From Olivibacter jilunii (lineage in GTDB: Bacteria; Bacteroidota; Bacteroidia; Sphingobacteriales; Sphingobacteriaceae), in assembly GCF_900607235.1 (NCBI RefSeq), contig NZ_LR027848.1:919241-983240 (forward strand): DNA of 64,000 bases. Reading direction: 5' to 3'. The notes under the pieces were generated by a model that was given only the letters and a program-made list of their open reading frames with translations, ran no database searches and was not told where the DNA came from. The position numbers were made by a program, and so were the translations under genes. This document shows positions 1-64,000 of this stretch, piece by piece (position 1 is the stretch's first letter; every line of letters starts with the position of its first letter).

Positions 1-2380
1 CAATATTGTTTTTGATTAACATGAACGTGTATTCACTATCCTTCCAAAAGCAATGTTCAGCTTGATCGATTGTGGAAACACCGTACCGTTCAATTTCTCT
101 ATGATAATTTTTTATTTGTAAATCAGAGATGATGCCACTTTCGATTTCTCGAGATAGGTGTTTGGTCAATTGAAAGATTGCTTCATGAAAGGATGTGGGG
201 TCTGTTAGCTTGAGACGTAATCGTATATGAGGGGAAGGAGCCGAATAACGAATAAAAAACCATTTCGATATGTTAGGTTTAACTTTTTCTAAGTAAGGAG
301 AAATGTTTTCGGTTAACAGCACATTTGAATGCAACGGATGTATATAGATTTCAACGTATAACCAGTCTTGTCCGATCATTGAAATTCGTTGATCAGCATT
401 GATCTTCGTAAGGCCTGTCGAAAAAGTTTTATATCGGTTTGCTGTATTGTGCAAGTGAATGTTCAACTCAGATAAAAAAGGTCGTTTTTGCTTACTTTTG
501 ATTGCCGATTTTTTTGGTAACGCGGTTTCCGTGATATACAGTTCCTTTCCGCTTTTTATATATTGTAGTAAGAATTCGAGATCTTCATCTGAATCTGTAT
601 TGAATAGCAGGTATTGATCGCTATTTAAACATTTGAAGGTTGAAGGTATTCCCGCTTTTTTTAGGTATTTCTTTAGCGCCCTGATCGGTATAGACTCATT
701 TAAAAAAGTCTCTCCGTCTATTTTCCACATCCGAGGAGAAAACACAAGGTTTTTGTAGTTAACCCGAGGATAATAGTTAAGTTGAGGAAAAATCTTATTT
801 AAATTAATTGTTAGACTGGTAAGCAGGTGCTGATGTTGTATGTCGCATAGAAGACGAAATATCGATAAATCAGATCGTGTATAATTATAGGCGCTAGCTA
901 AACGTGGAACGATACGTTTAGCTAGGCTTTTCGCGCGCAGGACAATTTCATTGCCTTTTACACTAATATAAACATCGTCTAGTCGTAATTGGTGTTCGTT
1001 CTCGGTCCACGTGAGCAGAGGTAGCTCATAATGATACAGGTTATCCCGTCTATTAACGCTATCGACCTTCCGCTCGGATTGATAAGCAATGTCAAAAAAT
1101 ATGATTTCGGGATTAGCCTCTTCCTCTATGCGCACGAGCTCTTTACTGTACCGAGTCAAACTGGGATTTTCCAAGGTAAATCGGCCTATAAGTGAATTTG
1201 CGGTAGCTCCGCCAGCCTGTTGGATTAAAATTTGGCCGTCTATCTCCTGTATAATTAGGCTAAATGTATTGGGTAATTTAGTGGCATATTTCGGAAGATT
1301 GTGCTTCGCTAGTTCTTCCAGCTGAATATCTTCCCCTTTCAAGATCCCATTTAATAAAAACTGATGGAAAGGGGTGTAAGGTATTTGTTCGTTTTCTTGT
1401 ATCCGACTGCCTTTTAAAAGCTCTATTAATTCGTCTGTGTGAGGCGATGATTCCAATTCATTGTATCCCACACCTAGTTCCGGGTCCAAGGCTTCCAAGA
1501 GCGGAACTTCCCGATATTCGAATTTAAGTTGGAAAGCGCGCTTAAAATCTTCCAATGGCTTATGGACGGGTTGGGGTAAATAGTCTTTTATAAAATTGAT
1601 TGCCTCCGGTATTACTTTAAACTGTTGTGTGCTAAGACTACCTTTAAGTAATGATCGGGTAGCAATTATATAGGGATTTTCTTTAAATTCTTGCCCGTCC
1701 AGTCCAACTCGCTTAAAGTAATCCGTACCGATGATATTGGGATGTAGATCAGTCAATAGCAGCTGCAATTCGATGAGCTGAATCAGAAAATCGTCTACAA
1801 CTGCTAATTCTAGTTCATACTTACTGATGAGATGCTTTACAATTTTTTCTTTGGCAATAGTGGTTTTACATCGCTGCAGTACATCTTCGATAATTGCTTG
1901 TTTATCAATCGATGCAATTTCAAAGGTGCCGTCTTCCAAGGTGCTGATGTAACGTAATTGATCGCCGCAGGGGTAAACGGACGTGTTGGCCTGAAAAAAT
2001 TTGGCGTTCTTATAAAGATTGGGTAGATCGGATAGTAAGGTATCTTTATGAATCCAATTCGTAAACGTATGTAACGTAGGATCTTTCTCAACGATAACTT
2101 CGGATCCCTCTCTTTCCAAGGGGACCATCGTGATGGAACCAAAGGGACCAAAAGGTGTGGCCCGGAAGCGTGCCCGATTGAAATACTTCCAGCAAGAAAA
2201 CCTTACTTTCTCGGGTAGTTTATCATAATCTTCTTTTCTGGTGTCTTTAATCTGCTCATAAAGGTCTTTTGACGAAATTTTAATGGCTTCTTTCAGCTCG
2301 TCCCACTTGTCTTCTAAAGTATCTTCATATGAAAAAAGAGGGGTACGGCTAATAACGGTAGGAAGTAGTTTAAGGTCCAT
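1..2380 (-). CDS. Lanthipeptide (class I) dehydratase LanB, 3' end cut by window edge
   Basis: The frame is open from an ATG at 2380 to base 1 without a stop, at least 793 codons, so the C-terminus lies outside the window. The N-terminal part has the LanB signature RFRATPFGPFGS near residue 80, matching the R-x-TPFG-x-F motif of lantibiotic dehydratase N-terminal domains. The last visible ~120 residues match the SpaB_C / thiopeptide-type domain: WFFIRYSAPSPHIRLR and later YHREIERYG. Enzymes of this family use glutamyl-tRNA to glutamylate Ser/Thr of a precursor peptide and then eliminate glutamate to give dehydroamino acids. No precursor, LanC or exporter gene is visible, because the upstream side (right) is repeat spacer; they would have to lie to the left. 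I see no Bacteroidetes-type promoter just upstream. Family assignment is strong; the product is unknown. Confidence 0.9.
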   Translation of the reverse strand, partial: MDLKLLPTVISRTPLFSYEDTLEDKWDELKEAIKISSKDLYEQIKDTRKEDYDKLPEKVRFSCWKYFNRARFRATPFGPFGSITMVPLEREGSEVIVEKDPTLHTFTNWIHKDTLLSDLPNLYKNAKFFQANTSVYPCGDQLRYISTLEDGTFEIASIDKQAIIEDVLQRCKTTIAKEKIVKHLISKYELELAVVDDFLIQLIELQLLLTDLHPNIIGTDYFKRVGLDGQEFKENPYIIATRSLLKGSLSTQQFKVIPEAINFIKDYLPQPVHKPLEDFKRAFQLKFEYREVPLLEALDPELGVGYNELESSPHTDELIELLKGSRIQENEQIPYTPFHQFLLNGILKGEDIQLEELAKHNLPKYATKLPNTFSLIIQEIDGQILIQQAGGATANSLIGRFTLENPSLTRYSKELVRIEEEANPEIIFFDIAYQSERKVDSVNRRDNLYHYELPLLTWTENEHQLRLDDVYISVKGNEIVLRAKSLAKRIVPRLASAYNYTRSDLSIFRLLCDIQHQHLLTSLTINLNKIFPQLNYYPRVNYKNLVFSPRMWKIDGETFLNESIPIRALKKYLKKAGIPSTFKCLNSDQYLLFNTDSDEDLEFLLQYIKSGKELYITETALPKKSAIKSKQKRPFLSELNIHLHNTANRYKTFSTGLTKINADQRISMIGQDWLYVEIYIHPLHSNVLLTENISPYLEKVKPNISKWFFIRYSAPSPHIRLRLKLTDPTSFHEAIFQLTKHLSREIESGIISDLQIKNYHREIERYGVSTIDQAEHCFWKDSEYTFMLIKNNI

Positions 2381-3169
2381 ATGGATAACGTTTTTTATAA
2401 GACGCAGTTTTTATCCAATGGTTACATGGTAAATTAAAAAGCTTGCCTCCCGTAGGGAGGGTAAAAATTAAACCTGCCTGCGGTAGGCAGGAAGGAAAAA
2501 GTCAAAACCCCGACGGGCTCATTGATGCGTCAGGATACCTTCGGTGAACTCTCGTTGCGTCGGTTTCGCTTTCATATAGCTAAAGGTGTTTATATTAATT
2601 TGATCTCTCTTTACCTTGATGCAAAGAGAGGCAAACATCAAGGCTTTGTAAGCTACCTCGCACCTGATGGCAAAGCACCATTGGCGCGTATTGGAGCCGT
2701 TTCACTTCCTCAATCCACTTGGTATTGCGATATGAACAGACGTGTAAATGCTTTGCTGCTCGTTGCTTCGGTATCCTCCAAGGCCATTTTACCCACGCGC
2801 AGGGCTATACTTAGGGCTGAAGATAATAATACGTCCGGTTAAAAGTAAAAGCCCTACGTCTAAAACAATGCCGCTTCCTGCCTGCCTGCGATAGGCAGGA
2901 AGTGGCGATTTTATTCACTACTTCATTATTTTCAAAGGTGTTCATGGACTCCCTACGGTCGGCTCTTTGCTTCTTTATTTCGCGGACCTTCCCGTTAGGG
3001 AAAGCTTGAATGCCTTAAAAAACGAAAACTTAATGAAAAGAAAGAAAGAAGTTAAAATAAACGGTCTTTTTTTAAAGCGAACCCCTTTAATAAGGTAACG
3101 AAGCATCAATAACCCCGAAGATGGTCAAAATTCGAAAGCTTAATGCCTATCGCTTAAAGCTTATAGCCT
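2381..3169. repeat. Repeat-rich spacer: palindromes plus mosaic repeat copy A
   Basis: This 789-base gap has no convincing gene. It holds perfect or near-perfect palindromes at 2446-2460 (CCTCCCgtaGGGAGG) and 2473-2491 (CCTGCCT/AGGCAGG type), and a longer hairpin at about 2868-2908 containing the same CCTGCCT/AGGCAGG core. From about 2530 to 3085 lies copy A of a dispersed repeat also found near 9236-9695 and 19310-19760. The shared core (about 2635-2800, GATGGCAAAGCACC... GGAGCCGTTTCACTTCCTC) is on the plus strand, and the right end reads AACGGTCTTTTTTTAAAGCG (3060-3079). An open frame at 2522-2842 lies wholly inside the repeat, resembles frames in the other copies, and is probably not a gene. 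Confidence 0.75.
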
Positions 3170-4393
3170 CTATTTAAACGTGATCGACCCATATTTGGAA
3201 TCAATGCGTACCTGGTTGGACGAATTTTTACCAAAGTAGCCATTATATGTTTTATGGAGTTTGGGGCCTCGTTCACTTGGATCGGGTTCTTCTTTGGTAA
3301 CAACCGCATCACCCTTGTCAAATCCGCCATAACTAACGTCTACTTGATAGGAAAAATGGGCTGCCGGATCAATACGGATGGTGCTAGAAGAGTAGGCTGC
3401 GTCCAGATTGAGCTTTTGGATGCTTTTATCTAATCCGATCTTAAAACCGCCCGAGTACTTAATGTCAACGTTTCCTGAGCTGATGAGCGTGCCAATTTGA
3501 CTACCTCCGCAGTAGCCGATATTTAATTGTATATTATTGGCTTCACCTAAATCCATGCTGCCGTATTTGAAATCCATCATTGCATCTTTCACGGAAAGAA
3601 TTTTAGCTGAACCGTAACTGGAATGGACGCGAATATTATTACCCGACAATCTGCCGGCATTTAAGCTGCCGTAGGACACGTCTAAGTCCACATCGCCCGC
3701 TAAATCAGGTAGCACAACTGTTCCGTATTTATTGTTAATGGCGAGCGAATTGTTCTTCGGTAGAGAAATAAGGTAGTTAATCTGTACCCCTTTATTGTTC
3801 CCGCTGATTATGTTATTCCACCAACTGGATTTCCCTTTATTAATCTGCGTGCTAAGTGAAATATTGTTCGGTGATTTAGTCTCCGATATGGATACACTGT
3901 TGATAATTTCTTCGGCTCTACTTCCGGAGGCGTCTATGGCTCTAATCGTTATGTCGACTTTAATTTCGTTCTTTGTCCAAGTTTTTACTTCAACCTTTCC
4001 ATAGCGGTTATTAATGCTAAGTGGGGTGTTTTTGGAGATGATATAAACTTTTTGTATCGTTTTGCTTTGCTCCACTCCATTTATGGGAGTTGCATTTTCT
4101 TGGTCGATTAGTAATCCCTCCTGTTCCCAGTCGATACCTTCTATTTTTCCTGCGATTTTATTAGCCTGTTCTTCCGAAAAGCTAGCGATCCGTTCCGCTT
4201 GCTGAACAATTCCTTCTGTATCGATTTCCTTCAGACCTTTCACTAGTTCAGTTGTCATCCGTTCGATCTTCTCGCCTGTGGCTTCCAAGCGGCGAGCTAG
4301 CTTATTTTCCTCGTCATTATTTTGTGCCATCAGTTTAAACTGACTTGATACAAGCAAGGCAATGATATACACAGAAATCTTATACCTGTTCAT
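3170..4393 (-). CDS. Secreted beta-repeat (DUF4097-like) protein of an ECF sigma operon
   Basis: 407 residues with an N-terminal signal peptide (hydrophobic stretch, then LMAQ cleavage region near residue 24). The mature part has a charged helical segment (residues about 28-85) followed by repeating beta-strand units marked by NNRYGKV, NNKYGTV, YGSLNAG, SSYGSAK, KYGSMDL and, at the C-terminus, SKYGSITFK. This pattern is that of DUF4097 / putative adhesin beta-helix proteins, which commonly sit beside ECF sigma and anti-sigma genes in Bacteroidota. Its start overlaps the end of the anti-sigma-like gene by 14 bases, so the two are translationally coupled. It is probably periplasmic or surface exposed. 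Function is unknown; a role as the sensed or regulated envelope component is only inference from context. Confidence 0.8.
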   Translation of the reverse strand: MNRYKISVYIIALLVSSQFKLMAQNNDEENKLARRLEATGEKIERMTTELVKGLKEIDTEGIVQQAERIASFSEEQANKIAGKIEGIDWEQEGLLIDQENATPINGVEQSKTIQKVYIISKNTPLSINNRYGKVEVKTWTKNEIKVDITIRAIDASGSRAEEIINSVSISETKSPNNISLSTQINKGKSSWWNNIISGNNKGVQINYLISLPKNNSLAINNKYGTVVLPDLAGDVDLDVSYGSLNAGRLSGNNIRVHSSYGSAKILSVKDAMMDFKYGSMDLGEANNIQLNIGYCGGSQIGTLISSGNVDIKYSGGFKIGLDKSIQKLNLDAAYSSSTIRIDPAAHFSYQVDVSYGGFDKGDAVVTKEEPDPSERGPKLHKTYNGYFGKNSSNQVRIDSKYGSITFK

Positions 4394-4934
4394 GAGAAGA
4401 TTTATTTTCTTGTTGATGGATATAATTCAAAATTTCCAATTGCTGATTGAGAACCTCAATTTGCATCTTAAGGTTATTGATCATGGCTTCTAAAGTAAGC
4501 TCTTTATTCGGACTTTGATCTAGTTCGGTTTTAAGCTGTTTATAGTTCCGCTGCATCTTATCAATAACTTGAGTGAATTCTTGATATAGCTGCGGGTTTT
4601 TCGTAGCCATATTTGATAAAGCATCCCTTTTTTCACTAATTAAGGATGCGTATTCTACTTGCTGTTTCGCCAATATAGGGTCGATTTGACTATAATCCAG
4701 ACGATTCGATGTGCGTGCTTTGTAAAGCAAAAATGCAGCACTGCATACTAATACAAACATGGCGGCCATCGATATAATGGTTCTAAGACGTAAGGATCTC
4801 TCGCGCTTTTTTAGCAAATCTTCCCCCTCGAAAACAGCTGTTATGTTCTCCCAAATCCGATCAGGTGGTAATTCATTATCAAACGCTTTCCTGTTTTCAG
4901 AAATGAATTTCTCAATATTTCCCATACCTAACAT
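4380..4934 (-). CDS. Putative single-span anti-sigma factor
   Basis: 184 residues. The N-terminal ~45 residues are charged and cytoplasmic in character. A single membrane segment follows at about residues 48-68 (IISMAAMFVLVCSAAFLLY), and then a periplasmic coiled-coil-like region rich in Lys, Glu and Gln. The gene lies 78 bases downstream of an ECF sigma factor gene and overlaps the next gene by 14 bases. This is the usual layout of sigma / anti-sigma / envelope protein operons. There is no recognisable zinc anti-sigma HxxxCxxC motif, so the assignment rests on topology and context. A second ATG three codons in (4925) is an equally good start. Confidence 0.7.
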   Translation of the reverse strand: MLGMGNIEKFISENRKAFDNELPPDRIWENITAVFEGEDLLKKRERSLRLRTIISMAAMFVLVCSAAFLLYKARTSNRLDYSQIDPILAKQQVEYASLISEKRDALSNMATKNPQLYQEFTQVIDKMQRNYKQLKTELDQSPNKELTLEAMINNLKMQIEVLNQQLEILNYIHQQENKSSHEQV

Positions 4935-5012
4935 TTTTTACGAAGCTTCTTTTGGCTAAAGAGCGGCTTCTATTAATTTTCCAAACCCACATTTTTGATG
5001 ATACTATTTATT

Positions 5013-5549
5013 TTAATTCTTGAGTATCTCCAATAGTTTTCTTTTTGCTCTTAAAAATTGCGTACGAGATGTGTTCTCGCTTATTTTAAGTATATGTGCT
5101 ATCTCCTCGTGGTCGTAACCTTCCAGTAAATAAAGGCTTAATACCACGCGATAGCCATCTGCCAGTTGATTGATTGCTTCTTTTACTTGTTCTATTTGAA
5201 AACTGTAGTTGTTCTCTTCTATTTCTTCGTCCGCTACATCGTCTATATCACTGATGGATTCGAAAACAACGGTTCTCTTTCTTAGTGCGGAGAGCGATTT
5301 ATTAACAACAATCTGTTTCATCCATAAGCCGAAGGTGCTTTCTTGTCTAAAGCTGTCCAATCGCTTGAAAGCGTCAATAAATGCATCCTGTAGTACGTCG
5401 GCCGCTTCGTCCGCATCGATTACAATACGCAAAGCCGTATTATACATAGCTTTTGAATAAAGCTTGTACAACTTAAACTGAGCTTGCCGATTACCTTTCT
5501 TACAGTCGGCAATCAAATCTTCATGCGGGTCGCTATAGCTGACTTCCAA
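5013..5549 (-). CDS. ECF-type RNA polymerase sigma-70 factor
   Basis: 178 residues. Region 2 spans roughly residues 20-90 (DEAADVLQDAFIDAFKRLDSF is the -10 binding segment). Region 4 spans about residues 115-175 with the helix-turn-helix (GYDHEEIAHILKISENTSR) ending in RAKRKLLEIL. This is the standard ECF layout. The start codon is TTG at 5549; an in-frame stop lies only three codons upstream, and no ATG is available before region 2, so a non-ATG start is likely. It heads the operon with the anti-sigma-like gene and the secreted beta-repeat protein. It probably responds to an envelope signal; the target promoter sequence cannot be deduced from here. Confidence 0.9.
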   Translation of the reverse strand: MEVSYSDPHEDLIADCKKGNRQAQFKLYKLYSKAMYNTALRIVIDADEAADVLQDAFIDAFKRLDSFRQESTFGLWMKQIVVNKSLSALRKRTVVFESISDIDDVADEEIEENNYSFQIEQVKEAINQLADGYRVVLSLYLLEGYDHEEIAHILKISENTSRTQFLRAKRKLLEILKN

Positions 5550-5750
5550 TGTAATTGTTTATTGTTCTTTGCCTAATAGACGCAATAGGTTTATAGATGT
5601 TGCACGTTGTTTATTTTTTTTAGTGAGTTAAGTAGGGAAGTAGTTGACCGCCTACCGCTTTTTATCGCATCAATTTTCGAGAATACCATCCTTTTTATCT
5701 ATGTTTGGCTTAATTTCTTAAATCACGGAAAATATAGTGTAAGCGAGTAA

Positions 5751-6935
5751 ATGACAGAAATCATATTAAAAAAGGGTAAGGATAAAGCAGCTTGGCAATT
5801 ACATCCGTGGATTTTCTCCGGTGCCATCGCGAGGATAGTTGGAAAGCCTGCAAATGGTGATCTGGTGAGCGTTTATAACGATGATCGTGAATTTATTGCC
5901 TATGGCTACTACAACGGCGAGTCGCGCGTGGCAATACGTCTTTTGGAATGGGATCCTGCAAAAGAAGTAAATGAAAATTGGTGGAGAGAGCGAATCCAAA
6001 AGGCTGTAAAGGCGAGAAATGGTATCTTTAATGAACAGACAAATACAGCCCGGTTGATTTTTAGCGAGGCTGATTTTCTACCTGGATTGATAGCAGATCG
6101 TTTTGGCGACTTTATATCTTTACAAATATTAACTAGCGGTATCGAACGCGTTAAATCGATCGTCGTGGATGAATTGCAGAAACTGCTTAATCCAAAAGGA
6201 ATTTACCAACGCGAAGATGGAGCGGCAAGGGCACATGACGGTTTAGAGGCACAAGGGGGTGTTCTTTTCGGCCAACACCCGCCTGTCTTTGTTGACATTA
6301 TTGAAAATGGAATACATTATAAAGTGAACATTGCAGAAGGCCAAAAGTCTGGCTTTTATTGTGATCAACGGACCAACCGATTGATTGTAGCTCAACATGC
6401 TCCTGGCAAAAAGATACTAGACTGTTTTTGCTATTCAGGCGGATTTAGCTTAAACGCACTTAAAATGGGTGCGTCCCAAGTGTTTAGTGTGGACAGCTCG
6501 GCTTTGGCTATCGAGACCTTGATCCAAAATATTAACGAGAATGCCTTCGACAAGTCGAGGCACAAGGCCATTCAAAGTGATGTAAACAAGCAGCTAAAGG
6601 CATTTAAAGAGCAGGGCGAAAAGTTTGACCTGGTGATTTTAGACCCGCCCAAGTATGCCCCTTCCAGGAGCAGTTTAGAAAAGGCTTCCCGTGCTTATAA
6701 AGAATTGAATAGGTTGGGCTTACTGTTATTATCCAGTGGTGGTTTGCTGGCAACCTTCTCCTGCTCGGGAGCGATGGACATTGACACCTTTAAGCAGGTA
6801 CTGGCTTGGGCTGCCTTGGACGCCGGCAAAGAGATTCAGTTTATTGATCAGTTCAACCAACCGGAAGATCATCCTATCAGAGCGTCCTTTCCGGAGGGCG
6901 AATATCTAAAGGGACTGCTTTGCCGCGTGCTTTAA
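5751..6935 (+). CDS. rlmI: Class I SAM-dependent 23S rRNA (cytosine-C5) methyltransferase, RlmI-like
   Basis: 394 residues. An N-terminal PUA-like RNA-binding domain (about 1-75, beginning with the HPWIFSGAI motif typical of the family) is followed by a middle EEHEE-type region and a Rossmann methyltransferase domain. That domain carries the SAM-binding loop LDCFCYSGGFSLNAL (about residue 222) and the motif LDPPKYAPSR (about residue 300), with a catalytic-type Cys in FSCSG (about 341). Length matches RlmI/YccW proteins. It methylates C5 of a cytosine in 23S rRNA in Escherichia coli; the exact position modified here is not shown. The next gene (M28 peptidase) follows 52 bases later. Confidence 0.88.
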   Translation: MTEIILKKGKDKAAWQLHPWIFSGAIARIVGKPANGDLVSVYNDDREFIAYGYYNGESRVAIRLLEWDPAKEVNENWWRERIQKAVKARNGIFNEQTNTARLIFSEADFLPGLIADRFGDFISLQILTSGIERVKSIVVDELQKLLNPKGIYQREDGAARAHDGLEAQGGVLFGQHPPVFVDIIENGIHYKVNIAEGQKSGFYCDQRTNRLIVAQHAPGKKILDCFCYSGGFSLNALKMGASQVFSVDSSALAIETLIQNINENAFDKSRHKAIQSDVNKQLKAFKEQGEKFDLVILDPPKYAPSRSSLEKASRAYKELNRLGLLLLSSGGLLATFSCSGAMDIDTFKQVLAWAALDAGKEIQFIDQFNQPEDHPIRASFPEGEYLKGLLCRVL

Positions 6936-6987
6936 TGGATGTACTTATGGAGTGAATTTACTGGTATTATTGATTATTTTTTGACAC

Positions 6988-8451
6988 ATGCGTATCTATT
7001 TACTATCTTTTGTTCTTTTCTTTTTTGTTTTTGAAGGCTTTTGTCAATCTAATGAGAGTTTGAAGCCGATTTTTCAAATGATCAATGAAGAAGTACTTCA
7101 GCACTCGGAGGCTTATCATAATCTGGAAACATCTACCCTTCGTATAGGGCATCGCCTAACCGGTTCGGAGAACGGTGCCAAGGCTGAGCAATTTGCATAT
7201 GATCTCTTCAAGTCTTACGGTTTCGACGAGGTATCCTTTCAAACGTTTAAAGCAGAAGGCTGGAGCAGGGGCGCGCTTTCTTTAAAAGTAACCGGTAATG
7301 TCGGGGAAAGAGAAATCAAAGCGGTATCCCTTGCGCATGCTCCTAAGAACGCGAGCTTGCATGCAGAAATCGTTGATATGGGCAGTGGCCTCGAGGGAGA
7401 TTATCTAGTTGACCCGGATAAAGCAAAAGGGAAAATTGTACTAGCTTATTTGGGCGTTTTGCCGGACGCCAACCCACTTGCGAAAAACTTACATCGATCA
7501 GAGAAAACAGCCCTTGCCATCAAATACGGGGCAAAAGGTATCATCCTTTATAACACAGTTCCGGGAGGCGTATTACTTACGGGAACCGCCTCGGTGACTG
7601 GAAAGCTCATTCCTATTCCGGCTGTTTGTATAGGCTTGGAAGAGGGCTTGGCACTAAAGGATTCGTTGAAAAACAAAGGGCGAGTTAATGCTTCCATCGT
7701 AATGACTAATTATGCGGGCCATGTCACGGCACGTAACGTTATTGCGCGTATTAAAGGGGTGGAATTACCCAAAGAAAAGGTTGTGGTTGGCGGACATTTG
7801 GATAGCTGGGACCTGGCTACGGGGGCCATTGATAATGGAATAGGTGCGTTTGCAGTAATCGATATGGCCCGTACCTTGAAGAAACTAAACGTAAAACCAA
7901 GACGAACCATCGAATTTGTGCTTTTCATGGGTGAGGAGGAAGGCTTACTTGGATCTAAAGCTTATGTGGAGCAAGCGATACGGGATAAAAGTATCGAACA
8001 CATTCGCTATATGTTGAATTATGACATGACCAATAACCCAAAGAGTTTTCAATCCAGTCTGGAAAGTAGCAGAACGTTGTTTGAGGCCATCGGAAAGCAA
8101 GTGCAAGCCATTGATACAACATTCAAAAATAATTTTGAGGGTAGAGCAGGTTTGCATAGTGATCATCAGCCGTTTATGCTGCAAGGGGTGCCTACCGGCG
8201 GCGGTGGTGATACGTATCTTAGCAAGGATGTATTAAACTGTTATCATGCGGATTGCGATCATATAAACTTAGTGGATAAACCGGGGCTTATTAATACAGT
8301 TCGTTTCGGTGCGATGCTGGCTTATGGCATTGCGGAGGCACCGGTGATTGATACTAAACGCCTTTCCGACGAGGAAGTAAAGGCACTCATGATCGAGAAC
8401 AAACTGGAAGAACCTTTGCGTATCTCTGGCGATTGGCGATGGCTTGAATAG
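6988..8451 (+). CDS. Secreted M28 family metallopeptidase (carboxypeptidase Q-like) with PA domain
   Basis: 487 residues with an N-terminal signal peptide ending near GFCQ (residue 20). A protease-associated (PA) domain lies at about 125-230. The catalytic M28 domain carries the zinc ligands in order: GGHLDSWD (His/Asp), TGAIDNG (Asp), FMGEEEGLLGS (catalytic Glu and ligand Glu), YDMTN (Asp) and a final His in CYHADCDHI. All expected metal ligands are present, so the enzyme should be an active exopeptidase in the periplasm or outside the cell. It probably salvages peptides; substrate cannot be told. It is oriented like its rRNA methyltransferase neighbour. Confidence 0.9.
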   Translation: MRIYLLSFVLFFFVFEGFCQSNESLKPIFQMINEEVLQHSEAYHNLETSTLRIGHRLTGSENGAKAEQFAYDLFKSYGFDEVSFQTFKAEGWSRGALSLKVTGNVGEREIKAVSLAHAPKNASLHAEIVDMGSGLEGDYLVDPDKAKGKIVLAYLGVLPDANPLAKNLHRSEKTALAIKYGAKGIILYNTVPGGVLLTGTASVTGKLIPIPAVCIGLEEGLALKDSLKNKGRVNASIVMTNYAGHVTARNVIARIKGVELPKEKVVVGGHLDSWDLATGAIDNGIGAFAVIDMARTLKKLNVKPRRTIEFVLFMGEEEGLLGSKAYVEQAIRDKSIEHIRYMLNYDMTNNPKSFQSSLESSRTLFEAIGKQVQAIDTTFKNNFEGRAGLHSDHQPFMLQGVPTGGGGDTYLSKDVLNCYHADCDHINLVDKPGLINTVRFGAMLAYGIAEAPVIDTKRLSDEEVKALMIENKLEEPLRISGDWRWLE

Positions 8452-8510
8452 TTTTAAGTACATCTCACAACCGGCAACTCACAACTATTTTTCGTATAAA
8501 ACTTTTTATC

Positions 8511-8518
8511 TAAGTTTG
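8511..8518 (+). promoter_or_regulatory. -7 box (TAAGTTTG) of trmB
   Basis: TAAGTTTG fits the Bacteroidetes TAnnTTTG -7 consensus and lies 8 bases before the trmB ATG, so the transcript would have almost no leader. No clear TTG -33 element is present at the right distance. Confidence 0.5.
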
Positions 8519-8526
8519 CAGCCGCA

Positions 8527-9177
8527 ATGGGAAAAGATAAATTAAGAAAGTTTGCTGAGATCGCTACGTTTGATAATGTCCTACAGTTAGAGGAAGGAAA
8601 GGTGATGAAGGGGCAATGGGCTGAGAAACATTTTGGTAATAATAACCCAATTGTCTTGGAGCTTGCCTGTGGCAAAGGGGAGTATGCTGTAAACCTGGCA
8701 AGACTTTTTCCAGAAAAGAACTTTATTGGAATAGACTACAAGGGAAATCGCATATGGCGGGGGGCAAAAACGGCATTGGAAGATAACATTTCAAATGTGG
8801 CCTTTTTAAGAATACAAATTGAGACGCTCCTGGATTTTTTTGAAAAAGGGGAAGTAGACGAAATCTGGATAACGTTTCCGGATCCACAACCTCAAAATAG
8901 CCGTGAAAAAAAGCGGTTGACGTCCGATAAGTTCTTAAAACGCTATCATTGGGTATTAAAAGAAGGCGGCTATGTCAATCTTAAAACGGATAACGATGGT
9001 TTGCATGCCTACACATTCTCCAAAATAGAAGAGCTGGGATTAAAAGTGCACTGTAAAACAGAAGATTTATATCATTCCGAGTTTGTAAACGAGACGCTTA
9101 CGATCAAAACTTATTACGAGAAAAAATACCTAGCTCACAATAAGAACATCAATTACTTGAAATTTTCTTTTAATTAA
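8527..9177 (+). CDS. trmB: tRNA (guanine-N7-)-methyltransferase
   Basis: 216 residues, the usual TrmB length. The SAM-binding motif VLELACGKGEYAVNLA lies at about residue 43, NFIGIDYKGNRIWRGAK at about 66, and the family signature ITFPDPQPQNSREKKRLT at about 116 (TrmB consensus F-PDPWPK-H-KRR). A later TDN (about 155) matches the substrate-binding TD. It makes m7G46 in the variable loop of tRNA. In this protein the usual PDPW is PDPQ, a change seen in Bacteroidota relatives as far as I recall. It is followed by a long repeat-filled spacer. Confidence 0.93.
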   Translation: MGKDKLRKFAEIATFDNVLQLEEGKVMKGQWAEKHFGNNNPIVLELACGKGEYAVNLARLFPEKNFIGIDYKGNRIWRGAKTALEDNISNVAFLRIQIETLLDFFEKGEVDEIWITFPDPQPQNSREKKRLTSDKFLKRYHWVLKEGGYVNLKTDNDGLHAYTFSKIEELGLKVHCKTEDLYHSEFVNETLTIKTYYEKKYLAHNKNINYLKFSFN

Positions 9178-9235
9178 TGCTAATATCACTGTAAGGGTCA
9201 AATTTTACAATATACTATCAGCTTCCTCCCTAAAC

Positions 9236-9695
9236 AGGGATTACCTCAGTGAAATTCCATCGGTCGATTTCGCCTTTAACCTACTGATAAAGGTGTTTAG
9301 ATTATAAGAACGTTTTTTTTTGTCACTTTCTTCCGCAGAAAGTAACCAAAGACTCATCGCTTGGAACTTTGCTACGATGGTAGTGCCTCAACCTGCAAGC
9401 CGCAAACTTCCTAGGCGATATTTCAGCTGAACGAAGAGCTTTTGCGGGCAGCCATAGGGGCCCCGAGTGTCGGATAAACGGCCTTGGAGGATACCGAAGC
9501 AACGAGCAGCAAAGCATGTGCACGCCTGTTCATATTGCAGTATCCAAGCGGATTGAGGAAGTGAAACGGCTCCAATACGCGCCAGTGATGCTTTGCAATC
9601 AGGTGCAAGGTAGCCTACACCGCCTTGATTTTGCTCAACTTTTATCAAGAAAAGTTGAATAAAAAAACGTTCTTTTTTAAAAGCGAATCCTGTTA
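9236..9695. repeat. Mosaic dispersed repeat, copy B (core on minus strand)
   Basis: The spacer 9178-9842 holds copy B of the repeat seen at 2530-3085 and 19310-19760. A left flank (9236-9305, GATTTCGCCTTTAACC... AAAGGTGTTTAGATTA) is similar to the flank of copy A on the same strand. Then come AAGAACGTTTTTTTTTGTCAC, a core of about 330 bases on the minus strand that is nearly identical to copy C, and a right end AAAAAAACGTTCTTTTTTAAAAGCGAA. The two ends carry AAGAACGTTTTTTT as an inverted repeat. Open frames within it (9323-9523, 9388-9648, 9423-9608) are by-products of the repeat; the same peptide-like strings appear in the other copies. No transposase is present. Confidence 0.8.
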
Positions 9696-9786
9696 TTTTT
9701 AGGTGTTATATTCGACAGTCATTTAAAATAGTTATAGGAATTGAAAAAGGATGCAACAAAGGTTCACATTGCGACACAATGGTACA

Positions 9787-9817
9787 TTGTATATAAGCGT
9801 TAATTTGCCTATGTTTG
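9787..9817 (+). promoter_or_regulatory. Promoter of the GH20 gene (TTG, 20-base spacer, TATGTTTG)
   Basis: TTG at 9787-9789 and TATGTTTG at 9810-9817 match the Bacteroidetes -33/-7 consensus with a 20-base spacer. Transcription would start near 9823, about 20 bases before the ATG. Confidence 0.6.
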
Positions 9818-9842
9818 CAAAGTCAGATCTTATAAGAAACAA

Positions 9843-12107
9843 ATGGAAAAGAAGAAGTTCTCTACCGGGCTATCTCTATGGGTTTTTCTTTGCCTTTGCC
9901 CAACGATACTCTTTGCTCAAGATAGCCTTTCTATTATACCAGCACCAACATTTTTACAAGAAAAGCCCGGATACTTTCAATACCCGGAATTAGCGGAGGT
10001 CTACGTAAGTCAAGATTTTACAGAAGAAGTTGAATTGCTCCGAACCCATCCCTATATCCATTTTGAAACGCCTCATAAGCTGAAATCCAGGAAAAAGATG
10101 CCCGAAAGCGGTATTTTTTTGCTTAAAGCCGAAGCCGAGGATCGCCTGCCCCAACGCGCTTATCAATTGGAGGTAGACACAGGAAAGATAACGATCATAG
10201 CCCATGATCGTCAAGGGGTAATACACGCTTTAGCGACACTCACCCAAATTGCTTATACGCAATCAAACGAACGCTTGCTACCGGCTGTTTCCATACAAGA
10301 CGAACCTGCTTTTGTTTATCGGGGATTAATGCTTGACGTGTCTCGGCATTTTTACCCGATTTCTTTTTTGAAGCGAATGATTGATCTGATGGCCCTATAT
10401 AAGTTAAACACCTTTCATTGGCATTTAACGGATGGGGCGGGATGGCGTCTGGAAATAAAAAAATATCCTCAACTGACGCAAAAGGCGGCGTGGAGAAATT
10501 ATCCTCGTTGGAAGGATTGGTGGAATTCGGGACGAAGATACTTGGAAGTGGGAGATCCTAATGCTTCCGGTGGGTACTACACGCAAGAGGAAGCGCGTGA
10601 TTTTGTAGGCTATGCAGCTGAAAAAGGCATTACCGTAATTCCCGAAATTGAGATGCCCGGGCATAGTGAAGAGGTTTTGGCAACTTTTCCGCAGCTCTCC
10701 TGCTCAGGTGAGGCTTATAGAAATGCGGAGTTTTGTATTGGCAATGAGGAGACCTTTTCTTTTATTACTAATGTGTTAGATGAAGTGATGGATATATTTC
10801 CTTCTACGTATATCCATATTGGGGGAGATGAAGCAGACAAGAAAGCTTGGAAAAACTGTCCCAAATGCCAAGAACGGATAAAGAGCGATAATCTTCAAAA
10901 TGAAGAAGGCCTGCAGAGTTATGCGATCAAGCGGGTTGAGGCGTATTTGAAAGACAAGGGGAGAAAACTCATTGGATGGGACGAAATATTGGAGGGGGGC
11001 TTGCCCCCGGAAGCGACTGTCATGAGCTGGCGGGGAGAGCAAGGTGGGATTGAGGCGGCAAACGCGGGGCACGATGTGATTATGACGCCCGGCGCTTATC
11101 TATATTTCGACTCTTACCAAAGTAATCCAATTGGTCAGCCGGAGGCCATGGGCGGTTTCTTACCTTTAGAGAAGGTGTATTCTTATCATCCCATTCCGGC
11201 TGAAATTGCGGCCGATCAACAAAAACATATTTTAGGGGTACAGGCAAATGTCTGGACAGAATACATGCCAACGCAGGAGCAAGTTGAATATATGGTTTTT
11301 CCAAGAGCTATAGCGTTGGCAGAAATTGGATGGACACCTGCTGATAAACGGGTTTGGCAAGACTTTAAAAAGCGTTTGCAAAAACATTATTTGCTTTTGC
11401 AACGCTTGCATGTCAACTACTATCGACCTTCTTATGATGTTTCCATTGCGAGTAAATATGACATCAATAAGAAAAAGGCAACGGTAACAATTTCTTCTGA
11501 GCAATATAGTCCTGAGATAAGATATACGACAGACGGAAGCGAACCAACAATGGCTTCTACGTTATACATTGACTCCTTGTCGCTCGTAAACACAACGACT
11601 ATTAAGGCAGCTGTTTTTAAAGATTCTGTCCGTTTTGGTAAGGTGGAGGATTTTACAGTTGATATCCATAAGGGAATTGGTAAAAAAATCGTTTACAATA
11701 ATCAATGGAATGACAAGTATCCGGCAAAGCTGGATAGTAGTTTATTAAATGGGCAATACGGTGGTCTAAGCTACGGTGACGGTGAATGGCAGGGATTTTT
11801 AGGTGATTTTGATGTGACACTTGATTTTGAACGACGCGAAGAACTACATGAGATAAAGTTGCGGTTCATGCAGCTTGCAGGGCCAGGGGTTTATATACCG
11901 GGCAGTGTGAAAATATTAGCCTCTGATGATGGTAGGCATTTCCGTGAAATGGAAAAAATCGATAACGATGTGCCGACGACCGATCCGTCTTTACGATTTA
12001 AGACGTTCAGTTTCGATCTGGAGGGTCGACTTGCGCGTTACATTCGTATTGTAGGCCAAAATAATAGGAAAGGATTTCTGTTTACAGATGAAATTGTGGT
12101 TTATTGA
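9843..12107 (+). CDS. Secreted beta-N-acetylhexosaminidase, GH20
   Basis: 754 residues. Signal peptide (residues 1-26, ending TILFAQ). The GH20b N-terminal domain is at about 30-145. The catalytic GH20 barrel runs from about 150 to 510: LDVSRHFYPISFLKRMID, NTFHWHLTDGAGWRLEIKKY, EIEMPGHSEE, and HIGGDEADKKAW, whose Asp-Glu pair is the catalytic acid/base and the residue that orients the substrate acetamido group. A chitobiase C-terminal-like beta domain (IRYTTDGSEPTMAST) lies near 565. A C-terminal F5/8-type discoidin-like domain (about 610-754) probably binds carbohydrate. It removes terminal GlcNAc or GalNAc from glycans or chitooligosaccharides in the periplasm or outside the cell. Its start was chosen by the signal peptide and the promoter 26 bases upstream. 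Confidence 0.93.
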   Translation: MEKKKFSTGLSLWVFLCLCPTILFAQDSLSIIPAPTFLQEKPGYFQYPELAEVYVSQDFTEEVELLRTHPYIHFETPHKLKSRKKMPESGIFLLKAEAEDRLPQRAYQLEVDTGKITIIAHDRQGVIHALATLTQIAYTQSNERLLPAVSIQDEPAFVYRGLMLDVSRHFYPISFLKRMIDLMALYKLNTFHWHLTDGAGWRLEIKKYPQLTQKAAWRNYPRWKDWWNSGRRYLEVGDPNASGGYYTQEEARDFVGYAAEKGITVIPEIEMPGHSEEVLATFPQLSCSGEAYRNAEFCIGNEETFSFITNVLDEVMDIFPSTYIHIGGDEADKKAWKNCPKCQERIKSDNLQNEEGLQSYAIKRVEAYLKDKGRKLIGWDEILEGGLPPEATVMSWRGEQGGIEAANAGHDVIMTPGAYLYFDSYQSNPIGQPEAMGGFLPLEKVYSYHPIPAEIAADQQKHILGVQANVWTEYMPTQEQVEYMVFPRAIALAEIGWTPADKRVWQDFKKRLQKHYLLLQRLHVNYYRPSYDVSIASKYDINKKKATVTISSEQYSPEIRYTTDGSEPTMASTLYIDSLSLVNTTTIKAAVFKDSVRFGKVEDFTVDIHKGIGKKIVYNNQWNDKYPAKLDSSLLNGQYGGLSYGDGEWQGFLGDFDVTLDFERREELHEIKLRFMQLAGPGVYIPGSVKILASDDGRHFREMEKIDNDVPTTDPSLRFKTFSFDLEGRLARYIRIVGQNNRKGFLFTDEIVVY

Positions 12108-12231
12108 GCTAGGACTGAAAGGTCTTATATGGCACCATTGGTGCAAGGCGTAAGGTAAAAGGTCTAGAGGCATAAGCTATAAACCCCGCTTGGTTGTGGT
12201 TGTATCTGTCTGCGATAGGGGGAGAATGCAA

Positions 12232-15144
12232 CTAACTTAATAACTCTTTAATATCATCTGCAGTTAGCGATTTTACAAAGCTCTCTTCGGTTGTTATTAG
12301 TTGATTGGCTATCGTCTTTTTGCGATCTTGTAAAGCCAGAATTTTTTCTTCTACACTATCTTTTGTGATAAACTTATAAATGAACACGTTTTTCGTTTGT
12401 CCTATACGATGCGACCGGTCGATAGCTTGTTGTTCTACAGCCGGATTCCACCAAGGGTCAAGAATAAATACATAATCTGCTTCTATAAGATTTAATCCAA
12501 CACCTCCCGCTTTAATGGAAATTAGGAAAAGCTTAACTTCCTCGTTATTTCTAAAGTCATTAACCACATCTTCTCGGTTTCTTGTTGAGCCGTCTAAGTA
12601 AGCATACCTGATTTTTTTCTTATCAAAATGCCGGCGGAAAATTTCCAGTTGTTTTACAAACTGTGAAAATATAAGCACTTTATGTCCTCTTGATAAGACG
12701 CTGTCCAGCGTGTGCACCACGTTCTCGAATTTGCCCGATTCTCCCTCATAGTCCTCGTCCACCATGCGCGGATGATTTGCCAGTTGGCGAAGTTTTGTTA
12801 AGCCTTGCAGTACTTGAATCTGTGATTTAACCATTAATTCGTCGAGCGATTGCTCTAGCAGAACGTTGCGATACTCCGATTTAATCTTTTCGTAATACTC
12901 GGCCTGTTCATCGCTCATTTTGCAATAAAAGATCTGCTCAGACTTGGGAGGAAGCTCTTGCGCTACCTGATCTTTTGTTCTCCTTAACACAAAGGGTTTG
13001 ATAATCGCTTGGAGCTTGCGCGCCTTTTCTTCATCCTTTTTCTTCTCAATCGGAATTACAAAGTCGGACTGGAAATGAGCATGACTGCCTAATAATCCTG
13101 GGTTTAAAAAAGACATTTGCGACCAGAGATCGCCCACCGAATTCTCAACCGGTGTACCACTGAGCGTTAATCGATATTTGCTTCTTAGTTCTTTTACTGC
13201 TTTAAAGGACTTGGAACTTGGATTTTTGATGTTCTGGCTTTCATCCAAAATAATATAATGAAAATAAAATCCCTGTAATAATTCTTCATCGACACGAGCG
13301 ATGCCATAGGTAGTAATAACGACATCAAATTTTCCAAAATGGTCGTTTACTTTCGGCCTATTGGTACCTGTATGAATTAATATATTTAATGCAGGTGCAA
13401 ATTTCTCGGCTTCACTCTGCCAATTGTAAATGAGTGAGGTCGGCATGATGATCAGCGAGGTGCCTTGGATGCCTTTCTCTTGTAACTCTTCTCGTTCTTT
13501 TTGCAGCAATGCCAGAGTTTGCACCGTTTTTCCTAAACCCATATCATCGGCTAAGCAACCCCCAAAATGATAGTTTTTCAAAAAATGAAACCAGTTATAT
13601 CCCGCTTTTTGATAACTTCTCAATGAACCTTTAAAATGGAGTGGTTGTGCAATATCGTCGATTTGTTCAAATTCCTGAAGACGCTGCAACTTCCGCTCCA
13701 TACTAAGCCCTTGGATATTACTTTCACTTAGATCGTTGATTAAGCCAATATGATGTTTTTGAAGCTGAATGCTTCCTTTGTTTGCGGAATAATAAAACAG
13801 GTTATTAAATTGAGCAAACCAAGCTTCCGGAATAATCGCTATTTCTCCGGAAGGTAAAATAAACTCCCTCTTTTGATGCAGGATATGGTCTCGCAACTGA
13901 ATAAAAGGAATTTCATATGGACCAAAGCGAACAATGGCATGAACATCGAACCAATCATTTTCTTCTTTTACTTCCAGATCAATCTTGGTATTACCAAGTA
14001 AATATTTCCGGTGGTTTTCTGTTTTTTGCTCGATTTGATAACCCTTATTAATCAAAAAGTCGTGGTTTACGTTAATCCAGTTAATCAATAAGTGGGTGTT
14101 AGTGGCGCCGTCGATATGTTCCGGATGTTTTTTTATATTCAGGTTGTTGAAAAGCGGATCCGGTTTTGATAACCCCAAGTTCAAAAGTTCTTGTAAATGG
14201 TCTTCCTCCCATTTTAAGGATCGTTTTACCCGATGGAAGGTGTAAAGATCTTCTGATTCTTTGTAATCCATTCGAACGGTAACCTTATGTTCGCTACCGG
14301 CATCAAAGGTATACGGGCCATATTTAAATTGCAATTGCGCAAAGGCGTCGCCATTGGCGGTATTAACAATTTTAAGCAAGGGAGATGCCTCATGTTGATA
14401 GGTTTTGATATCAAAGCCTTCCGCGTAGACGTGGTGCTTAGTGATCAACGACCGTACAAATCGATCGAAGTAATTATACTCGGTATTTCTGGGGATGCTG
14501 ATATAACGCTTATTTAGGAAAGGCGATAGTTTTTTTCCGTCTAAATCTTGTTCAAAAGAATATAGCGTTCCTTCTAATAATAGCCAAGCAGGTTCATTGC
14601 TGATGATCTGCGCATTTTTGTACATAAAATCAATGCGCAGTCCCTGATACTTTATGGTCGGGAAATAACGTGTTTCTTCCGCATTTCTGCGAAAATGAAA
14701 CAGTACGGAAGCAGGCTCGGGAGCAATCGTCAGTTTTTCTTCTACGGGCCATCCCTCTTTGCTCATTAGGTAAAGTGGTTTATCGCGGATAAGCTGTAAG
14801 ATGGCTGCCAGTTTTTTATCTATTTTTGGACGGATATAATCAAATAATTTTTTGTCGAAGATTTTGCTGAAGAATTCGCGTGGGCGAATCGCTTTTTTAT
14901 GCATCTTTTTGATGAGTTCCGATTGCTCTAGCTCGTCGAGCAGTTTAATGATTTTTAAGTCGTTGTCTTCGAGTGCGGGTGCATACTCGCGAGCGGTATT
15001 GCTAAAAATTCGCTGATAGGTAAGTGAAAATTCGCCATTTGGATTTAATTGTACAATGTGCGGCTCAATTAAATAACCCAAAAATTCATGTTGACATAAC
15101 GAATAAACTAAACTATATGGTTTTTGCGTATCTATTCTTAGCAT
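12232..15144 (-). CDS. SNF2/SWI2-family DEAD-like helicase (HepA/RapA type)
   Basis: 970 residues. The N-terminal half (about 1-490) is a divergent region typical of bacterial SNF2 proteins. The helicase core begins with GSLRSYQKAGYNWFHFL and has Walker A GLADDMGLGKT-type sequence (LADDMGLGKTVQTLALLQ, about 527), the DExx box variant LDESQNIKN (about 631), TLSGTPVENS, FVLRRTKDQV, and the C-terminal lobe with LDGSTRNRED, ISIKAGGVGLNL and DPWWNPAVEQQAIDRSHRIG (about 905). These proteins are ATP-driven translocases on DNA; the cellular role in Bacteroidota is not settled. The gene stands alone, divergent from the dipeptidase gene. The frame is intact. Confidence 0.9.
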   Translation of the reverse strand: MLRIDTQKPYSLVYSLCQHEFLGYLIEPHIVQLNPNGEFSLTYQRIFSNTAREYAPALEDNDLKIIKLLDELEQSELIKKMHKKAIRPREFFSKIFDKKLFDYIRPKIDKKLAAILQLIRDKPLYLMSKEGWPVEEKLTIAPEPASVLFHFRRNAEETRYFPTIKYQGLRIDFMYKNAQIISNEPAWLLLEGTLYSFEQDLDGKKLSPFLNKRYISIPRNTEYNYFDRFVRSLITKHHVYAEGFDIKTYQHEASPLLKIVNTANGDAFAQLQFKYGPYTFDAGSEHKVTVRMDYKESEDLYTFHRVKRSLKWEEDHLQELLNLGLSKPDPLFNNLNIKKHPEHIDGATNTHLLINWINVNHDFLINKGYQIEQKTENHRKYLLGNTKIDLEVKEENDWFDVHAIVRFGPYEIPFIQLRDHILHQKREFILPSGEIAIIPEAWFAQFNNLFYYSANKGSIQLQKHHIGLINDLSESNIQGLSMERKLQRLQEFEQIDDIAQPLHFKGSLRSYQKAGYNWFHFLKNYHFGGCLADDMGLGKTVQTLALLQKEREELQEKGIQGTSLIIMPTSLIYNWQSEAEKFAPALNILIHTGTNRPKVNDHFGKFDVVITTYGIARVDEELLQGFYFHYIILDESQNIKNPSSKSFKAVKELRSKYRLTLSGTPVENSVGDLWSQMSFLNPGLLGSHAHFQSDFVIPIEKKKDEEKARKLQAIIKPFVLRRTKDQVAQELPPKSEQIFYCKMSDEQAEYYEKIKSEYRNVLLEQSLDELMVKSQIQVLQGLTKLRQLANHPRMVDEDYEGESGKFENVVHTLDSVLSRGHKVLIFSQFVKQLEIFRRHFDKKKIRYAYLDGSTRNREDVVNDFRNNEEVKLFLISIKAGGVGLNLIEADYVFILDPWWNPAVEQQAIDRSHRIGQTKNVFIYKFITKDSVEEKILALQDRKKTIANQLITTEESFVKSLTADDIKELLS

Positions 15145-15214
15145 TATCTGTCGTTAAAAAAGCTTTAAATATAAGGTTTTTAATAATATATTGCGAAATA
15201 TTGCCCTATTGCTC

Positions 15215-16351
15215 ATGAAATTTTTTCTGTTTTTTTTCTATTTACTGTTAGCTGCCTCCTTGTCCGCCAGGCAGCAAGCAGACGACCTTCATAAAAACGC
15301 AATCGTGATTGATTTGCATAATGATGTTCTTTCGGAATCAATTATCACGGGAAAAGATATAACAAAGCGATTGACCAAAGGTCATACGGACTTTCCAAGG
15401 TTGAAGAAAGGGGGGGTTGATGTACAATTCTTCTCGGTATGGTGCGACGGGAAAAAATTAAAGCCCTTTCAGTATGCAAATAGGCAAATAGATGCTTTGA
15501 ATGAACTGATAGAACGGAATACAGACCAAATAATCCTTGCTAAAAGTGTAGGTGATATTTATAAAGGGGTGCAACAAGGTAAAATAGTAGCGATGCTCGG
15601 GGTAGAAGGGGGACATATGATTGAAAATCAGCTTAGCAATTTGGATAGCTTATACCGTAGGGGCGTACGCTATTTAACCTTAACATGGAATAATAGTACT
15701 GCGTGGGCCTCTTCGGCAGCTGATGAGCGGAAAGGAAAGCGTCGGGGGCTGACAGACTTTGGAAGGCAGGTGGTTAGGCGGATGAACGAATTAGGCATGG
15801 TAATTGACTTGTCGCATGTAGGAGAACAGACTTTTTATGATGTACTGAAGATTACGGATAAGCCGGTTTTTGTATCACATAGCGATGTTTATTCCATTAA
15901 CCCACATTACCGAAACCTGACGGATCAACAGATCAAAGCTATTGCTAAAAATGGCGGGGTTATCGGCGTGAATTTTTATGCGGATTTTTTAGATCCAACT
16001 TTTCGCCGGAATGTAAGTTTGCTATATGCAAAGCATATCAGTTCGACGGATAGCCTGCCGGTAAGTATAGATAAAAAATATCGTCTGCTTCCTGTTCAAG
16101 TACGGCAACAAGTGGCACCACCGCTATCGCTCGTTGTGGATCATATCAATTATTTGGTACAAGTAGCTGGTATTGACCACGTGGGTATCGGTGCAGACTT
16201 TGATGGCATGGACGCTACCCCGGCAGGATTGGCCGATGTAGGTGAATACCCTCATCTAACCGAAGCACTTATTGCATGTGGTTACACCGATGAAATGATT
16301 AAAAAAATATGGGGCGGCAACGTGCTGCGTGTACTTCGCGCACAAGAGTGA
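15215..16351 (+). CDS. Secreted membrane dipeptidase, peptidase family M19
   Basis: 378 residues from the ATG at 15215. The longer frame would begin with a TTG at 15191, but the ATG is followed directly by a clean signal peptide (KFFLFFFYLLLAASLSA). M19 zinc ligands are visible: IDLHNDVLSES (His-x-Asp), LGVEGGHMI (bridging Glu), IDLSHVGEQTF (His) and FVSHSDVYSINPHYRNLTD (His), with the C-terminal GIGADFDGMD. The family hydrolyses dipeptides, including those with D-amino acids in some members. It would act in the periplasm. It converges with the GFKPRFK-repeat gene, whose end lies 5 bases away. Confidence 0.92.
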   Translation: MKFFLFFFYLLLAASLSARQQADDLHKNAIVIDLHNDVLSESIITGKDITKRLTKGHTDFPRLKKGGVDVQFFSVWCDGKKLKPFQYANRQIDALNELIERNTDQIILAKSVGDIYKGVQQGKIVAMLGVEGGHMIENQLSNLDSLYRRGVRYLTLTWNNSTAWASSAADERKGKRRGLTDFGRQVVRRMNELGMVIDLSHVGEQTFYDVLKITDKPVFVSHSDVYSINPHYRNLTDQQIKAIAKNGGVIGVNFYADFLDPTFRRNVSLLYAKHISSTDSLPVSIDKKYRLLPVQVRQQVAPPLSLVVDHINYLVQVAGIDHVGIGADFDGMDATPAGLADVGEYPHLTEALIACGYTDEMIKKIWGGNVLRVLRAQE

Positions 16352-16356
16352 CGATA

Positions 16357-17445
16357 TTATTTGTCGTTTCCTGTATCGCCCTTTTTGAGTCCCGGTTTAA
16401 ACCGAGGCTTAAAGCCTAAAGGTTTAGCTTCAGTGCTCGCGGCGTTGTGCTCGGTGTCTGTATTCGGATTTGTATGAGGAACCTCAGCTTTTGCTTCGGG
16501 AGCCATATTTTTTTTATCCCCCTCAGCACCGGGATTGGATGTTTGTTGCGGTTTTTCCGTAGACGTTTTATTTGTAATACCGGCTTTGAATCTAGGCTTA
16601 AATCCCGTTGGCTTCGAAATAGTAGGCGATTCATTATCAGTCGATTTGTCGGACACATCTTTCGCATCTTTTGACTCGCCCTCCACCTTACTTGCTTGGT
16701 TTGAGGGGTGGCCAGGTTCTTTCCGCAGGTGTTCGGCTGCTGTTTTATCGGTAAGGCCAGCTTTGAACCTGGGTTTGAAGCCCATGGGTTTGGATAGGTC
16801 TTTTGGTTCACCGGTCTTCTGTGTTTCAGAAGGTTCCTCTGTTTTGCCTATTTTTTCAAGTTGCTTAGGCAGCGCAGGTTCTTCTTTTGGTATTGCCGTT
16901 TCCTTATTTGTTACGCCAGCTTTAAAACGGGGTTTAAAACCGGACGGCTTATTGACATGGTCGGTAGCTGGCGCTACAGTTGGAGGGGTATCCTCACCCT
17001 TTACAGATTGATCTTCTGCATGGTCTTCTTTGGAACGCGTGGTCTGTCCCGGTTTAAATCTAGGTTTGAAACCGGTGGGCGCTTTGCTTGCACTATCCGT
17101 ATCCGTTTCGGGGTTCGGAGCGGGTTTTGCTTCTCCGGTAGGTGGAGTTGCTTTAAACCGCGGTTTAAAGCCGGTAGGTTTCGCGGCTTGCGGGGATTCT
17201 GCTGCAGCAATGGCCTTGTTTTCGTCCAAAGAAGAAGTGCTAATGGGCGCCTGAGATAGGCCAACCTCTTCTTTGAGATGATAGCTTTTCCGTAAGCGGT
17301 TAAACCAGAATTTCTTTGTATGGTCGAAGCTCTTTTCGCCCATTAGCTCAAAATGACTTTTGAACTCTCTATACAATTGAGGTTCCACCTTCTCTAATTG
17401 GCGAAGGTCTATCCTTTTTTTTATAAAGAAATCTTCGAAAGTCAT
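16357..17445 (-). CDS. Hypothetical protein with six GFKPRFK repeats
   Basis: 362 residues, no signal peptide and no membrane segment. Residues 1-58 form a folded-looking basic helical domain (MTFEDFFIKKRIDL..., ending FWFNRLRKSYHL). The rest is low-complexity Lys/Glu/Pro/Thr/Ser linker carrying six near-identical motifs GFKPRFK[AP][GT] at residues 92, 125, 169, 222, 281 and 344. The gaps between successive motifs grow steadily (33, 44, 53, 59, 63 residues). The motifs are preceded by KP[TSML] or APT. I do not recognise a named family. Such evenly conserved motifs in disordered linkers suggest multivalent binding to a partner such as nucleic acid or a protein groove; that is inference. It lies 116 bases downstream of yebC on the same strand, separated by a 7-bp tandem array. 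Confidence 0.75.
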   Translation of the reverse strand: MTFEDFFIKKRIDLRQLEKVEPQLYREFKSHFELMGEKSFDHTKKFWFNRLRKSYHLKEEVGLSQAPISTSSLDENKAIAAAESPQAAKPTGFKPRFKATPPTGEAKPAPNPETDTDSASKAPTGFKPRFKPGQTTRSKEDHAEDQSVKGEDTPPTVAPATDHVNKPSGFKPRFKAGVTNKETAIPKEEPALPKQLEKIGKTEEPSETQKTGEPKDLSKPMGFKPRFKAGLTDKTAAEHLRKEPGHPSNQASKVEGESKDAKDVSDKSTDNESPTISKPTGFKPRFKAGITNKTSTEKPQQTSNPGAEGDKKNMAPEAKAEVPHTNPNTDTEHNAASTEAKPLGFKPRFKPGLKKGDTGNDK

Positions 17446-17450
17446 TCTTT

Positions 17451-17508
17451 TAGTATTAAGTATCTAGTATCAGGTATCAAGTATCGGGTATCAAGTACCC
17501 AAGTATCA
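17451..17508. repeat. Degenerate 7-bp tandem array, unit nnGTATC
   Basis: Eight consecutive degenerate heptamers (tagtatt, aagtatc, tagtatc, aggtatc, aagtatc, gggtatc, aagtacc, then aagtatc after one extra base) fill the space just upstream of the GFKPRFK gene start. The period matches the arrays at 24275-24407 and in the arg operon spacers. Confidence 0.75.
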
Positions 17509-17520
17509 TTCTGGCTACTT

Positions 17521-17538
17521 ACCTGCCTGCCGGCAGGT
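17521..17538. repeat. Palindrome ACCTGCC-TGCC-GGCAGGT
   Basis: A short perfect palindrome related to the CCTGCCT/AGGCAGG hairpins at 2473-2491 and about 2881-2899. It lies between yebC and the GFKPRFK gene and could act as an RNA hairpin between the two. There is no T-run, so it is not a classical terminator. Confidence 0.6.
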
Positions 17539-17561
17539 GTCTTTTATCTTGATACTACTAA

Positions 17562-18287
17562 TTAAACCATATTATGATACACCGCTTGTACGTCGTCGTC
17601 TTCCTCAATCTTATCGATGAGTTTCATCACTTCTGCAGAAGCCTCTTCCGAAACTTCAGTTGTAGAGAGGTTAATGCGCTCTAATTTAGCACTTTTTACG
17701 TCAATGCCCTTTTCTTCTAATAGTTTTTGCATATTGCCGAAGTCCTCGAAAGACGTTTGTACTACCACAATGTCGTTTCCTTCTTCGTCTGCTTCGACGT
17801 AGAGTTCCTCCAGGCCGCCATCGATTAACTCCAATTCCAGTTCTTCTAAATTCAGGTCTTCTGTCGCCGCAAAACGAAAGATTGACTTGCGTTGAAAGAT
17901 AAAGTCAAGTGAGCCCGTTTTACCTAAAGAACCGCCTGCTTTAGTGAAATAGCTTCTGATATTAGCCACTGTTCTATTGGTATTGTCAGTGGCTGTTTCG
18001 ATTAAAATGGGTACTCCATGTGGGCCATAGCCCTCATAAACATGCTCTTCGTAACCTTTGGCGTCTTTCTCAGATGCACGTTTGATCGCAGCTTCTATCC
18101 GATCTTTCGGCATGTTGACCGCCTTCGCGTTCTGTATAGCCGTGCGAAGACGTGAGTTGGACTCCGGATGAGGTCCGCTCTCTTTAACAGCGATGGCGAT
18201 TTCCTTTCCAAGGCGTGTAAATTGGACCGCCATCTTGGCCCAGCGTTTAAATTTTCTTTCTTTTCTAAACTCAAATGCTCTTCCCAT
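17562..18287 (-). CDS. yebC: YebC/PmpR family protein (translation factor/transcriptional regulator)
   Basis: 241 residues, the family length. The N-terminal signature is present in the form MGRAFEFRKERKFKRWAKMA (Bacteroidota variant of MAGHSKW...), followed by FTRLGKEIAIAVKESGPHPESN, MPKDRIEAAIKRA, YEGYGPHGVPILIE and NRTVANIRSYFTKAGGSLG. Members of this family have been described as DNA-binding regulators and, more recently, as ribosome-associated factors relieving stalling at proline runs; the sequence cannot tell which applies. Threonine dehydrogenase lies just upstream on the same strand with a 10-base gap, so the two are probably co-transcribed. Confidence 0.93.
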   Translation of the reverse strand: MGRAFEFRKERKFKRWAKMAVQFTRLGKEIAIAVKESGPHPESNSRLRTAIQNAKAVNMPKDRIEAAIKRASEKDAKGYEEHVYEGYGPHGVPILIETATDNTNRTVANIRSYFTKAGGSLGKTGSLDFIFQRKSIFRFAATEDLNLEELELELIDGGLEELYVEADEEGNDIVVVQTSFEDFGNMQKLLEEKGIDVKSAKLERINLSTTEVSEEASAEVMKLIDKIEEDDDVQAVYHNMV

Positions 18288-18297
18288 ATAATGTATA

Positions 18298-19251
18298 TTA
18301 AGTGGTTTCTAAATTTTGTTTTAGGTTTTTTATCATCTCCTCTGTCATTGCCTTGAGATTAAATTGTGGGTTCCAGCCCCAATCTTTTCGAGCATATTCA
18401 TCATTGATGGAAGAAGGCCAGCCATCTGCAATTGCCTGGCGTGGATCATTATTCGAGTAGGAAATGGAAAATTCGGGAACATGTACTTTAATTGCTTCAG
18501 CTAATTCCGCCGGCGTGAAACTCAGGCCTGTCAAATTATAACTACTTCGGATTGTTAAATTTTCAGCAGGTGCATCCATTAATTGAAGTGTACCTTGGAT
18601 TGCATCCTCCATATAAAGCATTGGTAAGCGAGTTTCGGCAGAGAGGAAGCACTCATAGGTTCCTTTACTCAAAGCTTCATGAAAAATGTGAATAGCATAA
18701 TCCGTAGTGCCTCCGCCCGGAGCAGCCTTCCAGCTTATTAAACCTGGATATCGGATGCTACGAACGTCTAGGCCATATTTATTGAAATAATACTCGCACC
18801 AACGTTCACCGGCCTGTTTGCTGAGGCCATATACCGTACTTGGATCCATGATGCAATATTGAGGAGTTTCCTCTTTAGGTGAATGGGGTCCAAAAACAGC
18901 GATGGAACTTGGCCAGAACACTTTGTCAACGCGGTATGTTACGGAGAGATCCAATACATTCAGTAGACCGGTCATATTTAAATCCCAGGCCAATTTGGGA
19001 TTTTGTTCACCAACAGCAGACAACACAGCAGCCAAAAGATAAACTTGTGTTGGTTTGTACTTTTCGAATAGAGATTGCAGTAGTTCTTTGTCAAGAACAT
19101 TCACAATTTCAAAAGGACCCTGCGATGGGGTATTAGGTTGCCTTATATCTGATGTTACTACACTTTTTTCTCCATATTTTAATCGCAAAGCAGTTGCTAA
19201 TTCCGTTCCGATTTGCCCGTTAGACCCGATAATGATAATGCTTTCTTCCAT
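18298..19251 (-). CDS. SDR-type L-threonine 3-dehydrogenase
   Basis: 317 residues from the ATG at 19251; the frame could extend three codons to a TTG at 19260, but the ATG fits the family start. The NAD-binding motif GSNGQIGTEL is at residue 7. The catalytic SDR Tyr-x3-Lys occurs in STVYGLSKQAGERWCEYY, and the diagnostic threonine-dehydrogenase segment is RYPGLISWKAAPGGGTTDYA. This epimerase-like NAD-dependent enzyme oxidises L-threonine to 2-amino-3-ketobutyrate. It is distinct from the zinc MDR-type Tdh of enterobacteria and is common in Bacteroidota. It sits 10 bases upstream of yebC. Confidence 0.88.
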   Translation of the reverse strand: MEESIIIIGSNGQIGTELATALRLKYGEKSVVTSDIRQPNTPSQGPFEIVNVLDKELLQSLFEKYKPTQVYLLAAVLSAVGEQNPKLAWDLNMTGLLNVLDLSVTYRVDKVFWPSSIAVFGPHSPKEETPQYCIMDPSTVYGLSKQAGERWCEYYFNKYGLDVRSIRYPGLISWKAAPGGGTTDYAIHIFHEALSKGTYECFLSAETRLPMLYMEDAIQGTLQLMDAPAENLTIRSSYNLTGLSFTPAELAEAIKVHVPEFSISYSNNDPRQAIADGWPSSINDEYARKDWGWNPQFNLKAMTEEMIKNLKQNLETT

Positions 19252-19309
19252 CGCCCACAAACTTAGATAAATTGCCTTTCATATGCAACTGAGTAGTGAG
19301 GTGTGCAGG

Positions 19310-19760
19310 GAAATCGCTTTTTAAAAAAGACCGGTTTTTTTATTCAACTTTTCAAACATACGAGTTGAGCAAACCGAAGAACGTAGTGATGAGTTCATGA
19401 ACACCTTTAAAAATAAACAAGAGTGAATAAATCAAGGCGGTGTAGGCTACTTTGCACCTGATGGCAAAGCATCACTGGCGCGTATTGGAGCCGTTTCACT
19501 TCCTCAATCCGCTTGGATACTGCCATATGAGCAGAGGAGCAAATGCTTTGCTGCTCGTTGCGTCGGTATCCTTCAAGGCCGTTTATCCGACACTCGGGGC
19601 CCAGTGGCTGCCCGCAAAAGCTCTTCGTTCAGCTGAAATATCGCCTAGGAAGTTTGCGGCTTGCAGGTTGAAGCACCACCATCGTAGCAAAGTTCCAAGC
19701 GATGAGTCTTTGGTTACTTTCTGCGGAAGAAAGTGACAAAAAAAACGTTCTTTTGATATG
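19310..19760. repeat. Mosaic dispersed repeat, copy C (core on plus strand)
   Basis: The spacer 19261-19775 is almost wholly filled by copy C. Its left end (19316-19350, GCTTTTTAAAAAAGACCGGTTTTTTTATTCAAC) is the reverse complement of the right end of copies A and B. A stretch at about 19394-19430 (GAGTTCATGAACACCTTT) is the reverse complement of a stretch in copy A near 2932. The core (about 19432-19737) is nearly identical to copy B, and the right end reads GACAAAAAAAACGTTCTTTT. The open frame at 19452-19736 is inside the repeat and is not a convincing gene. Confidence 0.8.
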
Positions 19761-19775
19761 TTAACTATTGTTTGC

Positions 19776-20684
19776 CTAAAATTTGGTTGCCAATACGCAA
19801 CTCATGCGATATTTTTTTATACCATCAACGGAGTTGTAAACTTCTACATAAACGAGGTAAATACCCACGGGAAGTCGCTGACCTGTATCGCTAACACCAT
19901 CCCAAAATAGTGTGCCACTTGTACCAAGTAAATGGTTCCGGTATAAGGTTTTTACCAGCATTCCCTGTTCATTATATAGGTAGACATTCACCATATTACC
20001 GCTTTGCTGAAATCGATAATTGATTTGCAATATATCTTCGAATCCGTCATAGTCAGGTGAAAATGTCTTTGAGCTAAGCCAGATAGCGTCATGCTGCTCA
20101 GTACGTTGCTGTGAGTTTCTGTATCCCGGTGTAGCATAACCCACCGAAGCCGCTGCGGAAGTGAAATTGCCCGGTTTATTGGTGTCTTCCTCAAAACTTT
20201 GTCTTTCCAAAGAAACTCCTTTCGGATTCTTTACCAGTGGATGGTGCATGCCTTCATGATAGTCGAGTCGGTCAATGATCGTTTGGCCGTTTATAATTGC
20301 GATTGATCCGCCTGTATTGGGTAATTGAGGCATTGCCGCTATATCAATGAAAGCTGTTGGGTTTTCGGTATAATAATGATCTTTAACGATATTACCATCT
20401 TTACTTAGTACCATATATTGTTTAGGGTAAAAGGGTGTCTCTTTGGTCGCAAGAGGTCGGACGTTGATTAGACTATCCTTGTCAATAACGCGAGCGATCT
20501 GTAAGCTTTTTAAATCGATGGTTTTTTCCGACCGGTTATACACTTCAACAAACTCCACACCACTGGCTTTTGGATCGGGAAGTATCTCATTGATCAATAT
20601 ATCAAGTGGCTCTACCTGAGCGTGTAGTGTCGCGGTTAGTAAAGACAATAAGGATGAAGCTAATATAAGACAGATCTTATTCAT
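19776..20684 (-). CDS. Secreted lamin-tail-domain protein
   Basis: 302 residues with a signal peptide (residues 1-23, ending TLHAQ). A lamin tail domain occupies about 27-150 (ILINEILPDPKASGVEFVEVYN is its hallmark start, with later SKDGNIVKDHY). The C-terminal ~95 residues form a FlgD-like / gliding-motility-type beta domain (TFSPDYDGFEDILQINY, WDGVSDTGQRLPVGIYLVYV). This domain pair is frequent in Bacteroidota surface proteins, where LTD may bind the cell surface or DNA. The last residues do not form an obvious type IX secretion tail of the KxxVK type. Function is unknown beyond a likely extracellular or surface location. Confidence 0.82.
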   Translation of the reverse strand: MNKICLILASSLLSLLTATLHAQVEPLDILINEILPDPKASGVEFVEVYNRSEKTIDLKSLQIARVIDKDSLINVRPLATKETPFYPKQYMVLSKDGNIVKDHYYTENPTAFIDIAAMPQLPNTGGSIAIINGQTIIDRLDYHEGMHHPLVKNPKGVSLERQSFEEDTNKPGNFTSAAASVGYATPGYRNSQQRTEQHDAIWLSSKTFSPDYDGFEDILQINYRFQQSGNMVNVYLYNEQGMLVKTLYRNHLLGTSGTLFWDGVSDTGQRLPVGIYLVYVEVYNSVDGIKKYRMSCVLATKF

Positions 20685-20862
20685 TATCCAGGTTGTGGTT
20701 TGGTTTATTTCAGATGAGCTAAGATAAAAAGCTTGGTTGAGGAGGGCAAACGTTCAATCGCTTGACAAGAAGAATGAACGAACTGAACAAGGTGTTTTCG
20801 AAAAAATGAACTTTGAAGAAGCTGATCGCTAAAAACATTCCTCTTTTTAACTTTAAAATTCG

Positions 20863-20870
20863 TATGTTTG
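20863..20870 (+). promoter_or_regulatory. -7 box (TATGTTTG) upstream of asd
   Basis: TATGTTTG matches TAnnTTTG and lies 61 bases before the asd ATG. The -33 element is weak. Confidence 0.45.
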
Positions 20871-20931
20871 AAGGTTAAAAAATAATGATTCATTAAAATT
20901 TACTATTAAAACAAAAATTTAAAACAAAACA

Positions 20932-21921
20932 ATGAAAATTGCAGTCGTTGGCGCTACCGGGCTTGTCGGTTCGGAGATGTTAAAAGTTTTAGCAGAGCGC
21001 AATTTCCCAGTAACAGAATTGATTCCGGTAGCCTCTGAAAAAAGTAAGGGTAAGGAAATTGAATTCAAGGGAAAGAAGTATAAGGTGGTTACACCCGACG
21101 AGGCAATAGACTTGAAGCCGCAAATCGCTTTATTTTCTGCCGGCGGAGGAACGTCGACGGCGTATGCACCTCAATTTGCTGCGGCAGGAATTACTGTAAT
21201 TGATAACTCATCTGCATGGCGTATGGACCCTACAAAAAAACTGGTCGTTCCGGAAGTGAACGCGCATGTACTCGCATCAGATGATAAAATTATAGCAAAT
21301 CCAAACTGCTCAACCATTCAGATGGTTGTCGTATTGAAACCTCTTCATGAGAAATATAAAATAAAACGTGTTGTCGTTTCCACCTATCAATCGGTAACAG
21401 GAACAGGGGTGAAAGCGGTACAGCAGCTCAACGATGAACGAGCAGGCAAAGATGGAGAAAAGGCTTATCCTTATCAAATTGACCTTAATGTGATTCCTCA
21501 GATCGATGTATTCCAAGATAACGGTTACACAAAAGAGGAGATGAAAATGATTAAGGAGACGAATAAGATAATGGGGGATGATAATATCCGCGTGACCGCT
21601 ACTACGGTGCGCATCCCGGTGATGGGAGGGCATTCTGAATCTGTCAATATTGAATTTGAGAATGACTTTGATTTAAATGAGGTAAGAGATCTACTTGCAA
21701 AGCAAACCGGTGTTATCGTCGTGGATGATCCGGCTAATTTGAAGTATCCAATGCCAAAAGACGCTCATGGAAAAGATGAAGTGTTTGTTGGACGTATCCG
21801 TAGGGATGAGAGCCAGGAAAAGACACTTAATTTGTGGATTGTGGCGGATAACTTGCGTAAAGGAGCTGCTACCAACGCCGTCCAAATTGCCGAATATTTA
21901 GTGAAGCAAGGCTTGGCTTAA
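20932..21921 (+). CDS. asd: Aspartate-semialdehyde dehydrogenase
   Basis: 329 residues. N-terminal NADP-binding motif GATGLVGSEMLKVL. The catalytic cysteine lies in IANPNCSTIQM (about residue 126), and the active-site His region is MGGHSESVNIEF (about residue 227). It reduces aspartyl phosphate to the semialdehyde used for lysine/diaminopimelate, threonine and methionine. Length and motifs are typical. A strong intrinsic terminator follows within 25 bases, so the unit is monocistronic. Confidence 0.96.
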   Translation: MKIAVVGATGLVGSEMLKVLAERNFPVTELIPVASEKSKGKEIEFKGKKYKVVTPDEAIDLKPQIALFSAGGGTSTAYAPQFAAAGITVIDNSSAWRMDPTKKLVVPEVNAHVLASDDKIIANPNCSTIQMVVVLKPLHEKYKIKRVVVSTYQSVTGTGVKAVQQLNDERAGKDGEKAYPYQIDLNVIPQIDVFQDNGYTKEEMKMIKETNKIMGDDNIRVTATTVRIPVMGGHSESVNIEFENDFDLNEVRDLLAKQTGVIVVDDPANLKYPMPKDAHGKDEVFVGRIRRDESQEKTLNLWIVADNLRKGAATNAVQIAEYLVKQGLA

Positions 21922-21941
21922 TGCCAATAGAAAATAAAAAT

Positions 21942-21978
21942 AAAAGGAAGATGCTTGAAAGCCATCTTCCTTTTTTAT
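21942..21978 (+). terminator. Intrinsic terminator of asd
   Basis: A perfect 12-bp stem (AAAAGGAAGATG / CATCTTCCTTTT) with a 9-base loop, followed by a T-run. It overlaps an upstream ATG (21955) of the next frame, which argues that translation of the next gene starts later, at 22009. Confidence 0.9.
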
Positions 21979-22008
21979 TTTTGGTGCGTCAGCATAATAA
22001 ACAAAACA

Positions 22009-22815
22009 ATGAACAAGGCCTTCTTGAGAACCCTTTTTACAATTACCTGTTTGCTTCAATTTATATTTGGAGCCGAAATTGTAACCGCCAATGAAAAGGA
22101 TACATTGCGTATTATTACCTATAATATTCATCATGCTAACCCACCGTCAAAGCCGGGACTTATCGATTTAGAGGCCATAGCAGCGGTTATTAATCAAAAT
22201 AAGCCGGATTTAGTTGCTTTACAGGAGGTGGATGTAAATAACCGGCGATCGGGTAAAAACCTGAACGAAGCGGCAGCATTGGGAAGCTTGACAGGGATGC
22301 ATCATCATTTTGTAAAGGCCATCGACTACGAAGGGGGTGCTTATGGTGTTGCCATACTATCTAAGTGGCCTATACAACAAAAGGATAGCTTAATATTACC
22401 AATGGCTGAAGGAAGTAATGGCGAACCTCGCGTACTCGCCATTGTAGCAGTAGAGCCGAAGCCCGGTAAACCGCTTGTGTTTGCCAGCACACATCTAGAC
22501 CTAAAGGAGCAGAACCGGCTGTTGCAAGCAGAGGCCATCGTTAAGAAATTGAGCACCTATTCTCAACCCGTTATTTTAGGGGGCGATTTTAATGCAAAAC
22601 CGGAATCCGACGTAATTAATCATTTTGATACCTACTTTTAAAGGAGTAAAACTAGCGGTAGTGCTGCTTTTACAATTCCTGAGGTAAATCCCGATCGGGA
22701 AATTGATTTTATTATGTTCAGACCGAAAAAGCGCTTTCAGTCGGTACGGCACGAGGTGATTAAAGAGCCTTATGCCTCCGATCACCTCCCCGTAATGGTT
22801 GAATTGACTTATTGA
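22009..22815 (+). pseudogene. Endonuclease/exonuclease/phosphatase family protein, interrupted by an in-frame TAA
   Basis: The frame starts at the ATG at 22009, with a signal peptide (MNKAFLRTLFTITC...), and shows EEP-fold motifs: RIITYNIHH, LVALQEVD (catalytic Glu), VFASTHLDL and VILGGDFNAKPES. A TAA at 22639-22641 ends it at 210 residues. The same frame then continues without a shift for 57 codons to TGA at 22815 and contains the missing C-terminal family motifs: NPDREIDFIMF (Asp) and YASDHLPVMVEL (the catalytic Asp-His pair). So the gene is full length except for one nonsense codon that removes the catalytic His. This could be a real mutation, a sequencing error or readthrough. The intact protein would be a secreted Mg-dependent phosphodiesterase. 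Confidence 0.85.
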
Positions 22816-22837
22816 GCGGAAAATAACTAAAGCAAAG

Positions 22838-24271
22838 ATGGTGTTAAGTAATGCTATAAGCATACGATTTTGGTTGATTTTGATCGTTTTTTCATTGACA
22901 ACTCAATCGTATGCCCAATCCCTGGAACAGAAAATAAATATCGCTTATCAACAGTTTGAAAGTAATCCGAACCTGAAGTATGGAACGGCATCACTTACCG
23001 TATTAGACGCTAAAACCGGTTCCGTTATCTTTTCTAAGAACGGAAATACAGGGCTAGCTACAGCCTCCACCCTGAAGACGATCACTTCTGCTGCTGCGTT
23101 TTACCTGTTGGGAGCAGATTACACGTATCAAACAGAATTGTACTATACCGGTCAGGTTGTAGATGGTATCTTAAACGGCGATCTAGTTATTAAAGGAAGT
23201 GGCGACCCCTCTTTAGGTAGTGACCGATTTGAGCAAACAAAGGAATCCCTGTTGTTAACACAATGGACTCATGCTATTGTGAATGCAGGGATCAAGAAAA
23301 TAAACGGTAGTATTATCGGTGACGATTTGTTATATGGAGGACAAAAGGCTGGTCCGCGATGGATTTGGCAGGATTTAGGAAGTTATTATGGCGCGGGGAT
23401 ATCTGGGTTAAATTGGCGAGAAAATTTAGTGGACGTTCATATACTCCCGGGCCGACAGGTAGGAGCTGTCACAACCCTGCAGTCGACGGTGCCTAATGTA
23501 TCGTATTTAAAAATCGTTAATGAATCTACTACGGGTAGCCCCGGTTCGGGAGATAAAGTCTATCCCTACAGTGCACCCTATTCGTCGCTCATATATCTGC
23601 GGGGTACTTACGGGATTGATTTAAAAAAGCCTATTCAGATCGCGCTTCCGGATGCCGCTTACGACGCAGCGCTAAGATTACAGTTGAATTTGGAACGCCA
23701 AGGTGTAAGCGTACGACAACCTGCTACTAGTGGCAAATTGCTTAAGCTATCGGGAAAGGAAGTGCCATCAGCAGGTAGGACATTGTTTATCCACCAATCT
23801 CCAACCTTAAAAGATCTTGTTTATTGGTTCAATCAAAAAAGTATCAATTTGTATGGTGAGGCACTCCTAAAGACGATCGCTCAACAAAAAGGGTCTGTGT
23901 TGGACACGGACGACGCGGCTGATACAATGCGCGACTTTTGGGTTAACAAACTAGGATTGGAAAAAGGGTCGATGAGAATATTTGATGGTAGTGGCCTCTC
24001 GCCCGAAAATCGTGTCACAACAATGGCCATGGCAAAAATTTTGACCTCTATTAAAAGAGAACCTTGGTTTAGCGACTATTATAAAAGTATCCCTGTTTAT
24101 AATGGCATGAAGATGAAGAGCGGTACGATTGGCGGTGTACTGGGGTACACTGGATATCAAAAAGCATCTAATGGAACCGAGCTTGTGTTTAGCTTGCTCG
24201 TGAACAACTATGAAGGTACCGCTTATAATATGCGACAGCAGATGTTTAGATTACTGAATGCATTGAAGTAG
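22838..24271 (+). CDS. dacB: D-alanyl-D-alanine carboxypeptidase/endopeptidase, PBP4 family (S13)
   Basis: 477 residues with a signal peptide (to about residue 28, SYAQ). The serine penicillin-binding motifs are present: TASTLKTITSAAAF (SxxK form STLK, about residue 75), an SxN-like SINLYGE (about 340), and KSGTIGGVLGY (KSG, about 428). The large insertion between the first two motifs is typical of PBP4. It trims or opens peptidoglycan cross-links in the periplasm. It is followed directly by 7-bp tandem arrays. Confidence 0.93.
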   Translation: MVLSNAISIRFWLILIVFSLTTQSYAQSLEQKINIAYQQFESNPNLKYGTASLTVLDAKTGSVIFSKNGNTGLATASTLKTITSAAAFYLLGADYTYQTELYYTGQVVDGILNGDLVIKGSGDPSLGSDRFEQTKESLLLTQWTHAIVNAGIKKINGSIIGDDLLYGGQKAGPRWIWQDLGSYYGAGISGLNWRENLVDVHILPGRQVGAVTTLQSTVPNVSYLKIVNESTTGSPGSGDKVYPYSAPYSSLIYLRGTYGIDLKKPIQIALPDAAYDAALRLQLNLERQGVSVRQPATSGKLLKLSGKEVPSAGRTLFIHQSPTLKDLVYWFNQKSINLYGEALLKTIAQQKGSVLDTDDAADTMRDFWVNKLGLEKGSMRIFDGSGLSPENRVTTMAMAKILTSIKREPWFSDYYKSIPVYNGMKMKSGTIGGVLGYTGYQKASNGTELVFSLLVNNYEGTAYNMRQQMFRLLNALK

Positions 24272-24274
24272 TTA

Positions 24275-24325
24275 GAAAGTAAAAAGTAAAAAGTAAAAAG
24301 TAAAAAGTAAAAAGTAAAAAGTAAA
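24275..24325. repeat. Perfect 7-bp tandem array (AGTAAAA), seven copies
   Basis: AGT recurs exactly every 7 bases at 24278, 24285, 24292, 24299, 24306, 24313 and 24320, in the unit AGTAAAA, immediately after the dacB stop. Confidence 0.95.
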
Positions 24326-24330
24326 TTTTA

Positions 24331-24407
24331 CTAACAACTAACAACTAACAACTAACAACTAACAACTAACAACTAACAACTAACAACTAACAACTAACAA
24401 CTAACAA
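24331..24407. repeat. Perfect 7-bp tandem array (CTAACAA), eleven copies
   Basis: CTAACAA is repeated eleven times without a mismatch (CTA at 24331 and every 7 bases to 24401). It lies just upstream of the ispH -7 box, so copy-number changes would alter the ispH promoter upstream region. Confidence 0.95.
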
Positions 24408-24429
24408 ACAACTTATAGCCAAAAAATGC

Positions 24430-24437
24430 TATCTTTG
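24430..24437 (+). promoter_or_regulatory. -7 box (TATCTTTG) of ispH
   Basis: TATCTTTG is a perfect -7 consensus only 7 bases before the ispH ATG, predicting a leaderless or nearly leaderless transcript. No TTG -33 element is seen; the 7-bp array occupies that upstream area. Confidence 0.55.
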
Positions 24438-24444
24438 CATCATC

Positions 24445-25293
24445 ATGAGTTATCAACTGCGCGTTTCAATTGATAAGGATTCCGGCTTTTGCTTTGGAGT
24501 GGTTTATGCCATTGACATGGCAGAGGAAATCTTGGAAGAGGAGGGATATCTCTATTGTTTGGGGGATATTGTTCATAATGATGAGGAAGTAGCCCGCCTA
24601 AAAGCCAAGGGGCTGCGCATCATTTCCCATGAAGATCTACCTAAGCTCCGGAATGAAAAGGTTTTAATCAGAGCGCACGGAGAATCTCCTGAGACCTATA
24701 AAATAGCTCTGGAGAATAATATAACCTTGATTGATGCATCTTGTCCTGTGGTGCTAAAATTGCAGAACAGGATTAAGACATCTTACGACGATAAAGAGCG
24801 CATTCTCATCTTCGGCAAACATGGACACGCAGAAGTGATTGGCCTGCAAGGTCAGACAAATAATGAAGCAATCGTTTTTCAAGATCTGGAAGAACTTGAC
24901 GCGCTTGAGTTGCCTGGTAAGTTTACCTTATATAGCCAAACGACAAAAAGTACCGATAAATTTTATCAAATTAAAGATGAGCTGTTAAAGCGGGGATACG
25001 AAGTGAAAGCAAATGATACGATTTGCAGACAAGTATCCAATCGTTATGAAGATCTGGCTAAGTTTGCAAAACAATTTAATAGAATTGTTTTTGTGTCGGG
25101 CAGAAAATCGTCTAATGGCAAGGTCCTTTATGATGTTTGTCTAAGAAATAATCCAAAAAGTATATTTATCTCTGATCCTGCAGAACTGGATGCTTCTATG
25201 TTTGGCCCAAATGAGACTATTGGCGTTTGTGGGGCTACATCAACACCTATGTGGTTAATGCAAAAAGTGAAAGAACAGTTGGAGCGTTTTTAA
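24445..25293 (+). CDS. ispH: 4-hydroxy-3-methylbut-2-enyl diphosphate reductase
   Basis: 282 residues. The iron-sulfur cysteines appear in SGFCFGVVYAID (residue about 13), DASCPVVLKLQ (about 95) and NDTICRQVSNRYEDL (about 193). HGHAEVIGLQGQ holds a substrate-binding His, and GVCGATSTP is near the C-terminus. It carries out the last step of the methylerythritol phosphate route, making IPP and DMAPP. Length is usual for the short Bacteroidota forms. It stands alone after the repeat arrays. Confidence 0.95.
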   Translation: MSYQLRVSIDKDSGFCFGVVYAIDMAEEILEEEGYLYCLGDIVHNDEEVARLKAKGLRIISHEDLPKLRNEKVLIRAHGESPETYKIALENNITLIDASCPVVLKLQNRIKTSYDDKERILIFGKHGHAEVIGLQGQTNNEAIVFQDLEELDALELPGKFTLYSQTTKSTDKFYQIKDELLKRGYEVKANDTICRQVSNRYEDLAKFAKQFNRIVFVSGRKSSNGKVLYDVCLRNNPKSIFISDPAELDASMFGPNETIGVCGATSTPMWLMQKVKEQLERF

Positions 25294-25421
25294 TCGTCCG
25301 ATCTTTCCATGTATCCCATTATCATATAAAGCTCACATTCATTTTTGATTAAAACCAAAGCGAATACAAATTTGTAATTTTGGGATGGAGTAATGATGCA
25401 AAATATGGCACAGGTTTTGGC

Positions 25422-25458
25422 GTAAAGGTCTAACTTGTCTGCAAGGACAGACTTTTAC
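25422..25458 (+). promoter_or_regulatory. Hairpin in the hemH leader
   Basis: GTAAAGGTCT (25422-25431) pairs with AGACTTTTAC (25449-25458), with one G-U pair, and the 17-base loop contains a second small inverted repeat. A possible -7 box (TAATTTTG) lies at 25375-25382, so the hairpin would be in a leader of about 140 bases. No function is known; the 235-base gap holds nothing else I can name. Confidence 0.4.
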
Positions 25459-25528
25459 TTTACCAGTAAATGTTGTGCTGACTGCTCTTGATTGTGTAGG
25501 GAGGGATTTAAAACACTAAAATTTACAG

Positions 25529-26599
25529 ATGAAAGCAAAAAAAGGCGTGTTGTTGATTAATCTGGGAACGCCTGATAGTCCTAAGGTACCTGACGTTCGG
25601 CGATATCTAGATGAGTTTTTGATGGATGGTCGGGTGATTGATATCGGTGTAATCCAGCGAAATCTCTTGGTACGGGGAATTATTGTTCCTTTCAGGAGTC
25701 CAAAGACTGCTAAGTTATACAATGAGATTTGGGATAAGGAAAAAGGTTCCCCACTGCTTTACATCAGTGAAGAACAGGTAGCTTTATTGCGCGAGGAACT
25801 GAGCGACGAGTACCAGATTGAACTCGCGATGCGTTACCAAAACCCTTCTATCGAACAGGCATTGGAAAAGCTTCGTTTAGCTATGGTTGACAGTATTCGC
25901 GTCATCCCCTTGTTTCCACAGTATGCATCCGCTACCACTGGGTCTGTGATTGAAAAGGTAATGCGCCTAATGAGTACGTGGCCAACCTTTCCGGAAATAT
26001 CATTTGTCAATCAGTTCTATGATAACGAGTTGATGATCGAAGCTTTTGCCGACAATGGCAGATTAAAGAAACCTGAAACTTTCGATCATGTACTATTTAG
26101 CTTTCATGGCTTACCGATTAGGCAATTGAAGAACGTTGACAATTCCGGTAATCACGGTTGTGATGCCCCCAATTGCTGTGCGCAGATAAGCTCAACGAAT
26201 AAATTTTGCTATGTTGCGCAATGTCATGCAACAGCACGGTTGATTGCGGAAAAGCTTCATATAGCTCCTGAAAAGTACACTGTCTGTTTTCAATCAAGAT
26301 TAGGAAAGGAGCCGTGGGTTCAGCCCTATACGAGCGATGCGCTGGAGAAACTAGCCCATGAAGGTGCAAAAAGACTGCTGGTTTTCAGTCCGGCATTTGT
26401 TGCCGACTGTATAGAAACATTATATGAAATAACCGTAGAATACGGGCAAGAATTTAAGAAGCTAGGTGGAGAACATGTCGAATTGGTGCCAAGCTTAAAT
26501 ACCCATCCAAAATGGATAGAGGCATTAAAACAAATGGTACTCGGCGAGCAGGCAAACATACCCAATATGCAGCTTGGAGAAACAGTTGTGAATAAGTAG
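25529..26599 (+). CDS. hemH: Ferrochelatase
   Basis: 356 residues. N-terminal family start LLINLGTPDSP, then VRRYLDEFLMDGRVIDI, PLLYISEEQ and PLFPQYASATTGS. The active-site His lies in LFSFHGLPIRQLK (about residue 194), and the second family signature is VFSPAFVADCIETLYEI (about 290, active-site Glu). Several Cys occur in the middle (GCDAPNCCAQ), which might be a metal site. It inserts Fe2+ into protoporphyrin IX. The next gene follows closely on the same strand. Confidence 0.95.
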   Translation: MKAKKGVLLINLGTPDSPKVPDVRRYLDEFLMDGRVIDIGVIQRNLLVRGIIVPFRSPKTAKLYNEIWDKEKGSPLLYISEEQVALLREELSDEYQIELAMRYQNPSIEQALEKLRLAMVDSIRVIPLFPQYASATTGSVIEKVMRLMSTWPTFPEISFVNQFYDNELMIEAFADNGRLKKPETFDHVLFSFHGLPIRQLKNVDNSGNHGCDAPNCCAQISSTNKFCYVAQCHATARLIAEKLHIAPEKYTVCFQSRLGKEPWVQPYTSDALEKLAHEGAKRLLVFSPAFVADCIETLYEITVEYGQEFKKLGGEHVELVPSLNTHPKWIEALKQMVLGEQANIPNMQLGETVVNK

Positions 26600-26642
26600 G
26601 ATTTGAATGGGTGTGCCCGATAGGGCCGGAAAGGATTTAAAT

Positions 26643-27914
26643 ATGAGACTGATCGTTATTAATGCCTTTATACTGCTTTTAATTGATTTTTATATTTATT
26701 ATGCACTTCAAAAAAGCACCATTCGATGGGCTAAAGCACGTTTTTTTAAAGCTGTTTGGTGGGGATATAGTATCGCTTTGTTCATTGGTGTTCTGGCGAG
26801 CTTATACTTCAGCCTTCCTTTGATTGTTCGATCCATTATATTGGTTGCTTTTTTCTTGACCTTTACCAGTAAGATTTTTTATGTACTAGTCTTGCTTGTA
26901 GATGATTTTAGGAGAGGCGGCGTGTGGATGACAAGAAAGATATTTGGCAGAAAAGGTGAATCGGAAGCGACGAAGCTTTCTGCGGAAACCGTTTCAACTA
27001 ATGCTGATCGTATTAGTCGATCACAATTCCTAACTAGAGCTGGTATTGTTGTTGCTGCTGTGCCCTTTGCCACCTTGAGTTGGGGAATTGCTGTGGGAGG
27101 CTATGATTATAGGGTGAGACGACAGAAACTTTATTTGCCGAATTTGCCTAAAGCCTTTCACGGATTAACGATTGGGCAAATATCGGATATCCATTCAGGA
27201 AGCTTTTATAATAAAACGGCCGTTCAGGGAGGCATTGATATGCTACTTGCCGAAAAACCGGATGTCATTTTTTTTACCGGCGATTTAGTTAATAATAAGG
27301 CCGATGAAATGCGCAATTATCAGGACTTATTTAGTAAAGTGAAGGCACCTTTGGGCGTTTATTCGACATTGGGGAACCACGATTATGGAGATTATTTCTA
27401 TGGGAAGGAGGATAGCCCCGAGAAACGTAAAAACTTACAGCAGGTGAAGGACATCCATAGGATTATGGGGTGGGATTTACTTTTGAATGAACATAGAAAA
27501 TTGCGTGTTGATAATGAAGAGATTGGTATATTAGGAGTGGAAAATTGGGGAACCGGCAGATTCCCTAAGTATGGACGAATTGATTTAGCAAAAAAAGGTA
27601 CGGAAGACCTGCCTGTAAAACTTTTATTATCGCACGATCCGTCCCATTGGCGAGCTCAAGTATTAAATAATAAGGATATCGATGTCATGTTTGCCGGCCA
27701 CACACACGGTATGCAATTTGGTATTCGAGGAGATCGTTATCAGTGGAGCCCTGCAAAATACGTTTATAAAGAATGGGCGGGACTTTATACAGATGGTAAC
27801 CAACAACTGTACGTTAATGTGGGGTATGGTTTTTTAGGTTATCCTGGTCGCGTTGGCATTTTGCCTGAAATCACCATTTTTGAACTAGTAAGTGAGTCTC
27901 CGGCTGTAACATAA
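26643..27914 (+). CDS. Membrane-anchored metallophosphoesterase (calcineurin-like)
   Basis: 423 residues from the ATG at 26643; an earlier ATG at 26607 would add 12 polar residues before the membrane helix and seems less likely. Three N-terminal membrane helices (about 2-20, 34-56, 60-82) are followed by a further hydrophobic stretch near 145-165 and the phosphoesterase domain. Its metal motifs are ISDIHSG, FFTGDLVNN, LGNHDYGD, LLSHDP and FAGHTHGMQFG, all complete. Members of this YkuE-like family may hydrolyse UDP-diacylglucosamine-type or other phosphate esters; substrate is not determinable. Only 43 bases separate it from hemH. Confidence 0.88.
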   Translation: MRLIVINAFILLLIDFYIYYALQKSTIRWAKARFFKAVWWGYSIALFIGVLASLYFSLPLIVRSIILVAFFLTFTSKIFYVLVLLVDDFRRGGVWMTRKIFGRKGESEATKLSAETVSTNADRISRSQFLTRAGIVVAAVPFATLSWGIAVGGYDYRVRRQKLYLPNLPKAFHGLTIGQISDIHSGSFYNKTAVQGGIDMLLAEKPDVIFFTGDLVNNKADEMRNYQDLFSKVKAPLGVYSTLGNHDYGDYFYGKEDSPEKRKNLQQVKDIHRIMGWDLLLNEHRKLRVDNEEIGILGVENWGTGRFPKYGRIDLAKKGTEDLPVKLLLSHDPSHWRAQVLNNKDIDVMFAGHTHGMQFGIRGDRYQWSPAKYVYKEWAGLYTDGNQQLYVNVGYGFLGYPGRVGILPEITIFELVSESPAVT

Positions 27915-27953
27915 TCCTTATTTGCATGTCTTAATAGCAAATCGTTTGAGATT

Positions 27954-29201
27954 ATGTCAGTAAAGATGCCCTATCGAGAAAATATCCGGCTTTCGTTGGA
28001 GTCCATTGCTAGCAATAAATTGCGTACTTTTTTGACCGCCTTGATCATAGCAATCGGTATCACCGCCCTGGTAGGCATTCTTACCTCCATTGATGCTATT
28101 CAAAACTCATTAAAAGATTCGTTCTCAGCAATGGGAGCCAATTCCTTTAATATTAGGAATAGAGGAATCAACGTACAAATCGGAGGCAGCGGTACAAGAC
28201 CTAAAGTTTTCAAAAAAATATCCTATCGTGAAGCCTTGGCCTTCCAAAAGAAATTCGATTATGGTGCCATTGTTTCCATTAGCGCCTATGCTTCCAATTT
28301 TGCGGTTGTGAAGTACGGGAGCGAACAGTCAAATCCAAACATATCCATATTGGGAGGTGATGATCATTATTTGCAAACCGGGGGGTATAAATTGGAAAGC
28401 GGTCGAAACTTTACCCAGCGCGAGTTGGAAACCGGATCCAATGTGGTGATTATCGGGAGTGAAATAAAAAAACGTTTGTTTAAAGAGGGGCAAGACCCCT
28501 TGAACAAAATGCTGGTTATCGGTAATGCAAAATATTTAATTATAGGCGTGTTGGAAGACAAAGGATCCAGTGCCGGCATGGGGGCTGATAAGACCTGTAT
28601 CATCCCCTTGTTGCGTGCGCGAGCTGTAGTGCAGGGGGAAATGCCTTCTTATACTATTACGGTAATGAGTAGCAACGCGCAGGGGATAGACCCAACAATT
28701 GGGGAAGCAACCGCTTTATTTAGAAATATTCGTGGATTGGCAGTTACACAGGAAAATAATTTTGAGATCACCAAAAGCGATGCTGTTGCCCAAATACTGG
28801 TTAGTAGTCTTACCTATGTCGCCGTGGGGGCCTTTGTGATCGGCATTATTACATTAATAGGTGCTTCCATTGGCTTAATGAATATTATGCTTGTTTCCGT
28901 AACCGAGCGTACGCGGGAAATCGGAGTTCGAAAGGCAATCGGCGCCACGCCAAAAGTGATACGAATGCAATTTTTGACGGAAGCGATAGTAATCTGTTTA
29001 CTTGGAGGGATAGGCGGTATATTGCTCGGTATTTTAATTGGTAATATCGTAGCGGTGGTTGTAGGAACGAGTTTTGTCGTGCCATGGAAATGGATAATAA
29101 TGGGGATTGTTGTCTGCGTGGGCGTCGGTATGATCTCGGGTTTTTATCCGGCTTCTAAGGCATCAAAACTAGACCCGATCGAGGCGTTACGCTACGAATA
29201 A
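27954..29201 (+). CDS. ABC transporter permease, MacB/FtsX type
   Basis: 415 residues. Typical layout: cytoplasmic start [25 protein letters not shown]1 (about 22-44), a MacB-like periplasmic domain (about 50-270), then three C-terminal membrane helices with the conserved [17 protein letters not shown] between TM2 and TM3. It ends [14 protein letters not shown], the usual end of this family. No ATPase or membrane-fusion gene is adjacent, so its partners must be encoded elsewhere. MacB-type permeases work in efflux or lipoprotein handling by mechanotransmission. Substrate is unknown. Confidence 0.9.
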
Positions 29202-29256
29202 GTGCCGAGAATTAAAAAAACTTGTGAAAAAAAGCAAGTTTATCTATGTTTATCTC

Positions 29257-29595
29257 ATGGAAGAGATAAATTGGCATGATTTTGAAAAAGTAGAACTACG
29301 TGTAGGTACGATTGTAACAGCGGAAGACTTTCCGAAAGCTCGAAAGCCGGCTTATAAGTTAACCATTGATTTTGGGTCCGAAATAGGCATTCGAAAAAGC
29401 AGCGCGCAAATCACTAAACATTATACAAAAGAAGAATTGCCCGGCAGGCAAATTATTGGTGTTGTAAACTTTCCCAAAAAGCAGATCGCCAATTTTATAT
29501 CTGAATGCTTAGTTACCGGATTTGCTGACGAAAATGGAGATATTGTTTTATCCACTGTTGCATCAAGGGTACCAAATGGTGCCAAACTGATGTGA
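29257..29595 (+). CDS. tRNA-binding domain protein, CsaA-like
   Basis: 112 residues from the ATG at 29257; the frame opens earlier at a GTG (29224) with an 11-residue extension unlike the family. The OB-fold tRNA-binding domain covers all of it: [70 protein letters not shown]. These match CsaA, a small dimeric protein related to the C-terminal domain of MetRS and described as a secretion chaperone in Bacillus. Function here is likely RNA or protein binding. Confidence 0.88.
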
Positions 29596-29710
29596 GGCTT
29601 TAGTAATAGCCTTGTAACACGGAATCTTGAATTTGTTAGTAGTGAATTAATCAACGGATAGTGGCTGGCCGACAGTCTAGCTTAAAACCTGCGGTCGAAA
29701 GAGAAGATAA

Positions 29711-30181
29711 ATGAAATATATAAATTTTGAAGATACAAGTGATTCCGTATCGGACGAATTCTTTATGAAGGAAGCTTTGCGCGAAGCCCAGAAAGCTTTT
29801 GATGCAGACGAGGTTCCTATTGGAGCCGTCATTGTACATGATGGTAAAATTATAGCGCGGGGGCATAACTTAACAGAAACACTGAATGATGTAACTGCTC
29901 ATGCAGAAATGCAGGCCTTCACAGCCGCTGCGAATTACATTGGGGGTAAATATTTAAAAGATTGCACCCTCTATGTTACAATAGAACCTTGCGTTATGTG
30001 TGCGGGAGCATCCTATTGGTCTCAGATTAAGCGAATCGTTTTTGGCGCACGGGATGAAAAGAGAGGATACGCTACGATTTCAAAAGATATTGTCCATCCG
30101 AAAACTACGGTAGTAAGTGGTATTATGGAAGAGACGTGTCGGGAATTAATGCAACGATTTTTTCAGTTGAAAAGACGATAG
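29711..30181 (+). CDS. tadA: tRNA-specific adenosine deaminase
   Basis: 156 residues. Zinc-dependent deaminase motifs: VTAHAEMQAF (His and catalytic Glu, about residue 64) and IEPCVMCAGASYWSQI (PCxxC, about 97), then RIVFGARDEKRG, which fits TadA. It converts A34 to inosine in tRNA-Arg(ACG). The first ~18 residues are not conserved in the family I recall, and an ATG at 29765 is a possible alternative start. It stands between a CsaA-like gene and sod. Confidence 0.9.
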   Translation: MKYINFEDTSDSVSDEFFMKEALREAQKAFDADEVPIGAVIVHDGKIIARGHNLTETLNDVTAHAEMQAFTAAANYIGGKYLKDCTLYVTIEPCVMCAGASYWSQIKRIVFGARDEKRGYATISKDIVHPKTTVVSGIMEETCRELMQRFFQLKRR

Positions 30182-30354
30182 TCTAAATTGTTAGCTGTGA
30201 ACAAGGGAGAAGGGAATAGCTGTTCAAAATCCCAATTGATAATCGGACGAGTAAAACATGTTCCCTACTAACATGTTCCCAAGTTCACATCTCTATCTAT
30301 TGTCATCTCCTTATAAAAACTTAATTCATAAGAACAATTCGGAGCATATATCGT

Positions 30355-30362
30355 TATATTTG
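30355..30362 (+). promoter_or_regulatory. -7 box (TATATTTG) of sod
   Basis: TATATTTG fits TAnnTTTG and lies 35 bases before the sod ATG. No good -33 TTG is seen. Confidence 0.5.
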
Positions 30363-30397
30363 TGTACAACAATCAGAAAATTAAAAAACATAAAATT

Positions 30398-31009
30398 ATG
30401 GCTTTTTCACTTCCTGCGTTACCATACGCATCCGATGCATTAGAACCACATATTGATAAAGAAACCATGGAAATTCACCATGGAAAACATCACCAGGCAT
30501 ATGTTGATAATTTAAATAAAGCAATTGCCGGAACTGATGCGGAATCGCTTTCTATTGAAGAAATCATAAAGAATATTTCAAAATATCCTGCTGCGGTTCG
30601 AAACAACGGCGGAGGGCACTATAATCACTCCTTATTTTGGACCATATTGTCGCCTGATGCGCAAACTACTCCGAGTGGTGAGTTGGCTACCGCTATTGAT
30701 GAAACATTTGGTTCTTTTGACGAATTAAAGAAAAAACTTCAGGATGCCGGAGCAACGCGCTTCGGTTCCGGCTGGTCGTGGTTGGTTGTAGATGCCTCCG
30801 GAAAGTTGCAGGTAACGTCGACACCAAATCAGGACAGTCCATTGATGGACGTTGCAGAAGTTAAGGGAACACCAATCTTAGGTATTGATGTTTGGGAACA
30901 TGCCTATTATTTGAAATATCAAAACAAACGCCCTGCTTACTTAGAGGCAATTTTTAATGTTATCTGCTGGAAATCAGTTGGCGAGCGTTACGCCAATGCC
31001 AAAAAATAA
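30398..31009 (+). CDS. Superoxide dismutase, Fe/Mn family
   Basis: 203 residues from the ATG at 30398; the open frame extends 12 codons further up but lies over the promoter, and the family begins [16 protein letters not shown]. Metal ligands: first His in [21 protein letters not shown], second in NHSLFWTIL, Asp in [11 protein letters not shown] with the last His after it. Gly-Gly-His near [11 protein letters not shown] and GSGWSWLVV are typical. Iron versus manganese cannot be decided by eye. It is cytoplasmic, with no signal peptide, and is followed by an intrinsic terminator. Confidence 0.95.
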
Positions 31010-31049
31010 TGGCTCATTTGGATTTTCAAAGATTTAAAAACATGCGAAG

Positions 31050-31083
31050 AAGCAGTGTTTGCCTAGGCAGCACTGCTTTTTTT
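31050..31083 (+). terminator. Intrinsic terminator of sod
   Basis: AAGCAGTG (31050-31057) pairs with CACTGCTT (31071-31078) and a run of T follows; an inner GCCTAGGC palindrome strengthens the loop. Confidence 0.85.
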
Positions 31084-31188
31084 AATCGTGAAAGATCGGC
31101 ACAGTGCTCCGGATTTATGGTTGCACAAAGTTGTTGTCACATCTGCCTGACAGCGATGAATGGCATCGCCAACATAAAACACAAATAA

Positions 31189-32187
31189 ATGAAAGCGATA
31201 GTTCTGGACGGAATTAACTTACCCTTAACGATAAAGAATGTAAGTAAGCCTAAACTAAAAGCGAATGAAGTACTCGTAAAGCTTAAAGCTGCGGCACTTA
31301 ATAGGCGAGATTATTGGATACAAAAGGGACAGTACGCCGGTTTGAAATTCCCTATTATTTTAGGTTCCGATGGTGCAGGAGTCGTAGCAGAGGTGGGGAG
31401 CGAATCGGAAAAGGAGTGGATCGGAAAGGAAGTGCTTATCAATCCCTCATTAAATTGGGGCGAAAGCGAAGCCGCACAGTCGACCACATTTCATATTCTC
31501 GGACTTCCACAGGACGGTACTTTTGCAGAATACGTAAGCGTGCCGCTCCAAAATTTACATATTATGCCACCTCACCTTACTTTTGAGGAGGCGGCTGCGA
31601 TACCCTTGGCCGGGTTAACCGCCTGGCGAGCCTTATTCAGTAGAGCGCATCTGAAGAGGGGGGAACGACTACTCCTAGCGGGTGTTGGAGGCGGGGTAGC
31701 AAGCTTTGCTTTGCAGTGGGCCGTACTTGCGGGTGCAGAAGTATATGTAACATCAAGCAAGCGGGAAAAAATAAGGAAGGCGCTAGACCTGGGAGCGAAG
31801 GCCGGCGCATTGTATACCGATAAAAACTGGGCAAATAAAATACACCCTAACGATGGTTTTGATGTTATAGTAGACAGCGCTATAGGAGAGGGCTTTAATA
31901 ATTATATCGAGCTTGCGAAACCAGGTGGTAGAATTGTTTTCTACGGTGCTACGGTATCAGGCAATTTACCTGAACTCAATGCGAGAAAAATATTTTGGAA
32001 ACAACTGAGTATATTGGGTAGTACGATGGGTTCGCCTAAAGATTTTCATGATATGTTGGCATTTGTAAATAAGCATCAGGTAAAGCCTGTTATTGACTCA
32101 ATTTTTCCTTTAGCGCATGCCGAAGAGGCTGTGAGGAAGATGGATCGTTCGGAACAATTTGGTAAACTGGTACTAAGAGTGGATTAA
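31189..32187 (+). CDS. Zinc-independent MDR oxidoreductase (quinone reductase-like)
   Basis: 332 residues of the medium-chain dehydrogenase/reductase fold. N-terminal GroES-like part: NEVLVKLKAAALNRRDYWIQKGQY and LGSDGAGVVAEVG. The Rossmann part has LLAGVGGGVASFALQ (about residue 160) and VDSAIGEGF. The catalytic and structural zinc cysteines of alcohol dehydrogenases are absent (the GHE-type segment is GSDGAG), which points to the zeta-crystallin/quinone-oxidoreductase branch using NADPH. Substrate is unknown. No operon partner. Confidence 0.85.
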   Translation: MKAIVLDGINLPLTIKNVSKPKLKANEVLVKLKAAALNRRDYWIQKGQYAGLKFPIILGSDGAGVVAEVGSESEKEWIGKEVLINPSLNWGESEAAQSTTFHILGLPQDGTFAEYVSVPLQNLHIMPPHLTFEEAAAIPLAGLTAWRALFSRAHLKRGERLLLAGVGGGVASFALQWAVLAGAEVYVTSSKREKIRKALDLGAKAGALYTDKNWANKIHPNDGFDVIVDSAIGEGFNNYIELAKPGGRIVFYGATVSGNLPELNARKIFWKQLSILGSTMGSPKDFHDMLAFVNKHQVKPVIDSIFPLAHAEEAVRKMDRSEQFGKLVLRVD

Positions 32188-32342
32188 GTTATAGAAAGAT
32201 GAAACCGAGATGTAAATAATAATAATAGACACAATGGGCAATTATTATTGACAAGCATTTACATTTTTAGGTGTCAATGAGCCTCGCGGTCGCTTCGGTT
32301 ATTTACTCGAGCTCTCATTAACCATTAAAAAGAAATAATAGG

Positions 32343-33014
32343 ATGAAAACAATAGGAATGGTTATAAGTGCTTTGTTGCTGAACGTGTTTCTCTCTTGCG
32401 CGGGAGAACCCCAACAAAAGCAAGAGAAAAATAAGGTAGTTACACCTTCAGCAAATGCCGGTCTTTTAGATACGGCGACTTTTGCCGCGGGGTGTTTTTG
32501 GTGCGTAGAGGCGCAGTTTCAACAGCTTAATGGCGTTGATACAGTTGTCTCCGGTTATACGGGTGGGTATGTTAAGAACCCCTCTTACAAAGAAGTTTGC
32601 ACGGGTAATACAGGCCATGCAGAGGCCGTGAATATTATTTTCGACCCAAAAGTAATCAGCTTTGATGAGTTGATCGAGGCATTTTTTGTGGCCCATGACC
32701 CAACACAACTAAATAGACAGGGAAATGATGTGGGAACGCAATATCGATCAGCCATCTTTTATCATAATCCGCAACAGAAAGAAAAGGCATTGTATTATAT
32801 CAAAAGATTAGATGAAGAACATGCCTACAACAAACCTATCGTCACAGAGGTGAAACCATACGGTGCTTTCTATATAGCCGAGGATTACCATCAAAATTAT
32901 TTTAATTTGAATCGGAGCGAAGGATACTGTCAATTTGTAATAGCACCGAAATTGGAAAAATTTGAAAAGGTTTTTAAGAAGAAACTGAAAAACAATAGTG
33001 AAGGAATAAAATAA
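32343..33014 (+). CDS. msrA: Lipoprotein peptide-methionine (S)-S-oxide reductase
   Basis: 223 residues. A lipoprotein signal peptide ends in the lipobox FLSC (Cys19). The MsrA domain starts with TFAAGCFWCVEAQFQQL (catalytic Cys in GCFWC), then VVSGYTGGYVKNPSYKEVCTGNTGHAEAV and EDYHQNYF near the end. The enzyme reduces the S-epimer of methionine sulfoxide in proteins. The lipobox places it at the periplasmic face of a membrane, so it repairs envelope proteins. No MsrB domain is fused or adjacent. It converges with a LysR gene 9 bases away. Confidence 0.93.
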   Translation: MKTIGMVISALLLNVFLSCAGEPQQKQEKNKVVTPSANAGLLDTATFAAGCFWCVEAQFQQLNGVDTVVSGYTGGYVKNPSYKEVCTGNTGHAEAVNIIFDPKVISFDELIEAFFVAHDPTQLNRQGNDVGTQYRSAIFYHNPQQKEKALYYIKRLDEEHAYNKPIVTEVKPYGAFYIAEDYHQNYFNLNRSEGYCQFVIAPKLEKFEKVFKKKLKNNSEGIK

Positions 33015-33023
33015 TCCATTGTA

Positions 33024-33935
33024 TTAGGTGGCATGAATAAAAAACTGCTCTTGTTGCTTTGCAAAACGCATAAACAATTCGGGAAGGCCGGATAGCGGTC
33101 CATGGGGATGGATGAAAAAGAAATTGCGCTCTATGGTGAAATCTTCTATTTCAATAATTTTTAAATGTTTTTCATGCAACTCGCGAGTGATGGCATGAAT
33201 AGACAAAAAAGCAAAGCTATTACTGTGCAAAAGAAATTGTTTAATACTTTCGGTACTCGCTAAATTAACGTTTATCTGCAAGTCCTGTAGATCTACACCT
33301 TTTTCTTTTAAATGTTTAGCGATCACGTCATTTGTTCCTGAACCATTCTCGCGCATAATAAAGTCAAGCCGTGAAAGATCCCTAAATGCGAATGTATCAT
33401 GCAAAGCAAGCGGATTTTCTGCACGTGTAACTAAAACAATTTCGTCTTTAAAGAGAGGTGTGTATTTCATTGATTTATTTTGTGTTAACCCCTCGATAAT
33501 TCCGAGATCAATGTTTTTTTTATCGAGCCAATCTTCCACTTGTTGTGTATTGCCGTGTGCCACTTCAATATGTATACCGTCGTAATTGCGATGAAAATTC
33601 GCTAATATGAGGGGAATGATGTAGTGCGAAATAGTGGTGCTGGCACCTAATTTTAATTTTCCCGATGTTTCTCCCTTTAACTTATCAATTTCGTACGTAG
33701 CTTTATTATATTGCTCAATAATAAGACGAGCATGTTTGTATAGAATGGAGCCTGCGGCAGTTAGTTTAAGCTTGTTGCCACTTCGTTCGAAAAGAGATTG
33801 GCCGATTTGTTGTTCCAATTCCTGGATATTTTTACTAACAGCAGGTTGTGATATAAAAAGCTCCGAAGCCGTTTTTGTAAAATTCAATTGCGTAGCGGCA
33901 GTGAAAAACACTTTTATTCTGAAATCACACTCCAT
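33024..33935 (-). CDS. LysR-family transcriptional regulator
   Basis: 303 residues. N-terminal winged helix-turn-helix (residues 1-62: FFTAATQLNFTKTASELFISQ, PAVSKNIQELEQQIGQSLFERSG, KLKLTAAG) and a periplasmic-binding-like effector domain (about 90-300). The stretch KLKLGASTTISHYIIPLIL resembles CysB/CbbR/ModE-independent sulfur or carbon regulators, but the effector cannot be named. It is convergent with msrA and separated from pfkA by 120 bases, so its target may be elsewhere or itself. Confidence 0.9.
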   Translation of the reverse strand: MECDFRIKVFFTAATQLNFTKTASELFISQPAVSKNIQELEQQIGQSLFERSGNKLKLTAAGSILYKHARLIIEQYNKATYEIDKLKGETSGKLKLGASTTISHYIIPLILANFHRNYDGIHIEVAHGNTQQVEDWLDKKNIDLGIIEGLTQNKSMKYTPLFKDEIVLVTRAENPLALHDTFAFRDLSRLDFIMRENGSGTNDVIAKHLKEKGVDLQDLQINVNLASTESIKQFLLHSNSFAFLSIHAITRELHEKHLKIIEIEDFTIERNFFFIHPHGPLSGLPELFMRFAKQQEQFFIHAT

Positions 33936-34055
33936 AAAACAATGTAGATGTCTTGATAATTGTTGGGATTAATCCCGATAAAACTTGTTTATAATTGGAA
34001 AGAGCGCTAGACCAAAACCAGCCTAGCCTCTTTTTACATCGTTTTGAAAATAAAA

Positions 34056-35030
34056 TTAAGATAAGATATCCACAATTTTAAGCAAGCTGGGTGTAAGGGA
34101 GTCTATATGCTTGATGGCCTTATTGAATGGAGTAAATGCAATGTCACCATTGATAACGCCCGCCATTTCACCTTTACGTCCAGCTAGTAGCGCTTCCACG
34201 GCAGCAACGCCTAGACGGCTTGCCAGTACTCGATCCATACAAGTTGGGCTACCTCCACGTTGTATGTGACCCAAAATGGAAACTCTGGTATCATAATTTG
34301 GAAAATGTTTCTTCACCAGTTCGGCTATAGCGAAGGCGCCACCTTCTTCGTCACCCTCGGCCACTAATACAATTTTCGAAGATTTATCTTTTCGGCCATG
34401 AGCCAACTTTTCCAATAAAGCTTTTGAATTTGTTGCGCTTTCCGGAATTAAAATGGCCTCTGCCCCTGTTCCTATGCCACTACGAAGCGCAATAAGTCCG
34501 GAATCACGGCCCATTACCTCAATAATAAATAGGCGATCGTGCGACTCCGCTGTATCTCGGATTTTGTCAACTGCACTGATAACGGTATTGATGGCCGTAT
34601 CATAACCGATGGTGAAATCGGTTCCTGCTAAATCATTGTCAATAGTGCCTGGAAGCCCCATTACCGGGATGTCGTGTTCCTCAATAAATTTTGCTGCTCC
34701 CGTGAACGTTCCATCTCCACCAATAGCGACTAATCCGTCGATTTGGAATTTCCTGATTTGTTCATAAGCCTGTTGACGTCCTTCTACGGTTCGAAATTCT
34801 TTACTACGTGCGGTCTTTAAAATAGTTCCGCCTCGTTGAATGATATTGGCTACAGATTTAGCATCCATCGGAAAGATATCTCCATTTACCATACCATCAT
34901 AACCCCGCTGAATACCGAATACATTTAGATTATAATGCAAACTCGTGCGTACAACAGCACGTATAGCTGCGTTCATGCCCGGCGAATCTCCACCTGAAGT
35001 AAATACTGCAATATTTTTGATTGTGCTCAT
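34056..35030 (-). CDS. pfkA: ATP-dependent 6-phosphofructokinase
   Basis: 324 residues, length of bacterial PfkA. Motifs: FTSGGDSPGMNAAIRAVVR (ATP site, GGDSPG), AIGGDGTFTGA (GGDGT), LPGTIDNDLAGTDFTIGYDTA (TIDND catalytic Asp), EVMGRDSGLIAL (MGR) and HIQRGGSPTCMDRVLASRLG. GGDGT, not GGDDT, indicates the ATP-dependent rather than the PPi form. It commits glucose to glycolysis. It lies 33 bases after dsbD and probably shares its transcript. Confidence 0.96.
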   Translation of the reverse strand: MSTIKNIAVFTSGGDSPGMNAAIRAVVRTSLHYNLNVFGIQRGYDGMVNGDIFPMDAKSVANIIQRGGTILKTARSKEFRTVEGRQQAYEQIRKFQIDGLVAIGGDGTFTGAAKFIEEHDIPVMGLPGTIDNDLAGTDFTIGYDTAINTVISAVDKIRDTAESHDRLFIIEVMGRDSGLIALRSGIGTGAEAILIPESATNSKALLEKLAHGRKDKSSKIVLVAEGDEEGGAFAIAELVKKHFPNYDTRVSILGHIQRGGSPTCMDRVLASRLGVAAVEALLAGRKGEMAGVINGDIAFTPFNKAIKHIDSLTPSLLKIVDILS

Positions 35031-35063
35031 ATTAATGTATAGCTGATTTGATTATTACGGACA

Positions 35064-36734
35064 CTATAGCCTTTCTTTATAGGCTTTAATACCTGATTCA
35101 AGAAAGTCGATGTAATTTTGGGGATCATAATTCGCTCCTTGCGGAGGAACCAATACATTACCATTGCTGTCTACAATAACATATAAAGGTTGCGAATTGC
35201 TGTTGAATTTGGATGCCTGGAAATCGCTCCATTTTTTTCCGATGGTATTGATCTTTTTTTTGCTGTAAGTCGAGATGTATTGTTCGTTTTGCGGCAGCGT
35301 AGTCTTATCGTCGACAAACAATTCTGCCATAATAAATTCGTTATTTAAGAGGTTTTTTACGCGGGGATCCGTCCAAACATTTGCTTCCATTTTACGACAA
35401 TTCACGCAGTTCCAACCAGTGAAATCAATTAAGACAGGCTTGTTTGTTTGTTTAGAAACCTCCAAGGCTTGTTCATAATCATAATAGGGATCAAAGCCTT
35501 TCGGAGTTCCACGTTCATGAAAGATCTCTGCATATTTTTTAGGACCGGAGTTTGTGGTAGTATGAGACGAAGCCGATATACCGGTGCTTAAGTCAAAATC
35601 TTGAGTAGCACTTGGCGGCAAGAATGCGCTGACTGACTTTAATGGGGCGCCCCACATACCCGGAATCAGATATACGACAAAGGATAGCACCACAATGGCA
35701 AAAAATGTACGCAGAACCGATAAATGTGGAACCTCACTGTCGTGTGCAAATTTGATTTTTCCTAATAGGTATAGCCCCATTAAACCAAATATTACGATCC
35801 AAAGAGCTAAAAATACTTCTCTATCCAGCCAATTCCAATGGTATGCCAAATCCACATTCGATAAAAATTTAAGAGCAAAGGCTAATTCGAGGAATCCTAA
35901 TACCACTTTTACGCTATTCAACCAACCTCCGGATTTCGGTAAGGATTTCAACAAGGATGGAAACAAAGCGAACAGCGCAAAGGGAATAGCAAGTGCCAAA
36001 GAAAAGCCAAACATCCCAATGGCAGGTCCTAAACGTTCGCCCTTGGAGGCTGCATCTACTAACAAGGTTCCAATTAGCGGGCCCGTGCAAGAGAAAGAAA
36101 CTAAAGCGAGGCTAAAAGCCATAAAGAAGATGCCAATAAGGCCTCCTTGATCCGATTTAGCGTCTACTTTGTTAACAAATGAGCTGGGAAGGGTAATTTC
36201 GAAAGCACCTAAAAAAGATGCAGCAAATACCACTAACAATAAGAAAAACAAGAAATTAAAAATACCATTGGTAGAAAGTGCATTTAAGGCGTCTGATCCA
36301 AAAAAAATGGTGACAAGCATTCCCAAGCCAACATAAATAACTATAATAGATAAGCCGTATAGAATAGCTTGTCCTATCGCTTTTGACTTAGACCCAGCTC
36401 TCTTCGTAAAAAAGCTAACGGTTAAAGGAAGCATTGGGAATATACAAGGCATTAAAATAGCGGCAAAACCAAAAAGCAAGCCGTTAATGAATATTTGCCA
36501 AAGTGAAACGCTATTCGCAGTATCTGTTGAAATTACCGGTTGGGCAGGCAAACCTTTAGTAGGAGTAGCTGCTTGGACTGTATCGGTATTGACGCTTGTA
36601 TCTTCTGTTATATCAGTAAATTCGATATCATCCAAAGAAATGGTGTCGGTTTGTAACGTAAGCGCAGAGGCTTCGTTCATAAAAAAGCTTAAGAAAATAC
36701 TAGCTAATGTAATTATAATGAATTTTCTATACAT
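35064..36734 (-). CDS. dsbD: Thiol:disulfide interchange protein DsbD lacking the alpha domain (CcdA + thioredoxin)
   Basis: 556 residues. Signal-like N-terminus (to about residue 25), a short Thr/Asp-rich linker, then eight hydrophobic helices of the DsbD/CcdA beta domain (about 78-360) with the cysteine pair in LMPCIFPMLPLTV and FSCTGPLIGTLL. The periplasmic C-terminal thioredoxin gamma domain has FTGWNCVNCRKMEANVW (CVNC). It passes electrons from cytoplasmic thioredoxin to periplasmic proteins. The alpha domain expected at the N-terminus is missing and is encoded by the gene immediately upstream (36864-37313). Confidence 0.92.
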   Translation of the reverse strand: MYRKFIIITLASIFLSFFMNEASALTLQTDTISLDDIEFTDITEDTSVNTDTVQAATPTKGLPAQPVISTDTANSVSLWQIFINGLLFGFAAILMPCIFPMLPLTVSFFTKRAGSKSKAIGQAILYGLSIIVIYVGLGMLVTIFFGSDALNALSTNGIFNFLFFLLLVVFAASFLGAFEITLPSSFVNKVDAKSDQGGLIGIFFMAFSLALVSFSCTGPLIGTLLVDAASKGERLGPAIGMFGFSLALAIPFALFALFPSLLKSLPKSGGWLNSVKVVLGFLELAFALKFLSNVDLAYHWNWLDREVFLALWIVIFGLMGLYLLGKIKFAHDSEVPHLSVLRTFFAIVVLSFVVYLIPGMWGAPLKSVSAFLPPSATQDFDLSTGISASSHTTTNSGPKKYAEIFHERGTPKGFDPYYDYEQALEVSKQTNKPVLIDFTGWNCVNCRKMEANVWTDPRVKNLLNNEFIMAELFVDDKTTLPQNEQYISTYSKKKINTIGKKWSDFQASKFNSNSQPLYVIVDSNGNVLVPPQGANYDPQNYIDFLESGIKAYKERL

Positions 36735-36863
36735 CAGTTTTAGTTTGAAGGCGTGAAATTAGTAATTATTCCTGAGAGGGTGCCAATTTTCAGGTCTCCT
36801 TATTGTAAATAAAGTACGGTTAGGTTAAGATGGGATGAAGGAAAGCGGCTTAAGCCACTTTCC

Positions 36864-37313
36864 CTATTTTATTGGAATATTGAAATTCACTTCATCGGGA
36901 GGTAAACATTCCCGATCGTTGCACACCATAAATTCAATGGTCCCTTTAACAGAGGTTGCGGCTTTATTGAGTTTGATTTTTTGTTGAAAGACAACCTCGT
37001 TTTCAAAGTATACAACATCCATGTCAAACACCTTCTCGAAGTGGCTTATCCCCTTCGGTTCACTGGTTTTTCCAACAGGGGTGTAATCTGTTGATTTTGT
37101 GAAAGTAAAACTGGTAGGCACCGGGCCACCGGGTTTGATGTTTTGAGAGTAAATATGCCAACCTTTATCGATGGTAGCTTTTATTAGAAGCACAGCCTCC
37201 GTTTTATTAATCTTTTTAGCAGCATAGGCCCATTTTACCGGCGTTTTAATCTGTGCGGACGCAATTAAGGTGCTGAAAATCAAAATGGCTAAAAATGCAC
37301 TTAATTTTTTCAT
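36864..37313 (-). CDS. Stand-alone DsbD alpha-type domain protein, secreted
   Basis: 149 residues with a signal peptide (residues 1-20, ending IASAQ). The rest matches the immunoglobulin-like N-terminal domain of DsbD (W-Y, LLIKATIDKGWHIYSQNI, FMVCNDRECLPPDEVNF), including the redox pair C-N-D-R-E-C-L-P-P. It would receive electrons from the membrane DsbD and pass them to client proteins. It lies 129 bases upstream of dsbD on the same strand, so the three-domain DsbD is split over two genes. The split arrangement is common in Bacteroidota. Confidence 0.85.
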   Translation of the reverse strand: MKKLSAFLAILIFSTLIASAQIKTPVKWAYAAKKINKTEAVLLIKATIDKGWHIYSQNIKPGGPVPTSFTFTKSTDYTPVGKTSEPKGISHFEKVFDMDVVYFENEVVFQQKIKLNKAATSVKGTIEFMVCNDRECLPPDEVNFNIPIK

Positions 37314-37510
37314 TTTAATACAATTTGTCTTTTTAGACGCTGTTGGTCAAAAAGGTTTAACTTATGTGTGAATAGTCGGCCTTGCAAACTATGGAGCGAG
37401 GACGGTGCAAACTTATAGAAAAGGAGGGGATTATGCAATTTGGTTACGTCTTCTTCGCCCCAACTTTAGTCAGTTCCGTGATTTCTCTTCTGCATACTTG
37501 GCAGGAATCC

Positions 37511-38308
37511 TCAAATGAACGCAATTTCTTTAATAGCGTGCTCTGTCAACTGGCCGTCAAAATCTACTATAAGTTTTCCTTCTTTGTTTACGTCAATGAC
37601 TGTGCCGCTTTTGTGTTGTCCTTGCACCAGAAAATTGGCAGGCTCCCCTAATCGGTAAAGAAGGCTTCTGTAACGACTTTTTTGCTGTATTATATGTTTT
37701 TCTTTAAGGCGTTGATATTCAGTGCTTAAGTGATAGCAAAGGCTTTGCAGTAAGGTGTTTATTTCAAAATCCTGATTCAGCAGCAGCTTAAGGGAAGAAG
37801 CCCTTGCCTGATTGTCACCAAAAACGGTTTGGTTAACATTTAGCGCTATGCCAATAATGGCATGTTTCCAGCTGCTTCCCCGCAGTATATTCTCTATAAG
37901 AATTCCTCCAATTTTTTTATCTAGGTAGTAAAGGTCGTTCGGCCATTTTATACGCAGATTTTCGCCCAATATCGGTTGAAGAGTATCCGCAATTGCTAAA
38001 CTAACGGCGATATTGAGATCGAACTGATCCTTTGGTAAAAGGAAGGTCGGGTTCAATAGAACACTACAAGTTAAGTTTTTACCTGGTTCACTTTTCCAAA
38101 TATTGCCCGCTTGTCCCTTTCCTGCATACTGCTCTACTGCCATTATTACAGTTCCTTCAGTATATGGCGTAGAATTTGACAGGTTAGATTTAAGATAATC
38201 ATTAGTTGAATTTACCCGTTGAAGAGTAATAATATTTTCTCCAACAATAAGTCCCAAAAAAGTGTTACTTTGCAAAGTCTTTGTGGCATTAAATGAAAAA
38301 CTGTTCAA
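37511..38308 (-). CDS. birA: Biotin--[acetyl-CoA-carboxylase] ligase, no DNA-binding domain
   Basis: 265 residues. Catalytic core motifs: LQRVNSTNDYLKS, AVEQYAGKGQAGNIWKS (the GRGRRGxxW-type biotinyl-AMP loop, here GKGQAGNIW), IKWPNDLYYLDKKIGGILIE (KWPND and KxGGIL). A C-terminal SH3-like domain follows (about 215-265). No N-terminal helix-turn-helix, so it is a group I enzyme that does not repress transcription. The start is uncertain: the longest frame uses TTG at 38308, and no ATG exists before the first conserved block. Divergent from rsfS with only 15 bases between. Confidence 0.92.
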   Translation of the reverse strand: MNSFSFNATKTLQSNTFLGLIVGENIITLQRVNSTNDYLKSNLSNSTPYTEGTVIMAVEQYAGKGQAGNIWKSEPGKNLTCSVLLNPTFLLPKDQFDLNIAVSLAIADTLQPILGENLRIKWPNDLYYLDKKIGGILIENILRGSSWKHAIIGIALNVNQTVFGDNQARASSLKLLLNQDFEINTLLQSLCYHLSTEYQRLKEKHIIQQKSRYRSLLYRLGEPANFLVQGQHKSGTVIDVNKEGKLIVDFDGQLTEHAIKEIAFI

Positions 38309-38323
38309 AACTAAAATTTTTTA

Positions 38324-38698
38324 ATGGTAAAAGGTAAAAAGGTTAAAGAATCCACTCATCTCTCGGAGATTATTATACACGGTATCCAAGAGAAGAAAGG
38401 TAACGAAATAGTTAGATTAGACCTCCAAAATGTACATAGCTCTGTTTCTGATTATTTTGTAATATGTCATGCCGAATCGACAACCCAAGTGAGGGCGATA
38501 GCGAAAAGTGTGGAAGAGGAAGTGTATAAAGCGGTTAAACAAGATCCATGGCGAAAAGAAGGGTTAGATCATGCTGAATGGATTTTGCTGGATTACATAG
38601 ACGTTGTTGTACATATCTTCAAAACGGATAAAAGGCAATTTTATGCGATAGAAGATTTATGGGGCGATGCAGAACTGAAATATTTTCAAAGTGCATAA
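38324..38698 (+). CDS. rsfS: Ribosome silencing factor (Iojap family)
   Basis: 124 residues, the standard length. Family motifs: LDLQNVHSSVSDYFVICHAEST, TQVRAIAKSVEEEV, EGLDHAEWILLDYIDVVVHIF and YAIEDLWGDAE. It binds ribosomal protein uL14 of the 50S subunit and blocks joining with 30S in starvation. Located directly upstream of ftsH (38 bases), the usual Bacteroidota order, so the two are probably one transcript. A short divergent spacer with a palindromic CTTTGCAAAG (about 38269-38278) lies over the start of birA on the other strand. Confidence 0.95.
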   Translation: MVKGKKVKESTHLSEIIIHGIQEKKGNEIVRLDLQNVHSSVSDYFVICHAESTTQVRAIAKSVEEEVYKAVKQDPWRKEGLDHAEWILLDYIDVVVHIFKTDKRQFYAIEDLWGDAELKYFQSA

Positions 38699-38736
38699 GA
38701 TCCCGAGCTAAATAAACAAAGAGGATAAAACAATTT

Positions 38737-40860
38737 ATGAAAGATAATATGTCAAATCAACCTGGGAAAATAAAGAAAGTTCCGGGGAAGAAAATCAGCC
38801 CCAAACCTCCTAAATTCAATATCATGTGGTTATGGATAGCCATGATATTGGGTTTTATTGCTCTTCAGTACGTTTTCACGGGAGAGAGTGCGAAAGAAAT
38901 TACCTATCAACGATTTGAATCTACCATGTTGAAAGAAGGAGACGTGGAAAAGTTGGTAGCATATAAGCGAAATGAGTTAATTGGTGTTGAGGTTTATATT
39001 AAAAAGGATAAACTCAATCAAGAGAAATATAAGGACGTGCGCCCAAAAAATAACGGGCTTAATCTTTCCACCGGTAGTGCGGGACCCCAGTACTTTTTTC
39101 AAGATGGATCCTTCGATGCTTTGGAGCGTAAGTTAAACGCTGCACAGCAAGGTGTTCCCGAAAATCAACGGGTGAGTGTTACATTGGAGGAGAGAAATAG
39201 TCCTTGGACCGGCTGGTTACTGTCTATCATCCTGCCCTTGGGTCTTGTGATTCTTTTTTGGGTTTTCATTATGCGCCGAATGGGTGGCGGTGCCGGTGGT
39301 GCCGGCGGTCAGATTTTCAATATTGGTAAATCGAAGGCACAGCTATTTGATAAAGAATCTCAAGTAAATATTACCTTCAATGACGTGGCGGGATTGGAAG
39401 AGGCCAAGCAGGAGGTTATGGAAATTGTAGATTTTCTAAGAAATCCCAAGAAATATACCAATCTCGGAGGAAAGATTCCGAAGGGCGCGCTATTAGTAGG
39501 ATCTCCAGGAACAGGGAAAACATTGTTGGCTAAGGCTGTTGCAGGAGAGGCGCAAGTACCGTTCTTTTCGTTATCGGGATCAGACTTCGTTGAAATGTTT
39601 GTTGGGGTTGGAGCTTCGCGTGTGCGGGATTTATTCAAACAGGCGAAAGATAAGGCCCCTTGCATTATCTTCATCGATGAGATCGATGCGATTGGACGCG
39701 CTCGTGGCAAAAATAATATTGTTGGCGGGAATGATGAAAGAGAGAATACACTTAATCAACTATTGGTTGAGATGGATGGATTCGGCACGGATTCGGGTAT
39801 TATCATCTTAGCTGCAACAAACCGACCGGATGTACTAGACTCGGCTTTATTGAGACCGGGGCGTTTTGATCGACAGATTTCGATCGATAAGCCGGATTTG
39901 GTAGGCCGGGAGCAGATATTTAAAGTGCATTTGAAGCCGATTAAACTGGCAGCAGATGTAGAAGCGAAGAAATTATCGGCGCAAACACCTGGTTTTGCAG
40001 GGGCAGAAATCGCTAACGTTTGTAATGAAGCCGCGCTTATAGCCGCTCGTAAAAATAAAGAATCGGTTGATATGCAGGATTTCCAAGATGCAATCGATCG
40101 GGTTATCGGCGGATTGGAGAAGAAAAATAAAATTATTTCTCCTGAAGAGAAGCGAATTGTCGCTTATCACGAAGCTGGACACGCTATAGCTGGATGGTTC
40201 TTGGAACATGCTGATCCTTTGGTTAAGGTATCCATCGTTCCTCGTGGAGTAGCCGCTTTAGGTTATGCCCAATACTTGCCGAAAGAGCAGTTTTTGTATA
40301 CCACGGAGCAGTTAATTGACGGTATGTGCATGACCATGGGCGGAAGGGTTGCTGAAGATCTTACTTTTGGCAAAATTTCTACAGGGGCGCAGAATGACTT
40401 GGAGCGCATTACCAAATTAGCTTATGCAATGGTGGCTGTATATGGTATGAATAATAAGGTTGGTAATATATCGTTTAACGATAGTCAGGAGTCTCAATTC
40501 CAAAAACCTTACTCCGAAAAGACGGCGGAGCTTATTGATGAAGAAGTTCGTAAATTGATAAGCGATGTTTATGAGAAAACGCGGCAATTGCTTAGCGAAA
40601 AGTCAGGCGGACTGAAGGCCTTAGCAGAAAAGTTATTGGAAAAAGAAATATTATTCCAATCGGATTTAGAGGAAATCTTAGGCAAAAGGCCTTTCGACCA
40701 CCGTACTACATATGACGAATTTGTGAACGGTGATGAAGGTTCTTCTGATCAACGGAAAGCAGCTGAGGGGCTCATGCATGAAGGTGTAGGGGACAATTCC
40801 GGAACCTTCGATAAAACCAAATCCTCCGATGAAAACAGTACAACTGACACGGTGAAATAA
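38737..40860 (+). CDS. ftsH: ATP-dependent zinc metalloprotease FtsH
   Basis: 707 residues. Two membrane helices (about 29-47 and 158-178) flank a periplasmic domain. The AAA module has Walker [14 protein letters not shown] (about 252), Walker [14 protein letters not shown], the second region of homology [11 protein letters not shown], and the pore motif MFVGVGAS. The M41 protease domain has the zinc motif HEAGHA (about 477). A Gly-rich stretch ([10 protein letters not shown]) follows TM2. It degrades misassembled membrane proteins and regulators. The Ser/Asp-rich C-terminal tail (about 660-707) is longer than in E. coli. A start at the next ATG (38749) cannot be excluded. Confidence 0.96.
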
Positions 40861-40882
40861 TCGTTTTACCAAAACTAATATC

Positions 40883-40921
40883 AAAAGAGACGCAGCTAAG
40901 TTGGTTGCGTCTCTTTTTTTA
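40883..40921 (+). terminator. Intrinsic terminator of rsfS-ftsH
   Basis: AAAAGAGACGCA pairs with TGCGTCTCTTTT around an 11-base loop, with a T-run after it. Confidence 0.9.
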
Positions 40922-40998
40922 TACTACCTAATTGGTTACACAGTCTATCTTCTCTTTCAGGTTTTTAATAAAAAACTTATAACTTGCACTTTAAATAG

Positions 40999-41649
40999 AT
41001 GACTATGCAAGAAGCTACTGCGAAGGAAAGATTGTTGAAGAAAATACGAAAAGCGTTGTTGCTAAAGCGGGATAATCCCTACCCTAATTTGGAAGAAGTG
41101 CCTCTATATAAAGAGTCTGATGAAGCCATTGAGATTATGTTCGCTCAAAATTTTACAGCCGTTGCCGGTAACTTCGTTTTTTGTGAGGATGAAATCCAAC
41201 TGATAGAAAGCTTACTTGCCATTACGGAAAAGGAAAATATTAAGCGGATTTATGCTTGGGAGAGCGAGATACAAGAAATACTTGATCGGTATGAATTTCC
41301 ATTCTTTAGAGGGGACGCGGAGTTTCAAAAAGCAGAAATGGGTATTACGAAATGTGAGGCACTCATTGCACGGTCAGGAAGTATTTTAGTAAGCAATGGC
41401 GGTGCTGCAGGAAGAAGATTGAGCATTTATCCTCATGTACATGTCGTAATCGCCTATATGTCGCAACTGGTAATGGATCTAAAGGACGGATTTGAAGTTG
41501 TCAAGCGAAAATACGAGCAGATACCTACCATGATCAGTGCAATTACAGGCCCGAGCAGGACTGCCGATATTGAAAAGACCTTAGTTTTAGGAGCTCACGG
41601 GCCTAAACAATTATATCTACTATTGTTGGACGACACGATTGAGTCATAA
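40999..41649 (+). CDS. LUD-domain protein (LutC/YkgG-like)
   Basis: 216 residues. Typical LUD features: ALLLKRDNPYPNLEE at the start, GVTKCEALIARSGSILV-like segment (MGITKCEALIARSGSILVSNG), GRRLSIYPHVHVVI, ISAITGPSRTADIEKTLVLGAHGPKQLYLLLLD. LutC-type proteins belong to L-lactate utilisation complexes, but here there are no lutA or lutB genes; the gene follows ftsH, as it often does in Bacteroidota. Role is unknown in this context. It ends one base before a large inverted repeat. Confidence 0.85.
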   Translation: MTMQEATAKERLLKKIRKALLLKRDNPYPNLEEVPLYKESDEAIEIMFAQNFTAVAGNFVFCEDEIQLIESLLAITEKENIKRIYAWESEIQEILDRYEFPFFRGDAEFQKAEMGITKCEALIARSGSILVSNGGAAGRRLSIYPHVHVVIAYMSQLVMDLKDGFEVVKRKYEQIPTMISAITGPSRTADIEKTLVLGAHGPKQLYLLLLDDTIES

Positions 41650-41650
41650 C

Positions 41651-41696
41651 AATATACTAATATTTTTAGCCGTAATACTAAATATATTAGTATATT
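41651..41696 (+). promoter_or_regulatory. 19-bp inverted repeat over the promoter of the radical SAM gene
   Basis: Arms at 41651-41669 and 41678-41696 match in reverse complement with one mismatch, around an 8-base loop. The right arm overlaps the -7 box TATATTTG (41691-41698). It lies exactly between the LUD stop and the next gene, so it could be an operator for a repressor, or a hairpin ending the LUD transcript. There is no terminal T-run of the usual kind. Confidence 0.55.
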
Positions 41697-41701
41697 TGTT
41701 T

Positions 41702-42772
41702 ATGGATACAATGCAAAATGAGGAGTATTTTAAGGGTAGGGGAGCTCAAATAAATACACACAATAAGTTTTTTAAAAACAAATATGTTTGTGAGCACATA
41801 GAGGGCTTAGATGAGCCTTTTCTGGAAAATACAGCTACTCAGATCATAGAGTCTTATCCTAAACAGATTATAAGTGAGAGTGACAGTCCGGATTTACGCT
41901 TTATGAGGTCAATAAATCCTTATCAAGGATGCGAGCACGGGTGCATTTATTGCTATGCTCGGAATGCGCATGAATATTGGGGGTATAGCGCCGGACTGGA
42001 TTTTGAAAGAAAAATTATTGTAAAACGTAATTGTGCAACCCTCTTAGAGAAGGAGTTTAACGCAAAAGGTTATGTTCCTTCAACCATTATGCTGTCCGGA
42101 AATACCGATTGTTATCAGCCGCTGGAGCGCAAACTTAAGCTTACACGATCTTTGCTTTACGTTTTTTTGAAATATAAGCATCCCGTTTCCATTATTAGTA
42201 AGAATAACCTGATACTTCGTGATCTGGACATTTTAACTGAACTGGCAAAATGGAAACTGGTACATGTAGCAGTTACGATCAATTCTTTAAATGAGGAATT
42301 AAGGCAAAAAATGGAACCTAGAACGGTAACGGCTGCTGGGCGACTGAATGTGATAAAGAAATTGACGGATGCCGGCATCCCGGTCATGTTAATGTGTGCG
42401 CCAATTGTACCGGGTTTGAACAGCGACGAAATGCCGGCCCTTATTGAGCAAGCGGCAAAGCATGGAGCCACTGCAGCTTCTTTTACCATTGTAAGACTTA
42501 ATGGAGCAATCGGGGAGATATTTAAAGATTGGGTTCATAAGGCCTACCCGGATAGGGCTGAAAAAATTTTGCATGGTATTGCTGCGTGTCATGGTGGAAA
42601 TTTAAATGACAGTCAGTTTGGTAGGCGGATTAGAGGAGAAGGACAACTCGCCGATAGTCTGCATCAGCTATTTAAATTGTCGGTGTCGCGCTTTATGGGT
42701 GAAAATAAGCTGACCGAATTACGTAGCGATCTATTCGTTCCAACCAAGGGGAAACAATTAGGATTATTCTAA
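41702..42772 (+). CDS. Radical SAM protein, PA0069/Rv2578c (SplB-like) family
   Basis: 356 residues from the ATG at 41702; the frame extends upstream through the promoter and inverted repeat, so an earlier start is unlikely, and the ATG at 41711 is also possible. Cluster motif CEHGCIYCYAR (Cys77, Cys81, Cys84). Early part: KGRGAQINTHNKFF, typical of the family. Then HEYWGYSAGLDFE, STIMLSGNTDCYQPLE, KYKHPVSIISKN, VAVTINSLNEELRQKMEPRT, MCAPIVPGLNSDE. This subfamily is related to spore photoproduct lyase and has been linked with DNA repair or elongator-like chemistry, but no activity is assigned with certainty. The -7 box is 4 bases upstream, so the mRNA would be leaderless. Confidence 0.85.
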   Translation: MDTMQNEEYFKGRGAQINTHNKFFKNKYVCEHIEGLDEPFLENTATQIIESYPKQIISESDSPDLRFMRSINPYQGCEHGCIYCYARNAHEYWGYSAGLDFERKIIVKRNCATLLEKEFNAKGYVPSTIMLSGNTDCYQPLERKLKLTRSLLYVFLKYKHPVSIISKNNLILRDLDILTELAKWKLVHVAVTINSLNEELRQKMEPRTVTAAGRLNVIKKLTDAGIPVMLMCAPIVPGLNSDEMPALIEQAAKHGATAASFTIVRLNGAIGEIFKDWVHKAYPDRAEKILHGIAACHGGNLNDSQFGRRIRGEGQLADSLHQLFKLSVSRFMGENKLTELRSDLFVPTKGKQLGLF

Positions 42773-42818
42773 CGATTAATAACAATTTTTTAGTACTTTC
42801 AACCCTATTATTTAAGAT

Positions 42819-43451
42819 ATGGAGAGTTATATCACAGAAACACCTGTTGCCAGCCTAATTTTTGTTTTTACGCTTATCACCAGTATTTATGCCTTTTCAA
42901 ATCACGGTGTTCTTGAAAAGTTTATGCTGCATCCATATAGCATAAGTAGGGGAGCGCGAATATATACATTACTTACCAGTGGCATGATTCACCGTGATTG
43001 GATGCATTTATTTTTTAACATGTTCACCTTCTCTTTTTTCGGTTTTCAATTAGAAAAAATTTTGGTATCCATCAGCAGCTGGGGACATGTACAATTTGCT
43101 TTAATTTATCTGTTGAGCTTGGTTATTAGTGATATAACCACCATTATGAAGCAGAAAAACAATTACAATTACTATAGTTTGGGGGCTTCAGGTGCCATCT
43201 GTGGGGTACTTTTTAGTGCTATTCTATTTCAACCCACCTCTTATATAGGTGTGTTTTTTATTCCCATCCCTGCGGTTATTTTTGGTCCCTTGTTTTTATT
43301 CTATTGTGTGTGGGCAGCTAAAGTAGGGCGCGATAGCATCAACCATGATGCACACTTTTATGGTGCGATCGTTGGCCTTGTTGTTACGGTATTACTATAC
43401 CCTCAGGTTATTGGTCACTTTTTCAGCGCCGTAGGACAACTGTTCACTTAG
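42819..43451 (+). CDS. Rhomboid-family intramembrane serine protease
   Basis: 210 residues, about six membrane helices. The catalytic pair is visible: Ser in SLGASGAICGVLFSAI (GASG motif, helix 4) and His in NHDAHFYGAIVGL (helix 6). The HRDWMHLFFNMFTF segment before helix 2 is the conserved H-x3-H-x3-N region. It cleaves membrane-embedded substrates. The substrate here is not known. It overlaps by four bases (stops sharing TTAG) with the convergent hypothetical gene downstream. Confidence 0.9.
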   Translation: MESYITETPVASLIFVFTLITSIYAFSNHGVLEKFMLHPYSISRGARIYTLLTSGMIHRDWMHLFFNMFTFSFFGFQLEKILVSISSWGHVQFALIYLLSLVISDITTIMKQKNNYNYYSLGASGAICGVLFSAILFQPTSYIGVFFIPIPAVIFGPLFLFYCVWAAKVGRDSINHDAHFYGAIVGLVVTVLLYPQVIGHFFSAVGQLFT

Positions 43452-44437
43452 TCGCCATAAGTCTTAGGTAAATCAATTGCTTCACACGGGCGGAATGATC
43501 CGTTTTGATCCGCCAAAAATGTCATCGGGTTTTCAGGATCCTTAATGATTTCAAATAAGGTAAAACCCCAAGGTTTCCAGAAATTTTCCAGTACCTGTCC
43601 ATATGTCTTAGCTTGAAACGTATCAAAGATGGGGCGTGTGTCCATGCCCGCTAGTGGCATAGGTTCGATATAGACGATTTTTTCGGTTGGCAGTATGGCA
43701 TATTCAGGTAGCCGATTAAAGAGATAAGCAGAATAAAAAAATAAGCCACAAATCTCTTCAAACTGAATGGGATGCAGTTTTTTTCCGGATACTAACTGAA
43801 GCTTCCGCTCGTGATATCTATTATTGGCTCCGTTGTCTTGCAAGCAAGCTACAATGCCGAAATTGTTCATTCGTAATGAGAAAACCAATGTGTTAATTTC
43901 ATCTCGATAACTGAATTTGTCTTCCGGACTGTCTATTTCAAATACGTTGATGCTGAAAGGTAAACTGCCTTCGAATTCCATAGATTTAATCATCGATTGC
44001 AGCATAACATGTAGATTGGAAAATTTTTTGGCTAGAACCTGCGAAAAGTTCATCGCTTCACCGCTCATATGCTGTTGCCTGATCCCAATCTGTATTTCAT
44101 TGAATACAATTCCATAAAGAAGCTTTCCAATCCATTGAAACAATAATTGCTTGTTAAGTTTGATTACTTCCTGATAGCCTCCTAAAAAAGCCGCTTTTAC
44201 TTCCTCTTCTAACTTTTCCAATCTATCAGAAGTGTCTGCCGAACAAGGCACCTTAAGCTTTTTGTAAGTCGTTATACTTTCGTCGAGCAACTTGAATGGC
44301 TTTTCTTCTAAATGATAATGTTGCATCAGCCAGGAAGGGAACACCTGTATTTGTTCTTCGGATGATGTTAACGTTTGCCCACTTAAAAAGCAAGTCTTAT
44401 TGTCAAACGAAAATTTATGAAAGGGGTAGTATAACAT
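43448..44437 (-). CDS. Hypothetical protein, not recognised
   Basis: 329 residues without signal peptide or membrane helix. It opens YYPFHKFSFDNKTCFLSG, a pattern like a short zinc-less beta hairpin, then a Lys-rich helical middle (KLEEEVKAAFLGGYQEVIKL, LLFQWIGKLLYGIVFNEIQIGIRQ), and ends KTYGQVLENFWKPWGFTLFEI with a Pro-rich tail (FRPCEAIDLPKTYGD). I know no named domain for it; it resembles uncharacterised conserved proteins of Bacteroidota. It is the last gene after the nucleotide-sugar and four-helix genes on the minus strand and may be co-transcribed with them, but the spacing (84 bases) is long. Confidence 0.65.
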   Translation of the reverse strand: MLYYPFHKFSFDNKTCFLSGQTLTSSEEQIQVFPSWLMQHYHLEEKPFKLLDESITTYKKLKVPCSADTSDRLEKLEEEVKAAFLGGYQEVIKLNKQLLFQWIGKLLYGIVFNEIQIGIRQQHMSGEAMNFSQVLAKKFSNLHVMLQSMIKSMEFEGSLPFSINVFEIDSPEDKFSYRDEINTLVFSLRMNNFGIVACLQDNGANNRYHERKLQLVSGKKLHPIQFEEICGLFFYSAYLFNRLPEYAILPTEKIVYIEPMPLAGMDTRPIFDTFQAKTYGQVLENFWKPWGFTLFEIIKDPENPMTFLADQNGSFRPCEAIDLPKTYGD

Positions 44438-44521
44438 TGTTAAATAGTTAATAGGGAACTTGTTAATAGTTAGTAGGAAATAGAGAACTTGTTAATAGAA
44501 ATGTTGGATCGAGATAACTAA

Positions 44522-44881
44522 TCATTTTGTCTTCAATATCTGTATAAGTTTTATCAACATTCTCTTTATATGGATAATTTCTTCTTGCAACCGGCTATTT
44601 TCAATACAGAAATTTAAGCGCTTAGCAATTTCCAATTGTGTTTCTATCTCAACGATAGATCCTAAGCTAACATATAAAAATTGTATGTATTCCTTAACAA
44701 ATTGTCTTGCGGCTCCTTCTGCAATATTTGAAGGGATTGATATAGCAGCCCTTCTCATTTGACTGGTAAGGCCAAATTTTTCTTCTTCAGGAAATTTAGC
44801 GGTTAATTGATAAATGTTCTGGACAAAGTCCAAAGACTTTTGATATACTAATAAATCTTTATGGGAATTAATTTCATTCAT
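44522..44881 (-). CDS. Four-helix bundle protein (S23/IVP family)
   Basis: 119 residues. It matches the small four-helix bundle proteins first seen in intervening sequences of 23S rRNA: KDLLVYQKSLDFV, FPEEEKFGLTSQMRRAAISIPSNIAEGAAR, SLGSIVEIETQLEIAKRL. All helices are complete. A second paralogue sits in the arg operon (59948-60310) and shares the FPxEExxGLTSQxRR and SIPxNIAE motifs. Function unknown. It follows rfbB by 91 bases on the same strand. Confidence 0.85.
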   Translation of the reverse strand: MNEINSHKDLLVYQKSLDFVQNIYQLTAKFPEEEKFGLTSQMRRAAISIPSNIAEGAARQFVKEYIQFLYVSLGSIVEIETQLEIAKRLNFCIENSRLQEEIIHIKRMLIKLIQILKTK

Positions 44882-44972
44882 AAGCTAACCTTGAAATGAC
44901 AGCGCATATCGAAAGAGGAAAGGGCGCTTAAAGCTTTACGCTATTAACCACTCCCTTGTTCCCTATTAACAG

Positions 44973-46013
44973 CTAACTATATTGCTTATTATAATATTCC
45001 TGATAGGCTCCCGAGGTTACGTTATTTAGCCATTCTTCATTTGCTAAATACCAATCAACGGTCTTTTCCAATCCTTCTTCGAACTGTAAGCTAGGCACCC
45101 ATCCCAAATCTTTTTGCAGTTTTGTGGAATCGATCGCATACCGTAAATCATGGCCTGCACGATCTTTAACGAAAGTGATAAGTTTTGCCGATTCGCCTGC
45201 GGGTCGTCCCAACTTCCGATCCATAATGTTACAAAGTAATCGGATCAGATCAATGTTTTTCCATTCATTATGCCCACCAATATTGTAGGTATCGCCGGCC
45301 TTTGCTTGGTGGAAAATAACGTCGATGGCACGGGCATGGTCTTCTACCCACAACCAATCCCTAACATTTTCCCCTTTCCCATAAACAGGCACGGGTTTAT
45401 TGTTTTTTATATTATGAATTGCTAAGGGAATCAGTTTTTCCGGGAAGTGATGGGAACCATAATTGTTTGAACAATTTGAGATGACCGTATTAAGCCCATA
45501 CGTATCATGATAGGCCCTGACAAAGTGATCGGAGCTTGCCTTTGAAGCAGAGTAAGGTGAGTGTGGGTCGTACTTCGTTTCTTCGGTGAACATACCACTT
45601 TCTCCCAAGGCGCCATAGACCTCATCTGTACTAACATGATAAAAACGTTTGCTACTATCACCTTCCCAGTATTTCCGCGCAGCATTCAATAAGTTGACAG
45701 TTCCAACGACATTGGTCAGTACAAAATCCAAGGGGTTGCTAATAGAGCGATCTACGTGCGACTCAGCAGCAAGATGGATTACGGCATCCGGTTTGACACG
45801 CTCGAACAGCTCATTGATAAATGCAGCGTCAGTAATGTCACCCTTTACGAATTCATAGTTCACCTGATCTTCTATATCCGATAAGTTGGCAAGGTTACCG
45901 GCATATGTTAATTTATCGAGGTTAATAATGTGGTATTGCGGATAGTTGTTAACAAAACGTCTTACTACGTGCGATCCAATAAATCCGGCACCTCCTGTTA
46001 TAATGATATTCAT
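44973..46013 (-). CDS. rfbB: dTDP-glucose 4,6-dehydratase
   Basis: 346 residues from the ATG at 46013. The open frame extends to 46139, but the extension lies inside galE and the family begins IIITGGAGFIGSHVV. Motifs: TGGAGFIGS (NAD), HLAAESHVDRSI, STDEVYG, SPYSASKASSDHFVRAYHDTYG (Tyr-x3-Lys), NCSNNYGSHHFPEKLIPL, GENVRDWLWVEDHARAI. It turns dTDP-glucose into dTDP-4-keto-6-deoxyglucose, the first step toward rhamnose and other deoxy sugars. rfbA, C and D are not in the window. Confidence 0.95.
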   Translation of the reverse strand: MNIIITGGAGFIGSHVVRRFVNNYPQYHIINLDKLTYAGNLANLSDIEDQVNYEFVKGDITDAAFINELFERVKPDAVIHLAAESHVDRSISNPLDFVLTNVVGTVNLLNAARKYWEGDSSKRFYHVSTDEVYGALGESGMFTEETKYDPHSPYSASKASSDHFVRAYHDTYGLNTVISNCSNNYGSHHFPEKLIPLAIHNIKNNKPVPVYGKGENVRDWLWVEDHARAIDVIFHQAKAGDTYNIGGHNEWKNIDLIRLLCNIMDRKLGRPAGESAKLITFVKDRAGHDLRYAIDSTKLQKDLGWVPSLQFEEGLEKTVDWYLANEEWLNNVTSGAYQEYYNKQYS

Positions 46014-46051
46014 GGTCTTTCTATTAAGTATGTTTGCTAAACACAATTTTA

Positions 46052-47083
46052 TTATCCAAATGGATTTTTCTCTTTTAAATAAACTTCCCAAGCCCAAGCC
46101 GAACGCATCATTTCCTCCACATCCAATTCGGCTTTCCACCCCAATTCCGTCAATGATTTAGAGACATCTCCCCACACTTTTTCGATGTCTCCTGCACGGC
46201 GTGGGCCAATTTGATAATTCAGTTTTACGCCTGTTGACGATTCGAAGGCCCTGATAATTTCGAGCACGGACAAACCTTTACCCGTACCGATGTTGAATAC
46301 TTCATAATTGGCTTTGGCCTTATGTTCTTCTAAACGTTTTATGGCCGCTACGTGTGCCTTTGCGAGGTCTACAACATGGATATAATCCCTAATGGCTGAT
46401 CCATCGGGTGTATCATAGTCATTTCCGAACACGGTAACTTTTTCTCGCTTTCCAATTGCTGTCTGTGTAATGAAGGGTACAAGGTTTTGAGGTACACCTA
46501 ATGGCAATTCGCCGATTAAAGCACTGGCATGTGCTCCCACAGGATTAAAATAACGTAAAGCAATGATATGATAATTGGCAAAAGCCTTGGCCGTATCGCT
46601 TAAGATTTCTTCAGCTACCTGTTTAGTATTACCGTAGGGCGATTCAGCTTTTTGAACCGGTGCGCTTTCGGTTACCGGTAATTCCTTAGGCTGCCCATAA
46701 ACTGTACAGCTTGAGGAGAATACAAAATTGATATCGCGATCCTTAAATGCATTTAATAGATTGAGTAAAGAAAAGAAATTGTTTCGATAGTACTTGATCG
46801 GTTCTTCTACAGATTCGCCAACCGCTTTGCTGGCCGCGAAATGAATGAGTCCGGTGATATCCGGGTTATTCTTTACAAATTCGATTACCTTTTGTTCGTT
46901 GCAGAGGTCAAATTCATGAAACTCCGGGCTATTTCCGGTGATGGAAGCTATTTGTTTCAAAACCCCTTTATTAGAATTCGATAAATTATCAATAATAACA
47001 GGCGTGTAACCTGCATTTTGTAATTCTACAACGGTATGCGATCCGATATATCCCGTACCGCCGGTAACCAAAATTTTGCTCAT
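46052..47083 (-). CDS. galE: UDP-glucose 4-epimerase
   Basis: 343 residues. Motifs: LVTGGTGYIGSHTVVELQ, IDNLSNS, HFAASKAVGESVEEP, FSSSCTVYGQPKELPVTE (Ser-Cys-Thr, Tyr-x3-Lys in SPYGNTKQVAEEIL), ALRYFNPVGAHASALIGE, GSAIRDYIHVVDLAKAH. Typical length for bacterial GalE. It interconverts UDP-glucose and UDP-galactose for surface polysaccharide. Only 14 bases from the upstream decarboxylase gene, so they are one transcript. Confidence 0.95.
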   Translation of the reverse strand: MSKILVTGGTGYIGSHTVVELQNAGYTPVIIDNLSNSNKGVLKQIASITGNSPEFHEFDLCNEQKVIEFVKNNPDITGLIHFAASKAVGESVEEPIKYYRNNFFSLLNLLNAFKDRDINFVFSSSCTVYGQPKELPVTESAPVQKAESPYGNTKQVAEEILSDTAKAFANYHIIALRYFNPVGAHASALIGELPLGVPQNLVPFITQTAIGKREKVTVFGNDYDTPDGSAIRDYIHVVDLAKAHVAAIKRLEEHKAKANYEVFNIGTGKGLSVLEIIRAFESSTGVKLNYQIGPRRAGDIEKVWGDVSKSLTELGWKAELDVEEMMRSAWAWEVYLKEKNPFG

Positions 47084-47097
47084 ATAATCGATTTTAA

Positions 47098-48081
47098 TTA
47101 ATGCTTGTTATAATACGTAAAATCTTTGTGTTTTATTTCTTTTTCGGGAAGTGATTTAAAATATTTATAAGTCTTTTGCAGACCTTCCTCCCGTCCAATC
47201 TTAGGTTCCCATCCTAGAATTTCCTTCGCTTTTGTTATATCGGGTCTTCTTTGTTTAGGATCATCGATCGGTAGGTCACGATAAACTAGTTTCTGATTCG
47301 TTCCTGTCAGTCTTATTATTTCTTCACCAAATTGCTTGATGGTTATTTCATCAGGATTTCCTATGTTTACGGGTTGTGTATAATCACTCATTAATAACCG
47401 GTAAATGCCATCTATTTGATCGTCCACATAACAAAACGAACGTGTTTGTGAGCCGTCTCCGAATACGGTTAGGTCTTCACCTCGCAAGGCTTGTCCTATA
47501 AAAGCAGGTAAAACCCTTCCATCGTTTAGTCGCATACGCGGACCGTAAGTGTTAAATATTCGAACAATCCGTGTATCCAATCCATGAAACGTATGGTAAG
47601 CCATGGTAATAGCTTCCTGAAAACGCTTAGCCTCATCATATACCCCGCGAGGACCTACCGGATTTACATTTCCCCAATATTCTTCCGGCTGCGGACTTAC
47701 CGTAGGATCGCCATATACTTCTGACGTGGATGCTACTAAAATGCGCGATTGTTTAGAACGTGCTAAGCCGAGTAAATTGTGGGTGCCTAAGGAACCGACT
47801 TTTAATGTCTGAATTGGAATTTTTAGATAATCAATCGGACTAGCAGGAGATGCGAAATGTAAAATATAATCTAGGCGCCCCGGTACGTAGACAAATTTGG
47901 AAACATCATGATTGTAAAACTCAAAATTTTCCAGTTTGAATAAATGCTCGATATTTCGTAAATCCCCGGTTATTAGATTGTCCATTCCGATTACATGGAA
48001 ATCCTCTTTGATAAAACGATCGCATAAATGTGATCCAAGGAAACCAGCTGCCCCGGTAATTAATATGCGCTTTCTTGACAT
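47098..48081 (-). CDS. UDP-glucuronate decarboxylase (UDP-xylose synthase)
   Basis: 327 residues. Matches UXS-type [106 protein letters not shown] (Tyr-x3-Lys), [24 protein letters not shown]. The PASP and VSPQ motifs separate it from RfbB and GalE. It makes UDP-xylose from UDP-glucuronate. First gene of the minus-strand sugar cluster; divergent from waaA over a 123-base spacer. Confidence 0.93.
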
Positions 48082-48204
48082 GCTTTAATAAATGTTTGGA
48101 ATATTCTTTGGCGAAGATAAACAAATTGAATATAATTGCCGTTTCTTATAAAAAACTATCAGGGCCTTGTCTGTCCTTAAAATGATTCATAATCTTCTAA
48201 CAGC

Positions 48205-49446
48205 ATGTGGATATTGTATAATTTGGGTATTTTTTTGGGACAGTTTTTTGTGCTCATTGCCGCACCCTTTAATGCGCGGGTTCGGAAATGGAAAGAAGGC
48301 CGGCAAGGCTTGTTTAAGTTGATCGCCAGTAAAGTAGACTCATCAAAGAAACACACTTGGTTTCATTTTGCTTCCTTAGGCGAATTTGAGCAAGGCCGCA
48401 CTGTTTTGGAAGCCTATAGAACACATTTTCCTAACAAGCTAGTGGTAGTTACTTTCTTTTCTCCATCCGGCTACGAGGTGCGAGCTAACTATGCCAAAGC
48501 GGATTATGTGTTTTATCTCCCCGCAGACACACCCGCCAATGCCAAGAGGTTTATCGAGCTCATCAATCCAGAAGAAGTGTTCTTCGTAAAGTATGAATTT
48601 TGGCACAATTATTTTAAGGCGCTTCATAATCGGCGAATTCCCCTTTATTTAGTTTCGGCTATATTCCGGAAAGGGCAATTTTATTTCACTTGGTATGGCC
48701 GACTTTTTAGATCGACTTTGCGCTATGTGACTTTTTATTTCGCTCAAAATCAGGAAAGTGTTGCTTTGCTGCATAGTATTGGTCTTAAAAATGTTTCGTT
48801 AACGGGTGACACCCGATTCGATCGCGTGGCGCTCCTCTCGCAGCATAAACGCGAGATAGAGGTTGTTTCCCGTTTTGTTGACGGACATAAAGTTCTAGTG
48901 GCGGGGAGTACTTGGTTGCCCGATGAAGAATTGATTATGTCTTTGCGACAGGTTTATCCCGAATGGAAAATAGTGATTGCGCCACATATTGTTGATGCCG
49001 CTCATTTAAATGAAATTGATAGCCGATTTAAACAGAGTGTGCGGTTCTCCACGTTAAATAGTAGCGTTCATCCAAAAGATAATGCGAATGCTTTTGTACT
49101 AATTATAGACAACATAGGTATGCTCTCCTACTTGTATAGTTATGCAGATGTCGCTTATATTGGTGGTGGTTTCGGCGTTGGAATTCATAATATATTGGAG
49201 GCGGCAACTTATGGCGTTCCGGTAATTTTTGGCCCTCACTATCACAAATTTCAAGAAGCAAAAGACCTAATTGCAGCCAAAGCAGCTTTTAGCATTCGCA
49301 ACTTACAAGAGTTTGTAGCAGTGTTTGAACGTTTGCAAGAAATAGAGATTAGACAGGAGGCGGGGAATCGAGCGTATGGCTATGTACAACAACAGGCTGG
49401 TGCTACGGCGAAGATTATCGATTATTTGGCTGGAAATCGAGAGTAG
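48205..49446 (+). CDS. waaA: 3-deoxy-D-manno-octulosonic acid (Kdo) transferase
   Basis: 413 residues. A membrane-anchoring N-terminus (about 1-22), then the GT30 fold: WFHFASLGEFEQGRTVLEAY (the E-x-x-Q-G signature region), VTFFSPSGYEVR, YLPADTPANAKRFIE, FVKYEFWHNY, GDTRFDRV, VAGSTWLPDEE, APHIVDAAHL, FVLIIDNIGMLSYLYSYADVAYIGGGFGVGIHNILEAATYGVPVIFGPHYHKFQEA. It attaches Kdo to lipid A at the inner membrane. Position beside sugar-nucleotide genes fits outer-membrane glycan synthesis. Confidence 0.95.
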   Translation: MWILYNLGIFLGQFFVLIAAPFNARVRKWKEGRQGLFKLIASKVDSSKKHTWFHFASLGEFEQGRTVLEAYRTHFPNKLVVVTFFSPSGYEVRANYAKADYVFYLPADTPANAKRFIELINPEEVFFVKYEFWHNYFKALHNRRIPLYLVSAIFRKGQFYFTWYGRLFRSTLRYVTFYFAQNQESVALLHSIGLKNVSLTGDTRFDRVALLSQHKREIEVVSRFVDGHKVLVAGSTWLPDEELIMSLRQVYPEWKIVIAPHIVDAAHLNEIDSRFKQSVRFSTLNSSVHPKDNANAFVLIIDNIGMLSYLYSYADVAYIGGGFGVGIHNILEAATYGVPVIFGPHYHKFQEAKDLIAAKAAFSIRNLQEFVAVFERLQEIEIRQEAGNRAYGYVQQQAGATAKIIDYLAGNRE

Positions 49447-49536
49447 GTCCGTAGTTGGGTGCAGTGGTGGCATTTACTCGACCATTCTTGAAAGTAGAAG
49501 GAATAAGGTGCGACTAACAACTGCTAATACATCGGC

Positions 49537-50376
49537 TCAAATCACTTTCGCTTCTCTGATTTTCCTCCTAAAGAGCTTGCCTGGTAAATATTTACTGGCC
49601 CAAATCGCTTTAATTTCACTTCCCGCTATAAATATTTCTTCTTTTTGTTTGTCTAAATGAGGGATCAAGCGTTTCACGAACTCGGATACTGACATTGCTT
49701 TGATGTGGACATCATCTTTCTTTTGATATTTTTCACCATTGCCTATTAGTGCTTTTTCGCCCAATGAGGTGTTTACGAAACCAGGGCATACCATACTAAT
49801 GTGTATGTTGTCGTCGTAGATTTCCGGTCGCAGGGATTCGAAATAACCATGTAATGCATGTTTGGATGCTGCATAAGAAGATCTAAATCGCGTTCCAATT
49901 TTTCCCATCAAGCTGCTTATAACTATGATATGCCCTCTGCCCTGTTGTTGCATGGCGGGTAATACCGCTTGGGTTATGGCTACAGGTCCCCAATAATTAA
50001 TGTCCATAATCTTTTGTGCCACGGATAACTTTGTGTCTATGGCTAAGGCCCGTTGGGTTACACCGGCGGAATGGATCAATGTGTCGATTCTGCCAAATAT
50101 GCGTAATGCTTCCAGTGCTTTTTCGGGCAGGGAAGTTTCGTCTTCTAAATCAAGAGGTAACACATGGACATTCATGGGATTGCCTTTGCAGGCTGCTTTT
50201 ACTTGGTATAGCTTGTCTCTCGAACGGGCAGAAATGATAAGCTTAGCGCCTATAGAAGCATAGTACTTGGCCAAGCCTTCTCCTATTCCGGCTGAAGCGC
50301 CAATAATCCAAATAACTCGATGACCGGCAGGTATTATATTTTTTTTAGATCTTTTCATGTTCATATCCTTCTTCAA
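49537..50376 (-). CDS. SDR-family NAD(P)-dependent oxidoreductase
   Basis: 279 residues in the longest frame. WIIGASAGIGEGLAKYYASIG (cofactor site), LIHSAGVTQRAL (NAG-like), ISSLMGKIGTRFRSSYAASKHALHGYFESLR (catalytic Ser and YxxxK) and VCPGFVNTSLGEKAL. It resembles DHRS7/YqjQ-type SDRs that act on sterol-like or lipid substrates; the substrate is not known. Its start overlaps the end of hemW by up to 32 bases; ATGs at 50364 and 50358 are alternative starts and would shorten the overlap. Either way the two are coupled. Confidence 0.85.
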   Translation of the reverse strand: MKKDMNMKRSKKNIIPAGHRVIWIIGASAGIGEGLAKYYASIGAKLIISARSRDKLYQVKAACKGNPMNVHVLPLDLEDETSLPEKALEALRIFGRIDTLIHSAGVTQRALAIDTKLSVAQKIMDINYWGPVAITQAVLPAMQQQGRGHIIVISSLMGKIGTRFRSSYAASKHALHGYFESLRPEIYDDNIHISMVCPGFVNTSLGEKALIGNGEKYQKKDDVHIKAMSVSEFVKRLIPHLDKQKEEIFIAGSEIKAIWASKYLPGKLFRRKIREAKVI

Positions 50377-51496
50377 TAAAAAGTTCGGAAGCGATGTAAT
50401 CGGCCATCAATTTTCCTGAAACGGTCAGTTTTAGGCAATCGCGCTCCCTATATATTTTGTTATCTTCTTCAAACTGCTTCGCATTGCTTACAACATAGCC
50501 CAGGGCGGCACTTCCGTAGAGACGTTCGAGGTATTCTAGATCGAGCCCCCACATTGTTCGTAAAGAAGTCATGATATACTCATTGATCCGATCGATTTCA
50601 GATAATGTCTCGACCTCAGCAGGAACACGCTGATGGTTTATCGATGTTATATACTGCTGGTTGTTATTGATATTCCATTGCCGTTGTAATCCATTGAACG
50701 AATGAGCGGAAGGACCTATTCCTAAATAGGGCTTTGATTTCCAGTAATTTGTGTTGTGTTTTGCATAACGACTCGGTAATGCAAAATTTGAAATTTCGTA
50801 ATGCTCATAAGCATAGCCGTCCAGCGTTTCAATGAGTTGAAGAAATTGTGCTGCCGCCTGTTCATCGTCCATTTTTTTATATTTTCCTACCTTTATGAGA
50901 TGGGCTAAGGCTGTTTTTGGCTCTACTGTCAAACTGTAAGCAGAGATATGCGGAATGTGAAGCTGTACGAGTTTCTGTATATTGTTTAACCATTTTTCAT
51001 CGGTTAACAAAGGATAGCCATAAATTAAGTCGGCTGTGATATCTTCAAAACCGGCATCCTGTACTCGCTTTATCGCACTATCGGCTTCTTGAGCAGTATG
51101 CGCACGGTTCATCCATTTCAGATCTTCGTCATAGAACGACTGGATACCAATACTGAATCTGTTAATGGAAGTTCTTCGAAAAGCTTCAATCTTTGTTTTG
51201 CCTAAGTCGTCCGGATTTGCTTCCAGGGTGATTTCAACCGTATTGCTAATGTCGTAATGGCGACTTGCCTCATCCAGTAAGAAACTGATTTCCGATGCTT
51301 CTAAGATCGAAGGCGTGCCTCCGCCAAAATAGATTGTATTAATTCGATCGGTGGGAAGATAGCTCGATTGTAAGCGCAGTTCTTTCGCCATGGCTTCCAA
51401 CATTTCATTTTTGTACTTGATTGAAGTGCTGAAATGAAAATCACAGTAGTGACATGCTTGTTTGCAAAAAGGTATATGAAAGTAAATACCGCCCAT
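50345..51496 (-). CDS. hemW: Radical SAM heme chaperone HemW
   Basis: 383 residues. The radical SAM cluster motif is FCKQACHYCDF (Cys11, Cys15, Cys18), preceded by IYFHIPF. IYFGGGTPSILEAS, EITLEANPDDL, RFSIGIQSFYDEDLKWMNRAH and GYPLLTDEKWLNNIQ follow. The HemW C-terminal domain (about 290-383) is complete. The extra Cys present in HemW but not HemN (CxxxCxxC plus F in CDF) fits a heme chaperone rather than coproporphyrinogen oxidase. Transcribed with the SDR gene downstream. Confidence 0.92.
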   Translation of the reverse strand: MGGIYFHIPFCKQACHYCDFHFSTSIKYKNEMLEAMAKELRLQSSYLPTDRINTIYFGGGTPSILEASEISFLLDEASRHYDISNTVEITLEANPDDLGKTKIEAFRRTSINRFSIGIQSFYDEDLKWMNRAHTAQEADSAIKRVQDAGFEDITADLIYGYPLLTDEKWLNNIQKLVQLHIPHISAYSLTVEPKTALAHLIKVGKYKKMDDEQAAAQFLQLIETLDGYAYEHYEISNFALPSRYAKHNTNYWKSKPYLGIGPSAHSFNGLQRQWNINNNQQYITSINHQRVPAEVETLSEIDRINEYIMTSLRTMWGLDLEYLERLYGSAALGYVVSNAKQFEEDNKIYRERDCLKLTVSGKLMADYIASELFIEEGYEHEKI

Positions 51497-51548
51497 GCCT
51501 GCAAAGTTAAGGCAATGGAATGGATTTATTCTTCATCGTTAACTCATT

Positions 51549-52175
51549 TTATATAGGCTTCTTTTCCGGGATCGTCCAGAAGTAAATAGTAGATTCGCCA
51601 ACTTTGATTTTTTTCTCAGGCTGCCAATCCCCCATATCAAATTCGTTTGAGACAATACGCGTACCGGGTTTTAATTGTTCCAATAGTTTTGGACGCAGTT
51701 TTAAATTGACATAGGGAAGCAGATACAGCGTCACCACGGATGCTTTACTGAAATCCACGTCAAAAAGATCTTGCTGTAGGAACTGAACCTTGTCGCTAAC
51801 ACCTTCTTTCTGTGCATTTCGATTCGCTTCCTTAATTCTATTCGGATCTATATCTACGCCAACACCGGTGGCTCCATACTCTTTAGCTGCCGTAATAACG
51901 ATCCGGCCGTCTCCGCAACCTAAATCATATATCAAGTCGTTTTTGTTTACCTGGGCAATTTGTAGCATCGCTTCAACAACCGCTGGTTTACTGGCTACGT
52001 AAGGAACATCCAAAGATTGTTCTGTCCCGGTCTTCTTAGTAGAACAGGAAAGGAGTCCAAGGCATGTTGATAAAAAAAGTATGATAGCTAGCGGAAGTTT
52101 TTCTGCTAACTTCGAACGTTTATTTAAGTCGACAACCATATAATGTGTTAAGGTCTGTGGTAAAAGTTTTGACAT
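51549..52175 (-). CDS. Class I SAM methyltransferase with a lipoprotein-type signal
   Basis: 208 residues in the longest frame; an ATG at 52139 (residue 13) is a likelier start. An N-terminal basic stretch and hydrophobic helix end in the lipobox GLLSCSTKK (Cys44 of the long form). The rest is a compact Rossmann methyltransferase: LIYDLGCGDGRIVITAA (SAM loop), GVGVDIDPNRIKEANRN, VQFLQQDLF, VVTLYLLPYVNLKL. Thus the enzyme appears to be exported and lipid-anchored, which is unexpected for a SAM-dependent protein. Whether it is really exported needs testing. Target unknown. It lies upstream of hemW on the same strand (52-base gap). Confidence 0.75.
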   Translation of the reverse strand: MSKLLPQTLTHYMVVDLNKRSKLAEKLPLAIILFLSTCLGLLSCSTKKTGTEQSLDVPYVASKPAVVEAMLQIAQVNKNDLIYDLGCGDGRIVITAAKEYGATGVGVDIDPNRIKEANRNAQKEGVSDKVQFLQQDLFDVDFSKASVVTLYLLPYVNLKLRPKLLEQLKPGTRIVSNEFDMGDWQPEKKIKVGESTIYFWTIPEKKPI

Positions 52176-52710
52176 AAAGGTACAACAATCGTACCTAATT
52201 TCTAATGTATTTTACCTTTTAAGACGCTGTTTCACTTAAACAGCTTCTTGAACGTAGATGCGCAATGCGATCATCGCACTTTGTGATGAAATTGTTATGC
52301 ATCTGATAGATTTTGAGTAAATGGATTATTACGATTTTTTAATATCTTTGGCGGGCTGTTCTTATTTCATTATCTAAAGCATATAGGTACCGCATACAGG
52401 TTAGGGACGTAATTGCCGGGAGCGTGAAATTTCAAAAGATGAATAAGAATCCCCTTGACAAAATCGTTGTTTTGAAAGATACATTGAAAAGACTACGCTA
52501 TATATCTTTAAAAATTAAATAACATCTGGATGAATATCCACCATTTTATATCACAAGAAAATACGAGTTTTATCAATCCCTTATTTATCTTGTATACTTT
52601 CCCCCCAAATAACATAGCTACCCAATTTTGCGTCGTTGTTAATGACGACCCACAAGTTGAGGAATTGTACGGGCAAAATAATGTAAATACTTATCAATAA
52701 TTATATACAA
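52176..52710. other. 535-base gap upstream of pyrH; no clear gene
   Basis: No ribosomal-protein genes precede pyrH here, unlike in many bacteria. The gap has a TATCTTTG -7-like box at 52343-52350, a hairpin GCTGTTT/AAACAGC near 52228-52246, and two small ATG frames of 27 codons each (52439-52522 and 52530-52613) with no recognisable similarity. If the TATCTTTG is the pyrH promoter, its leader would be about 360 bases long. I cannot assign a function. Confidence 0.3.
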
Positions 52711-53418
52711 ATGAAATACAAACGTATCCTACTTAAACTTAGCGGAGAAGCTTTAATGGGTAACAAACAGTACGGTATCGATATCGACCGTGTCGCCCAG
52801 TACGCACAAGACATAAAAGCTGTCTATGATGAAGGGGTAGAGATTGCAATTGTTATTGGAGGCGGAAACATTTACCGTGGACTGAGTGCAGAAAAAGCAG
52901 GGATGGATCGTGTGCAAGCTGACTACATGGGCATGCTGGCCACCGTCATCAACAGCATGGCTTTACAGGATGCGTTAGAAAAGGCTGGCATGAAAACGCG
53001 CCTGCTCACAGCGATAAAAATGGAGCAGATTTGCGAGCCGTTTATCCGAAGAAGGGCAGTAAGGCATCTGGAAAAAGGTAGAATCGTAATTTTTGGTGCC
53101 GGTACTGGAAACCCATACTTTACTACGGATACGGCGGCTTCTTTAAGAGCTATTGAAATCAATGCGGATGTTGTGTTAAAAGGTACTCGGGTAGACGGTA
53201 TCTATACTGCCGATCCGGAAAAGGATCCTAATGCAACTAAGTTTGACCAGATTACCTTCCAAGATGTATATAATCAAGGATTGAATGTAATGGATATGAC
53301 AGCCTTTACTTTATGCCAAGAGAATAAATTGCCGATTATCGTATTTGACATGAACAAAAGTGGCAATTTAGTTCGTTTAGCACAAGGCGAGCTAATAGGT
53401 ACTTTGGTAAAAGACTAA
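52711..53418 (+). CDS. pyrH: UMP kinase
   Basis: 235 residues. Family motifs: [88 protein letters not shown]. The bacterial enzyme is a hexamer of the amino-acid-kinase fold, distinct from eukaryotic UMP/CMP kinase. It makes UDP for nucleotide synthesis. The gene is convergent with argH, with a large inverted repeat between. Confidence 0.96.
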
Positions 53419-53436
53419 GGCAGCTTAAAGGAGTGG

Positions 53437-53494
53437 GATGTAGGGTATAAGGCTTATGGTTAATTTGATAACCTTATGCGTTATGCCCTACATC
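53437..53494. terminator. Imperfect inverted repeat between convergent pyrH and argH
   Basis: Arms of 26 bases (53437-53462 and 53469-53494) pair with about four mismatches, around a 6-base loop. It could end transcription from both sides, although no long T-run is present. Confidence 0.5.
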
Positions 53495-53508
53495 TTCACC
53501 TTTCGTCC

Positions 53509-54840
53509 TTATTGAAGCAATTCCTTTAAGGCTCGGTCCACTTTATGGAAACCAAATTCGCCCAGGACCTTATCGAAGAGGTTTTTTATTTCTTTGTTTT
53601 GTAAGTTTCCGATGCTCCCTTCGTGCGTGTGCTTTACTTCCTTAATGGGTTTAAAAGTCCCTTTTTCTATTGCCAAACCGATGTTTTTATAAGCCTCTCT
53701 AAAAGGGACGCCTTGTAACACTTCATGATTCACCACTTCTACACTGAATAAGTAGTTGTATTTTGGATCCTCGAGAATATTTGTATTGACTTTAATATTG
53801 CTCAGCATTAAGTGCATCATTTGAAGGCAGTCGTTGATGGATTGAAAGGCAGGAAATAAATTCTCTTTCAGCAACTGCAAGTCTCGATGATATCCCGAAG
53901 GAAGATTTGTGGTCATCAAAGCGATTTCATTTGGCAAGGCCTGGATTTTATTGCAGCGAGCTCGGATAAGTTCAAAGACGTCCGGGTTTTTTTTATGGGG
54001 CATGATGCTGGATCCTGTGGTCAATTTATCGGGAAAACTAATGAATCCGAAATTTTGATTCATATATAGGCAGGCATCCATGGCCATTTTTGCTAGTGAC
54101 GCGGCGATTGCACTCATTCCTTGTGCTAAGACTCGTTCTGTCTTTCCACGGCCCATCTGTGCGTATACAACGTTGTAGTTTAAGGTCTCAAAACCCAATA
54201 ATTCGGTGGTTAATGTTCTGTTCAATGGAAAGGAAGAACCATAGCCTGCTGCGGAACCCAAAGGGTTCTTATTGCATATCTTCCAAGCGGCCAACATAAG
54301 CTCCAGATCGTCTACTAAGCTTTCAGCGTAAGCACCAAACCAAAGCCCAAATGAGGAAGGCATAGCAATTTGCAAATGGGTATACCCCGGCATTAACACT
54401 TCCCGGTATTGATTACTTAGTTCTATGAGTAGCTCGAATAAAAACTTAGTATTTTCTACAATTTGTTTGATCTCGTTTCTAAAGTAAAGTTTGAGGTCGA
54501 CCAATACCTGATCGTTTCTTGAACGACCACTGTGTATTTTCTTTCCGGCATCTCCGATACGTTGCGTGAGCAATAGCTCAATCTGAGAGTGAACGTCCTC
54601 CACATGCTCATCAATTGTAAAACCACCCGTCTCAATTTCGCGATAAATCTTTTTGAGCTCTTCTTGAATAACCGCTAGTTCGTCTTTTGTCAATAGGCCA
54701 ATGCTTTCGAGCATCTGCGTATGCGCCAGGGATCCTAATACATCAAAAGGAGCCAAAAATATATCAAGTGCTCGATCGTTTCCTACTGTGAATTTTTCGA
54801 CCGATTGCTCTACTTCCGTTTCTTTTTGCCAAAGTTTCAT
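53509..54840 (-). CDS. argH: Argininosuccinate lyase
   Basis: 443 residues. Fumarase-superfamily motifs: SGRSRNDQVLVDLKLY, MPGYTHLQIAMPSSFG, NPLGSAAGYGSSFPLNR, and the signature TGSSIMPHKKNPDVFELIRAR (flexible catalytic loop with SSxMPxKxN). It cleaves argininosuccinate to arginine and fumarate, the last step. Last gene of the arg operon; the spacing to argE (163 bases) is the largest inside the cluster, so an internal promoter is possible. Confidence 0.96.
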   Translation of the reverse strand: MKLWQKETEVEQSVEKFTVGNDRALDIFLAPFDVLGSLAHTQMLESIGLLTKDELAVIQEELKKIYREIETGGFTIDEHVEDVHSQIELLLTQRIGDAGKKIHSGRSRNDQVLVDLKLYFRNEIKQIVENTKFLFELLIELSNQYREVLMPGYTHLQIAMPSSFGLWFGAYAESLVDDLELMLAAWKICNKNPLGSAAGYGSSFPLNRTLTTELLGFETLNYNVVYAQMGRGKTERVLAQGMSAIAASLAKMAMDACLYMNQNFGFISFPDKLTTGSSIMPHKKNPDVFELIRARCNKIQALPNEIALMTTNLPSGYHRDLQLLKENLFPAFQSINDCLQMMHLMLSNIKVNTNILEDPKYNYLFSVEVVNHEVLQGVPFREAYKNIGLAIEKGTFKPIKEVKHTHEGSIGNLQNKEIKNLFDKVLGEFGFHKVDRALKELLQ

Positions 54841-55003
54841 ATGTAAATAATTTGTCTTTGAAAGGTCATATGAATGTCCAGATTATTTTCATTCGAGTTT
54901 GTGTTTTGCAGTCATGGACATTTCATAAGAAATTAAAATTCAAAATTAAAAAGTAAAAAAGCCATTAGCCGAGTGCCAATCTCCGATTGCTGATAACCGA
55001 AAG

Positions 55004-56071
55004 TTAATTGCTAATAGCTAAGACCTTGCTTAGCAAAGCTACATAAAGTTCTATTCCCTCTTCAATTTCGCGAAGATATATAAATTCATCCGCACTATGA
55101 GAGCGGGCGGAATCACCGGGACCCATTTTTAAAGACGGCACCGGAATGAGCGCTTGGTCACTCATGGTGGGCGACCCATATGTTTTCCTGCCTAAAGCCA
55201 CTCCCGCTTTCACAAAAGGATGGTCTTTTGTTATTGATGAAGGATTGAGTCGAGTGGATCTCGGCTGTACATCGCTTGCCACATATTGGCGGATGATAGC
55301 CAGTACTTCTTCATTGGAATAAGCATCGGTTGTGCGCACGTCCACTACATAACTGCAGGTTGCCGGGACTACATTATGTTGGGATCCGGCATTGATGACT
55401 GTTACACTCATTTTTATAGGGCCGAAGATAGCGGATTCTTTAGGGAATTTATAGGCGCGGAACCACTCAATGTCTTTCATGGCTTTATAGATCGCATTAT
55501 CGCCTTCTTCTCTTGCTGCATGTCCTGACGCCCCCTGGGCCATGCAGTCAAGTACCATTAGCCCTTTTTCGGCAATGGCGAGATGCATCTCCGTGGGCTC
55601 ACCTACAATGGCAAAATCTATGGGCTCTAATAAGGGAAATATCAGCTCAATTCCATTCCTTCCTGAGATTTCTTCCTCTGCAGTTGCTGCTATGCATATA
55701 TTGTAATGGAGTTCTTGTAAAGGATAAAAATGTAAGAAAGTTGCGATGAGAGAGACTAGCGGTCCACCTGCATCGTTACTTCCCAAGCCATATAATTTAC
55801 CATCGCTTACAGCTGCTTTAAAGGGATCGCGGGAGTAACCTGTATTCGGTTTTACTGTGTCGTGGTGAGAATTTAATAAAATTGTGGGTTTACGCTTGTC
55901 ATAAAACTGATTGTAAGCCCAAACGTTATTTAACTTCCTATAACAGGGTATATCCCGCTCTTGGAAGAAGCGCTGAATTCGATCTGCTGTCCCGGTTTCT
56001 TCCTTGCTGAAAGATGGAATTTCAATTAGGTCTTTCAATAAATTGATGCTATCCCTTATTAATGCGTCCAT
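55004..56071 (-). CDS. argE: M20-family deacylase, ArgE-type (N-acyl-citrulline or acyl-ornithine)
   Basis: 355 residues. Zinc ligands of the M20 family: LLNSHHDTVKPNTG (His-x-Asp), GLGSNDAGGPLVSL (bridging Asp), AATAEEEISGRNG (catalytic Glu pair), IVGEPTEMHLAI (Asp/Glu), and MGPGDSARSHSADEFI (His). All are present. Because the operon carries argF' (a carbamoyltransferase for acyl-ornithine) and no normal OTC, the substrate is probably N-acyl-citrulline, not acyl-ornithine. Next to proC with a 1-base gap. Confidence 0.88.
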   Translation of the reverse strand: MDALIRDSINLLKDLIEIPSFSKEETGTADRIQRFFQERDIPCYRKLNNVWAYNQFYDKRKPTILLNSHHDTVKPNTGYSRDPFKAAVSDGKLYGLGSNDAGGPLVSLIATFLHFYPLQELHYNICIAATAEEEISGRNGIELIFPLLEPIDFAIVGEPTEMHLAIAEKGLMVLDCMAQGASGHAAREEGDNAIYKAMKDIEWFRAYKFPKESAIFGPIKMSVTVINAGSQHNVVPATCSYVVDVRTTDAYSNEEVLAIIRQYVASDVQPRSTRLNPSSITKDHPFVKAGVALGRKTYGSPTMSDQALIPVPSLKMGPGDSARSHSADEFIYLREIEEGIELYVALLSKVLAISN

Positions 56072-56072
56072 C

Positions 56073-56876
56073 TTATTCCTTATATAGCCCGCCGGCCCGT
56101 TCCGCAGAGAGCTTAATGCCTTTGATAAAGGCAGAGCTAAAACCGTTATGTTCCATCTCGTTTAGGCCGGCAATTGTGCAGCCTTTTGGTGAGGTTACTT
56201 TATCAATTTCGCTTTCCGGATGGCTTTGCATTTGCAATAACAAGTCGGCCGCACCCTTTGCGGTTTGAACAGCCATCTTTAATGCATCGTGGGCATGAAA
56301 TCCAATTTCAACACCTCCCTGAGAAGCCGCGCGAATACTTCTTAAGAAAAAGGCAATCCCGCAAGCACAAAGCGCAGTGGCAGAGGTCATCAAATCTTCA
56401 TTGATGGTAACTACAGCACCTACGGTTTCAAATAAGCGAGTGACCTCGTCCATATGCTGCTCGTGTGCATTATCAGAGGCGATACAAGTCATCGATTGTC
56501 CAATGGCGATAGCGGTGTTCGGCATCGCCCGTATTACTTGTACAGCATCGCCCAGCTTATGACGGATATCTCGGCAGCTTACGCCTGAAATTACTGAAAC
56601 AACAAGCTGTTTATCGGCAATTACGGCTCCATTGATTTGTTCCAATACTTGATTTAGTTGCTGAGGGAGAACCGCCAGAACAATGATATTAGCATCAAGA
56701 ACTGCTTCTCTATTATTGTCCGAAAGCTTAAATCCAAGTTTGGCTTCCTGTGACATATTTCTGATGTTCCTTCTCGTGAGCGTTATATCGGAGGCATTAC
56801 AATAAGCCTTCGCTATCAGTCCTTTTGCCAAGGATAGGCCGATGTTGCCGCTTCCTATGATGGTAATCTTAGGCAT
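56073..56876 (-). CDS. proC: Pyrroline-5-carboxylate reductase
   Basis: 267 residues. ITIIGSGNIGLSLAKGLI (NADP site), IIVLAVLPQQLNQVL, VSVISGVSC, VIRAMPNTAIAIGQSMTCIA, and the family signature near DLLLQMQSHPESEIDKVTSPKGCTIAGLNEMEHNGFSSAF. It makes proline from P5C. Its place between argB and argE is typical of Bacteroidota arg clusters. Whether it has a role with ornithine-derived semialdehyde is not clear from sequence. Confidence 0.93.
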   Translation of the reverse strand: MPKITIIGSGNIGLSLAKGLIAKAYCNASDITLTRRNIRNMSQEAKLGFKLSDNNREAVLDANIIVLAVLPQQLNQVLEQINGAVIADKQLVVSVISGVSCRDIRHKLGDAVQVIRAMPNTAIAIGQSMTCIASDNAHEQHMDEVTRLFETVGAVVTINEDLMTSATALCACGIAFFLRSIRAASQGGVEIGFHAHDALKMAVQTAKGAADLLLQMQSHPESEIDKVTSPKGCTIAGLNEMEHNGFSSAFIKGIKLSAERAGGLYKE

Positions 56877-56900
56877 AATGTTCGTGTTGAATTATTTGCG

Positions 56901-57677
56901 TTAAAAAATGGTTGTTCCTGCTTGCTCATCTGTTAAATCATTCGCATGTTTAATAATTACTTTCTTGACACCTTTTGAAATGGCATCAAAAGCATTATCA
57001 AGTTTTGGAATCATGCCGTCGGCAATAATACCTTGCTCCTTTAACATGCTATAATGAGTACGATTAATTTGCGTAATAACGGAGCCTTCGTCTTCTATAT
57101 CTTTTAATACGCCTCTTTTTTCGAAGCAGTAAATTAGAGAAATATCATAGTTTGAGGCGAGCCCTACGGCTAATGCAGAAGCAATGGTATCGGCATTTGT
57201 GTTTAATAACTGACCTTCTCCGTTATGGGTTATAGCGGAAAATACAGGGCATAAGCCGAGTTCGAGCAGACTTTGGATACGCTTGTTATGAATCGAAGTT
57301 GGGGTCATATCGCCCGCAAATCCATAATCGATCTCTTTGACAGGGCGTTTAATGGTGCGAATCGTGTTCCCATCTGCTCCACTTAGTCCAATCGCATCGC
57401 AGTGGTTCGCTTGTAATAGCGCGACAATGCTTTTGTTTGTCAAGCCGGCATATACCATGGTCACAATTTTCAGCGTTTCGAGATCCGTTATCCGTCTGCC
57501 ATTGACCATTTTTGCCTCGATGCCTAGATCGCTTGCTAACTTACTGGCAATTTTTCCTCCACCGTGCACTAATATTTTCTTTCCTTTCAAATTGGCAAAA
57601 ACGTTAGTAAACGCAGATAGCGCGGTTTCATTCTCTACAATATTGCCACCTATTTTTACGATATTTAGTTTTTCCAT
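56901..57677 (-). CDS. argB: Acetylglutamate (or succinylglutamate) kinase
   Basis: 258 residues from the ATG at 57677; the longer open frame to 57746 overlaps argF' by 46 bases and begins with unrelated sequence. Amino-acid-kinase motifs: NIVKIGGNIV, ILVHGGGKIASKLASDL, VNGRRITDLETLKIV, IGLSGADGNTIRTIK, LNTNADTIASALAVGL. It phosphorylates the gamma-carboxylate of N-acyl-glutamate. The acyl group (acetyl or succinyl) cannot be told from this protein alone. No N-terminal extension is present, so arginine inhibition of the hexameric type is unlikely. Confidence 0.93.
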   Translation of the reverse strand: MEKLNIVKIGGNIVENETALSAFTNVFANLKGKKILVHGGGKIASKLASDLGIEAKMVNGRRITDLETLKIVTMVYAGLTNKSIVALLQANHCDAIGLSGADGNTIRTIKRPVKEIDYGFAGDMTPTSIHNKRIQSLLELGLCPVFSAITHNGEGQLLNTNADTIASALAVGLASNYDISLIYCFEKRGVLKDIEDEGSVITQINRTHYSMLKEQGIIADGMIPKLDNAFDAISKGVKKVIIKHANDLTDEQAGTTIF

Positions 57678-57700
57678 ATGAGGGATTATATAAGTGGCTC

Positions 57701-58699
57701 TTATAGATTTTCCAATATCCTTTTCAATACAACCTGAGCCGCCCATACGCGATTACCAGCCTCTTGAATAACCAATGAGTCCGGACCGTCTAGTAGGGCT
57801 GATGATAATTCCAGATCCCTTCTTACCGGCAAACAATGCATCACTTTTGCATGGTTTGTTACTTTAAGCTTCTCGGGTGTGGGCATCCATTCTCTTCCTG
57901 TAACCAGTATTTTGCCATACTCTTGATAGCTCGACCAATTCTTAACATAGACGAAATCAGCGTTTTTTAGAGCCTCATTCTGATTGGTGGTGATTGTAGC
58001 CCCGTTTGTAAAGTGCTCATCGAGCTCGTATCCTTCAGGATGGGTAATAGTAAAATCTAACAATCCCTGCTCTTGGGCTTTACACATCCATTCGGAGAAT
58101 GAATTGGGAACCGCTTGCGGTAATGCTTTAACATGTGGAGCCCAGGTAAGAACAACTTTTGGCTTGGCTGTAACTGTTGAAAATTTACCGTCCACTTCTT
58201 TAGACGTGGATGGCGTATGCTCTAAGATCGTAATTAAATCTGTTAAGCTTTGAAGCGGGTGACGTGTAGCACTCTCTAAGCTAACAAGGGGTTTTTTGCA
58301 GTAAGTTGAAAATTTATTAAAAAGGTCTTCGCTATAGTCTTCTTTACGATCTTTTAAGCCTGGGAAGGAACGTAAGCCCAAAACATCACAATATTCACCC
58401 ATTACGGCCGCCGCCTCCCGAATATGTTCAACCGTTGTGCCATCCATCACAACGCCATCCCTGGTTTCAAGCGCCCAGCCATCCTTATCCATATTCATGA
58501 CCATAACATCCATTCCCAAGTTTATAGCAGCTTTCTGTGTACTAAGTCGTGTGCGTAAACTTGGATTCAGGAAAACAAGTCCGAGCATCTTATGTTCTCC
58601 CAATTTGCGATGAGCATTCGGTGCAGCTTTAAGCGCTAATGCTTCTTTGACAATAGTTGATAAATTATCTACATCCGCTACTGAAAAAAATTTCTTCAT
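57701..58699 (-). CDS. argF': N-succinylornithine (or N-acetylornithine) carbamoyltransferase, ArgF'
   Basis: 332 residues. Carbamoyl-phosphate site FLNPSLRTRLSTQKAA (SxRTR), MDGTTVEHIREAAAVMG, SLESATRHPLQSLTDLITI (HPxQ), and HCLPVRRDLELS near the end (HCLPVRR). This is the AOTC/SOTC family found in Bacteroidetes and xanthomonads. Position 90 is Val; the Bacteroides fragilis succinyl enzyme has Pro90, the acetyl enzyme Glu92 at the matching position, and changing Glu to Pro, Ser, Ala or Val was reported to switch to succinylornithine. So succinyl is the better guess. It carbamoylates acyl-ornithine to acyl-citrulline. Confidence 0.93.
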   Translation of the reverse strand: MKKFFSVADVDNLSTIVKEALALKAAPNAHRKLGEHKMLGLVFLNPSLRTRLSTQKAAINLGMDVMVMNMDKDGWALETRDGVVMDGTTVEHIREAAAVMGEYCDVLGLRSFPGLKDRKEDYSEDLFNKFSTYCKKPLVSLESATRHPLQSLTDLITILEHTPSTSKEVDGKFSTVTAKPKVVLTWAPHVKALPQAVPNSFSEWMCKAQEQGLLDFTITHPEGYELDEHFTNGATITTNQNEALKNADFVYVKNWSSYQEYGKILVTGREWMPTPEKLKVTNHAKVMHCLPVRRDLELSSALLDGPDSLVIQEAGNRVWAAQVVLKRILENL

Positions 58700-58717
58700 T
58701 GAATCTCTTTTTTAATA

Positions 58718-58794
58718 GTTGTACGTTTTAAGTTACAGGTTGTCCGTTTTAAGCTTTAGGCACTTACGACGTGAAACTTATTACTTATAACTTC
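58718..58794. repeat. 7-bp periodic spacer between argF' and argD
   Basis: Eleven consecutive heptamers (gttgtac, gttttaa, gttacag, gttgtcc, gttttaa, gctttag, gcactta, cgacgtg, aaactta, ttactta, taacttc) fill the spacer and run through the stop codon of argD at 58781-58783. Confidence 0.7.
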
Positions 58795-59920
58795 TTAATC
58801 TCTCCGATAATGCCTCCAAAAACCTGTCCGCCTCCTTCTTTCCTAAATTCAATGCAGGCAGTAAGCGGATCACATTAGGCTTTGCCTCTCCTGTAAATAT
58901 ATGGTTTTTAAATAATAGATCTTTCTTGACCTGATTTAGCTCTTCCGGAAGCTCGATGCCGATCATTAAACCTTCACCTCTTATTTCTTTGATTTTATCA
59001 AATCCCTTTAATTCGCTCATTAAATAGCGTCCAATTTGCAATGCGTTCTGCACGAGTTGTTCCTTCTCCATCGTCTCCAAAACGGCTAAGGCGGCTACGC
59101 ATGCAAGATGATTCCCCCCGAAAGTGGTACCTAATTCACCAAACCAAGGCTTAATCTTGGGTGAAATGGAAATGGCACCTATCGGGAAGCCATTACCCAT
59201 ACCCTTGGCCATGCTATAAATATCTGCTTGTACGTTTGCATGGTCATGGGAGTAAAATTTTCCGGAGCGTCCGTAGCCGCATTGTACAGAATCAGCAATA
59301 AAGATTGCATTATACTGTTCGGTTAAGCTCCGTATTTTCTGAAGGAAGCTGTGGTTGGCTACCCGTATACCACCAACGCCTTGAATTCCTTCAATAATGA
59401 CGGAAGATATCGCTTCTCCTTGTTCCGCAAAGATTTTTTCAAGTGCGTCTTCGTCATTGAAAGGAAGGAAAATAACATTTTCCGTCTCGTTTACCGGAGC
59501 GATAATCTTGGGATTGTCAGTTGCCGAAACCGCTAGTGATGTTCTTCCGTGGAAAGCGCCTTTGAATGCGATCACTTTTTTGCGACCATTGTAAAAAGAC
59601 GCCAATTTGAGCGCATTCTCATTAGCTTCGGCGCCGGAGTTACATAAAAAAAGCTGGTAATCTTTTTTGTCAGAAACTTTGCCCAGTAGCTCAGCGAGTT
59701 GTTTTTGAAGCGGTATCTCAATCGAATTAGAGTAAAAACCTATCTTATTCAGTTGATCTGTTATACGCTGTATATAATGCGGATGGCTATGGCCTATGGA
59801 GATAACTGCGTGTCCTCCATATAGGTCTAAGTATTCCCGGCCAGTGGCATCATAAACATAAGAGCCAACTCCTTTTACAATTTCAATGGGATTTATAGGG
59901 TATACGTCAAAGAGTTTCAT
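58781..59920 (-). CDS. argD: Acetylornithine/succinylornithine aminotransferase
   Basis: 379 residues of the class III PLP aminotransferase family. YLDLYGGHAVISIGHSHPHYIQ, LFLCNSGAEANENALKLA (SGAEANE), FKGAFHGRTSLAVSATDN, VIIEGIQGVGGIRVA (Glu), FIADSVQCGYGRSGKFYSHDH (Asp-x-Val-Gln), YSMAKGMGNGFPIGAI (PLP Lys in AKGMGNG), GTTFGGNHLACVAALAVLE. It converts acylglutamate semialdehyde to acylornithine. The C-terminal five codons and stop fall within a 7-bp periodic spacer. Confidence 0.93.
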   Translation of the reverse strand: MKLFDVYPINPIEIVKGVGSYVYDATGREYLDLYGGHAVISIGHSHPHYIQRITDQLNKIGFYSNSIEIPLQKQLAELLGKVSDKKDYQLFLCNSGAEANENALKLASFYNGRKKVIAFKGAFHGRTSLAVSATDNPKIIAPVNETENVIFLPFNDEDALEKIFAEQGEAISSVIIEGIQGVGGIRVANHSFLQKIRSLTEQYNAIFIADSVQCGYGRSGKFYSHDHANVQADIYSMAKGMGNGFPIGAISISPKIKPWFGELGTTFGGNHLACVAALAVLETMEKEQLVQNALQIGRYLMSELKGFDKIKEIRGEGLMIGIELPEELNQVKKDLLFKNHIFTGEAKPNVIRLLPALNLGKKEADRFLEALSERLRSYK

Positions 59921-59923
59921 TGC

Positions 59924-59958
59924 GTTATGAGTATTAAGTTTTACGTTTTAAGCTATCG
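59924..59958. repeat. 7-bp periodic spacer between argD and the four-helix gene
   Basis: Heptamers gttatga, gtattaa, gttttac, gttttaa, gctatcg run from just after the argD start through the stop of the four-helix gene (59948-59950). Confidence 0.65.
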
Positions 59959-60310
59959 TGCTACGTATTTTTGTTATGAGCGAAATGAGCATTGCTTTTA
60001 TCTGATTAATTTCGTCGTTGAGCGATTCAAAAGTTTTTTGTGATAAATAGCCTAAATCATTTGCAAGTAGTAAAAAGTATTCTGTTTCGTTTGCAGATCC
60101 TAACGAAATGCTCAAAAAGTGAATAAAATCTTTTTGGGAGGGCCTTCCACATCTTTCTGCAATATTCGCAGGTATAGAAGCTGTAGACCTCCGCAACTGA
60201 CTGGTTAAACCGTATTGTTCTTCTTTAGGAAAAGCCGCGCTGATTTTATAGATATTAAGAGTAGTTTGATGCGACTTTACCCATACAATCAATTCTTTAT
60301 AATTTTGCAT
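59948..60310 (-). CDS. Four-helix bundle protein (S23/IVP family), inserted in the arg operon
   Basis: 120 residues. ELIVWVKSHQTTLNIYKISAAF, FPKEEQYGLTSQLRRSTASIPANIAERC, FIHFLSISLGSANETEYFLLLANDL. Same family as 44522-44881. It lies on the operon strand between argD and argC, flanked on both sides by 7-bp periodic DNA, and has no link to arginine synthesis that I know. The NIAEG-type motif is changed to NIAERCGR. Insertion of such genes between unrelated operon genes is seen in other Bacteroidota to my recollection. Confidence 0.85.
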   Translation of the reverse strand: MQNYKELIVWVKSHQTTLNIYKISAAFPKEEQYGLTSQLRRSTASIPANIAERCGRPSQKDFIHFLSISLGSANETEYFLLLANDLGYLSQKTFESLNDEINQIKAMLISLITKIRSTIA

Positions 60311-60314
60311 TTTG

Positions 60315-60356
60315 AAGTTAAACGTATAACATACTACTTATAACTTATAACTTAAA
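60315..60356. repeat. 7-bp periodic spacer between the four-helix gene and argC
   Basis: Heptamers aagttaa, acgtata, acatact, acttata, acttata, acttaaa cover the whole spacer and include the argC stop codon at 60352-60354. Confidence 0.7.
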
Positions 60357-61323
60357 AACCAACGGCTTTAAGCTTCAATCCAGTCGTTTCCTCCAATCCG
60401 AATAGAAGATTCATGTTTTGTACGGCTTGTCCGCTTGCACCTTTTAGAAGATTATCGATGATGGAGATAATCATCAATTTAGTACCATGTTTCTCTAAAT
60501 GAATCAGTGCTTTATTCGTGTTCACCACTTGTTTTAAATCGATGTTGCCCGGACTTACGTGAGTAAATGGATGACTTGCATAATAGTGGCTATATAAATC
60601 TGATGCCTCCTCTATAGATAATGTTGACTCCAAATAAGTACAGGCTAAAATACCTCGGGTAAATGCACCACGTTGTGGCACAAAATTGATTGTTTGATCA
60701 AACGAAGATTGCAGTTGAATAAGACTTTCTCCGATCTCATGTAGATGTTGATGCTCGAAAGCCTTATATACGGAAAGGTTATTATTCCTCCAGCTAAAAT
60801 GGGATGTCGGTGATAAGCTCTGTCCGGCACCGGTAGAGCCGGTTGTTGCATTGATATGTATTTCCGAAGCCAGCAGTCCTTTAGCTGCCAACGGCAGCAA
60901 GCCCAATTGAATCGCTGTAGCAAAACAGCCCGGGTTCGCGATATGCTGCGCCGTTTTTATTTTATCCCGTTGAAGCTCGGGTAAACCATAAACAAAGTTT
61001 TCCGCCTTTGACTTCAATCTGTAATCCTGGCTCAGATCAATTATCCGAATGGATTCGGCTATCCGGTTTGCCTCTAAAAATTTCCGGGCCGCACCATGAC
61101 CAACACACAGAAATAAGACATCAATATTTTGGGGAAGCTCATCGGTAAATTTCAGCTCTGTATCGCCAAATAGATCAGTATGCACGGAATGAACCGGGTT
61201 CCCTGCGTTACTGTTACTATTGACAAAGGCAACTTCTACATGAGGATGATTAATGAGAACCCTTAAAAGCTCTCCTCCGGTATAGCCGGCTCCGCCAACA
61301 ATCCCTACTTTTATTTTATTCAT
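60352..61323 (-). CDS. argC: N-acetyl-gamma-glutamyl-phosphate reductase
   Basis: 323 residues from the ATG at 61323; the frame extends to 61395 but that part is 7-bp repeat DNA. VGIVGGAGYTGGELLRVL (NADP), FLCVGHGAARKFL, VYGLPEL, and the catalytic Cys in IANPGCFATAIQLGLLPL. SLSPTSHFSWRNNNLSVYKAFEHQHLHEIGE (active-site His). Short-form ArgC of the type in Bacteroidota. It reduces acylglutamyl phosphate to the semialdehyde. Confidence 0.94.
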   Translation of the reverse strand: MNKIKVGIVGGAGYTGGELLRVLINHPHVEVAFVNSNSNAGNPVHSVHTDLFGDTELKFTDELPQNIDVLFLCVGHGAARKFLEANRIAESIRIIDLSQDYRLKSKAENFVYGLPELQRDKIKTAQHIANPGCFATAIQLGLLPLAAKGLLASEIHINATTGSTGAGQSLSPTSHFSWRNNNLSVYKAFEHQHLHEIGESLIQLQSSFDQTINFVPQRGAFTRGILACTYLESTLSIEEASDLYSHYYASHPFTHVSPGNIDLKQVVNTNKALIHLEKHGTKLMIISIIDNLLKGASGQAVQNMNLLFGLEETTGLKLKAVGF

Positions 61324-61332
61324 ATCAGAATA

Positions 61333-61420
61333 GTTTTGAGTTATAAGTAATACGTTATACGTTTTTTTCTTACTCACTCGATACTTATAACTCATTACTT
61401 AAAACTTACAACTTATTAAC
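61333..61420. repeat. 7-bp periodic spacer between argC and argG
   Basis: Two runs of heptamers, gttttga-gttataa-gtaatac-gttatac (61333-61360) and gatactt-ataactc-attactt-aaaactt-acaactt-attaacc (61380-61421), with a short T-rich break. The second run includes the argG stop codon at 61406-61408 and its last codons. Confidence 0.7.
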
Positions 61421-62593
61421 CTTATGCCATATCATTACTTGATTTCCAAAGATTTTAGAGAATCCCTTTACATCTTCGCCAGTCCATGCATTATTCATCT
61501 CTCCATAACTTCCGAACTTACTGGACATTAAATCATGCTTGGATTCCACGCCAATTATATTAAATCGATACGGGTTTAATTCAACGAATACTTGACCACT
61601 GACCATTTCCTGTGAGCTTTGCAAAAAGGCTTCAATATCTCTCATAATAGGATCATGAAATTGCCCCTCGTGCATCCAGTTACCATAAAAAGAAGCTAAC
61701 TGATCTTTCCAACTTAACTGCCATTTCGTAAGTGTGTGTTTTTCAAGTGTATGATGAGCTTTAATAATAACAACCGGTGCTGCCGCTTCAAAACCGACTC
61801 TTCCTTTGATGCCAATGATTGTGTCTCCTACGTGTATATCTCTTCCTATTCCGTATGGCTGGGCAATCGACTGCAATTTTTGTATCACTTTTACCGGACC
61901 TAGCCGTTCACCGTCAAGTGCTACCGGCTCACCTTTCTCGAATTCGATGGTAATTCTTCTGCTTTCACTTGCTGTCACTTGTGTGGGCCATGCTTCTTCC
62001 GGTAATGTTTCATGGGATGTTAAGGTTTCTTTTCCTCCCACTGAAGTGCCCCAAATGCCTTTATTAATCGAGTATTTTGCTTTTTCGGCACTGTAGGTTA
62101 CACCATGATTATGCAAGTAATCGATTTCAGATTCGCGGCTTAATTTCAAGTCCCTAATAGGTGTTATGATTTCTACGTCCGGAATCAGGATATTAAAGAT
62201 CATATCGAAACGTACTTGATCATTACCTGCACCAGTACTTCCATGGGCAACGAAGTTTGCGTCGATTTTCTTTACATAGTTTGCAATTGCAGTTGCTTGG
62301 CATACACGCTCGGCACTTACCGATAAGGGATAGGTTGCATTTTTTAATACGTTACCGTAGATAAGATACTTTATACTTTCGTTATAATAGTTTTGGGTTT
62401 CATCAACTGTAGCATGTGACGCAACACCGAGCTCATAAGCGCGTGCTTCGATCTGTTTAAGTTCATCTTCCGAAAATCCTCCCGTATTGACGATGACGGA
62501 ATGAACTTCTAAGCCCATATCTTTGGATAGGTAAATGGCACAGAATGAGGTGTCTAATCCTCCACTAAATGCTAATACTACTTTCTTTTTCAT
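61406..62593 (-). CDS. argG: Argininosuccinate synthase
   Basis: 395 residues. Family start VVLAFSGGLDTSFCAIYL (P-loop-like PP motif SGGLDTS), VAHGSTGAGNDQVRFD, WGTSVGGKETLT, GRDIHVGDTIIGIKGRVGFEAAAPV. It condenses citrulline and aspartate. The C-terminus ends inside a repeat (HKVNKL). There is a 180-base gap to the GNAT gene upstream with a small palindrome (TTACTG/CAGTAA near 62745-62761). Confidence 0.95.
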   Translation of the reverse strand: MKKKVVLAFSGGLDTSFCAIYLSKDMGLEVHSVIVNTGGFSEDELKQIEARAYELGVASHATVDETQNYYNESIKYLIYGNVLKNATYPLSVSAERVCQATAIANYVKKIDANFVAHGSTGAGNDQVRFDMIFNILIPDVEIITPIRDLKLSRESEIDYLHNHGVTYSAEKAKYSINKGIWGTSVGGKETLTSHETLPEEAWPTQVTASESRRITIEFEKGEPVALDGERLGPVKVIQKLQSIAQPYGIGRDIHVGDTIIGIKGRVGFEAAAPVVIIKAHHTLEKHTLTKWQLSWKDQLASFYGNWMHEGQFHDPIMRDIEAFLQSSQEMVSGQVFVELNPYRFNIIGVESKHDLMSSKFGSYGEMNNAWTGEDVKGFSKIFGNQVMIWHKVNKL

Positions 62594-62773
62594 TAGAATA
62601 ATTTATTATTAAACGGAATGAACTCGCTTGCAGTACGCCGGCAAATCCATCTTATAGAATATGATGAGTGAAGGCTCTTATTGGCATAAATGAGCTCCTA
62701 ACACTCGGTTATACCTGTCTTTTACAGGCTTAGCTTATATTGTAATTACTGTAAGCAGTAACGAATACATCAA

Positions 62774-63469
62774 CTAATCGTACGCTAAAAACAAGGTAGC
62801 GATAATTTTGCTCCTTCTTCTCAAACTTAATTCGATACGTTTTAATAAGGAGTGCTTTTTTTGCATCTGTTTCAAACGTTCTTTTGCTTTCGCTTTTTGC
62901 TCAATTTTTTGTCGAAGCTCTTTTTCCTTCTCCACAGGGTCCCATAACATAGCTGTGCACATACAATTTTTACGGTCTTTACTCATTAAGATATCGTAAT
63001 TTACACAACTTTGACAACCTTTCCAAAATTCTTCGTCTTGGGTTAACTCTGAATAGGGGACGGGTTCATACCCCAGCTCCGAATTGATTTTCATTACTGC
63101 AAAACCAGTGGTCAGACCAAAGATTTTTGCCTTCGGGTATTTTTCGCGCGATAAGTCAAAAATCCGCTTTTTAATAGCTTTAGCTAACCCTTCTTTTCGG
63201 AAAACCGGATTAACGATGAGGCCGGAATTGGCAACATATTCACCATGGCTCCAAGTTTCGATATAACAAAAACCTGCCCAAGTGCCATCTTTATGGAGCG
63301 CTATTACAGCTTTTCCCTCAAGCATCTTATTAGCAATATATTCCGGTTTTCGACGTGCAATACCCGTACCGCGTGCTTTGGCAGATTCCGCCATTTCATT
63401 GCAAATCTGTTCGGCATATCCGATATGCGATTCATTTGCAGGAATAACAACAAAATTTGAAGTATTCAT
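62774..63469 (-). CDS. GNAT acyltransferase, candidate acylglutamate synthase
   Basis: 231 residues from the ATG at 63469; the longer frame adds 13 unlike residues. GNAT fold: IGYAEQICNEMAESAKARGTGIARR, VIALHKDGTWAGFCYIE, GLIVNPVFRKEGLAKAIKKRIFDLSR (acetyl-CoA pyrophosphate loop in the RKEGLAKAI form), KIFGLTTGFAVMKINSELGYEPVPY. Then a Cys cluster: Cys152, Cys155, Cys169, Cys171 (CQSC ... CMC), possibly metal binding. First protein-coding gene of the arg operon. No argA or argJ is in the cluster, so this gene is a natural candidate for making N-acylglutamate. That is inference from position; the acyl donor is unknown. Confidence 0.85.
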   Translation of the reverse strand: MNTSNFVVIPANESHIGYAEQICNEMAESAKARGTGIARRKPEYIANKMLEGKAVIALHKDGTWAGFCYIETWSHGEYVANSGLIVNPVFRKEGLAKAIKKRIFDLSREKYPKAKIFGLTTGFAVMKINSELGYEPVPYSELTQDEEFWKGCQSCVNYDILMSKDRKNCMCTAMLWDPVEKEKELRQKIEQKAKAKERLKQMQKKHSLLKRIELSLRRRSKIIATLFLAYD

Positions 63470-63603
63470 TGAATGTGAATGACCCAAGAGAACAAAACAA
63501 TAAAACACATTTTGCTCTACCGTTTGATTTTGATTACCTTTTTGTTAATTGTTTTTGATGGATACAATAACCGGACTCGCTATTGTACTTTTTGTGGAGT
63601 GGG

Positions 63604-63631
63604 TATGCCCTCGAATCAAGCCCGGGGCATA
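63604..63631 (-). promoter_or_regulatory. Hairpin overlapping the end of the arg leader ORF
   Basis: TATGCCC pairs with GGGCATA (arms 63625-63631 and 63604-63610) around a 14-base loop that holds the leader stop codon (63616-63618). A second hairpin, TACAATA/TATTGTA, lies downstream at 63563-63587. Neither has a T-run, so they suit translational control or antitermination rather than simple intrinsic termination. Confidence 0.5.
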
Positions 63632-63750
63632 ATGGGTCGTCGGACTCTTAAAACAAGTTTGTTGCCAATCGCTTTTATGCACGGGATTACTTGCGCACTT
63701 CCTGGATTGGAATGCTTAGCAATATTTATATGCATATTAGCAATATTCAT
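63616..63750 (-). CDS. Arginine-rich leader peptide of the arg operon (44 aa)
   Basis: An ATG at 63750 opens a 44-codon frame ending with TGA at 63616. The peptide begins MNIANMHINIAKHS and ends LVLRVRRPIMPRA, with four Arg among the last ten residues, encoded by AGA, CGA, CGA and CGG. It lies about 30 bases after the predicted transcription start and 146 bases before the GNAT start, exactly where an attenuator leader peptide would be. A hairpin overlaps its last codons. The natural reading is that low arginyl-tRNA stalls ribosomes at these codons and changes mRNA folding to favour expression. I saw this only in this sequence and have not compared it with relatives. Confidence 0.6.
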   Translation of the reverse strand: MNIANMHINIAKHSNPGSAQVIPCIKAIGNKLVLRVRRPIMPRA

Positions 63751-63785
63751 GTTATAAAGAATCTTTCCTTATTTAATAATGGTTG

Positions 63786-63817
63786 CAAATGTAAAAAATA
63801 AAATTTGGTTTATGCAA
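63786..63817 (-). promoter_or_regulatory. arg operon promoter (TTG, 21-base spacer, TACATTTG)
   Basis: On the minus strand TTG (63817-63815) and TACATTTG (63793-63786) match the Bacteroidetes -33/-7 consensus with a 21-base spacer. Transcription would begin near 63780 and give a leader of about 310 bases before the GNAT gene, containing the leader ORF. Confidence 0.65.
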
Positions 63818-63967
63818 TATTTATTGTATAAAATTAGTAATATTTTATCGATTTTGCTTGGCAGTTTTGATAATGTTATGGCTTGACTCCCATTTTTAGG
63901 ATTTCTTTAAAGGTGTAAAACGAAGGCTGTGGCGTTATATTCCATTAAAAGGTGTATAGAATGGGAT

Positions 63968-64000
63968 ACCTCTTGTAACTGAAAGGCAATATAAGAGGTA
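63968..64000. repeat. Inverted repeat at the right edge
   Basis: TACCTCTT (63967-63974) and AAGAGGTA (63993-64000) are inverted repeats around an 18-base loop. The structure may extend beyond the window. The stretch 63830-63965 before it is AT-rich with nothing I can name. Confidence 0.4.

Follow-up and report, generated by a model that had tools for sequence, protein, structure and literature searches.

A candidate arginine-sensing leader peptide ahead of the arginine biosynthesis operon of Olivibacter jilunii

The leader, its RNA fold and the operon

The leader ORF, composed of 44 codons and a TGA stop, lies on the minus strand at 63616–63750 of the window (the whole 64,000-nucleotide stretch that was analysed) and is recognisable both in the sequence and in relatives. 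The encoded peptide ends in LRVRRPIMPRA, with four Arg among its last ten residues, specified by AGA, CGA, CGA, and CGG. Upstream, a promoter-like TTG-N21-TACATTTG occupies 63786–63817 (−), with TTG at 63815–63817 and TACATTTG at 63786–63793. The ORF with its Arg-rich end and the minus-strand promoter had both been described in the original prediction, and both are present in the sequence at these positions. A strict promoter consensus, TTG-N18–22-TAnnTTTG at most 110 nt from the leader ATG, occurs in 24 of 145 relatives versus 0.3% of shuffles; the consensus is enriched, yet a strict match is absent from most relatives. Rfam covariance models run over the whole window gave no match at gathering score, the best sub-threshold match being greA (17.3 bits, gathering score 60). 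The heptamer GAGTCCG is present twice in the window, once within the leader (63641–63647) and once in the P2 loop described below (63572–63578).

The predicted fold of 63450–63660, with an MFE of −45.9 kcal/mol (z = −2.05; equalled or bettered by 7 of 200 shuffles), contains the hairpins P1, P2, and P3 and a long-range pair, P0, all on the minus strand. P1, the stop-codon hairpin (63605–63630), is seen in the fold and in an alignment of relatives and joins the arms AUGCCC (63625–63630) and GGGCAU (63605–63610). Its loop displays K1, GGGCUU (63618–63623), drawn from the codons CGG GCT and the first base of TGA. P2 (63562–63588), identified by the fold and a swapped-arm test, is built from arms at 63579–63588 and 63562–63571 and presents in its loop K2, GAGUCC (63573–63578), which is complementary to K1. 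P3 (63495–63525), predicted by the fold, is an A/U-rich hairpin with many G-U pairs, positioned between P2 and the start region. P0, predicted by both fold and comparison, connects GACCCA (63633–63638), within the leader codons CGA-CCC-ATT, to UGGGUC (63481–63486), which ends 11 nt before the GNAT start codon. The two hairpins proposed earlier (63604–63631 and 63563–63587) recur in the fold as P1 and P2; P0, the loop-loop complementarity of P1 and P2, and P3 were absent from that description.

The first operon gene, encoding a GNAT-like acetyltransferase for which the GNAT matches are weak only, spans 62774–63469 (−), with a start codon at 63467–63469 picked by conservation among relatives. 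It is followed on the same strand (53509–62593) by argG, argC, a four-helix-bundle gene, argD, argF', argB, proC, an argE-like gene, and argH, in that order. These assignments derive from profile matches, several of which fall under NCBI's curated cut-offs. The argF' product resembles N-acetylornithine carbamoyltransferase, and the argE-like product is an ArgE/DapE-like deacylase. The four-helix-bundle gene, between argC and argD at 59948–60310 (−), belongs to the 23S rRNA intervening-sequence protein family (PF05635). A second GNAT relative (~50% identity) is present in some genomes, with in-frame stops in some of the copies; one such relative, L006 (G001:C10), is without an Arg-tailed leader.

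Conservation of the arginine-coding tail

Searches with the GNAT protein gave matches in 5 of 5 genomes of the genus and 228 of 251 of the family, and 80 of 501 loci were retained from a named genome collection. Together with 80 further upstream regions from family genomes, one of them shortened by its contig, this gave 191 upstream regions, 162 of them distinct over the last 230 nt. An ATG-initiated ORF of 15–80 aa with at least three Arg within the last 12 residues is found in 147 of the 162 distinct regions versus 8 of 162 in the reverse-strand control, which rules out a chance ORF. Among the 15 misses, L005, L024, L097, and L112 keep an in-frame CGACGACC tail and fall short of the start or length rule, and L103, L104, and L111 have tails with fewer Arg. 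The amino-acid pattern RRP..P by itself recovers the tail in 78 of 111 loci. A conserved short ORF with Arg codons before an arginine biosynthetic operon is what is generally expected of a leader-peptide attenuator, and the anticipated ORF ending in R-x-R-R-P, with synonymous changes, is indeed found in relatives.

Codon usage within the tail points to the amino acid itself. Of the 115 leaders with an in-frame CGACGACC, 105 retain the Arg two codons upstream, with all six Arg codons in use, and 110 retain the last Arg, encoded by CGA, CGG, AGA, or AGG. Because these two residues are preserved through six and four different codons, arginine itself appears, from sequence comparison, to be under selection in the leader tail. 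The central CGA CGA is fixed by the selection rule of this 115-leader set, so that only the 63 distinct leaders picked by amino-acid motif speak for it; there it is found in 63 of 63. Pausing at CGA as a rare codon is unsupported, since CGA makes up 17% of Arg codons (120 of 693, counted in window ORFs above 200 aa, a set that may hold spurious overlapping frames). The invariance of CGA CGA, although CGA is not rare, would be explained by P0 pairing. A multi-copy general regulon was likewise set aside: the exact pattern, which misses diverged leaders, occurs in 9 of 80 genomes with one copy each, and the reversed control gave 0. In 40 close pairs, 60 of 94 changed codons within the last 16 are synonymous versus 22 expected.

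The exact form of the tail could also reflect an arrest peptide, in which the nascent RRPxxPRA end would bind arginine and, at high arginine, halt the ribosome on the stop codon; SpeFL provides a precedent for nascent-peptide stalling of this kind, with ornithine as the ligand. The tail is conserved as far as the stop codon, and the ORF is exactly 44 aa long in 98 of 147 leaders despite widely differing N-terminal sequences, both as an arrest peptide would have it. Tails in other genera nevertheless differ (SRVTRVRA, SRRRLFIPRV, IPRRR) and have mainly Arg in common, and conservation of the tail is partly a consequence of P0, P1, and K1 pairing. We regard an arrest peptide as quite improbable.

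The N-terminal part of the leader is under some coding constraint, with 120 of 328 changed codons synonymous versus 56.5 expected in the same pairs, which would suit a small protein; a fold that is conserved and covarying would suit a structured RNA. Either might work with no ribosome stalled at the Arg codons. Changes from CGN to AGR leave Arg identity intact, however, and the N-terminus varies widely by genus while the Arg tail stays, both of which argue against a role independent of stalling; the leader peptide has no match in Pfam, which counts against a small protein. Such an account is a very distant prospect. The preferred reading, in which the ribosome itself reads the Arg codons, is taken up below with the pairing data.

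Pairing in relatives and the likely output

In relatives, P0 joins the Arg codons CGA-CGA-CCN to an NGGUC shortly before the GNAT start codon. GGTC is found within the last 34 nt before the gene in 79 of the 115 CGACGACC leaders; in 76 of these 79 its end lies 8–11 nt upstream of the start codon. The variable pair of P0, formed by position 3 of the CCN codon and the nucleotide preceding GGTC, is C-G in 21 regions, T-A in 42, T-G in 10, A-A in 5, and C-A in 1, and is thus compatible in 73 of 79 and mismatched in 6. Outside the invariant core, P0 strands score 6.8 with their own partners and 5.8 when partners are swapped (top of 500 swaps, 6.4).

The kissing loops were followed in 80 regions with suitable last codons, three of which lack the loop motif, a motif that by itself occurs in 18% of shuffles. 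The third base of the last Arg codon and the P2 loop combine as A-CTC (45 regions), G-TCC (28), G-CTC (3), and A-TCC (1), and are compatible in 76 of the 77 regions having the motif. The A-TCC case is L011, whose loop reads AAGCTCGA, and looks like a first-match artefact. P2 was scored by swapping arms, not by column, because the register of the stem differs between clades; its native arm pairs score 15.7 and swapped ones 9.0 (highest, 10.3). In L015 the P2 loop motif is absent and P0 is kept.

A structure alignment of 34 rows chosen from the 81 available, in which L021 is misaligned at P0, has 90.3% of 680 cells paired versus 86.2% in shuffles, and 40 cells changed on both sides versus 15.6. 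Its covariation score of 0.215 (0.143 in shuffles) is matched by 0 of 500 shuffles. The number of pairs with two-sided changes, 5, is not unusual in this alignment (shuffle mean 3.8; 91 of 500 as high), and its 15 further pair types are reached by 30 of 500 shuffles. Sliding the alignment by 1 to 3 columns lowers pairing to 26 to 45.4%. Together with the P2 arm scores, the covariation score bears out the covarying hairpins that had been predicted for relatives. When mapped on a tree of GNAT genes, the two bases of P0 show 3 and 4 changes, those of K 5 and 3. Well-supported branches supply two independent pairs for P0 and three for K, too few for a test; in these the partner moves the same way on average 0.9 (P0) and 0.7 (K) times and the opposite way never.

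On these grounds we interpret the element, with moderate confidence, as an arginine-sensing leader-peptide attenuator, most likely with translation as its target. Putative sensing of arginine via charged tRNA-Arg is well supported by the comparison of relatives. With charged tRNA-Arg plentiful, the ribosome would complete the leader and depart, whereupon P1, P2, the kissing loops, and P0 could all form; P0 would then close the GNAT initiation region and lower translation of the operon. With charged tRNA-Arg scarce, the ribosome would stall at CGA-CGA, covering the 5' strand of P0 and disturbing P1, and the initiation region would remain open. Stalling at AGA/CGA/CGA/CGG as a sensor of charged tRNA-Arg was already part of the original prediction; the conserved Arg identity agrees with it, and the stalling we infer. 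When a masked ribosome is placed in the fold, in models that leave out the loop-loop pair, the chance that GGUC is unpaired (baseline 0.03) becomes 0.23 and 0.24 for the two CGA codons and 0.12 for the stop codon. The mean unpaired chance over −20 to +4 goes from 0.38 to 0.43–0.44, against 0.42 with the ribosome further upstream. Because this start-region mean rises only so far, the model speaks more strongly for a masked P0 strand than for a start region opened along its full length.

Classical transcription attenuation offers another reading of the same leader: P3, with its U-rich 3' side, would be the terminator, and the position of the ribosome on the Arg codons would decide between terminator and antiterminator. 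The interval between leader and gene does contain structures scored as terminator-like in 19 of the 79 leaders that have GGTC (shuffles, 2%) and in 12 of the 36 that lack it (0.8%), the latter being L002, L084, L094, L148, L152, L154, L156, L159, L160, L166, L170, and L187, and the stretch before NGGTC has a mean fold of −5.9 versus −3.7 kcal/mol in shuffles, with 6.5 T in 10. Against this, no five-T run follows P3 in the window, P3 is gone from L045 although P0 remains, and other leaders lack a notable excess of terminator-like structures (3 of 36 versus 2.5%). P0, moreover, lies beyond the supposed terminator and would therefore be without a role. We consider transcription attenuation unlikely as the explanation here and infer that output in the window's organism is probably translational rather than transcriptional, via P0. 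The translational control proposed earlier thereby gains a candidate element in P0, tempered by terminator-like structures in some relatives and by the 36 of 115 leaders that lack GGTC, the P0 3' strand; L002 and L005, from the window's own genus, are among these 36. In relatives with terminator-like hairpins between leader and gene, transcription may be what this sensor controls.

In L084, L094, L152, L154, L160, and similar leaders, which belong to related genera without the P0 GGTC strand, the gene is preceded by two hairpins in a row, AAAGACT..AGTCTTTTTT and CCG..CGGATTTTTT or similar ones.

Known attenuators, ArgR and the reach of the leader

The trp/his-type attenuators of enterobacteria combine a short ORF holding codons of the regulated amino acid with hairpins around the ORF end. 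The leader described here resembles them in its Arg-codon ORF before an arginine operon and in its hairpins by the ORF end; it differs in amino acid (arginine) and phylum (Bacteroidota), in having no clear terminator in the window, in the predicted pairing between the sensing codons and the first gene's start region, and in the loop-loop complementarity at the stop codon. In ermC-type translational attenuators, a start region that is otherwise sequestered is understood to be released by the position of a ribosome on the leader ORF, with an antibiotic as the signal. Freeing of a sequestered start region by a leader ribosome is likewise proposed here, but the signal would be charged tRNA-Arg and the masked strand would be the codons themselves. 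The SpeFL/orf34 leader of speF, with a leader ORF, alternative mRNA folds, and a link to arginine-family metabolites, shares all three of these features and differs in gene, phylum, and peptide motif. A comparative study of attenuation by Lopatovskaya et al. in 2010 reportedly exists and might list the element.

In Staphylococcus aureus, rbfL is an Arg-codon leader that responds to a shortage of arginine at the level of translation, the stalled ribosome blocking the next RBS so that expression falls (PMC13009471). The present leader differs in that stalling would raise expression, through a long-range pair, and in standing before arginine biosynthesis genes. For F. psychrophilum, clues of leader-peptide attenuation before amino-acid operons have been presented, with arginine not named in the accessible part of that paper (PMC9723704). 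The element is undescribed in the open-access literature searched, and the available parts of PMC8632094, PMC7366714, and PMC4833913 contain no description of it.

The absence of a nearby argR, pointed out in the original prediction, extends to the genome: a profile search for ArgR (PF01316) found no match in the window's genome and none in 121 genomes of its family, with matches in 9 of 14 control genomes. The leader probably lets the ribosome itself sense arginine, the usual arginine repressor not having been found. Across 148 sampled Bacteroidota genomes, PF01316 is present in 55 and the GNAT-type first gene in 61; both occur together only in G309 (five matches at E 1.6e-7) and G330 (one at E 1.1e-5), where the ArgR matches are weak. 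This mutual exclusion follows clades, not many independent events.

Sixty extra regions were assessed for the Arg tail only. An ORF with at least three Arg in the last 14 residues is present in 25 of 40 upstream regions from other families (control, 6) and in 7 of 20 further regions from the window's family (control, 1), with ends such as RIPRRR*, TRRRP*, VRRPRI*, and RRPYMPRV*; many of the remaining family regions end in TPRI* with fewer Arg. In family f34, leaders L204, L206, L210, and L214 end in CGT CGC ... CCG TAA GGG; one hairpin there has the stop codon in or beside its loop, and another, farther downstream, carries AGGTGAGTCC in the loop.

An evenly balanced proposal is that a widespread leader-peptide RNA controls arginine biosynthesis in Bacteroidota outside the ArgR-bearing group, tRNA-Arg sensing replacing ArgR. 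In the clade that unites Sphingobacterium, Parapedobacter, and the window's genus, the Arg codons would serve at once as sensor and as the strand closing off the operon start region, held by the kissing pair of the stop-codon hairpin and the second hairpin. How arginine synthesis is controlled in the ArgR-less group is not described in the papers found, and a leader read by the ribosome would provide an answer. In the available text of PMC6847099, Bacteroidota mRNAs are without Shine-Dalgarno sequences and initiation is tuned by mRNA structure. A design whose sensing codons double as the sequestering strand would illustrate a way for attenuation to work at translation initiation without a Shine-Dalgarno sequence.
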